From Caenispirillum bisanense (GTDB taxonomy: Bacteria; Pseudomonadota; Alphaproteobacteria; Rhodospirillales; UBA2165): a stretch of DNA of 33,102 nucleotides. The DNA lies in the NCBI GenBank assembly GCA_945877815.1, contig CAMDWJ010000040.1, positions 1 through 33,102 of the forward strand. Direction: 5' to 3'. The translations under genes were made by a program, and so were the position numbers. Below the pieces are notes generated by a model. That model did not search any database, had not been told where the DNA came from, and saw only the letters and a list, made by a program, of their open reading frames with translations. This document shows positions 1 through 33,102 of this stretch, piece after piece; position 1 is the first letter of the stretch; each line of letters opens with the position of its first letter.

Positions 1-498
1 ATTGTCGGGATCGAGCCACAGATGCATGTCCGTCCCGTCGTGACCATGATCGTGATTGGCACCTTTCTTGGCGGTCTTTTTCGCCGCCGTTTTCTTGTCA
101 TGAGCGTGACCGGCATGGCCATCATCTTTGTGCTCTTCGAAAGCGCCGCCCGTGCGTGTCTTGAGCAGGGTAAGGCCCTCGATGTCCATCAGTTCCATGA
201 TCGCGGATTTACCGGCCAGAGATTTTAGCGGCTTTTCCAGATAGTTCTCCAGACCTTCGCCAACCCAAACGACCAAATTGGCCGATTGCAGCATGCGCGC
301 GTCCGATGGCTTGAGTGCGTATGTATGGGGCGAAGCACCGACGGGGATCAGAAGCTGGGGTTCGGCGATCCCATCCATGACGCCGGCGACCAACGAGTGG
401 ATCGGCACGATGCTGACGACGACCTTGGGTGCGGCTTCGGCGGATAAGGCGGTAAATAGCGAAAGGGCGCCGATTGTAGCGGCCAGAAACCTCGTCAT
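1..498 (-). CDS. znuA: Zinc ABC transporter substrate-binding protein ZnuA, N-terminal part (cut by window start)
   Basis: This is the periplasmic zinc-binding component of the ZnuABC importer. The first 166 codons are visible, reading from the ATG at 498 down to base 1 with no stop. Residues 1-23 form a signal peptide (MTRFLAATIGALSLFTALSA, then EAA). The first metal ligand of the family is His58 in SPHTYALKP, and a second is probably His159 in MHLWLDP. Between them, residues about 123-153 form a His/Asp/Lys-rich loop (HKDDGHAGHAHDKK, then NHDHGHDG), the charged flexible loop typical of ZnuA and absent from manganese-specific relatives. The gene diverges from zur-znuC-znuB, and its start lies 18 bases from the nearer of two Zur-like operators, so it is probably repressed by the neighbouring Zur when zinc is plentiful. 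The C-terminal half lies outside the window. Confidence 0.93.
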   Translation of the reverse strand, partial: MTRFLAATIGALSLFTALSAEAAPKVVVSIVPIHSLVAGVMDGIAEPQLLIPVGASPHTYALKPSDARMLQSANLVVWVGEGLENYLEKPLKSLAGKSAIMELMDIEGLTLLKTRTGGAFEEHKDDGHAGHAHDKKTAAKKTAKKGANHDHGHDGTDMHLWLDPDN

Positions 499-516
499 TT
501 TGCGACTCCGATTGGA

Positions 517-528
517 ATATTATAACGT
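517..528. promoter_or_regulatory. Candidate Zur operator 1
   Basis: ATATTATAACGT matches the alphaproteobacterial Zur-box core ATGTTATAACAT at 10 of 12 positions and is centred on a TTATAA palindrome. It sits in the znuA-zur intergenic region, on the znuA side. The assignment rests on this match and on position; binding is inferred. Confidence 0.65.
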
Positions 529-536
529 ATGTGACT

Positions 537-548
537 ATGTTATAAAGT
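537..548. promoter_or_regulatory. Candidate Zur operator 2
   Basis: ATGTTATAAAGT matches the same core at 10 of 12 positions. Its TTATAA centre lies exactly 20 bp from that of operator 1, about two helical turns, so two Zur dimers could sit on the same face of the DNA and cover both divergent promoters. Confidence 0.65.
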
Positions 549-578
549 AACGTAATTCTGTTGTCCACCGGAGGAACC

Positions 579-1070
579 ATGTCTCATATCGATGCCGGTT
601 GGTCAGGCCGCCACGATCATCAATCGTGTGTCGCCGACGCAATGGAAACGGCCGAAACGGTGTGCCGGAGCCGTGGGACGAGGCTGACACCCTTGCGGCG
701 CAAGGTGCTGGAATTGATCTGGAGCAGTCATCGTCCGATTGGAGCCTATGCGGTCCTAGGCCAGTTGCGCGACGAACGCGAAACTGCGGCCCCTCCGACG
801 GTCTACCGCGCACTCGATTTTTTGATGGAGGAGGGACTCGTACATCGTATCCAAAGCCTCAACGCCTTCATCGGCTGCAGCGAACCTGACCACGCCCATT
901 CGGGCATGTTTCTGATTTGCGGCACTTGTGGCGACGCCCTTGAGATCGAGGACGAGCGCCTCGACGATTCGATCCGCAATGCGGCCCAAGCACATGGGTT
1001 CGTCTTACAGCGGCGCGTGGTCGAGGCGACGGGTCTGTGCCCGGGTTGCGCCGAAAGTCAGCCTGCATGA
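579..1070 (+). CDS. zur: Zinc uptake regulator Zur (Fur family)
   Basis: This is a zinc-sensing repressor of the Fur superfamily, 163 aa. The N-terminal winged helix covers about residues 20-95 (LTPLRRKVLELI, then PPTVYRALDFLMEEGLVHRI), and the dimerisation and metal domain follows. Two Cys pairs, CGTC (Cys114, Cys117) and CPGC (Cys154, Cys157), form the structural zinc site, and PDHAHSG (His105, His107) contributes the regulatory metal site. The pattern and the znu neighbours favour Zur over Fur, Mur or Irr. An upstream in-frame TTG at 561 is possible, but ATG 579 is preceded by a strong GGAGGA ribosome site at 570-575. The stop overlaps the znuC start by 4 bases (ATGA), so regulator and transporter are co-transcribed and probably autoregulated through the two operators upstream. 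Confidence 0.93.
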   Translation: MSHIDAGWSGRHDHQSCVADAMETAETVCRSRGTRLTPLRRKVLELIWSSHRPIGAYAVLGQLRDERETAAPPTVYRALDFLMEEGLVHRIQSLNAFIGCSEPDHAHSGMFLICGTCGDALEIEDERLDDSIRNAAQAHGFVLQRRVVEATGLCPGCAESQPA

Positions 1071-1882
1071 ATCAGAACCGTAAAATCGAACCGGGCGCCC
1101 TGGTCGAGGTGTCCGGTCTGGAAGTTCGCGCGAAGAACCGCGTACTGGTGACGGGGATCGATCTCACGGTTGCGGCCGGCGAAATCGTCTCGGTGATCGG
1201 GCCGAACGGCGCCGGTAAGACGACCCTGATCCGCGCCGTTCTTGGCCTGATACCGGCAACGTCGGGTCGGGTGCGCATCCGTCCGGGAACACGGATCGGC
1301 TATGTGCCGCAGCGCCTGACGCTCAATCCCAACCTGCCGCTCAGCCCGCGTCGCTTCGTTGGCCTCTCTGGCGCCAAGATGAAGGGGCGTCGCCAGGCGG
1401 TGTTGGACGAAGTGGGCATCGGCCATGTCGCCGATAGTTCGATCCACGATATTTCCGGCGGCGAATTGCAGCGCACCTTGCTGGCGCGCGCGCTGCTCAG
1501 CGATCCCGATCTGTTGGTGCTCGATGAGCCGGCCCAGGCCGTCGATATCACCGGCCAGACCGAGCTTTACGCGCTGATCGAGAAAATCCGCGACGAACGC
1601 GGCTGCGGCGTGTTGATGGTTTCGCACGATCTACACCTTGTGATGTCGGCGACCGACAAGGTCGTGTGCATCAACGGGCATTTATGCTGCGCCGGGCGTC
1701 CCGACGCGGTGAGCCAGCATCCGGAATATGTGGCTTTGTTCGGCGCCGAGGCCGCGCGCGCCTTGGCGCTCTATCAACATCATCACGATCACACGCACGA
1801 TGTCGATGGCCATGTTCACAACGAGCATGGCCACGATCACGGGCATCACGCTCACAATCACGACGGCCACACTCATGGATGA
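1067..1882 (+). CDS. znuC: Zinc ABC transporter ATP-binding protein ZnuC with His-rich tail
   Basis: This is the cytoplasmic ATPase subunit of the zinc importer, 271 aa. It has Walker A GPNGAGKTT (residues 45-53), signature motif ISGGELQR (129-136), Walker B LLVLDEP (149-155) and the switch His187 in SHD. The last 34 residues (238-271) contain 16 His mixed with Asp and Gly, a metal-binding tail that is an add-on to the core ABC fold. The start is the ATG that overlaps the zur stop; a GTG 30 bases upstream lies within zur and is less likely. The 3' end overlaps znuB by 8 bases, which indicates translational coupling. The tail may buffer zinc or sense it at the transporter; that is inference. 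Confidence 0.94.
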   Translation: MNQNRKIEPGALVEVSGLEVRAKNRVLVTGIDLTVAAGEIVSVIGPNGAGKTTLIRAVLGLIPATSGRVRIRPGTRIGYVPQRLTLNPNLPLSPRRFVGLSGAKMKGRRQAVLDEVGIGHVADSSIHDISGGELQRTLLARALLSDPDLLVLDEPAQAVDITGQTELYALIEKIRDERGCGVLMVSHDLHLVMSATDKVVCINGHLCCAGRPDAVSQHPEYVALFGAEAARALALYQHHHDHTHDVDGHVHNEHGHDHGHHAHNHDGHTHG

Positions 1883-2669
1883 TTTTTTGGTGCGCGCCCT
1901 CGCCGCCGGCCTCGGCGTGGCGGCGGTGACCGGTCCGCTCGGCGCATTCGTCGTGTGGCGCCGCATGGCTTTCTTCGGCGATGCCTTGGCTCATTCCGGC
2001 CTGCTCGGCATCGCGCTCGGGTTGCTCCTGCATATCGATCCGTTCATCGGGGTCGCTGTCGTCGTACTCGCGGTGGCAATCGTGCTGGTTCTGCTGAGGC
2101 GGCGGCGCGAGCTCGCCGCGGACACGATCCTCGGCATTCTGTCGCACGGCACCCTGGCGCTCGGCCTGGTCGCGGTCTCCTTCATGGATGGCGTGCGCGT
2201 CGATCTGATGGGATTCCTGTTCGGCGATATCCTCGCCGTCAGCACCTCCGATCTTTTGTGGATCTATGGGGTCGGCATCTTTGTGTTGGCGAGCCTGCTC
2301 GTATGGTGGCAGCCGCTCTTGGCGGTAACGGTGCACGAGGATCTGGCCGCGGTTGAAGGCGTGCCAGTGGCTCGTGTCGAATTATTGTTCATGCTGCTGA
2401 TGGCGGTTGTCGTCGCCGCCGCGATGAAGGTGGTCGGCATTGTTCTGGTCGCAGCCATGCTGGTGATCCCGGCCGCCGCCGCGCGCCACTGGTCGAAGAG
2501 CGCCGAGCAGATGGCGATCCTGGCCGCGGTGTTCGGGGCGGTCGCGGTGTGTGGCGGGCTCAGTGGATCATGGATGCTCGATACGCCGGCCGGACCGTCG
2601 ATCGTGGTCGCGGCCTTGGTGCTGTTCGGTTTGAGCGCCGTGCCGCCGCTGCTTAAAGCTTCGCGTTGA
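1875..2669 (+). CDS. znuB: Zinc ABC transporter permease ZnuB
   Basis: This is the membrane subunit of the zinc importer, ABC-3 family, 264 aa, the usual family length. It is very hydrophobic, with about eight predicted helices. The N-terminal region has the family pattern GPLGAFVVWRRMAFFGDAL followed by AHSGLLGIALG. The conserved GFLFGDILAVS and a C-terminal VVGIVLVAAMLVIPAAAA segment are also typical. The start is the ATG at 1875 inside the end of znuC; the reading frame is open further upstream but there it is the His-tail region of znuC in another frame. The gene ends tail to tail with the minus-strand beta-lyase gene, and the two 3' ends overlap by 17 bp. Confidence 0.93.
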   Translation: MDDFLVRALAAGLGVAAVTGPLGAFVVWRRMAFFGDALAHSGLLGIALGLLLHIDPFIGVAVVVLAVAIVLVLLRRRRELAADTILGILSHGTLALGLVAVSFMDGVRVDLMGFLFGDILAVSTSDLLWIYGVGIFVLASLLVWWQPLLAVTVHEDLAAVEGVPVARVELLFMLLMAVVVAAAMKVVGIVLVAAMLVIPAAAARHWSKSAEQMAILAAVFGAVAVCGGLSGSWMLDTPAGPSIVVAALVLFGLSAVPPLLKASR

Positions 2670-3843
2670 ACGCGGCCAGGCCTTCGCCCAAATCCTCGAT
2701 CAGATCGTCCGGGTTTTCCAAGCCGACATGAAAGCGCACGCATCGGCCGTCGCCGGCGAAGGGCACCGCGCTGCGCGCGACATTCGTCGGCAGGACCAGA
2801 CTTTCAAATCCGCCCCAACTGCCGCCGAGCGCGAAGAGTTCGAGGCGATCGACCAGAGCCTCGATCGCGGCAGGTGTCGCCTTATTTAAGACGACGCTGA
2901 ACAGGCCGGACGAGCCGGTGAAGTCGCGTTTCCAGAATTCATGGCCGGGGCAGGACGCGAAGGCGGGATGCAGGATGCGTTCGATCTCTGGCCGGCCGGC
3001 CAGCCATTCGGCGACCTTCAAGGTGCTCGTCTCGTGACGCTTGATGCGCACCGCGAGCGTGCGCATACCGCGTAATCCGAGATAGGCATCGTCCGGCGCC
3101 ACATTATAGCCAAGCACATGGATCGAATCGAACAGGGCGTCGATGGTCTCTGTCGTCCCCGTGATCGTGCCGAGCATGGTGTCGGAATGGCCGACGAAAT
3201 ATTTGGTCGCGGCATGGACCGAGACGTCCACGCCATGCTCGAAGGGTTTGAAGAAGACGCCGGCCGACCAGGTATTGTCCATGATCACTTTGACGCCGCG
3301 CTTGTGCGCAGCCTCGCAGATCGCCGGAACGTCCTGCACCTCGAAGGAGTGAGAGCCCGGGGATTCGACATAGATCACTTTAGTTTCGGGGCGGATCAGC
3401 GCAGCGATGCCTTTACCGTCGATGAGCGGATCGTAATAGCTAGTGTTCACCCCGAAACGCTTGAGAAAATTTTCGCACAAATTACGCGTCGGGCGATACG
3501 AACTGTCGCAGACGAGCACATGATCGCCTTGACTGACAAAGGCCAGCATGGCGCCGACGATCGCGGCAAGTCCGGAGCCGACGCAAATGGTGCGCGCACC
3601 GCCTTCGAGCGCGTTAACGGCTTCTTCGAAGGCGAAACTTGTGGGCGAGCCGCTCCGTCCATAGACGAAACTGTCGTTCGGCGTTTTGCGCGCTTCGTGT
3701 TGCGCCGCCATGGTCGGAAACGCGACGGTCGAGGCGTGATAGACCGGGGGATTGATGATGCCGAATTCATGCTCGGGATCGCTGCCGACATGCCCCAAGA
3801 GCGTGTCGCGCTTCCAAGTTCCTCCTTTTCTGGGCGCCTTCAT
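2653..3843 (-). CDS. Cystathionine beta-lyase-like PLP enzyme, second copy
   Basis: This is a PLP-dependent trans-sulfuration enzyme of the Cys/Met metabolism family, 396 aa. Such enzymes cleave cystathionine to homocysteine, pyruvate and ammonia. The PLP lysine is Lys214 in SVHAATKYFVGHSD. The phosphate-binding stretch GSGLAAIVGAML, the cofactor-stacking YGRSGSPTSFA region and the C-terminal DFTGSSGLFSVVL are also seen. Its closest visible relative is the gene immediately upstream; both share ESPGS, FEVQD, CPGHxxWKRDFTGSSGLFS and GGxWGGFESL segments, so they arose by tandem duplication. The start ATG 3843 overlaps the stop of the upstream copy (ATGA). A longer frame reaching 3948 would only re-read the upstream gene. 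The exact substrate (cystathionine, cystine or another beta-eliminated thiol) cannot be read from the sequence. Confidence 0.85.
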   Translation of the reverse strand: MKAPRKGGTWKRDTLLGHVGSDPEHEFGIINPPVYHASTVAFPTMAAQHEARKTPNDSFVYGRSGSPTSFAFEEAVNALEGGARTICVGSGLAAIVGAMLAFVSQGDHVLVCDSSYRPTRNLCENFLKRFGVNTSYYDPLIDGKGIAALIRPETKVIYVESPGSHSFEVQDVPAICEAAHKRGVKVIMDNTWSAGVFFKPFEHGVDVSVHAATKYFVGHSDTMLGTITGTTETIDALFDSIHVLGYNVAPDDAYLGLRGMRTLAVRIKRHETSTLKVAEWLAGRPEIERILHPAFASCPGHEFWKRDFTGSSGLFSVVLNKATPAAIEALVDRLELFALGGSWGGFESLVLPTNVARSAVPFAGDGRCVRFHVGLENPDDLIEDLGEGLAAFNAKL

Positions 3844-5018
3844 GCCGCACCGCCAAGCCGTGCGAAGCCGGCTTCGAGATCGGCGATCAAATCTTCGGGG
3901 TCTTCCTGGCCGGCATGTAGGCGAAGCAGCGGCCCCGCCGATTGCCATTTGGTCGCGGTGCGGATGGACGTCGGGTTTGCCGGGATCATCAGGCTTTCGA
4001 AGCCGCCCCAGCTGAATCCCATGGCGAAAATCTCCATGCCGTCGAGCATCGCTTCGACACGTGCCGCCGCAACTTCGTTTAAGACGATGCTGAACAGGCC
4101 GGACGATCCGGTGAAATCACGCTTCCACACATCGTGCCCAGGGCACGACGGCAGGGCCGGATGCAACACCGTGGCGACCTCGGAGCGCTTGGCCAACCAG
4201 TTCGCGAGCAGCAGCCCGGTTTCCTGATGCCGTTCCATGCGCACGTCCAGCGTCTTGAGCCCGCGCAAGGTTAGATAGCAATCGTCGGGACTGGCGCAAT
4301 AGCCCATCAGGGCGCTTTGTGTTTTGAGCGCGTGCCAATCGTTTTCGTTCTTGGCGGTCACGAGGCCGATCATCACGTCGGCATGGCCGGCGATATATTT
4401 GGTCGCGGCCTGGATCGAAATATCGACGCCGTGATCGAAAGGCTTGAAGAAATGTCCGCCCGCCCAGGTATTGTCCAATAGGACCTTGGCGCCGGCCGCG
4501 TGCGCCGCTTTGGCGATGGCCGGAATATCCTGCACCTCGAAAGTGAGCGAGCCCGGCGATTCCGTGAACACGACTTTGGTATTGGGGCGCATGAGATCGG
4601 CGATGGCGCCGCCGATCATGGGATCGTAGAAGCTCGTTGCGATTCCCAATGTGTCGAGGAATTGCGCGACACGCCGCGACGGATCGTAGACCGTATCGGC
4701 GAGCAGAACGTGATCGCCGGATTTGAGAAAGGCCATCAGAGCCACGGTGATGGCGGCGAGGCCCGAACAGACCGCGACCGAACGGTGTCCGCCTTCGAGG
4801 TCCGCCATGGCTTCTTCGAGCGCGAAAGACGTCGGCGTGCCGTGGCGTCCGTAATAAACCGTATCGAAGCGGTTCTTGGAGGCTTCGCGAAGGGCGGCGA
4901 CGGTCGGAAAGACGACCGTCGAGGCGCGATAGACGGGCGGGTTCATGACGCCGCGGAATTTTTCCGGATGGCTCCCGACATGGACGATGCGGGTCTCGCG
5001 TCGCCTATTCCCCTTCAT
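3840..5018 (-). CDS. metC: Cystathionine beta-lyase (MetC-type), first copy
   Basis: This is a Cys/Met-metabolism PLP enzyme, 392 aa. The PLP lysine is Lys207 in SIQAATKYIAGHAD. YYGRHGTPTSFALEEAM and CSGLAAITVALMAF are cofactor-site segments. The sequence follows the alphaproteobacterial cystathionine beta-lyase pattern (NPPVYRAST near the N-terminus, LHPALPSCPGHDVWKRDF near the C-terminus). The start at 5018 lies just downstream of the sulfurtransferase gene with a 24-base gap and has an AAGGA ribosome site. It is followed without a gap by the paralogue, and the run cysK-sseA-metC-metC looks like one transcription unit for cysteine and methionine sulfur. Beta-lyase is the best call; gamma-synthase or cystine lyase activity is not excluded. 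Confidence 0.87.
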   Translation of the reverse strand: MKGNRRRETRIVHVGSHPEKFRGVMNPPVYRASTVVFPTVAALREASKNRFDTVYYGRHGTPTSFALEEAMADLEGGHRSVAVCSGLAAITVALMAFLKSGDHVLLADTVYDPSRRVAQFLDTLGIATSFYDPMIGGAIADLMRPNTKVVFTESPGSLTFEVQDIPAIAKAAHAAGAKVLLDNTWAGGHFFKPFDHGVDISIQAATKYIAGHADVMIGLVTAKNENDWHALKTQSALMGYCASPDDCYLTLRGLKTLDVRMERHQETGLLLANWLAKRSEVATVLHPALPSCPGHDVWKRDFTGSSGLFSIVLNEVAAARVEAMLDGMEIFAMGFSWGGFESLMIPANPTSIRTATKWQSAGPLLRLHAGQEDPEDLIADLEAGFARLGGAA

Positions 5019-5042
5019 GAGCGATCCTTCGAGTGAGAGATG

Positions 5043-5909
5043 TTAGGTTTCGATCGGCACGTCGGCGCGGCCACCCCATTCGGTCCACGAGCCGTCATAG
5101 ACGGCCGCCTCGTCGCCGATCAGATGGAGCGCAAAGGCAAGCACGCAGGCGGTCACGCCGGAACCGCACGAAGCGACGATCGGTCGGTTGCGGTCGATGC
5201 CGGCCTGATCGATCGCGCGCGCAATATCCTTGGCCGAGCGCGGCACCATGTGATTGGCGGGGTCCAGCAGGACGGGGAAGGGCAAATTAGTGCTTCCCGG
5301 AATATGTCCGCCGCGCAATCCCGCGCGCGGCTCGGGCTCGGTGCCTGCGAAACGCCCGGCCGAGCGTACGTCGATCAATTGTTCGTGGCCTGAGCCGATA
5401 TTCATGCGGACGTCTTCGATCGATCGGATCAGGCGCGGATCGATGCGCGCATAGAAGACAGCCGCATGCGATTGCGTCGTTTCGCCACTTTCAACCCGGC
5501 GCGTCTCGGCCAGCCATTTGCCGAAGCCGCCGGCCAGCACGGAAACACGCGTATGCCCGAAGAGGCGGAACATCCACCACGCGCGCATGGCCGCACCCGC
5601 GCCGCCGTTCGCATCGTAAACGACGGCATGGTGATGATTGTCGATTCCCAAGGCGCCGACCATGCGCGCAAAAGTCTCCTCGTCGGGCGCCATATGCGGC
5701 AGCTTCACCGTGGTATTGGCGATCGTGTCGATATTGAAGAAGCGCGCACCCGGAATATGGCGGGCGCGGAACTCGGCGATTGCGTCGCGCTTGGTGGCCG
5801 GCATATGCCAGGAGGCATCCAGGATGACGACGTCCGGATCATCCAGGCGCGTCACCAGCCAATCGGTGGCGACGAGTGATTCGGGACGCGCATAGGACGA
5901 AACCGCCAT
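5043..5909 (-). CDS. sseA: 3-mercaptopyruvate sulfurtransferase-type double rhodanese
   Basis: This 288-aa protein with two rhodanese domains transfers sulfane sulfur to thiol or cyanide acceptors. The N-terminal domain (about 10-140) is inactive and carries the family DASWHMP, RHIPGARFFNID and VVYDANGG features. The C-terminal domain (about 155-285) holds the active loop CGSGVTA with Cys248. The G-S/T-G-V loop is the one associated with mercaptopyruvate rather than thiosulfate (CRKGVT-type loops), so 3-mercaptopyruvate is the likely donor. The start ATG 5909 lies 11 bases downstream of the cysK stop; a much longer open frame continues upstream but only as a shadow of cysK. The position between cysK and metC fits a role in cysteine catabolism or sulfur mobilisation. 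Confidence 0.9.
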   Translation of the reverse strand: MAVSSYARPESLVATDWLVTRLDDPDVVILDASWHMPATKRDAIAEFRARHIPGARFFNIDTIANTTVKLPHMAPDEETFARMVGALGIDNHHHAVVYDANGGAGAAMRAWWMFRLFGHTRVSVLAGGFGKWLAETRRVESGETTQSHAAVFYARIDPRLIRSIEDVRMNIGSGHEQLIDVRSAGRFAGTEPEPRAGLRGGHIPGSTNLPFPVLLDPANHMVPRSAKDIARAIDQAGIDRNRPIVASCGSGVTACVLAFALHLIGDEAAVYDGSWTEWGGRADVPIET

Positions 5910-5920
5910 TCTTGGTCGGC

Positions 5921-6925
5921 CTAATCGGGCAGCCAATCGGGATGTGGCAGTCCGCGTTCCTTGAGGAACTTCGGGTTGAACAGTTTGCTTTGATAGCGCG
6001 TGCCGTAATCGCACAGGATCGTCACGATCGTATGGCCGGGCCCCAATTCCTTGGCGAGCCGCACCGCGCCCGCGACATTGATTCCCGACGAGCCGCCGAG
6101 ACACAGGCCTTCGTATTTCAAGAGATCGAAGATATAGGGCAGGGCTTCCTCGTCCGGAATCTGGTAGGCGAGATCGATGGGTGCGCCTTCGAGATTTTTG
6201 GTGATGCGGCCCTGGCCGATGCCTTCGGTGATCGAGGAGCCTTCGGATTTGAGCGTGCCGGTCGTGTAATAGCTGTAAAGGGCGGCGCCCATCGGATCGG
6301 CGATCGCAATCTTGATGTTGGGGTTGCGTTCCTTGAGCGCCATGCCGCAGCCGGCCAGCGTTCCGCCGGTGCCGACCGAGGCGACGAACCCGTCCACCTT
6401 GCCGTCGAGCTGGTTCCAGATCTCCGGGCCGGTGCCGTGATAGTGCGCGTCGCGGTTGGCGACATTGTCGAACTGATTGGCCCAGATCGCGCCATGCGGA
6501 TGACTGGCTGCCATTTCCTCGGCGATCCGTTGGGAGACGTGAACGTAATTGCCGGGATCGCGATAGGGCACGGCGGGCACCTCGCGTAGATCCGCGCCGG
6601 CGAGCCGCAGCATGTCCTTCTTTTCCTGGGCCTGGGTATCGGGGATGACGATGATGGTGCGATAACCCGATGCGCAACCGACGAGGGCGAGGCCGATCCC
6701 GGTATTGCCGGCCGTCCCTTCGACGATCACGCCACCTGCCTTAAGCGAGCCCTTGGCCTCGGCATCCTTGATGATATAGAGCGCGGCGCGATCCTTCACC
6801 GATCCACCGGGATTCAGGAACTCGGCCTTGCCATAAATGTCGCAACCGGTGTTTTCGGACGCCTCGCGCAGACGGATTAAAGGCGTATTGCCGATCGCAT
6901 CTCGAAATCCGTCACGCACGTTCAT
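5921..6925 (-). CDS. cysK: Cysteine synthase (O-acetylserine sulfhydrylase)
   Basis: This enzyme forms cysteine from O-acetylserine and sulfide. It is a 334-aa fold-type II PLP enzyme. The PLP lysine is Lys44 in NPGGSVKDRAA, and the phosphate loop is GTAGNTGIGLALVG. GNTPLIRL at the N-terminus and GTGGTLAGCGMALKE in the middle are also family hallmarks. The GTAGNTGIG form rather than EPTSGNTGI, and the slightly long C-terminus, match a subgroup annotated as cysteine synthase A in many alphaproteobacteria. The start ATG 6925 gives the normal MNVRDGFRDAIGNTPLIRL beginning; a start at 7000 would add 25 residues unlike the family. It is the first gene of the minus-strand sulfur cluster, with a 207-base region upstream that must hold the promoter. 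Confidence 0.92.
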   Translation of the reverse strand: MNVRDGFRDAIGNTPLIRLREASENTGCDIYGKAEFLNPGGSVKDRAALYIIKDAEAKGSLKAGGVIVEGTAGNTGIGLALVGCASGYRTIIVIPDTQAQEKKDMLRLAGADLREVPAVPYRDPGNYVHVSQRIAEEMAASHPHGAIWANQFDNVANRDAHYHGTGPEIWNQLDGKVDGFVASVGTGGTLAGCGMALKERNPNIKIAIADPMGAALYSYYTTGTLKSEGSSITEGIGQGRITKNLEGAPIDLAYQIPDEEALPYIFDLLKYEGLCLGGSSGINVAGAVRLAKELGPGHTIVTILCDYGTRYQSKLFNPKFLKERGLPHPDWLPD

Positions 6926-7022
6926 GTAAGGCTCTCTATTTTTTGAGGGAAATGAACCTGGATGGAATGAAAGACTAACGGCCCCCCCCGGGGTGATCAA
7001 GCGTTGCCCATGATAGGGAGGC

Positions 7023-7125
7023 CCTCATCGTGAGCCTGTCGAAGGATCGGGGCCTTCGTGCCCAGCGCGCATGGCGCGCACATAATCAAGCGCGCGGCCG
7101 ACCGCGCGACAAGCTCAGCATGAGG
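7023..7125. repeat. Imperfect intergenic inverted repeat between cysK and the Nudix gene
   Basis: CCTCATCGTGAGCCTGTCG at 7023-7041 and the reverse complement of CGACAAGCTCAGCATGAGG at 7107-7125 agree at 16 of 19 positions. About 65 GC-rich bases lie between them, so the whole element can fold into a long hairpin. The TGAGC-TTGTCGAA type arm is familiar from dispersed intergenic repeats of alphaproteobacterial and other GC-rich genomes. It could end the minus-strand Nudix transcript or be a mobile non-coding element. Confidence 0.6.
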
Positions 7126-7132
7126 CGCATTT

Positions 7133-7759
7133 TTATGAGGCGTCGCCCCACTTTTCGCGCAGCCGGGCGCGGTGATGGCGCAGCCAGTGCAAGGCGATGA
7201 TCGTCATGCCGTTTTCAATGCGTCCCGAATCGAGCTGCCGGAAAGCCTCCTCGGCAGTGACGGCGAAGACGCGGATATATTCGCCTTCGTGCGCCAATCC
7301 GAAGACGCCGCCGACGCCGTCCGCTTCGATGCGGCCGCAATACATGGTTATGGTCTCCGACGTGCAGCCTGGACTGGTGAGATAGCGGTGGACGGGTTCG
7401 AGATCGAGAACCTTGGCGCCGGCTTCTTCCTCCATCTCTCGGATCGCTGCCTGTTCGGGCGTTTGATAGGGCTCGATGATCCCGGCGACGCATTCGATCT
7501 GCCAGGGCGACATATCGGGCGCAGTATAGGCGCCGACCCGGAATTGTTCGATCAACACGACCTCGTCGCGCGCGGGATCGTAAGGCAGAACGGCAACTGC
7601 GTGCCCGCGCTCGAGAACCTCGCGCGAAACCTCATCGCTCCAGCCTCGGTCGAACACCTGATGGCGCAGCTTGTAGATATCGAGCCGCATATAACCGCGA
7701 TAGGGTGTCGTGCGGTCGAGAACCTGGACGGTATCTTCCACGATATCTTCCTCTGGCAT
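7133..7759 (-). CDS. Nudix hydrolase, ADP-ribose pyrophosphatase type
   Basis: This 208-aa Nudix hydrolase resembles the NudF/TrgB ADP-ribose diphosphatases, which split ADP-ribose into AMP and ribose 5-phosphate. The Nudix box is GIIEPYQTPEQAAIREMEEE followed by AG. The REMEEEAG core that binds the metal is intact, but the first Glu of the box (G-x5-E) is Gln here. The upstream VLERGHAVAVLPYDPARDEVVLIEQ-like strand and the downstream YLTSPGCTSETITMYCGRI are typical of the ADPRase subgroup. ATG 7759 was chosen because GGAG lies at the correct distance upstream; an ATG at 7789 has no comparable site. It diverges from the rhodanese gene with an 80-base gap. The substrate is inferred from subgroup likeness. 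Confidence 0.87.
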   Translation of the reverse strand: MPEEDIVEDTVQVLDRTTPYRGYMRLDIYKLRHQVFDRGWSDEVSREVLERGHAVAVLPYDPARDEVVLIEQFRVGAYTAPDMSPWQIECVAGIIEPYQTPEQAAIREMEEEAGAKVLDLEPVHRYLTSPGCTSETITMYCGRIEADGVGGVFGLAHEGEYIRVFAVTAEEAFRQLDSGRIENGMTIIALHWLRHHRARLREKWGDAS

Positions 7760-7839
7760 TCGATCTCCATTCCCTCTTGCTCGCGTCATATCAGGATGTA
7801 GGTTAGTTTGCGGGAATTGACGAGAACAGAGGACGTTCC

Positions 7840-8154
7840 ATGGATATTAGCGTGCAGGATTTACAAGCGATGCGGACGGAAAATAAGCCGCATATGTTGC
7901 TCGACATTCGCGAACCCCAGGAGGTTGCGGCGTGCGCGATCTCGGGCAGCGTCCATATCCCGATGAACACGATTCCCGACAACCTTGCACGCCTGCCCAA
8001 GGACCAACCGCTCGTCGTGATGTGCCATATCGGCGGACGCAGCGCGCAGGTCACACATTGGCTGCGGGCGCAAGGATATGACAACGCCGTCAATCTCGAC
8101 GGCGGCATTTCGGCATGGATTGCCGAGATCGATCCGAAGGTCGCGCATCGATAA
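7840..8154 (+). CDS. Single-domain rhodanese-like sulfurtransferase
   Basis: This is a small cytoplasmic protein of 104 aa made of one rhodanese domain. The active-site loop is CHIGGRS with Cys62, a six-residue loop as in GlpE/PspE-type single-domain enzymes that accept sulfur from thiosulfate or persulfide carriers. Other family marks are MLLDIREPQEVAACAISGSV, HIPMNTIP and LDGGISAWI. There is no signal peptide, so it acts in the cytoplasm. A GAGGA site precedes the ATG. It stands alone on its strand, between the divergent Nudix gene and a 277-base intergenic region. The physiological donor and acceptor are unknown; the sulfur cluster nearby makes a sulfane-sulfur role plausible. Confidence 0.88.
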   Translation: MDISVQDLQAMRTENKPHMLLDIREPQEVAACAISGSVHIPMNTIPDNLARLPKDQPLVVMCHIGGRSAQVTHWLRAQGYDNAVNLDGGISAWIAEIDPKVAHR

Positions 8155-8431
8155 GATCGAAGGCCCGCCAGAAGCACCGGGACTTTCCACCTTCGCGATG
8201 TAGCCGAGATTCGGACTCCAGAAAAAAGGGTTCGTCATGGCCGTACTTGTTACGGCCATCCACGAATCGGAGATCGGATCATGCAGGGCCGGGCCGAACA
8301 TCCACACGTTTCAGGGTCTTTTCGCGCTATTGCGCGTTCGTCTGTAGATGACCGTGACAAGCGCTGTCATGGCGGCTGATTTGAACCGGATACCCACGGG
8401 TCAAGCCCGCGTGCGACGATTTTCTTGTCGC
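8155..8431. other. Intergenic region with two hairpins, no gene seen
   Basis: This 277-base stretch between the convergent rhodanese and cupin genes holds the palindrome described at 8233-8264 and a weaker hairpin near 8391-8411 (CACGGG, TCAAG, CCCGCG). I see no supported reading frame: open frames here lack a ribosome site and continue into neighbouring genes on the other strand. Confidence 0.5.
8233..8264. repeat. Intergenic palindromic repeat
   Basis: ATGGCCGTA (8237-8245) and TACGGCCAT (8251-8259) make a perfect 9-bp stem with the 5-base loop CTTGT. The wider CGTCATGGCC...GGCCATCCACG context is the form of a very common dispersed palindrome in alphaproteobacterial intergenic DNA. It lies between two convergent genes and may act as a transcription end or RNA-stability element. 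Confidence 0.65.
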
Positions 8432-9088
8432 CTAAACCGTAACCACCTGATCGACGAATAGAGTCCAATTGTCGCTGGGCGGCGGGTTCTTGGTATCCAG
8501 CCATTTCACCGTTTCGCTGCCGTCCGAAAATTGCGCAGGCAGGATCATGCCGCGCATGAAGCGCGTGCGCATGGTGGGGGCTGCACGCGCTACCACTTCA
8601 TCGGGGCCGATCTCCCACCACGGATCGCCGGGTAGGCGCTGTGTGACGGTTTCGGATTTCTGTTCCGCGCTGAAGGTGCCTTCGAGCAGGCAGCGGATGC
8701 CGGGGCCGGGATGGACGTGCGGATCGGTCACACGTCCCGCCGCCATCTTGATGCGATCGAGGCGGAACAACCATTTGCTCCCGCTCGACATATCGAGCGA
8801 GGTGATCTCTCGCGCGAGTCGTTGGATCGAATAAATTTCCGCGCCGCCAAGCAGATAGGGGGCTGAGCCCGTGGGCTCCAGCTCCCAACGCCAAATCATC
8901 GACCAGTCCGCCTCGCCGGCGATGACGATTTCGCTCCCGGCGTAGACCGCGTCCATCTCGCCTAAGCGTTTGCCGTTCACGCTGACCGCGCCGTGGCGGA
9001 CCAGCAGCATACGCGGGCTGGGCGCAAGCGGCGCCGATTTGGACCCTTTCAGGATCTGGTCTTGATAAAAATAGAGCGAGTTCGTCAT
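8432..9088 (-). CDS. Cupin-like protein of unknown function
   Basis: This 218-aa protein has no enzyme family I can name. The pattern DPHVHPGPGIRCLLEGTF (residues 122-139) is a cupin-type barrel motif with two His that could bind metal. The N-terminal half (AVSVNGKRLGEMDAVYAGSEI, split by Gly turns) reads like a second, motif-poor barrel, so it may be a bicupin. There is no signal peptide or membrane segment. Its ATG overlaps the stop of the upstream aldo/keto reductase by 4 bases, and it is the last gene of a four-gene minus-strand operon with two reductases and an exporter. That context suggests small-molecule metabolism, but the substrate cannot be read from the sequence. Confidence 0.75.
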   Translation of the reverse strand: MTNSLYFYQDQILKGSKSAPLAPSPRMLLVRHGAVSVNGKRLGEMDAVYAGSEIVIAGEADWSMIWRWELEPTGSAPYLLGGAEIYSIQRLAREITSLDMSSGSKWLFRLDRIKMAAGRVTDPHVHPGPGIRCLLEGTFSAEQKSETVTQRLPGDPWWEIGPDEVVARAAPTMRTRFMRGMILPAQFSDGSETVKWLDTKNPPPSDNWTLFVDQVVTV

Positions 9089-10065
9089 TTGAAGTCGCGC
9101 TTATACAAAGCGTCGAGCTTCGTCATCGCGGCTGGGGGCAATTTGCCGAGGGTGAGCGCCTTCAAGCCTTCGGGCAGATGTTCGGGCTCGCCGATGGCGA
9201 AATCGACGCAGGATATTCCGGGAACCGTGAGCGCGTAACGCAGCGCGGTCTGCGCGCGAGTGCCAAAGGTTTCGCCCAAAGCCGCATGAACGGCATCGGC
9301 TTTGCGGATCTCGTCGGCGGGATCGGTATTCTTGGTCAGCAGTGCGCGGGCATGCGGGGTCGGTGCGCCGGCAAGGGCGCCTGCGGCCAAGGTGCGGATC
9401 GCGATCACGCCGACGTCCTTCTTCTTCGCGGCATCGATCACGCCAGCGAAATCCTGCCCCGAAGCAGGCGCCGGTTTGCGGCCTTTCTTATGTGCCGCCG
9501 TCGGATTGATGGCATTGATGTAAACCTGGCAGGAATCGAGTCGTCCGGACGATAGAACCTCTATGATGGCATCGGTATCGCCGAGACAGGTGATTCCGAT
9601 CCATTTGTACTTCCAGCTGTCGCGCAACTTTTCCATCGCATCGAGGATGCCGTTAGGCCGCAGGATCTGTTCAGGCGTCAGCGAGCGCGGAGCACCGTCG
9701 GTCGATATCCGTCCATGCAGTTGATAGAGATCGATATGCGTGCCGAGCCGCGCGAGGCTTTCCTCGCAGGTGCGGGCCATCTGATCGTAAAAGGGTTCCG
9801 GGCTGTTGGCATCGACGGTGCCTTTGGTCGAGATATGGACGTGGGTGCTGAGATCGCGCAGCACACGCCCAAGATTTTCCTCGGATTTGCCGTCGCCGTA
9901 CATGGCGGCGGTATCGAACCAGTTGATGCCGGCGGCGATTGCATCGGCGGCGGCCTTGAGCATCATGTCGTAGGGTTGGCGGATCATCATGCCGCCGACA
10001 TTGCCGCAGCCGAAGATGAACTCCGATACATAGGCACCGGTACGACCGAGCTGACGATATTTCAT
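9085..10065 (-). CDS. Aldo/keto reductase with intact catalytic tetrad
   Basis: This is a 326-aa NAD(P)H-dependent oxidoreductase of the aldo/keto reductase superfamily, a TIM barrel. The catalytic tetrad is complete: Asp51 and Tyr56 in FDTAAMYGDGKSEENLG, Lys81 in HISTKG, and His117 in LYQLHGRIS. The N-terminus MKYRQLGRTGAYVSE is the family's usual start. The start at 10065 lies 3 bases after the stop of the paralogous gene upstream, and the stop overlaps the cupin gene. It is therefore translated as part of the MFS-AKR-AKR-cupin operon. The natural substrate, an aldehyde or ketone, is unknown; AKR sequences do not reveal it. Confidence 0.9.
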   Translation of the reverse strand: MKYRQLGRTGAYVSEFIFGCGNVGGMMIRQPYDMMLKAAADAIAAGINWFDTAAMYGDGKSEENLGRVLRDLSTHVHISTKGTVDANSPEPFYDQMARTCEESLARLGTHIDLYQLHGRISTDGAPRSLTPEQILRPNGILDAMEKLRDSWKYKWIGITCLGDTDAIIEVLSSGRLDSCQVYINAINPTAAHKKGRKPAPASGQDFAGVIDAAKKKDVGVIAIRTLAAGALAGAPTPHARALLTKNTDPADEIRKADAVHAALGETFGTRAQTALRYALTVPGISCVDFAIGEPEHLPEGLKALTLGKLPPAAMTKLDALYKRDFK

Positions 10066-10068
10066 GGT

Positions 10069-11082
10069 TCAGGCCTGTTTGGCGCCGAAGTCGCTCTGAT
10101 AGAGATGATCAAGCTCGGCGAGGATTCCTGGATCGAGGTGGCCCATCGCGACCGCCTCCACACCTTCATCGAGATGTGGGATCGTGTTGGCCGTATAGTC
10201 GATGGTGTGTAGGCCGGGGAAGGACAGTGCGAAACGCACCGCCGCCTGGGCGTAATTGCCGCAACGCTCGCCCAAAAGCTTGCGTACTTCGCCCGCTTTG
10301 CGCGCCACGTCTTCGACGTCGGTGTCCTTGGTGACGATGCGCGAGGCATAGTCGGTCATGAAACCGACGAGCGCACCTGCCGCGAGGGTGCGAATTCCGA
10401 TGACGCCGACGTTTTTCTCGATGCAGGATTCCAGCACCCCGGTAAAATCCTGCCCGCGGCTCGCCTTGCGCGCGGTTTGGGCAAACGCGTTGCGGGGGAC
10501 ATGGTGGGCCGCAGTCGGATTGATCATATTAAAGAAAACTTGCGCTGTATCGATCCGCCCCGACTCGATCAGCCGGCGACAAAGTCCCGTATCGCCGAGC
10601 GCAGTGATACCGATCCATTTGGCGAGGCCTTGATCGCGCATTTTTTCGATGCTCGCGATGGCGCCGACGCGTCCTAGCACGTCCTCGGTCTTGAGCGCGT
10701 GTTCGGTCGAAACACCTTCGATCCAATTGCCGAGCTGATAAACTTCAACCTTATCGACCTTGAGGCGCTTGAGGCTGTCATGCAGCGCGCGTTCGATTTG
10801 GCCCGGAATATCCTTGGTGTTGGCGGGATCGAGATGGACCTTGGTGGAAATCATCGGCTTTTTGCCGAGGGATTGGAGGATATTGCCGAGATTGGTTTCG
10901 GCCTTGCCGTCGGCGGCGCGCGCGGCGGTATCGAACCAGTTCACGCCGGCATCGATCGCCCGTTTGACCAGGACGGTCATCATGTCGATATCGTCGCCGG
11001 ACATCAGGCCCGGGGTCTCCCCGCAGGCGAAGATGATCTCGGAGATCTCGGCGCCGGTGCGCCCAAGCGTTCTATATTTCAT
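10069..11082 (-). CDS. Aldo/keto reductase family protein with degenerate active site
   Basis: This 337-aa protein has the aldo/keto reductase fold and is paralogous to the next gene: it shares MKYRxLGRTGAxxSE, NWFDTAA, GKxExNLG, ISTK and YQL segments in the same order. Two of four catalytic residues are replaced. The Tyr position is Ala56 (FDTAARAADGK), and the His position is Gly118 (VYQLGNWIE). Asp51 and Lys81 remain. Loss of the general-acid Tyr usually removes reductase activity, so this may be a pseudoenzyme, a binding partner of the intact copy, or an enzyme with altered chemistry. The frame is intact and codon use matches its neighbours, so it is under coding constraint rather than decaying. 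The gap to the MFS gene upstream is 15 bases. Confidence 0.87.
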   Translation of the reverse strand: MKYRTLGRTGAEISEIIFACGETPGLMSGDDIDMMTVLVKRAIDAGVNWFDTAARAADGKAETNLGNILQSLGKKPMISTKVHLDPANTKDIPGQIERALHDSLKRLKVDKVEVYQLGNWIEGVSTEHALKTEDVLGRVGAIASIEKMRDQGLAKWIGITALGDTGLCRRLIESGRIDTAQVFFNMINPTAAHHVPRNAFAQTARKASRGQDFTGVLESCIEKNVGVIGIRTLAAGALVGFMTDYASRIVTKDTDVEDVARKAGEVRKLLGERCGNYAQAAVRFALSFPGLHTIDYTANTIPHLDEGVEAVAMGHLDPGILAELDHLYQSDFGAKQA

Positions 11083-11097
11083 GCCCTCGCGAGACTC

Positions 11098-12366
11098 TTA
11101 TTGGTATCGTCGAACAAGATCGTCCGGATCGAGACTGTCCAACTGCCGCATTGCCGGAAATATTCTAGCAAAAAGGGCAACCACGCAAATAGTTCCGATA
11201 CCGCCAAGGACGACGGCGGGCACCACGCCGATCAGCGTGGCCACGATCCCGGACTGGAATTCGCCGACTTGGTTGGACGCGCCGATGAAGACCGAATTGA
11301 CGGCGTTCACGCGTCCCCGCATTTCGTCCGGCGTAATCAGGGAAATGACGTTGTTGCGAATGAAGATCGAGACCGAATCGCCGAATCCGAGGATGGCGAG
11401 GGCGGCGCAGGAAAGCCAAAACTCGGTGGACAACGCGAATGCAACGGTGGCGATTCCGTACACGGCCGTCGCGACCAGCAATTGGTGGCCGGAGCGGCGG
11501 CGGATCGGGAATTGTGTGAAGAGTACCGAACCTGTGAACGAGCCGACCGTGACCGAGGAGCGGAGGATGCCGAGCCCGACGGAGCCGACCTGAAGGATAT
11601 CCTTGGCGAAGATCGGCAGTAGCGCGGTGGCGCTGGCCAGCAGCACGGCGAACAGATCGAGCGAGATGATGCCGAGGATGAGCTTGCGGTTATAGATGAA
11701 GCGCAGGCCCGCGAATACACTGGAGAAGGTAATGCGTTCGCGGCTCACGACCTGCGTATTGGCCTTGATCAATAGCGCCATAATGAATCCGGCCACCAAC
11801 ATTCCGACCACGGTTGCATAAACGACGTGTTCGCCGACGATGAGCAGCAAGCCGCCGACGGCCGGGCCGGCGATGCGCGCACCGTGATTCCCGGACGTCG
11901 TCCAGGCGACTGCGTTCGAGAAGGCGCGGCCGGGGATTAGAAGCGGGATAATGGCCTGCTCGGACGGAAGCTGGAACGCGCGGAGCAGGCCGGCGCCGGT
12001 GAGAATCAGGATGATGATCGGAAAGGTGATTTGGTCGGTAAAGGTGAGGTATGTGAGCGCGCCGGTGCAGATCACCTGCCCGCCGATACAGCAGGCGATG
12101 ACGCGGGCGCGCGGGAAGCGGTCGGCGGCGAGGCCGGCCAGCGGGAATAGGACCATGAAGGGCAGGATCTGGACGAGGCCAACAAGGCCGAGATCAAAGG
12201 CGCTGCCGGTCAGGTTATAGACTTGCCAGCCGATCGCGGTGGCCTGCATTTCGAAGGCGAATCGGCTGATCGAGCGCGCGAGGAAATAATTGCGGAAATC
12301 GGTATATCGAAACGCAACAAAGCCCCGTCCCGGGCCCTCGGCGGTCTCCGGGGTCGCGTCGCTCAC
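11098..12366 (-). CDS. MFS transporter, EntS-like exporter family
   Basis: This is a 422-aa inner-membrane major facilitator protein with about 12 hydrophobic segments and a cytoplasmic N-terminus. The MFS loop 2-3 motif appears as GLAADRFPRARVI. Later segments such as LRAFQLPSEQAIIPLLIP, NAVAWTTSGNHGARIAGPAVGG and TPDEMRGRVNAVNSVFIGASNQVGEF belong to the DHA3/EntS-like group that exports siderophores or drugs. It is the first gene of the minus-strand operon with the two aldo/keto reductases and the cupin protein, 97 bases downstream of dnaE2. The pairing suggests export, or possibly import, of the compound that the reductases act on. The exported substrate is unknown. Confidence 0.88.
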   Translation of the reverse strand: MSDATPETAEGPGRGFVAFRYTDFRNYFLARSISRFAFEMQATAIGWQVYNLTGSAFDLGLVGLVQILPFMVLFPLAGLAADRFPRARVIACCIGGQVICTGALTYLTFTDQITFPIIILILTGAGLLRAFQLPSEQAIIPLLIPGRAFSNAVAWTTSGNHGARIAGPAVGGLLLIVGEHVVYATVVGMLVAGFIMALLIKANTQVVSRERITFSSVFAGLRFIYNRKLILGIISLDLFAVLLASATALLPIFAKDILQVGSVGLGILRSSVTVGSFTGSVLFTQFPIRRRSGHQLLVATAVYGIATVAFALSTEFWLSCAALAILGFGDSVSIFIRNNVISLITPDEMRGRVNAVNSVFIGASNQVGEFQSGIVATLIGVVPAVVLGGIGTICVVALFARIFPAMRQLDSLDPDDLVRRYQ

Positions 12367-12444
12367 TTTGTCGGTGTCCTTGGGATTATCGATACGGCCA
12401 AAGCGCGATCATTGTGACTAGTAATCCTAGCTTGTCCAGGGGAG

Positions 12445-12462
12445 GGCCGCAGATTTGCGGCC
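12445..12462 (-). terminator. Hairpin directly after dnaE2
   Basis: One base after the dnaE2 stop, GGCCGCA and TGCGGCC form a 7-bp stem with a 4-base loop. No run of T follows on the minus strand, so it is at best a weak intrinsic terminator or an RNA 3'-end stabiliser. It separates the SOS operon from the MFS operon. Confidence 0.5.
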
Positions 12463-12463
12463 T

Positions 12464-15400
12464 TCAATGAAAATCGCGCGAACTCGGCACCAGTTTTGCC
12501 CGCCCGCGGGGATCGCCCTGCACCGGCTCGCGGTCGGAGGGCGAACGCGGCGTGAGGTATCCCAGGCGATGGCTCATATTGAACAGTCGGTCGGCGACGA
12601 TATGGGTGACGATGCCTTCGCGCTGTAGCTTGCCTTCGACGCAGAGCAGCGACGAGCCCAGGACTTCGCGGCGGAAACGCTCCATCATGCGTTGCCACAC
12701 GATGATATTGGCGATGCCGGTTTCATCCTCGATGGTGATGAAGATGACGTTGCCTTCGCCTGGGCGCTGGCGAATCAGCACGAGCCCGGCGGCGCGTACC
12801 AGCGTTCCGTCCGGCGTGTCGAGCAGGGCTGCGCAGGCCAGCGTGCCCTCGCTATCGAAGCTGCCGCGCAGCAGCTTCATTGGATGCGCCTTCAAGGAAA
12901 GTTTCAGGGAACGGTAATCGTCGGCGACCTGTTCGCCGAGACTCATGTCGGGGAGCATGACCTCGGCCTCGGGATGGATCTCGGTATCGGACAGCGTTTC
13001 AAACAGGGGCAGGGGCGCGGCCTTGTCGATGCCTTTGACCGTCCACAGCGCGCGGCGGCGATTGAGATTGAGAGTCGTGAAGGCATCGGCGCGGGCGAGT
13101 TTTTCGAGCGCCCCCGTTTTCGGTGCGATGCGGTTGAGAATTTCGCTGACATGTTCGTAGCCGTCGCCACGATTTTTTGCGATGCCCTGGGCGGTTTTTT
13201 CATCGACGCCTTTGATCTCGCGAAAGCCCAGCCGCACGGCCGTTGCGCGATCGTGCGGGGAACGCCAGGCGGGGTTGCCGATTTGCGGCGCATCGGCGAG
13301 CGCGGGCGCGGTCTTAGGCGCGGGTTCCAATGTGCAGTCCCAGTCGGAGTGATTGACGTCGACGGGCAGCACTTCGACCCCATGCTGGCGCGCGTCGCGC
13401 ACGATCTGCGCCGGGGCATAGAAGCCCATGGGCTGGCTGTTCAGCAGCGCCGCGGCAAAGACCGCCGGGTAATGGCATTTGAGCCAGGCCGAGACATAGA
13501 CGAGGTTGGCGAAGCTCGCTGCGTGCGCTTCGGGAAAGCCGTAATCGCCGAAACCCTCGATCTGCTTGAAGCAATTTTCCGCAAAATCCAGTTTGTAGCC
13601 GTTCTTGATCATGCCGGCGACGAACTCGTCGCGAAAATTGTCGATATCGCCATTGCGGCGAAAGGCGGCCATGGACCGCCGCAGCTTGTCGGCTTTCTCG
13701 GCGCTGAACCCGGCGGCAACCATCGCGATTTTCATCGCCTGTTCCTGGAACAGCGGAATCCCCAGGGTGCGGCCAAGCACCTCCTTGAGTTCGGGTTTCG
13801 GAAAGATGACCGGCTCCAGGCCCTGACGGCGGCGCAGATAGGGATGCACCATGTCGCCCTGGATGGGGCCCGGCCGCACAATCGCCACTTCGATCACCAG
13901 ATCGTAGAATTCGCGCGGGCGCAGGCGCGGCAGCATGTTCATCTGGGCGCGGCTCTCAACCTGGAATACGCCGACAGAATCCGCTTCGCACAGCATGTCG
14001 TAGGTTTCGGGGTCGTCTTTCGGGATGCTGTCGATCTCCAGGCGCGGACCGCCGTGCTGCCGTTCGATGAATTGGAAAGCCTTGCGGATGCAGGTGAGCA
14101 TGCCGAGCGCCAGGATATCGATCTTGAAGATGCCGAGCGCGTCGAGATCGTCCTTGTCCCATTCGATGACGGTGCGATCCTCCATCGCGGCATTTTCGAT
14201 GGGCACGATGGTGTCGAGGGGAGCGCGCGTGATCACGAAGCCGCCGGTATGCTGACTCAAATGCCGTGGGGTGCCGAGAAGTTGGCGCACGAGGGTCAGG
14301 GTTTGGCGCACGGTCTTGTTGTCGGGGTCGATACCGGTCTCGCGCAGACGCGTGGTTTCTTCGGCGCGGGCATTTTTGCGGGCCGGCGGATCTTGTTGGT
14401 TGTCCGGAGCCTTGCCCCATCCGCGGCCCCAGGCCGATTTTTGCAGGGCGACGATGGTGTCTTCGGACAGGCCCATGACCTTGCCGACATCGCGGAGCGC
14501 GCTTTTGGTTCGGTAGGTGATGACGGTCGCGGTCAGGGCGGCGCGGTCGCGCCCGTATTTGCGATAGATGTATTGGATGACCTCCTCGCGGCGCTCATGC
14601 TCGAAATCGACATCGATGTCGGGCGGCTCGACCCGTTCGGTCGACATGAAGCGCGCGAACAAGAGGCCCGATTTAACGGGATCGACCTCGGTGATGCCGA
14701 GCATGTAGCACACGGTCGAATTGGCGGCCGAACCGCGTCCTTGGCACAGAATGCCTTCATTGCGCGCCCACCAGACGATATCGTGGATGGTCAGAAAGTA
14801 GGGGGCGTAACCTTGCTCGGCGATCAACCCCAATTCTTCGGCGATCTGTTTCGTCATTTCGCCGGAGACACCGTGCGGGAAGCGCCGGGCGGCACCATCC
14901 GCGACCAGGCGTTCCAGTTCGGCCTGGTGTGTCGTGCCGCGCGGAACCGGATCGACCAAATATTGGGTTTTCATCTCATCAAGGCTGAACGTGCAATCCT
15001 CGATGATCTTGAGCGTATTCTCGATGGCGTTCGGATAGTTCTCGAAGAGCCGCGTCATCTCCGCCGGGCCCTTCAAATGACGCTCGGAATTGGCGAATAA
15101 GTTGAATCCAGCGCTCTTGATCGTGCACCCCTCGCGGATGCAGGTAAGGACGTCCTGAAGAGGGCGCCGGCTGGGGTGGTGGGCATGGACATCGTTGGTG
15201 GCGACCAGCGGGATGGCATGGCGTTCGCCAAGCTGGGCGAGTTCGGCAATCCGACGTTTATCGTTTCCATAATATAAATTATTAACAGATAGATATAGAT
15301 TATTTTTAATCTTATTTCTAGTATGGACAAGGGTGTTTTCAAAGGTCGCATCGATAGTATCCGGCGCCAACAAGATAAGAACCTGACCGGCGCCAAGTTC

Positions 15401-15814
15401 GAAGATTCCAGTTTCCAATATATCGGCCAGAAAAAGCCGGCATTGCCCTTTTAGCGTGCGTTTTTTGCCGCGCGTCAGTAGCCGGATGAGGCGTCCATAG
15501 GCGTCCCGGTCGGTCGGATAGCAGAGGAAACTCGGCCCATCTTCGAAGTCCAGGCGGGCGCCGACGAGAAGTCGGAGTCCCACGGTTTTCGCCGCGACAT
15601 GGGCGCGCACCACGCCCGCCAGGGTATTGCGATCGGCGATCCCGATGGCGCGAAGACCGAGATGGGCCGCCTGGCGGACAAGGTCTTCGGCACTCGAAGC
15701 CCCCCGCAAGAAGCTGTAATTGCTGGCGATTTGCAGTTCGGCGTAAGCGGCTTCAGAACCGTTGGGCGGCGGCTTGGCGGCGGGGAATTCGATCGGAACG
15801 ACGTTGTCGGTCAT
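12464..15814 (-). CDS. dnaE2: Error-prone DNA polymerase DnaE2
   Basis: This is the damage-inducible C-family polymerase alpha subunit (1116 aa) that extends past lesions with ImuA and ImuB. A PHP domain fills the N-terminus (ELQIASNYSFLRGASSAEDL at 26-45). The catalytic Asp pair lies in PDIDVDF (398-404), the third acidic site in the later FKIDILALGML segment, followed by helix-hairpin-helix and OB-fold regions (ITIEDETGIANIIVWQRMMERF). Start ATG 15814 overlaps the imuB stop by 4 bases; the longer frame upstream is only imuB in another frame. The gene is the last of an SOS operon. An AT-rich island at 15261-15320 breaks its otherwise GC-rich coding (residues about 166-184); the reading frame is kept. 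Confidence 0.95.
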   Translation of the reverse strand: MTDNVVPIEFPAAKPPPNGSEAAYAELQIASNYSFLRGASSAEDLVRQAAHLGLRAIGIADRNTLAGVVRAHVAAKTVGLRLLVGARLDFEDGPSFLCYPTDRDAYGRLIRLLTRGKKRTLKGQCRLFLADILETGIFELGAGQVLILLAPDTIDATFENTLVHTRNKIKNNLYLSVNNLYYGNDKRRIAELAQLGERHAIPLVATNDVHAHHPSRRPLQDVLTCIREGCTIKSAGFNLFANSERHLKGPAEMTRLFENYPNAIENTLKIIEDCTFSLDEMKTQYLVDPVPRGTTHQAELERLVADGAARRFPHGVSGEMTKQIAEELGLIAEQGYAPYFLTIHDIVWWARNEGILCQGRGSAANSTVCYMLGITEVDPVKSGLLFARFMSTERVEPPDIDVDFEHERREEVIQYIYRKYGRDRAALTATVITYRTKSALRDVGKVMGLSEDTIVALQKSAWGRGWGKAPDNQQDPPARKNARAEETTRLRETGIDPDNKTVRQTLTLVRQLLGTPRHLSQHTGGFVITRAPLDTIVPIENAAMEDRTVIEWDKDDLDALGIFKIDILALGMLTCIRKAFQFIERQHGGPRLEIDSIPKDDPETYDMLCEADSVGVFQVESRAQMNMLPRLRPREFYDLVIEVAIVRPGPIQGDMVHPYLRRRQGLEPVIFPKPELKEVLGRTLGIPLFQEQAMKIAMVAAGFSAEKADKLRRSMAAFRRNGDIDNFRDEFVAGMIKNGYKLDFAENCFKQIEGFGDYGFPEAHAASFANLVYVSAWLKCHYPAVFAAALLNSQPMGFYAPAQIVRDARQHGVEVLPVDVNHSDWDCTLEPAPKTAPALADAPQIGNPAWRSPHDRATAVRLGFREIKGVDEKTAQGIAKNRGDGYEHVSEILNRIAPKTGALEKLARADAFTTLNLNRRRALWTVKGIDKAAPLPLFETLSDTEIHPEAEVMLPDMSLGEQVADDYRSLKLSLKAHPMKLLRGSFDSEGTLACAALLDTPDGTLVRAAGLVLIRQRPGEGNVIFITIEDETGIANIIVWQRMMERFRREVLGSSLLCVEGKLQREGIVTHIVADRLFNMSHRLGYLTPRSPSDREPVQGDPRGRAKLVPSSRDFH
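15261..15320. other. AT-rich island inside dnaE2
   Basis: By direct count 10 of 60 bases are G or C, and only 6 of 50 between 15271 and 15320, in a gene that is otherwise well over half GC. On the coding strand it specifies the Asn/Lys/Ile/Leu/Tyr-rich segment NKIKNNLYLSVNNLYYGN with codons such as AAT, ATA-like AT-rich triplets and TTA. The frame is intact and the LYL...LYYG...RRIAEL pattern still aligns with the family. Confidence 0.85.
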
Positions 15815-17394
15815 GCGAAGAACCCGTGCAGATACCAGCCCGGCGCCTTTTCGGGCAGGTACAGGCCTTCGCGAAAGACCCAATAGCGGCGTCCTTCCTC
15901 GTCCTCGATGCGGTAATAGTCGCGCACCTCGCGGGTGAGCGGACGGCCCTCGGTCATCCACCATTCCGGCGCGATGCGTTCGGGGCCCTCGGCACTCACC
16001 ACCCGGTGGCTGCGCCGGCGCCAGCTGAACTGCGCGGGGGGGCCGTCCGGGACTTGGGCCACCACTTTGATCGGCAAGGGCTGGCCCAGCAGCCGCACCG
16101 GGCGTGGCGAGCGGCGGGGTGCCTCATCCCATGCGGTCGGTCGGGATGTTTGTTTCGTTTGTTTGCCGGCCATCATCGGCCGTTCGCGGCAGGCGCGTTC
16201 GGGCAGATGGCTTTGTTCGGCGGCGAGGCGGGTGACATTGGCGGGACCGAGCCGATTGGCGAGGCGATCGACGAGGCGGGCGGTCTCGGCCGGATCGGCC
16301 CGCGCGGTCTGCGCCTCGGAATCGAGTGCGGCCTGGCTGTGCGATAGCGGCTCGGTGACGCGGGCGGCCAGAACCACTACCTCGATGCCGAAACCCGGAT
16401 CGACCTCGGCCAGTTTTTCGCGGAACAGCCGGGCGAGATGAGTGGGGTCGCGCACCGGCCGGCTGGTTCCGACCTCGATGGTTGCATGGCTGTCGTCGAC
16501 CCGGTGCAGCACGAGATCGAGCCTGCGCACGCCCTTGCCGTGGCTTTCCAGCCCCGCGGCGAGCGCCGGGAGTAGGGCTGCCAGCGTGTGCTCGATATCC
16601 TCGATGCGGCCGATGGGCTCGGCAAATACGCGGCGCACGACATGCACGGATGGCGCCTGACGGGGCGAAAGCGGCTCTTCAATGTCGCCGAAAAGCTGGT
16701 CGAGCCGGTCCAGCACGATGCGGCCGAAACGCCGCGCCAAGGGTGCCCGCGGTAAATGGACGAGATCTTCGATGTGTCGCAGCCCCATCCGATCGAGCCC
16801 CTCGATTAAGTCGGCATCGAGGCGTAGCGCTGCCGTGGGAAAGGGCTTGAGTAAGGCTCGCTCGTTCCCGGCAAGCGTGCGCATGCGATCCGTGCAGCCG
16901 AACCGGGCCAGGGCCCAGGCCGCCGCCGGTGTCGCGGCAATGGCGGTCCGGGTGCGGAAACCGGTGCGGGCAAAGCGGGCAGCGACGTCGTTCAGCAAAG
17001 CCTCTTCGCCGCCGAACAGATGATCGCACCCGGTGATGTCGAGCCAGAGACCGGCGCCCTTGCCCCGTCCGCCGCCGTGTGGATCGAGCGCCGCCCAGGG
17101 AGTATAGCGTTCGCAAGCGGCGCAGAGCCGGTCGAGCATGGCAAGATCGGCTTCAGGATCCGCCGGATGGATGGATATGGTTGGGGCCAGAGCGCGCGCG
17201 GTGGCGAGCGGCATCGCCGGCGCCAGACCCAAGGCTTCGGCCGCGTCGTTTACCGCGGCAAGGCGTTGGCCGCCTTGGACCGTCTCGACGGTTGCGAGCG
17301 GTCGGTGCGGATCAGGATGCGACGCGCCAGGGTTCGGCCGGTTGAGCCGATCCGTTGCGAAGCGCGGCAACCACAGAGAGATCACCCGTTTCAT
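15811..17394 (-). CDS. imuB: ImuB, Y-family polymerase-like mutasome subunit
   Basis: This 527-aa catalytically inactive Y-family polymerase homologue links DnaE2 to the sliding clamp. The N-terminus MKRVISLWLPRFATDRL replaces the Asp-based active site of true Y polymerases, as is known for ImuB. RLAAVNDAAEALGL and GLWLDITGCDHLFGGEEALL are typical palm and finger segments. DRLDQLFGDIEEPL contains a QLF-type sequence that may be the beta-clamp contact. The C-terminus (WWMTEGRPLTREVRDYYRIE to PGWYLHGFFA) is the family's conserved tail. The start at 17394 lies inside the end of imuA, giving an 83-bp overlap in another frame. The next gene, dnaE2, overlaps by 4 bases. Confidence 0.93.
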   Translation of the reverse strand: MKRVISLWLPRFATDRLNRPNPGASHPDPHRPLATVETVQGGQRLAAVNDAAEALGLAPAMPLATARALAPTISIHPADPEADLAMLDRLCAACERYTPWAALDPHGGGRGKGAGLWLDITGCDHLFGGEEALLNDVAARFARTGFRTRTAIAATPAAAWALARFGCTDRMRTLAGNERALLKPFPTAALRLDADLIEGLDRMGLRHIEDLVHLPRAPLARRFGRIVLDRLDQLFGDIEEPLSPRQAPSVHVVRRVFAEPIGRIEDIEHTLAALLPALAAGLESHGKGVRRLDLVLHRVDDSHATIEVGTSRPVRDPTHLARLFREKLAEVDPGFGIEVVVLAARVTEPLSHSQAALDSEAQTARADPAETARLVDRLANRLGPANVTRLAAEQSHLPERACRERPMMAGKQTKQTSRPTAWDEAPRRSPRPVRLLGQPLPIKVVAQVPDGPPAQFSWRRRSHRVVSAEGPERIAPEWWMTEGRPLTREVRDYYRIEDEEGRRYWVFREGLYLPEKAPGWYLHGFFA

Positions 17395-18124
17395 CACGCC
17401 ATTCCACCTGCCAGGTTTTCGGATGGCCGGTATAAGTTGTGTTGCTGTTATGTGTGCTGAGGCGGCAGCGTTGCAGTTCGAGTTGCCAGCGCAGTGGGCC
17501 CATGCCGGCTTCGCGACCACCGATCCGTACAGGCTCGCTTGGAGCGCCGCTGACCCGCCAGCGCGTGAGTGCCATGCTGGTGGCGGCCAGTTCGGCCGCT
17601 GCCCGCACCCCGGCCATGGGATCGAGCGGGCGCAACAGGAGGCCGAAGCCGCCACGTTCCTCGGCCGCGAGCTGCAGGCGGCGCCCGGCAATGGGCGGAA
17701 CTTTGTGGAGCATGCCCACAACTCCGCCAATGCCGCGCGCCGCCAGGCCTTCTTCCATGGCCCACAACAGGTCGGTGTCGTTACGGCCATGAACCAGAAT
17801 GAGTCGTGCGGGATCGAGCCCGAAGGCGGCAAGACCGTGCCCGTAGAGTTCGCGTCCCGTCTGGCACCACAGGATCGGGGCGCCGGGCTTCAAGGTTTCG
17901 AGCTGCGCCAACAGGCTGACGGCAAAGCCGGTCGCGGCGGCATCGCCGAAGATTTCGTGCAGGCCACAGGCGGGCAGGCCGCCCCAGGGCAGGGCCTTGT
18001 CGATCTCGGCTGCTCCGGCCGAGATGAAGGTATCCTTGGTTTCGGCAGCGACGGCGGCTCCGCCGCGCTCGATCCGCTCGATATCGTTCCGGAGGCCTGC
18101 GGCGATGTTGAGATTAGCAGTCAT
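17312..18124 (-). CDS. imuA: ImuA, RecA-like mutasome subunit
   Basis: This 270-aa protein is of the ImuA/SulA-like RecA-fold family needed with ImuB and DnaE2 for induced mutagenesis. A conserved LPWGGLPACGLHEIFGDAAATGFAVSLLAQL region, here quoted in pieces (ALPWGGLPACGLHEIFGD, then AATGFAVSLLAQ), occupies residues about 44-74. The downstream APILWCQTGRELYGHGLAAF segment is typical as well. The canonical Walker lysine is absent, as in other ImuA proteins. It is the first gene of the SOS operon, and a LexA box sits 22-36 bases upstream of its start. Its last 83 bases are also coding for imuB in another frame. Confidence 0.9.
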   Translation of the reverse strand: MTANLNIAAGLRNDIERIERGGAAVAAETKDTFISAGAAEIDKALPWGGLPACGLHEIFGDAAATGFAVSLLAQLETLKPGAPILWCQTGRELYGHGLAAFGLDPARLILVHGRNDTDLLWAMEEGLAARGIGGVVGMLHKVPPIAGRRLQLAAEERGGFGLLLRPLDPMAGVRAAAELAATSMALTRWRVSGAPSEPVRIGGREAGMGPLRWQLELQRCRLSTHNSNTTYTGHPKTWQVEWRDETGDLSVVAALRNGSAQPAEPWRVAS

Positions 18125-18145
18125 GTTCCGACTCTTCGATCAAAT

Positions 18146-18160
18146 GTTCCTATTTTGTTC
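18146..18160. promoter_or_regulatory. LexA box of the imuA-imuB-dnaE2 operon
   Basis: GTTCCTATTTTGTTC is an exact match to the alphaproteobacterial LexA operator GTTC-N7-GTTC. It lies just upstream of imuA, where it can overlap the promoter, and only 50 bases from the start of the divergent TPR-glycosyltransferase gene. SOS control of the mutasome is established in related bacteria; control of the divergent gene is open. Confidence 0.9.
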
Positions 18161-18210
18161 TAATCCAACTGATGCCCTGCGTCAACCGTTCCCATCTGGT
18201 ATGAACGCCC

Positions 18211-19410
18211 ATGGATTTGCGTGCGGCCTTCGAACAAGCTCTCGCTCTTGATGAGACTGGCGATATCGCAGCCGCCGTTGCCTGCCTGGATGGCGTGATC
18301 GAGGCTATTCCCGAGCGTGCCGCAGAACTCAAATTCGCCGGCCAGCTCTATCAACGCTTGGGCGCGGACCGACAAAGCCTGGCACTTTTATCGCGTGCGC
18401 TTATTTTGGCGCCGGACGATCCCAGCCTGCATTTATGTTTGGGTTATCACTATGTGGATAACGCCGGTCATGAGCGGGCACTTGGCTTTTTTCGCCGCCA
18501 TCTCGAACTCTCGCCCGCCTCGCAAATCGGCCAGCTATATCTGGGCCGGACGCTTGATTGGCTCGGACGGCTGGATGAGGCAGAGCCTGCCCTGGAGCGT
18601 GCGGTCATGCTCGATCCAACCGCGATCGAACCCTATCTTCAACTCGGCCGCGTCCGGCTGCGACGGGAAAAATTCGAAGCGGCCGCTGAGGCTTTCACCA
18701 CCGCCGACCGTCTCGATCCCAGCAATGTCTTGGCCGAAATCGGTCATCGCCGTATTGCCGCGCTAAACGCATCGCGGAGACGCACCTCACCGCCACGATC
18801 GGCGAGCACCATCGTTTGCGTGAAGGCTGGGAGTAAATACGGCCCAGACTATGTGAACCGTCTGGCGGCCATGGCGCGGCGCAACACGTCGCGTTCTCTG
18901 CGGGTCATTTGTTTCACTGACGATGCAACGGGACTGACGGGAGATGTCGAAGCGCGACCGCTGCCGGCTGACGGACTCGCCGGATGGTGGAACAAGGTTG
19001 CCTTGTTCCGCGAGACATTGCCCGGCGTTTCAGGACGCGTGCTCTATCTCGATCTCGACGTGGTGATCACCGATTCGCTCGATCCACTGCTAGATCATCC
19101 CGGCGATCTGGTCGTGATGGACAACGATTACGTTCCCGGTTTCAACAGCTCGGTCATGCTTTTCGAGGTCGGCGCGCGCGCCGAAATCTGGAACACTTTT
19201 TCGCCCGCCGCCGCCGCGCGCATCGACGGCGATCAGGATTGGGTGGCGCTCACCGCTCCCGATGCCGAACTTTGGCCCGACGGCTGGTGCGTTCCCTATC
19301 GCCTGCGCGCGGCGATCGCGCCGCCGGCCGAGACCAAGGTGGTGGTTTTCTCCGGCCGTCCAAATCCCGACGAATATCCGGCGGATTGGATCCGCACCTT
19401 GTGGCGCTGA
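18211..19410 (+). CDS. TPR protein fused to a glycosyltransferase-like domain
   Basis: This is a 399-aa fusion. Residues 1 to about 185 are tetratricopeptide repeats (for example AAFEQALALDETGDIAAAVA, ALGFFRRHLELSPAS and AEPALERAVMLDPTAIE). From about 199 the chain changes to a GT-A-like domain starting IVCVKAGSKYGPDYVNRL, with GWWNKVALF and a DLD motif at 281-283 (VLYLDLDVVI) that would bind the metal and nucleotide sugar. The second half resembles conserved hypothetical glycosyltransferases of alphaproteobacteria. There is no signal peptide or membrane segment, so it is probably cytoplasmic. No clear Shine-Dalgarno site precedes ATG 18211. It diverges from the SOS operon and converges with the SDR gene. 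Sugar and acceptor are unknown. Confidence 0.8.
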   Translation: MDLRAAFEQALALDETGDIAAAVACLDGVIEAIPERAAELKFAGQLYQRLGADRQSLALLSRALILAPDDPSLHLCLGYHYVDNAGHERALGFFRRHLELSPASQIGQLYLGRTLDWLGRLDEAEPALERAVMLDPTAIEPYLQLGRVRLRREKFEAAAEAFTTADRLDPSNVLAEIGHRRIAALNASRRRTSPPRSASTIVCVKAGSKYGPDYVNRLAAMARRNTSRSLRVICFTDDATGLTGDVEARPLPADGLAGWWNKVALFRETLPGVSGRVLYLDLDVVITDSLDPLLDHPGDLVVMDNDYVPGFNSSVMLFEVGARAEIWNTFSPAAAARIDGDQDWVALTAPDAELWPDGWCVPYRLRAAIAPPAETKVVVFSGRPNPDEYPADWIRTLWR

Positions 19411-19435
19411 AGCGGAACGGGAACGCGACGATCCG

Positions 19436-20239
19436 TCAAGGAGCTAGGCGCGCGAGTTTGTCCGACTGCAGACTCCAGGTCGCGAGCGATCCACCGTCGA
19501 CCCTGAGATCGGTGCCGGTACAAAACGACGAATCATCGGATGCAAAAAAAAGGACTGCCTTCGCGATCTCATTCGGATCGCCGAGCCGGTCCATCGGGAC
19601 ATCGGCATAGAAATTCCTGCCGAGCCTGAGTGCCGCGGCATTGCCGCTCTTGCGCAACGCTTCCGTGGTCAATCCCGTCTTTGTTGGCGTTACGGAATTC
19701 ACGCGAATGCCATATTTGACGAGATCCATCGCCATGGCGCGTGTCATATTTAATGTGCCGCCTTTGGCGGTGCAGTAGGCCAGATCGTCGGCGCGCCCGC
19801 GATGCCCGGATGTCGAAGCGATATGGACGATCGAGCCGCCGCGGCCTTGCTCGACCATGCGTTTCGCGACCGCGCGACTCATCAAGAACGAACCGGTCAG
19901 GATCACCTTTAGAACCTTTTCCCAATCGGCGAGCGTCGATTCCAAAAGGCCCTGGCGCGCCAACTTAAAGGCATTATTGATCAAGATATCGACGCCGCCG
20001 AATGTTTTAACCACGCTCGCGACGAGGTCTTCGACTTGGGTTTCATCGGTGACGTCGGCGGCGACGCTGATTGCCTCTCCACCCGCATCGCGGATGAGAC
20101 GCGCCGTCTCTTCGGCATGTTCCTCGCGTATATCGTTACAGGCGACGCGGGCCCCGGATTGCGCGAGTGTACGTGCGATCGCTTGGCCGATGTTCGGTCC
20201 AACGCCCGTCACAATTGCCACTTTGCCGTCGAGTTTCAT
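19436..20239 (-). CDS. Short-chain dehydrogenase/reductase
   Basis: This 267-aa classical SDR is an NAD(P)-dependent oxidoreductase with a Rossmann fold. The cofactor loop is TGVGPNIG (11-18), with Asn in place of the middle Gly of TGxxxGxG, a variant seen in other SDRs. NNA is at 88-90. The catalytic Ser142, Tyr155 and Lys159 are in place (IASTSG, then YCTAK). The Asn that completes the usual Asn-Ser-Tyr-Lys set appears to be Ile113 (KVILTGSF). GGAGG precedes the ATG. It lies 20 bases downstream of dadA on the same strand... in gene order dadA is upstream, so both may be co-transcribed. The substrate is not identifiable. Confidence 0.88.
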   Translation of the reverse strand: MKLDGKVAIVTGVGPNIGQAIARTLAQSGARVACNDIREEHAEETARLIRDAGGEAISVAADVTDETQVEDLVASVVKTFGGVDILINNAFKLARQGLLESTLADWEKVLKVILTGSFLMSRAVAKRMVEQGRGGSIVHIASTSGHRGRADDLAYCTAKGGTLNMTRAMAMDLVKYGIRVNSVTPTKTGLTTEALRKSGNAAALRLGRNFYADVPMDRLGDPNEIAKAVLFFASDDSSFCTGTDLRVDGGSLATWSLQSDKLARLAP

Positions 20240-20259
20240 GCCATCCTCCCCAAATTTTT

Positions 20260-21510
20260 CTAAAACCTGTCGACGCTGAATTTTGTCAGATCGATGGCCG
20301 GTATCTCGCCGTCGATAAGATCGGCAAGCGCTTGGCCCGAGCCCGCGGCAAGTGTCCAGCCGAGCGTGCCGTGACCGGTATTGAGATACAGATTGGGATA
20401 GCGCGTCGTACCGATTACCGGCATGCCATCCGGCGTCAATGGGCGCAGTCCGGTCCAGAATTCTGGGCGATCGAAATCGCCGCCGTTCGGGAATTGCTTT
20501 TGCGCATGATTAAGGATCACGCGCGCGCGATCCTCGCGCAGTCCCGTGTCGTAGCCCGCGAATTCCGCAGTGCCGGCGACGCGTAAGCGATCTCCGAGTC
20601 GCGAATAAACGATGCGATGATCGATGTCGGTGATGCTGACGGTGGGTGCGCCTTTGCGCCCGTCGACCGGTATCGTCACCGAATATCCCTTGGTCGGGAA
20701 GATCCGCGGATTCACCTTGAGCGGACGAAGGAGGAGTTGGCTGTAGCTGCCGAAGGCCATGACATAGGCATCGGCAGTGAAGGAGCCCTGATCGGTGACT
20801 ATCCGCGCGATACGTCCGTCTTCGGCTTCGACGCGGTCGACATTGACGCCATAGGCATAGGTTACGCCTCGCTCGGCCGAGGCGCGGGCAAGTTCGCGCG
20901 TGAAAATATGTGCATCGCCGGTTTCGTCGTCCGGCGCGTAGACGCCGCCGACGATACCAGATCCGGTATCGCGCAATGCCGGCTCGACAGCGAAACAGCC
21001 GTCGCGATCGAGCACGAGTTCCTTGCAGCCGAGCCGGGTTAAAATCTCGGCGTTGCGCGCGACATTGTCGAACAAGCGCGTGTCGCGAAAGATTTGCAGG
21101 ATGCCTTGCGTGCGTTCGTCGTAGCGGATGCCGGCCTTGAGGCGGATATCGCGCATCAAGGATCGGCTGTAGAGGCCGAGCGCCAAATTGTGTTCGGTGT
21201 TCGCGGTGTAGCGCGCTGGCAGGCAATTTGCCAGGAAGCGGAGCCCCCAAAGCCATTGCTGTGGGTCTGCGCGCAGCCGCCACAGTAACGGTGCGTCGCG
21301 ACGGCCGAGCCATTTCAGCATCAACAGGGGGGACGCCGGCGAGGACCAGGGCGCCGAATGCGAGGCGGAAATTTGTCCGCCATTTGCGAAGCTGGTCTCC
21401 AACCCGGCGCCGGGTTGGCGATCGACGACAAGCACCTCATGTCCGGAGCGATTGAGGAAATACGCTGTCGTGACCCCGATGACGCCTGCGCCGAGAACCA
21501 AAATCTTCAT
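20260..21510 (-). CDS. dadA: D-amino acid dehydrogenase small subunit (FAD-dependent)
   Basis: This 416-aa flavoprotein of the DAO family oxidises D-amino acids to 2-oxo acids and passes electrons to the respiratory chain. The FAD Rossmann motif is GAGVIGVTTAYFL at the N-terminus (MKILVLGAGVIG), with the ribose-binding acidic residue in VLVVDRQPGAGLETSFANGG shown here in part. SFANGGQIS and the C-terminal GHGTLGWTLAAGSGQALADL are DadA signatures, and WTGLRPLTPDGMPVIG is also conserved. Start ATG 21510 gives the normal N-terminus; an upstream start at 21552 would add 14 residues before the FAD strand. It diverges from the FMN reductase gene. No alanine racemase is seen nearby. Confidence 0.92.
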   Translation of the reverse strand: MKILVLGAGVIGVTTAYFLNRSGHEVLVVDRQPGAGLETSFANGGQISASHSAPWSSPASPLLMLKWLGRRDAPLLWRLRADPQQWLWGLRFLANCLPARYTANTEHNLALGLYSRSLMRDIRLKAGIRYDERTQGILQIFRDTRLFDNVARNAEILTRLGCKELVLDRDGCFAVEPALRDTGSGIVGGVYAPDDETGDAHIFTRELARASAERGVTYAYGVNVDRVEAEDGRIARIVTDQGSFTADAYVMAFGSYSQLLLRPLKVNPRIFPTKGYSVTIPVDGRKGAPTVSITDIDHRIVYSRLGDRLRVAGTAEFAGYDTGLREDRARVILNHAQKQFPNGGDFDRPEFWTGLRPLTPDGMPVIGTTRYPNLYLNTGHGTLGWTLAAGSGQALADLIDGEIPAIDLTKFSVDRF

Positions 21511-21571
21511 GGCGCGGACCTTAACGTTCCGTGCTTGTCCCGGCCAGCCCACAAGGTGTTAAGATCGAACC

Positions 21572-22135
21572 ATGACAAAATTGGTCGGATTTTCAGGAAG
21601 TTTGCGCAAAGGGTCGTTCAACGCGTCGATGTTGCGCGCGGCGGTCTCGTTGGTGCCGGACGGCGTCACGCTGACGACGGGGACGATCAGCGGCATCCCG
21701 CTTTATAACGCCGACGAGGAGGAAGCAGCGGGTATTCCACCAGCCGTCGCGGCGTTGAAGGAAATAATTGTGGCCGGTGACGGCCTTCTTCTGGTGACAC
21801 CCGAATACAATAATTCCATCCCCGGCGTGACCAAGAACGCGATCGATTGGCTATCGCGTCCCCCGGCCGACAGCGCGCGACTTTTTCGCGACCGCCCGGT
21901 CGCCATTCTGGGTGCGTCGCCGGGCGGCTTTGGAAACATTCTCAGTCAAAGTGCCTGGCTGCCAGTGCTGGCGACGTTGGGTACGCGACCGTGGTTCGGC
22001 GGTCGTCTTATGGTGTCGCGCGCGGCTACGGTGTTCGACGCGAACGGTCAATTGATCGACGAAGGCATCAAGACTCAGCTTCAGAAGTTCCTGGCTGGGT
22101 TCGCCGACTTCGTGAAAGCCAAACCAAAAGCATGA
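21572..22135 (+). CDS. NADPH-dependent FMN reductase family protein
   Basis: This 187-aa flavodoxin-like protein is of the ChrR/azoreductase type. Such enzymes reduce FMN, quinones, chromate or azo dyes with NAD(P)H. The flavin phosphate loop is SGSLRKGSFN (residues 9-18). The second hallmark, PEYNNSIPGVTKNAIDWLSR, follows at about 79-98, and ILGASPGGFGN at about 111-121 completes the flavin site. The gene ends in an ATGA overlap with the NAD(P)HX repair gene, so the two are translationally coupled. The pairing joins a pyridine-nucleotide user with an enzyme that repairs damaged NAD(P)H; whether it is functional or accidental is open. Confidence 0.88.
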   Translation: MTKLVGFSGSLRKGSFNASMLRAAVSLVPDGVTLTTGTISGIPLYNADEEEAAGIPPAVAALKEIIVAGDGLLLVTPEYNNSIPGVTKNAIDWLSRPPADSARLFRDRPVAILGASPGGFGNILSQSAWLPVLATLGTRPWFGGRLMVSRAATVFDANGQLIDEGIKTQLQKFLAGFADFVKAKPKA

Positions 22136-23601
22136 CATCGTCCGACGTCGAATTACTGACTGTCGCGGAGATGGGCCAGGCGGACGCTCTGGCCGTTAAG
22201 GCTGGCATTCCATCGCTCGATCTGATGGAGGCGGCCGGTCAATCCATCGCAAAACTGATCGCCGACGAATGGTCGCCGCGCGCGGTCGCAGTGCTCTGCG
22301 GGCCCGGCAATAACGGCGGCGACGGTTTCGTCATCGCGCGTCATTTGCGCGCCGCCGGATGGCCGGTTCGCCTTGGCCTGCTCGGGGCGCGCGAAGCCCT
22401 GATAGGTGACGCCAAGGCGAACGCGGATCGCTGGGAGGGGACCGTCGAGCCCTTATCTACTTCGATCCTGGCGGGCGCCGAACTCATCGTCGATGGTCTG
22501 TTCGGCGCCGGGCTGACGCGTCCGCTGGATGGTGCGGCGCTGGCTGTTGTCGAGGCGATCAACGCGGGCAGCGTGCCCTGCGTTGCGGTGGATATTCCTT
22601 CGGGTGTCTTCGGCGATAGCGGCGAGATACTGGGTGCGGCTCCGCAATGCGTACTGACTGTGACGTTTTTCCGCAAGAAGCCGGGACATATCCTGCAGCC
22701 AGGCCGAAGCCTGTGCGGGCGTATCGTTGTCCCCGATATCGGCATTCCAACAACCGTCTTGAAATCCATCCGGCCGCAGAATTGCGAGAATTTGCCGGAG
22801 CTCTGGAAGACACATTTCCCGTGGCCGTCGCCAAGCAGTCATAAATATACGCGCGGCCATGCTCTGATTATCGGGGGCAAGACCATGACCGGCGCCGCCC
22901 GCCTCGCTGCGCGTGCCGCGCGCCGGGTCGGCGCGGGTCTTGTGACCATCGCGGCACCGCCCGAGGCCGTTCCCATTTATCTTGCCGGCGATCCGGGGCA
23001 GCTCGTGATCGAACTTGCCGACACCAGCGATATCGAAATCTTGATGCGCGAGAAAAAACGCACCTCTGTTTTGGTCGGGCCTGGGAACGGTGTCGACGCT
23101 CTGACGCGGCAGCGGACGATCGGCGCCTTGCGATCGCGCGCGCCCGTCGTCATCGATGCCGATGCGTTGAGCACGTTCGAAGGAACGGCGGAGGATCTGT
23201 TCGCGTGGATAGAGGGGCCTTGCGTTCTGACACCTCATGACGGCGAATTCGGACGGCTCTTCGAAGTCGCGGGCAACCGGTTGGAACGGGCACGTTTGGC
23301 CGCTGCACGCAGCGGAGCGGTCATCGTGCTCAAGGGCGCCGATACTGTAATCGCAGCGCCGGATGGACGGGCGGCCATCAATGACGGCGCCTCGCCGTGG
23401 TTGGCGACAGCCGGGACTGGCGATGTTTTGGCCGGCTTGATCGTCGGATTGTTGGCCCAGGGTATGACAGCCTTCGAGGCTGCTTGTTGCGCCGTCTGGC
23501 TCCATGCCCGTGCTGCGGAGAAATTCGGCGTCGGTCTCATCGCCGAAGATATCGCGGAACAATTGCCCGCAGTGCTGACGGAGCTTCAAAACGTCACATG
23601 A
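22132..23601 (+). CDS. nnr: Bifunctional NAD(P)HX epimerase/dehydratase
   Basis: This 489-aa metabolite-repair enzyme restores hydrated NADH and NADPH. The N-terminal epimerase (YjeF_N, about 1-215) contains GPGNNGGDG at 57-65. The C-terminal ADP/ATP-dependent dehydratase (about 225-489) has a ribokinase-like fold starting near HKYTRGHALIIGG, with PVVIDADAL and the nucleotide loop ATAGTGDVLAGLIVGLL (from about 425). Both halves look intact. The start is the ATG at 22132, which overlaps the stop of the FMN reductase gene; the upstream open frame is a shadow of that gene. Confidence 0.93.
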   Translation: MTSSDVELLTVAEMGQADALAVKAGIPSLDLMEAAGQSIAKLIADEWSPRAVAVLCGPGNNGGDGFVIARHLRAAGWPVRLGLLGAREALIGDAKANADRWEGTVEPLSTSILAGAELIVDGLFGAGLTRPLDGAALAVVEAINAGSVPCVAVDIPSGVFGDSGEILGAAPQCVLTVTFFRKKPGHILQPGRSLCGRIVVPDIGIPTTVLKSIRPQNCENLPELWKTHFPWPSPSSHKYTRGHALIIGGKTMTGAARLAARAARRVGAGLVTIAAPPEAVPIYLAGDPGQLVIELADTSDIEILMREKKRTSVLVGPGNGVDALTRQRTIGALRSRAPVVIDADALSTFEGTAEDLFAWIEGPCVLTPHDGEFGRLFEVAGNRLERARLAAARSGAVIVLKGADTVIAAPDGRAAINDGASPWLATAGTGDVLAGLIVGLLAQGMTAFEAACCAVWLHARAAEKFGVGLIAEDIAEQLPAVLTELQNVT

Positions 23602-23678
23602 CCGACGGTGGCTTAAGGACAGGGGGCGTGATAGCTTTGGGTCGATGGTGCTGGCAACCAAAATTTTCACGCCCATAT

Positions 23679-23696
23679 TCTAGTTCAGTCACTAGA
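23679..23696. promoter_or_regulatory. Inverted repeat upstream of malonyl-CoA decarboxylase
   Basis: TCTAGT and ACTAGA form a perfect 6-bp inverted repeat with a 6-base spacer, 34 bases before the ATG of the next gene. The spacing suits a dimeric repressor such as a GntR-type protein, but no regulator gene is nearby and the binding protein is unknown. Confidence 0.35.
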
Positions 23697-23730
23697 TAGA
23701 CCGAAGCTGAGTTTCTTGTCTGATCCGTCG

Positions 23731-25215
23731 ATGAATATTCAAAAACCTTCAAGCTTCTGGGACCGCGCATTCGCAAACCTGCGCGGTATGTGGGGTAAAA
23801 TCGCCTCGGGTTCCGAGGGCGGTTTCAATAGCAAGGCCGCGTGGTCTCCGGATCTTGACGAAAAAGACCAGGAACGATTGATCGAGCAGATGCGGGCCTG
23901 CCTTGAGGCACGCGGCGGCGAAGTTTCGGCACGCGGCCGGGCTGCGGCCCTCGGGCATGCCTATCTTGCTTTGAACGAGCTTGGCCGGAAGCGATTTTTG
24001 CGGGTGCTGGCCGATACGTTCGATATCGATCGACGCCAAGTGGATGAAGCGGTGGCCGCCTTGTGCGCGGTCTCCGATCCGGTGGAACGCCGCAAGGCCG
24101 AGGGCTGGTTGCGCCGCACGCTAATTGCATCCCGCGTGAAACTCTTGACCCAGTTCAATGCCCTTCCCGAAGGGGTAAAATTCCTGGTCGACCTTCGCAA
24201 CGAATTGCTTGATTGGTCGAACGGGGATCCCAGCCTGGCGGACCTCGAAGCCGATCTGAAGGCGTTGCTTGGCACATGGTTCGACGTTGGCTTCCTGGAA
24301 ATGCGCCAGATCACCTGGTCCGCGCCGGCAAGCCTACTCGAAAAACTGTTCGAATATGAGAAGGTGCAGGAAATCCAGAGCTGGGACGATCTGAAGAACC
24401 GTCTCGCTGCGGACCGGCGCTGCTTTGCCTTTTTCCATCCCCGTATGCCCGACGAGCCGCTCATATTCGTTTGGGTGGCTCTCGTCCAGGGTATGGCGAC
24501 CAATGTTCAGGTTTTGCTCGACGAAGATGCGCCGCAGGGCGATGCCAATATGGCCGATACAGCCATTTTTTATTCGATTTCCAACGCCCAAGAAGGGCTG
24601 CGAGGGATCAATTTTGGAAACTTCTTGATCAAACGAGTCTTGGATCGACTTTCGGCCGATCTTAAAGGGCTCAAGACCTTCGCGACGCTTTCGCCGATCC
24701 CGGATTTCATGAGCTGGCTCAACAAGGGACTGACTACCGAACTCATGGTCGAAATCGTGCCCGAGACCGAGCGTACGATCTTGATGGGGTTGGCCGCGAA
24801 CAATCAGCCCGATAGCGCGCTGAAGGCGCTCCTCGCCATGCCGGCATGGCACAGCGACGAACAAATCGCATCGGCCCTAAAAATGCCGGTTTTGCGCCTG
24901 GTTGCCCATTATCTGATCGACGAAAAGCGTTCCAGCGGCACGGCGCGGGATTCGGTCGCCCATTTCCATCTCAACAACGGGGCGCGGATCGAGCAATTGA
25001 ACTGGCTGGCCAATACAAGCCCGCGCGGTTTCGTGGAATCGGCGGGCGTGATGCTCAATTATTGTTATGAACCTGAGCAAATCGAGGCGAACCACGAATT
25101 CTACCGAGGCAACCAGGCGGTCATCGCGGCGCCGAAGGTGCGCGAATTGCTGAACAATAAGCAGCGGCCGAACGGCGCCGCCGCAAATGGGCGCGCGCGC
25201 CAAGCTGCCAATTGA
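23731..25215 (+). CDS. Malonyl-CoA decarboxylase
   Basis: This 494-aa protein of the MCD family converts malonyl-CoA to acetyl-CoA and CO2. The helical N-terminal domain runs to about residue 180. The catalytic GNAT-like domain follows, with FYSISNAQEGLRGINFGNFL (Tyr281-Ser284 at its start) and FHLNNGARIEQLNWLANTS, where His413 matches the catalytic His of the family. CYEPEQIEANHEFY closes the domain. The start is uncertain: ATG 23731 or TTG 23716 (five residues more); neither has a good ribosome site. No malonyl-CoA synthetase (MatB) or malonate transporter lies in the window, so it may serve malonyl-CoA turnover rather than a dedicated malonate operon. Confidence 0.93.
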   Translation: MNIQKPSSFWDRAFANLRGMWGKIASGSEGGFNSKAAWSPDLDEKDQERLIEQMRACLEARGGEVSARGRAAALGHAYLALNELGRKRFLRVLADTFDIDRRQVDEAVAALCAVSDPVERRKAEGWLRRTLIASRVKLLTQFNALPEGVKFLVDLRNELLDWSNGDPSLADLEADLKALLGTWFDVGFLEMRQITWSAPASLLEKLFEYEKVQEIQSWDDLKNRLAADRRCFAFFHPRMPDEPLIFVWVALVQGMATNVQVLLDEDAPQGDANMADTAIFYSISNAQEGLRGINFGNFLIKRVLDRLSADLKGLKTFATLSPIPDFMSWLNKGLTTELMVEIVPETERTILMGLAANNQPDSALKALLAMPAWHSDEQIASALKMPVLRLVAHYLIDEKRSSGTARDSVAHFHLNNGARIEQLNWLANTSPRGFVESAGVMLNYCYEPEQIEANHEFYRGNQAVIAAPKVRELLNNKQRPNGAAANGRARQAAN

Positions 25216-25252
25216 CAGAACGGCCTTTTTCCTAGAGTTTCGCGCCTCCGCT

Positions 25253-25337
25253 GCGGGCGTGGTGGAACTGGTAGACACGCCAGATTTAGGTTCTGGTGGC
25301 TTAGGCCGTGGGGGTTCGAGTCCCTTCGCCCGCACCA
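25253..25337 (+). tRNA. tRNA-Leu (anticodon UAG)
   Basis: It is 85 nt long including the encoded CCA. The acceptor stem is GCGGGCG/CGCCCGC. The anticodon stem is CCAGA/TCTGG around loop TTTAGGT, which places anticodon TAG at 25287-25289. A long variable arm and GGTTCGAGTCC T-arm support the type II leucine class. Confidence 0.96.
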
Positions 25338-25382
25338 GGAATTACAGCGGCGATACCGCTCATCCAAGGTAGAGATAAACAG

Positions 25383-26900
25383 ATGCAGGTCACGGAAGTC
25401 ACTAATGAGGGCTTGAAGCGCGGCTTCAAGATTGTCGTCCCCGCCGACGATATCGAGCGCAGGCTCACCAGCCGGCTTTCCGAGATGGCTCAAACTGCTC
25501 GCTTGCCAGGGTTCCGCCCGGGCAAGGTGCCGGCAAGCCTGTTGCGCAAGCAGTATGGCAATGCGCTACGTGGCGAAATCTTGGAAACGACGGTCAACGA
25601 AGCAACCCAGCAGGCGATCACCGAGAAGGATCTTCGTCCGGTCGGTCAGCCCAAGGTCGAAATCCAGAGCTTCGAAGAGGGCAAGGATCTCGAATATTCG
25701 GTTGAGCTTGAGCTATTTCCGCAGATCGATCTCGGCAATCTGTCAGATATCCAACTTGAGCGGCTGCGCATTCAACCCGACGAGTCGCAGGTCGATCGTT
25801 TTCTTCAGCAGATGGCCGATGGCCAGAAGGAATCGACGCCGATCGCGGAAAATCGTCCGGCCCAAACCGGCGACGTCGCAGTGATCGATTTCGTCGGCCG
25901 AGTCGGCGGCGAGGAGTTCCCCGGCGGCAAGGCGGATGGCTATCACCTGGAATTGGGTTCGGGCTCTTTCGTGCCGGGCTTCGAGGAGCAACTCGTCGGC
26001 AAGTCGGTCGGCGATGAAACCATCGTGAAGGTGACCTTCCCTGAGAACTACGCCGAGACCCTGGCCGGCAAGGATGCCGAATTCACCGTCAAGGTGAACG
26101 AGATTCGCAGTGCGGTCCCGGTTGAGATCAATGACGAACTCGCCAAGAAAATGGGCGCCGAGAATCTCGAGGAAATTAAGAAGACGCTGCGCGGCAGCCA
26201 AGAAAAAGAATTGGCCGGCCATGCGCGTCAGCGCCTGAAGCGCGATCTGCTCGACGTGCTCGACAAGACGCACAAATTTGAACTGCCGGGCGGCATGGTC
26301 GGTGCCGAGTTCGATGCCATCTGGCAGCAGATCGAACATGCGCGCGAGCATCATCCCGATCAGCTCGATGCCGAGGACAAGGGCAAAAGCGACGACGAGT
26401 TGAAGGCGCAGTATCGCGAAATCGCCGAACGGCGCGTTCGTTTGGGCTTGCTGCTCGCTGAGATCGCGCGCGTCAACGAGATCAAGGTGACCCCCGAAGA
26501 AATCAGCCGTGCCATTGTCCAGGAAGCGCAGAAATATCGCGGCCAGGAAAAGCAGGTTCTCGATTATTATCGCGGCAACCCGCAAGCCGCCGCAGCCCTT
26601 CAATCGCCGATCCTCGAAGACAAGGTGGTCGATTTCATCCTCGAAATCGCCCAGCTGTCCGACAAGGAAGTGACGATGGAACAGTTGATGGAGCTGGAAA
26701 AGGCTGAACGCCCCGACGACCTCAACCGCGATTTTAGCGGCCATGCCGGTGGCGCGCACGATCATGACCACGATCATGACCACGATCATGACCACGGCCA
26801 TGACCACGGCCACAATCACGATCATGACCACGGGCACGATCATGGTGCCGAGTCGGCCGAGACGACTAAGGCCAAGGGCGAGACGAAGAAGATAAAGTAG
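25383..26900 (+). CDS. tig: Trigger factor with His/Asp-rich C-terminal tail
   Basis: This is the ribosome-associated chaperone and peptidyl-prolyl isomerase, 505 aa. The N-terminal domain carries the ribosome-docking signature GFRPGKVP (43-50). The FKBP-type domain spans about 160-245 (GDVAVIDFVGRV to FTVKVNEI), and the helical C-terminal arms run to about 445. After this standard body comes a tail in which residues 459-488 contain 15 His alternating with Asp, Gly or Asn, followed by a short charged end. Trigger factors are usually 430-450 aa, so the tail is an addition. It is encoded by 12-bp tandem repeats. The start is ATG 25383. The gene stands before clpP and clpX as in many proteobacteria. 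Confidence 0.95.
   Translation: MQVTEVTNEGLKRGFKIVVPADDIERRLTSRLSEMAQTARLPGFRPGKVPASLLRKQYGNALRGEILETTVNEATQQAITEKDLRPVGQPKVEIQSFEEGKDLEYSVELELFPQIDLGNLSDIQLERLRIQPDESQVDRFLQQMADGQKESTPIAENRPAQTGDVAVIDFVGRVGGEEFPGGKADGYHLELGSGSFVPGFEEQLVGKSVGDETIVKVTFPENYAETLAGKDAEFTVKVNEIRSAVPVEINDELAKKMGAENLEEIKKTLRGSQEKELAGHARQRLKRDLLDVLDKTHKFELPGGMVGAEFDAIWQQIEHAREHHPDQLDAEDKGKSDDELKAQYREIAERRVRLGLLLAEIARVNEIKVTPEEISRAIVQEAQKYRGQEKQVLDYYRGNPQAAAALQSPILEDKVVDFILEIAQLSDKEVTMEQLMELEKAERPDDLNRDFSGHAGGAHDHDHDHDHDHDHGHDHGHNHDHDHGHDHGAESAETTKAKGETKKIK
26761..26832 (+). repeat. 12-bp tandem repeat encoding the trigger factor His tail
   Basis: Six consecutive 12-base units occur in frame: ATCATGACCACG three times exactly (26761-26796), GCCATGACCACG, GCCACAATCACG, then ATCATGACCACG again. 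Each unit adds four residues of the His-Asp type, so slippage would lengthen or shorten the tail without a frameshift. Confidence 0.9.
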
Positions 26901-26919
26901 GAAAAGGCGGCTGGATCGG

Positions 26920-26937
26920 GGCCGGTTACGACCGGCC
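26920..26937 (+). terminator. Hairpin after trigger factor
   Basis: GGCCGGT and ACCGGCC form a 7-bp stem with a TACG loop (a UNCG-type tetraloop in RNA), 20 bases after the tig stop. No T run follows, so it may be an attenuating or RNA-stabilising hairpin rather than a full terminator. Confidence 0.45.
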
Positions 26938-27049
26938 TTGACCCACCGGCCCGTTAATGGTCGCGTAGGCGGATCGACGTGACTATATGATGAGCGTTTA
27001 GCGCCGACCGGAATTCCCCGGAAGCCGAAATCCCAGAGTTTCCAGTCCC

Positions 27050-27709
27050 ATGAGAGACCGCGACCCGATCGAAATTTACGCCAATACCCTGGTGCCTATG
27101 GTGGTGGAAACCACCAACCGAGGCGAACGGGCTTATGACATCTATTCGCGCCTCTTGAAGGAGCGGATCATTTTCGTGACCGGCCCGATCGAGGATTACG
27201 GCGCGAGCCTGATTTGCGCCCAGCTGCTGTTCCTCGAATCGGAAAATCCGAAGAAGGATATCTCATTTTATATCAATTCGCCGGGCGGGGTCGTGACCTC
27301 TGGCCTCGCGATCTACGATACGATGCAATATATCCGCCCCGATGTGTCGACCGTATGCGTCGGCCAGGCCTCTTCGATGGGGTCATTGCTGTTGGCGGCG
27401 GGACAAAAAGGCAAGCGGTATGCCCTGCCAAATGCGCGAATCATGATCCATCAGCCCTCCGGCGGTGCCCAGGGACAGGCGACCGACATCGAAATCCAGG
27501 CCCGCGAGATCCTGGCGCTGCGGCATCGTTTGAACCAAATCTATGTTCACCATACCGGCAAGGAATTGAAGGACATCGAGACCTCGATGGAGCGCGATCG
27601 CTTCATGACACCGCAGGAAGCCGCCGAATTTGGGCTTATTGACGAAGTAGTAACTCAACGTCCGGTATCTTCGGGTAGTGACGATGACAAGCGTGGGAGC
27701 AAGGATTGA
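27050..27709 (+). CDS. clpP: ATP-dependent Clp protease proteolytic subunit ClpP
   Basis: This is the serine peptidase of the Clp proteases, 219 aa, forming tetradecameric chambers with ClpX or ClpA. The catalytic triad is Ser109 (GQASSMGS), His134 (MIHQPSGG) and Asp183 (MERDRF). [18 protein letters not shown] is the conserved handle-side strand region. The N-terminal loop ([20 protein letters not shown]) resembles the alphaproteobacterial form without a long propeptide. The length is normal. The ribosome site is weak. It stands between tig and clpX, separated from them by about 150 and 124 bases. Confidence 0.96.
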
Positions 27710-27718
27710 GGCAGGAGT

Positions 27719-27756
27719 CAGTAGGTCTACTGAGAGAGGTCCGATCTTTTAAAGAT
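27719..27756. promoter_or_regulatory. Two adjacent palindromes in the clpP-clpX spacer
   Basis: CAGTAGGTCTACTG (27719-27732) has 6-bp arms around a 2-base centre, and ATCTTTTAAAGAT (27744-27756) has 6-bp arms around one base. The short centres fit protein-binding sites better than RNA hairpins. They lie where a separate clpX promoter would be. No known operator matches. Confidence 0.3.
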
Positions 27757-27833
27757 TGTACTGACGCCCGACCGGTGCTTACAATTATTTCAAATATGTT
27801 GCGATATGGCCGGATAGGCGTACTGGAGGGCCA

Positions 27834-29099
27834 ATGAATAAGACCAGCGGCGGCGATTCTAAGAACACGCTCTACTGCTCTTTCTGCGGTAAGAGCCAGC
27901 ATGAGGTTCGCAAGCTCATCGCCGGTCCGACCGTTTTCATATGCGATGAATGCGTCGAACTCTGCATGGATATCATCCGTGAGGAGAATAAGACCCATAT
28001 CGTCAAATCGGGAGATGGCGTTCCGACACCTCGTGAAATTTGCACCGTTCTCGATGATTACGTGATCGGGCAGGAACATGCGAAACGCGTTCTTTCCGTC
28101 GCGGTGCACAATCATTATAAGCGGCTCTCGCACAGCACGAAAAACAACGATGTCGAATTGGCGAAATCCAATATCCTGCTCATCGGTCCGACGGGCTGTG
28201 GCAAGACGTTGCTCGCACAGACCCTGGCGCGCATACTTGATGTGCCCTTCACGATGGCCGACGCGACGACCCTGACCGAAGCTGGTTATGTCGGCGAGGA
28301 TGTCGAAAACATTATTCTGAAGTTGCTACAGGCGGCCGACTATAATGTTGAGCGCGCCCAACGTGGCATCGTCTATATCGACGAAGTCGACAAAATCAGC
28401 CGCAAATCGGACAACCCGTCAATCACACGCGACGTGTCGGGCGAAGGCGTGCAGCAGGCGCTGCTGAAGATCATGGAAGGCACCGTTGCCTCCGTGCCGC
28501 CGCAGGGCGGGCGCAAGCATCCGCAGCAGGAATTCCTGCAGGTCGACACCACGAACATCTTGTTTATCTGCGGCGGTGCTTTTTCGGGCCTGCAGAAGAT
28601 CATCTCGTCGCGCGGTTCGGGTTCGTCGATCGGTTTCGGAGCCGAAGTGCGCGGTCCGGACGAACGTGGTGTGGGTGAAGTACTGCGTGAAGTCGAGCCC
28701 GAGGATCTGCTTAAGTTCGGTTTGATTCCAGAGTTTGTCGGCCGTTTACCGGTTATCGCGACCTTGGAAGATCTCAACAAGGATGCTTTGATCAAAATCC
28801 TGACGCAGCCGAAGAACGCGCTGGTGAAACAGTATCAGCGTCTGTTCGAGATGGAAGACGTCAAGCTGACTATTCGCGAGAATGCCTTGGGCGCAATCGC
28901 GGAGAAGGCGGTCGAACGTAAGACCGGCGCGCGCGGCCTACGCTCTATCATGGAAGACATTCTGCTCGAAACCATGTTCGAACTGCCCGATCTCGAGAAT
29001 GTCGAGGAAGTGGTCATCAATCGTGAAGTGGCGCAGGAAGGGGCACGTCCGCTCTATATCTACGCCGAGCGGAGCGGTCAGATGGATTCGTCCGCATAG
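27834..29099 (+). CDS. clpX: ATP-dependent Clp protease ATPase subunit ClpX
   Basis: This AAA+ unfoldase, 421 aa, feeds substrates to ClpP. The N-terminal zinc-binding domain has Cys15, Cys18, Cys37 and Cys40 (YCSFCGKS, then [10 protein letters not shown]). Walker A is GPTGCGKT (118-125), and Walker B follows as [11 protein letters not shown] with Asp183 and Glu184. The [20 protein letters not shown] pore-side region, the ClpP-contacting IGF-type loop (SSIGFGAEV) and the sensor 2 segment [11 protein letters not shown] are all present. A GGAGGG ribosome site precedes ATG 27834. The length matches the family. A strong terminator follows. Confidence 0.97.
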
Positions 29100-29405
29100 T
29101 GGACGCTGGCCCATATAGATCAGCTCGCGTGGCCGGACGCTTTCGGCCGTGCGATTCAAATTTCTCAGCTTATAAGATCGTGCGCGGAGTCAATTCCGCG
29201 CACAATTTTTTTGTGGGTATTTATGCCGCTCGCCGGAATTTCAGCAGGTGTCGGTACCCAAATATCGCACCGATACCGTCCGGTAATTACCAGCCCTTGA
29301 TCTTGGCGGAATCGGATATAACTGTTGTGGAGAAAGTCGGGGGCCGTCGCCGGTTGCTTGAGAAGAAACGGCACAAGCCCGCCGCAATTATAGGAGAAGC
29401 CGAAG
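29100..29405. other. clpX-lon intergenic region
   Basis: These 306 bases hold the clpX terminator at 29180-29213 and the leader of lon. A TATAAC near 29317-29322 could be a -10 element, but the nearest TTGATC (29297-29302) is only 14 bases upstream, so I do not call a promoter. A 104-codon open frame crosses the terminator and has no family likeness or ribosome site; I treat it as chance. Confidence 0.5.
29180..29213 (+). terminator. Rho-independent terminator of clpX
   Basis: GTGCGCGGA and TCCGCGCAC form a perfect 9-bp stem with a 6-base loop (GTCAAT), followed by AA and seven T. It lies 80 bases after the clpX stop and separates clpX from lon. Confidence 0.92.
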
Positions 29406-31814
29406 TTGGATAGTAAGTCTAGCCACGCTTACCCGGTGCTGCCGCTTCGCGACATCGTGGTCTTTCCGCATATGATCGTTCCGCTCTTCGTCGGGCGTGA
29501 AAAATCTGTGCGCGCGCTTGAAGACGTCATGAAAGACGACAAGCAAATTCTGCTCGTGGCGCAGAAAAATGCGGCCGAGGACGATCCCTCCGCCGAGGAT
29601 ATTTATACGGTCGGCACCGTATCGACCGTACTTCAGCTTCTGAAGTTGCCGGATGGCACCGTGAAGGTGCTGGTCGAAGGCGGTTCGCGCGCGCGTGTCG
29701 TCAATTTTGTCGAGAACGAGAGTTTCTTCGAAGTTGAAGCCGAACCGCTGCCCGAGACGGACACGGAATCGGAAGATCTCGAAGCCTTATCGCGCTCGGT
29801 AGTTTCCCAGTTTGAGCAGTACATCAAGCTCAACAAGAAAATCCCGCCCGAAGCGCTCGTCTCGGTCAATCAGATCGACGAATACGGCAAACTCGCAGAC
29901 ACAATCGCGTCGCACCTCGCGCTCAAGATTTCGGAGAAGCAGGAGCTTCTCGAAATCGAGTCCATTTCCAAGCGCATGGAGCGGATCATCTCCTTCATGG
30001 AAGGTGAGATCGGCGTGTTGCAGGTCGAGAAAAAAATCCGTAGCCGCGTGAAGCGCCAAATGGAGAAGACCCAGCGCGAGTATTATCTGAATGAGCAGCT
30101 CAAGGCCATTCAGAAGGAGCTGGGCGAGACCGAGGAAGGCAAGGACGAAGTCGCCGAGATCGAGGAGCGCATCAAGAAGACGAAGCTCTCCAAGGAAGCC
30201 CGCGACAAGGCTTACGCCGAGGTCAAGAAACTCCGCACCATGAGCCCGATGTCCGCCGAGGCGACTGTCGTGCGCAACTATCTGGATTGGATGCTGTCCA
30301 TTCCGTGGAAGAAGCGCAGCAAGGTGTCGACCGACATCAAGAAAGCTGAGGCGATCCTCGATGAGGATCATTATGGCTTGGAGAAGGTGAAGGAACGTAT
30401 TGTCGAGTATCTCGCGGTACAGACGCGCACCAAAAAGATTAAAGGCCCGATCCTGTGCCTCGTCGGCCCTCCGGGCGTCGGTAAGACGTCGCTCGGCAAG
30501 TCGATCGCACGGGCCACGGGCCGGCAGTTCTTGCGTATGTCGCTGGGTGGTGTGCGTGACGAAGCAGAAATCCGCGGCCATCGCCGGACCTATATCGGCT
30601 CCATGCCCGGTAAGATCATCCAGGGCATGAAGAAGGCGAAATCGTCGAACCCGCTCATGCTGTTGGATGAGATCGACAAGATGGGCGCCGATTGGCGAGG
30701 TGACCCGGCGTCAGCACTGCTCGAAGTGTTGGACCCGGAACAGAACGATACGTTCCAGGATCACTATCTCGAGGTGGATTACGATCTGTCGGACGTCTTG
30801 TTTGTCACCACGGCCAACTCGCTGCGTATTCCCGGCCCGCTGATGGATCGAATGGAGATCATTCGTATCCAAGGCTATACCGAGGATGAGAAGGTCGAGA
30901 TCGCGCGCCGTCATTTGATTGAAAAACAGATTGAGGCTCATGGCCTCAAGGCAACGGAATGGTCGATCTCGGATGGCGCGTTGCGCGATCTGGTCCGCTA
31001 TTACACGCGCGAGGCAGGCGTTCGTAGCCTTGAACGCGAGATCGCCGGCCTGACGCGGAAGGCGATCAAGGAGATTCTGACATCGACTGTGAAAAAGGTC
31101 GCCGTCACGAGCAAGAATCTCGAGAAGTATGCGGGCGTTCACAAGTTCCGCTACGGCGAAACCGAGTCCGAGGACATCGTCGGCATCGTCAATGGTCTTG
31201 CTTGGACCGAAGTCGGTGGTGAGATCCTGACGATCGAAGCAGTCATGCTGCCGGGTAAGGGTAAGATGACCATTACCGGCAAGCTCGGCGACGTGATGCA
31301 GGAATCGATTCAGGCGGCGCGTTCGTTCGTGCAGTCCAAGAGCATCAACTTCGGAATCAAGCCGACCCTGTTCGATCGCAAGGACATCCATGTCCATGTG
31401 CCCGAAGGGGCGACCCCGAAGGACGGTCCGTCCGCCGGCGTTGCGATGGTGACTTCGATCGTATCGGTTCTGACGGGCATTCCGGTGCGCCGCGACGTTG
31501 CGATGACCGGCGAGGTTACGCTGCGCGGTCGTGTGCTGCCCATCGGCGGCTTGAAGGAAAAGCTTCTGGCGGCGTTGCGCGGCGGTCTCACCACAGTGCT
31601 GATCCCGAAGGATAACGAGAAGGACTTGGCGGATATCCCCGACAACGTGAAGAAGAAGTTGGAGATCGTTCCGGTAAGCATGGTCGAGGAAGTTCTCGCC
31701 CGTGCTCTGTCCAAACCGCTCGTGGCGATCGAATGGGACGAAGAGGAAGAAGAGAAGAAGCTGCGCCGCAAGCCGAGCGCGGAAGACGACGATCACAGTG
31801 GTGTGGTGCATTAA
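29406..31814 (+). CDS. lon: ATP-dependent protease Lon
   Basis: This is an AAA+ serine protease of 802 aa that degrades misfolded and regulatory proteins. The N-terminal LON substrate domain covers about 1-200 (YPVLPLRDIVVFPHMIVPLF), followed by a coiled segment. Walker A is GPPGVGKT at 354-361, and LMLLDEIDKMG is Walker B. The catalytic dyad is Ser676 (DGPSAGVAM) and Lys719 (GGLKEKLL), 43 residues apart as in E. coli Lon. The start is a TTG at 29406 with an AGGAG site about 10 bases upstream; no ATG exists nearby in frame that keeps the conserved N-terminus. A strong terminator follows. Confidence 0.97.
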   Translation: MDSKSSHAYPVLPLRDIVVFPHMIVPLFVGREKSVRALEDVMKDDKQILLVAQKNAAEDDPSAEDIYTVGTVSTVLQLLKLPDGTVKVLVEGGSRARVVNFVENESFFEVEAEPLPETDTESEDLEALSRSVVSQFEQYIKLNKKIPPEALVSVNQIDEYGKLADTIASHLALKISEKQELLEIESISKRMERIISFMEGEIGVLQVEKKIRSRVKRQMEKTQREYYLNEQLKAIQKELGETEEGKDEVAEIEERIKKTKLSKEARDKAYAEVKKLRTMSPMSAEATVVRNYLDWMLSIPWKKRSKVSTDIKKAEAILDEDHYGLEKVKERIVEYLAVQTRTKKIKGPILCLVGPPGVGKTSLGKSIARATGRQFLRMSLGGVRDEAEIRGHRRTYIGSMPGKIIQGMKKAKSSNPLMLLDEIDKMGADWRGDPASALLEVLDPEQNDTFQDHYLEVDYDLSDVLFVTTANSLRIPGPLMDRMEIIRIQGYTEDEKVEIARRHLIEKQIEAHGLKATEWSISDGALRDLVRYYTREAGVRSLEREIAGLTRKAIKEILTSTVKKVAVTSKNLEKYAGVHKFRYGETESEDIVGIVNGLAWTEVGGEILTIEAVMLPGKGKMTITGKLGDVMQESIQAARSFVQSKSINFGIKPTLFDRKDIHVHVPEGATPKDGPSAGVAMVTSIVSVLTGIPVRRDVAMTGEVTLRGRVLPIGGLKEKLLAALRGGLTTVLIPKDNEKDLADIPDNVKKKLEIVPVSMVEEVLARALSKPLVAIEWDEEEEEKKLRRKPSAEDDDHSGVVH

Positions 31815-31848
31815 GCGCCGCCGATGGTTCGCTTCTCTCAAGTCATTT

Positions 31849-31882
31849 CGCGCGCGCAGGCAACTGCGCGCGCGTTTTGTTT
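31849..31882 (+). terminator. Rho-independent terminator of lon
   Basis: CGCGCGCGCAG and CTGCGCGCGCG form a perfect 11-bp stem capped by a GCAA (GNRA) tetraloop, then TTTTGTTTG. It starts 34 bases after the lon stop. Confidence 0.93.
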
Positions 31883-31978
31883 GTTATGAATTCGACGCGT
31901 CTTGCGCAAGATAGAGACCCAATGCCCCGCCAAGGCGCGGAAATCCGCCAATTTTATGAAAAAAACATGTGGAAAACA

Positions 31979-32020
31979 GTGCGTCTTTCGTTGACGCACC
32001 AACCGACTCATACCTAAACT
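31979..32020 (+). promoter_or_regulatory. Candidate hupB promoter with overlapping inverted repeat
   Basis: TTGACG (31991-31996) and TAAACT (32015-32020) are separated by 18 bases and could be -35 and -10 elements. The -35 lies in the right arm of an inverted repeat GTGCGTC/GACGCAC (31979-31999), so a repressor or an RNA structure could act there. Position 79 bases upstream of hupB is suitable. It is a pattern-based guess. Confidence 0.35.
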
Positions 32021-32098
32021 GCCCGCGAATTTAGGACGCTGACTGCGTGCTTAATATTCGTAGGAATTTTTCCTTCTCACTTTATAGGGGGCCCCAAG

Positions 32099-32371
32099 GT
32101 GAACAAAAACGATCTCGTTGCCGCAGTTGCGGATAATGCCGGTTTGACGAAGGCCGATGCGGGCAAGGCGGTCGATAGCTTGTTCGACTCAATTGCCGAT
32201 GCGCTCAAGAAGGGCGGCGATGTTCGTATCGTCGGCTTCGGCACATTTTCGGTCGCGAAGCGTAAGGCGACCACGGGTCGCAATCCGCGCACCGGGGAAA
32301 CCATCCAGATCGCTGCTTCCAAGCAGCCGAAATTCAAGGCCGGCAAAGGCCTGAAGGACGCCGTCAACTAA
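32099..32371 (+). CDS. hupB: Nucleoid protein HU
   Basis: This 90-aa histone-like DNA-binding protein bends and compacts DNA as a dimer. It starts with MNKNDLVAAVADNAGLTKADAGKAV helices (quoted here as MNKNDLVAAVADN, GLTKADAGKAV). The conserved VRIVGFGTFSVAKRKATTGR strand region and the DNA-binding arm GRNPRTGETIQI follow, then KFKAGKGLKDAVN. The start is GTG at 32099 with a GGGGGCCCC purine-poor stretch upstream, so the initiation context is unusual, but the protein N-terminus is exact for HU. It follows lon, as in other alphaproteobacteria, but has its own terminator and probably its own promoter. Confidence 0.96.
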   Translation: MNKNDLVAAVADNAGLTKADAGKAVDSLFDSIADALKKGGDVRIVGFGTFSVAKRKATTGRNPRTGETIQIAASKQPKFKAGKGLKDAVN

Positions 32372-32393
32372 TAGACGCGTTTTTTCGAATTTC

Positions 32394-32434
32394 AAATGCC
32401 GGCCCGCTGATGCGCGGCCGGCATTTTGCTTTTC
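32394..32434. terminator. Bidirectional terminator between hupB and the small HTH gene
   Basis: AAATGCCGGCC and GGCCGGCATTT form a perfect 11-bp stem around an 11-base loop, followed on the plus strand by TTTTGCTTTT. On the minus strand the AAAT arm also gives a T run, so it can end both convergent transcripts. Confidence 0.9.
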
Positions 32435-32441
32435 GGTCCGG

Positions 32442-32651
32442 TTATTCGAGACCGTAATAGCTTCGAAGCGACACAACGCGGGGTTCGGACAGGCCGAAAT
32501 ACTGCGCGATCTGATGATCCGAAAGTCCCAAGTCGACAAGGGTTCCCAAAGAGCGCACGCCGAGCGACGGCTTGGCATTGGTCCCGAAAGTCTCCGATGC
32601 AACTTGGTTTTTTTGTATTTCCCATTGGACGGCGTTGAATCCCGTTTCCAT
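32442..32651 (-). CDS. Small protein with predicted helix-turn-helix
   Basis: This is a 69-aa protein I do not recognise as a named family. A good ribosome site (GGGAGG, about 6 bases before ATG 32651) and a following bidirectional terminator support a real gene. Residues about 40-66 (DLGLSDHQIAQYFGLSEPRV, then VSLRSYYGLE) have the helix-turn-helix pattern: a short helix ending Ile-Ala-x-Tyr-Phe, a Gly-Leu-Ser turn and a recognition helix with Arg-Val. The N-terminal half (ETGFNAVQWEIQKNQVASET) lacks a clear fold. It is convergent with hupB. It may be a small DNA-binding regulator; a partner role for a larger protein is also possible. No target can be named. Confidence 0.7.
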   Translation of the reverse strand: METGFNAVQWEIQKNQVASETFGTNAKPSLGVRSLGTLVDLGLSDHQIAQYFGLSEPRVVSLRSYYGLE

Positions 32652-32869
32652 CTCGACCTCCCATTTGGATATCGGTGCGGCTGACTTAGAGATATTCGAA
32701 GGATATTGCCGATAACTATATCCCTCTAGATGCTACAACAGCGTGATATTGAGGCGACATTGCCGATCAATTTTGCGCGAGACGATGTTGCGTTGCAGAG
32801 TAAGCTAAGGCCCGGTATTGGCTTATGCACTTGATCGCGGAAGCCATCTTCCGTATTCAATCGGGCAGG
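32652..32869. other. Intergenic region upstream of tRNA-Val
   Basis: These 218 bases contain the divergent promoters of the small HTH gene and of tRNA-Val. TTGATC (32831-32836), 17 bases and TATTCA (32854-32859) could be the tRNA promoter, placing the transcript start about 5 bases before the tRNA. I see no gene here. Confidence 0.35.
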
Positions 32870-32945
32870 GGGCGGTTAGCTCAGTTGGTAGAGCGCCACG
32901 TTTACACCGTGGATGTCGGCGGTTCGAGCCCGTCACCGCCCACCA
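32870..32945 (+). tRNA. tRNA-Val (anticodon UAC)
   Basis: It is 76 nt long including the encoded CCA. The acceptor stem is GGGCGGT/ACCGCCC, the D-arm TAGCTCAGTTGGTAGAGC, and the anticodon stem CCACG/CGTGG holds loop TTTACAC, giving anticodon TAC at 32903-32905. The T-arm contains GGTTCGAGCC. Confidence 0.96.
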
Positions 32946-33102
32946 AATCCAAAAACAACCCAATTTACCGTAGTCTATGCCAACCTATAATTTGGCGGAT
33001 TATGGTACTTTTTTGTCCGGAACAGTCTTTCTTAGGCTATGGTCATCCGAAGATGGTGGGGGGATATGGGGGTATAGACCTTCACTCGTCTAGATTGATA
33101 CC
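32946..33102. other. Sequence after tRNA-Val to the window end
   Basis: These 157 bases are more AT-rich than the genes before them. I see no reading frame with a ribosome site, no terminator-like hairpin and no repeat of the tRNA 3' end. Confidence 0.4.

Follow-up and report, generated by a model that had tools for sequence, protein, structure and literature searches.

A trigger factor with a histidine-rich, probably metal-binding C-terminal extension, and the recurrence of such extensions among bacteria

Introduction

Trigger factor (TF) is an abundant chaperone that is partly bound to the ribosome, and the alternation of His with Asp, together with Gly or Cys, is the look of metal-buffering tails. 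In the available excerpt of a study on the TF of Thermus thermophilus (PMC8614707), this protein binds one Zn, which favours its oligomerisation, whereas the TFs of E. coli and T. maritima bound none. SlyD of Helicobacter pylori is called nickel-binding in an excerpt of another article (PMC7840056), and a survey of prokaryotic low-complexity regions, likewise available in part (PMC6821194), describes cobalt- and nickel-binding proteins as enriched for His and also for Asp in such regions. On His-tailed TFs themselves, no paper was found in the open-licence literature, among the matches listed. Here we describe such a TF from Caenispirillum bisanense, encoded in a stretch of 33,102 nucleotides (hereafter designated the window), and its comparison with TFs of relatives and of more distant bacteria.

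Results

A complete trigger factor followed by a histidine array

The product of tig is a trigger factor and is not filed as SlyD, as judged from its sequence. It matched the TIGR00115 profile over its full length (positions 1–410 of 410, residues 11–420 of the protein) with 427.2 bits, above the curated NCBIfam cut-off of 180.2; the N-terminal, FKBP and C-terminal TF domains follow one another in this order in both the Pfam matches and the predicted model; and E. coli TF (1w26) matched residues 1–437 in a PDB sequence search. The tig product is also the sole match to Trigger_C in the 3.98-Mb genome. By contrast with this full-length match, the model NF008008 (PRK10737), which we take to be that of SlyD, matched the tail only, residues 452–492 aligning with profile positions 149–184 of 196 at 20.8 bits against a cut-off of 174. 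The features of the gene and its surroundings are as follows.

25383..26900, + strand: tig, trigger factor (TF), 505 aa (TIGR00115 'tig' equivalog; Pfam Trigger_N, FKBP_C, Trigger_C)
25383..25814, + strand: N-terminal domain, Trigger_N, residues 1–144 (Pfam)
25854..26096, + strand: FKBP-type PPIase domain, FKBP_C, residues 158–238 (Pfam)
26166..26645, + strand: C-terminal chaperone domain, Trigger_C, residues 262–421 (Pfam; core confident in AlphaFold2)
26337..26390, + strand: C-domain loop region, residues about 319–336, starting HAREHHPDQ (alignment; site of His-rich inserts in some other TFs)
26694..26756, + strand: linker LEKAERPDDLNRDFSGHAGGA, residues 438–458 (alignment; largely common to the sister species)
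26757..26846, + strand: His-rich array, residues 459–488, 15 His, predicted disordered (sequence, pLDDT)
26757..26796, + strand: exact lag-12 run, CACGATCATGAC three times and then CACG (lag-12 run of 28)
26847..26897, + strand: short Lys-containing end AESAETTKAKGETKKIK (printed sequences)
27050..31814, + strand: clpP, clpX and lon, downstream of tig (NCBIfam matches above cut-off)

The 15-His tail reported in a preliminary description of the window was confirmed from the sequence: residues 459–488 (26757–26846) read HDHDHDHDHDHDHGHDHGHNHDHDHGHDHG, with His at every second position alternating with Asp, Gly or Asn. In the AlphaFold2 model, the core is confident and pLDDT lies below 50 for residues 444–467 and 469–505; from sequence and model, the protein is a TF whose His-rich C-terminal extension is predicted to be disordered. 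The extension had also been described as lying beyond the normal length of the family, which is correct with respect to the TF model, since the match to it stops at residue 420, but misleading for this lineage, in which Lys/Ala-rich tails are common. A tRNA-Leu gene lies upstream of tig. No promoter was predicted in the surroundings of tig, and a terminator scan gave 4 against 2.6 expected. On the opposite strand of the array, antisense open reading frames mirror the HD repeat.

Duplication history of the array

Tandem Repeats Finder detected in 26757–26832 a 12-bp unit present in 6.3 copies with 84% matches (score 103, the highest among the 12 rows obtained for the window). The (His-Asp)n peptide itself forces a 6-bp periodicity, and synonymous-codon shuffles of the array were therefore used as the null model. 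The summed lag-12 identity was unremarkable, being reached by 537 of 5000 shuffles, in contrast to the longest exact lag-12 run, which extends over 28 bases (shuffle mean, 10.3) and was reached by only 19 of 20,000. Thus, about three units, corresponding to the first 40 bases with exact 12-bp repetition, look recently duplicated, and the others, which make up the degenerate remainder, look older. The near-exact 12-bp units noted earlier are indeed found in the first ~3.3 units, but the term is loose for the rest.

The only other genome of the window's genus in the set of relatives (G001) codes for a TF with nearly the same linker, followed by a His array. The TF cores of the two species are identical at 377 of 440 positions (dN 0.087, dS 0.83; NG86), and of the tail stretches compared, one contains 13 His and the other 16. 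Of the 22 array codons that could be aligned, 13 are the same in both species, 8 show synonymous differences and 1 a nonsynonymous one; this comparison covers one species pair and is uncertain in alignment inside the repeat. These counts suggest purifying selection on the His/Asp/Gly content of the array, and they do no more than suggest it because of that uncertain alignment and the sample of one pair. The tail of the sister species terminates with HDHK and a stop codon; DNA similar to the tail end of the window's TF (AESAETTKAKGETKKIK) was seen by eye behind this stop, in another frame (locus L003). Recent slippage as the full story is rejected, given the excess of synonymous over amino-acid change in the array and the presence of the tail in both members of the genus pair. 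Growth of the repeat in frame, as initially proposed, agrees with the exact lag-12 run and with the different tail lengths of the two species, but the 8 synonymous differences against 1 nonsynonymous weaken the picture of a freely expanding array, a reading that is thus only half right.

Sporadic occurrence among relatives and in the class

A TF was present in 53 relatives, and its tail was readable in 52, the TF of G035 being cut by the contig end (L135). His-rich tails were found in 2 of these 52, namely the sister species and G045, which belongs to another family of the same order. Within the window's own family, the tail occurs in 1 of 18, and the other 17 have Lys-rich tails devoid of His; indeed, a Lys/Ala-rich extension is common in the relatives at the very site of the window's His tail. 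The tail of G045 is built from a 27-bp unit (lag of 9 codons; reached by 0 of 2000 shuffles). Relatives show tails only sporadically (2/52), and tail length differs even between the two species of one genus (13 versus 16 His). The preliminary description had held that a tail fixed across distant relatives would speak against recent expansion; we found instead tails that are sporadic and differ by lineage, even though nearly all members of one Sphingomonas genus share a short form, as described below.

An evenly drawn survey of the class comprised 289 genomes, 269 of which gave a TF match. Sixty-nine loci were read, corresponding to 67 new genomes (G051 had already been covered, and G292 was represented twice). 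Among all loci analyzed, L218 is another with a cut TF, the visible part of which is Lys-rich. A His-rich tail was present in 1 of the 67, G331, which had been picked since its alignment ran into the tail, and His tails are thus rare in the class. Both G045 and G331 have Lys-rich sequence behind the His array, so that in these two the array separates the core from a basic tail. Of the 289 genomes, 73 have strict HDHDHD tracts, a pattern that misses some tailed TFs, such as that of G331, whose His tail gave no tract match. That TF is a hot spot for such tracts in the class was unsupported: the window's tract was the only one located in a TF among 149 genomes compared by eye out of the 269 with TF.

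A short module retained in one Sphingomonas genus

A different situation was found in the genus that includes the tailed L037/G355 (a Sphingomonas koreensis record), for which all 61 genomes drawn had a TF (L336–L396). A His module, usually of the form GTHxHDHDNHKP, lies directly behind the core in 60 of the 61, G595 being the exception. The module region contains Cys in 12 of the 61 (for example, HVHGPDCDHDHDH), and four of the 61 have 11–13 His. His 450, 452 and 454 and Asp 455 are kept in 59–60 of the 61, with both CAC and CAT and both GAC and GAT in use, while pairwise core identity in the genus ranges from 0.69 to 1.0. Columns conserved to this degree amount to 198 of 430 in the core versus 7 of 85 behind the module, where a Lys-rich tail drifts.

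The order to which this genus belongs was represented by 69 TFs from 69 of 89 genomes, one of them (L439) cut by the contig. At least three His within 20 residues were found in 12, all of them among the 13 best-matching loci (L406–L418), whereas the other 57 had no His or a single His there; L407 is a close relative without the module. Since the His-rich TFs are 12 of the 13 best matches and the other 57 lack the module, it was probably gained near this Sphingomonas genus and then kept, a placement based on the match list rather than a tree. The Cys-containing form of the module, used as a peptide query against plasmids, gave no match. Judging from sequence, the His add-on seems to have been kept by selection in some groups, which hints at a metal-handling role.

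Scattered origins and a second site in the C-domain

The distribution was further analyzed with a tree built from 130 alphaproteobacterial TF cores by a quick search in IQ-TREE, with support values of the Shimodaira type only; duplicates (L001, L160, L164 and L222) and broken, cut or partial sequences (L040, L041, L135 and L020) had been left out beforehand. The 9 tailed TFs, comprising the two of the window's genus, G045, Parvibaculum, G331, three Sphingomonas and Aestuariivirga, need at least 5 changes, gain and loss counting alike, and the starred branches force 5. Parvibaculum and G331 are nearest each other. The tree set includes TFs from a search biased to tails, in which 1 of the 6 search peptides was HDHDHDHD; this bias affects the number of tails in the set and not their scatter on the tree.

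In the same tail-biased search, 77 loci matched the TF core. At least five His within some 20 residues occur in 21 of them, close to the C-terminus in 16 and at internal positions in 5. C-terminal tails occurred in records labelled Actinomycetota, Mycobacterium, Deltaproteobacteria, Trueperaceae, Bacteroidales and Clostridiales. In a draw of 149 actinomycetotal genomes (145 with TF), 51 tract rows were obtained and 2 of them lay in TF by eye, in G346 (the seed genome) and in G446, whose TF is 89% identical to that of G346. The best-scoring 29 new loci of the seed genome's class included three with at least five His (5, 6 and 10) and three more with 3 His. Across the phylum, His tails were found in 0 of the best-scoring 30 of 145 TFs; nine further actinomycetotal TFs included one with a His tail, that of G446, which had been picked for its tract. 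A TF with a His tail was also observed in a Trueperaceae metagenome-assembled genome (MAG; L104), whose phylum also includes Thermus, the genus of the zinc-dependent TF.

A second His-rich site lies inside the C-domain. In the AlphaFold2 model, the loop region at 26337–26390 is flanked by helices 303–323 and 337–364, and His-rich inserts in other TFs fall at the end of the former and before the latter (numbering of the window's TF). Such inserts were present in 3 of 53 relatives of the same order (G040, G032 and G053), in 1 of 69 TFs of the Sphingomonas order (L465) and, in the tail-biased set, in a Kordiimonadales genome (L035), L078, L041 and a Gemmatimonadetes MAG (L079); none was found in the 69 loci read from the class or in the 61 Sphingomonas-genus TFs. 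The loci are the following.

Region equivalent to 26337..26390 of the window: His-rich inserts in L138, L158, L159, L035, L078, L041, L079 and L465

For the five loop rows, the tree requires 5 changes, and for tails and loop inserts combined it requires 10, with all rows kept; if the 116 unlabelled rows are omitted, each of the two groups requires only 3 changes relative to the other. In a Chloroflexi TF homologue (L107), a further His-rich insert was seen near its residue 161.

Zinc genes, profile likenesses and other His-rich proteins

As stated in the preliminary description, the window also contains His-rich ZnuA- and ZnuC-like proteins: a fragment resembling ZnuA, which has a His-rich loop and runs off the left end of the window, and a ZnuC-like protein with a His-rich C-terminus. 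All of the Zur-, ZnuA-, ZnuB- and ZnuC-like proteins score below their NCBIfam cut-offs. The divergent znuA-like and zur-like genes are separated by one further feature.

539..551, + strand: Zur-box-like palindromic sequence between the divergent znuA-like and zur-like genes (inverted repeat region 520–551; exact pattern match by construction)

The pattern written from this spacer, which may differ from the true Zur box of the organism, matched the window at 6 positions, no excess over the 4.54 expected; none lies between 18169 and the end of the window, hence none near tig, and the region upstream of the gene has no match. Neither was an inverted repeat found in 25320–25400, upstream of tig. 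Zinc control of tig by way of the neighbouring znu genes is thus unsupported, and because the spacer pattern has no match near the gene, nothing points to such control.

Besides the weak NF008008 match of the window's tail, the tail of L074 weakly matched parts of nickel/cobalt efflux transporter, UreE and ZnuA models, far below their cut-offs; four other tailed TFs that were scanned gave no such model match. A replacement of SlyD by the tailed TF was considered and found unsupported, SlyD-model matches occurring in 2 of 9 tailed versus 3 of 5 untailed genomes, none above cut-off. Pfam matches elsewhere in the window's genome include a NicO-family (nickel/cobalt) transporter with a His-rich loop (L151:1125-2102; G000 C72), a homologue of the nitrile hydratase alpha-chain with a His-rich N-terminal extension (L154:1820-2560; G000 C28) and an EutA-family protein with a His-rich C-terminal tail (L153:2633-4243; G000 C36).

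Discussion

We regard it as fairly probable that the protein is a normal TF with a flexible, His/Asp-rich and probably metal-binding appendage, which would serve mainly as a cytoplasmic metal buffer or sink. Presumably, short His-Asp coding units were tandemly duplicated behind the C-terminal domain, where a low-complexity extension is common. The resulting tail may have a modest affinity for several divalent ions (Zn, Ni, Co or Cu), by analogy with the tails of SlyD, GroEL1 and HspA, and it would act mainly as a buffer or sink in the cytoplasm because TF is abundant and partly ribosome-bound. Metal-dependent self-association of TF may follow as a secondary effect, if the protein resembles that of T. 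thermophilus. Metal binding is likely, since the model likenesses, the precedents of SlyD, HspA, GroEL1 and T. thermophilus TF and the low-complexity survey all point to it; buffering is its most likely use, and a metal switch is possible. The metal-binding tail proposed in the preliminary description can be upheld only by inference, from the weak match to the end of NF008008 and from a His/Asp pattern that recurs and is retained, and the metal reading, plausible in itself, is strengthened by this recurrence and by the Sphingomonas module.

The array might instead be a low-complexity expansion that is tolerated but serves no selected function, in that the C-termini of TFs would be unconstrained and would readily gain and lose repeats. 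This we consider unlikely. It would explain the sporadic spread (2 of 52 readable relatives), the lengths and units that differ by lineage (for example, the 27-bp unit in G045), the recent-looking 12-bp run in the window's TF, the end of the sister species in another frame and the lack of the module in one Sphingomonas-genus TF (G595) and the close relative L407. It fits poorly, however, with array differences of 8 synonymous to 1 amino-acid, with His and Asp that are near-invariant in 59–60 of 61 TFs next to a Lys-rich tail that drifts, and with His-rich segments at the same two sites in unrelated lineages. The charge or interaction properties of the tail, rather than metal, might also matter, the tail altering contacts with the ribosome, nucleic acid or proteases as the Lys-rich tail of relatives might do. 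Although Lys/Ala-rich tails occupy the same place in relatives and clpP and clpX adjoin tig, what the Sphingomonas genus keeps is His ligands (with Cys in 12 of 61), and its Lys-rich sequence is kept separately behind them, so that we judge such an element very improbable.

Two further proposals retain the metal and assign it another use. In one, metal on the tail or on a His-rich loop would drive TF oligomerisation and raise holdase activity, so that TF responds to metal or metal stress. The available excerpt of PMC8614707 describes Zn binding to T. thermophilus TF at 1:1, with promotion of oligomerisation, and refers to an earlier report of holdase activation; a second His-rich site exists within the C-domain of some TFs, and a His-tailed TF occurs in a Trueperaceae MAG. 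The same excerpt, however, describes T. thermophilus TF as having no typical zinc-binding motif, which implies a different site, and E. coli and T. maritima TF as binding no Zn; moreover, a tail predicted to be disordered may bind metal without changing the core. A switch of this kind is therefore a poor bet in our estimation. The other proposal, which is tentative and rather unlikely, is that bacteria have repeatedly equipped TF with metal-binding modules, as either a C-terminal His/Cys tail or a His-rich C-domain loop insert, which would hold or sense zinc, nickel or cobalt at the ribosome exit during the folding of nascent metalloproteins. Delivery of metal to nascent chains, raised in the preliminary description, is an attractive step but unsupported.

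It is still an open question how cytosolic metalloproteins come to hold the correct metal while they are being made or shortly afterwards. With a conserved metal-ligand module on the chaperone that nascent chains encounter first, the supply of metal would be linked to translation; even if the appendage is a buffer only, as in the reading that we prefer, TF would join the chaperones that carry such tails. One Sphingomonas genus with the module and most of its order without it provide a comparative set for testing.

Comparison with known systems

Among the systems compared, SlyD is an FKBP-type PPIase chaperone with a His-rich C-terminus, and the window's tail weakly matches the end of its model; the window's protein differs in being a full TF with the N- and C-terminal TF domains, has no Cys in its tail and scores far below the cut-off of that model. 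The T. thermophilus protein is itself a TF, and its oligomeric state depends on bound Zn, but, according to the available excerpt (PMC8614707), it has no typical zinc-binding motif and needs all three domains for Zn. Mycobacterial GroEL1 is a chaperonin whose C-terminal tail, DHDHHHGHAH, has been examined as a ligand of Cu(II) (PMC10170517); its fold is unrelated to that of TF, and its tail is shorter than the present one. HspA (GroES) of H. pylori carries a lineage-specific chaperone extension that is said, in an excerpt of PMC7840056, to act like a nickel sequestration domain, whereas it has the GroES fold, is Cys-rich and, in the same excerpt, is said to be absent from non-Helicobacter bacteria. 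The Lys/Ala-rich tails of other alphaproteobacterial TFs are low-complexity extensions at the same place, but they are basic, not His/Asp-rich, and have no metal-ligand pattern. In having a His-rich C-terminal extension that is predicted to be disordered, the window's TF resembles other chaperones (SlyD, HspA and GroEL1), and its appendage would be a variant of that kind carried on TF.
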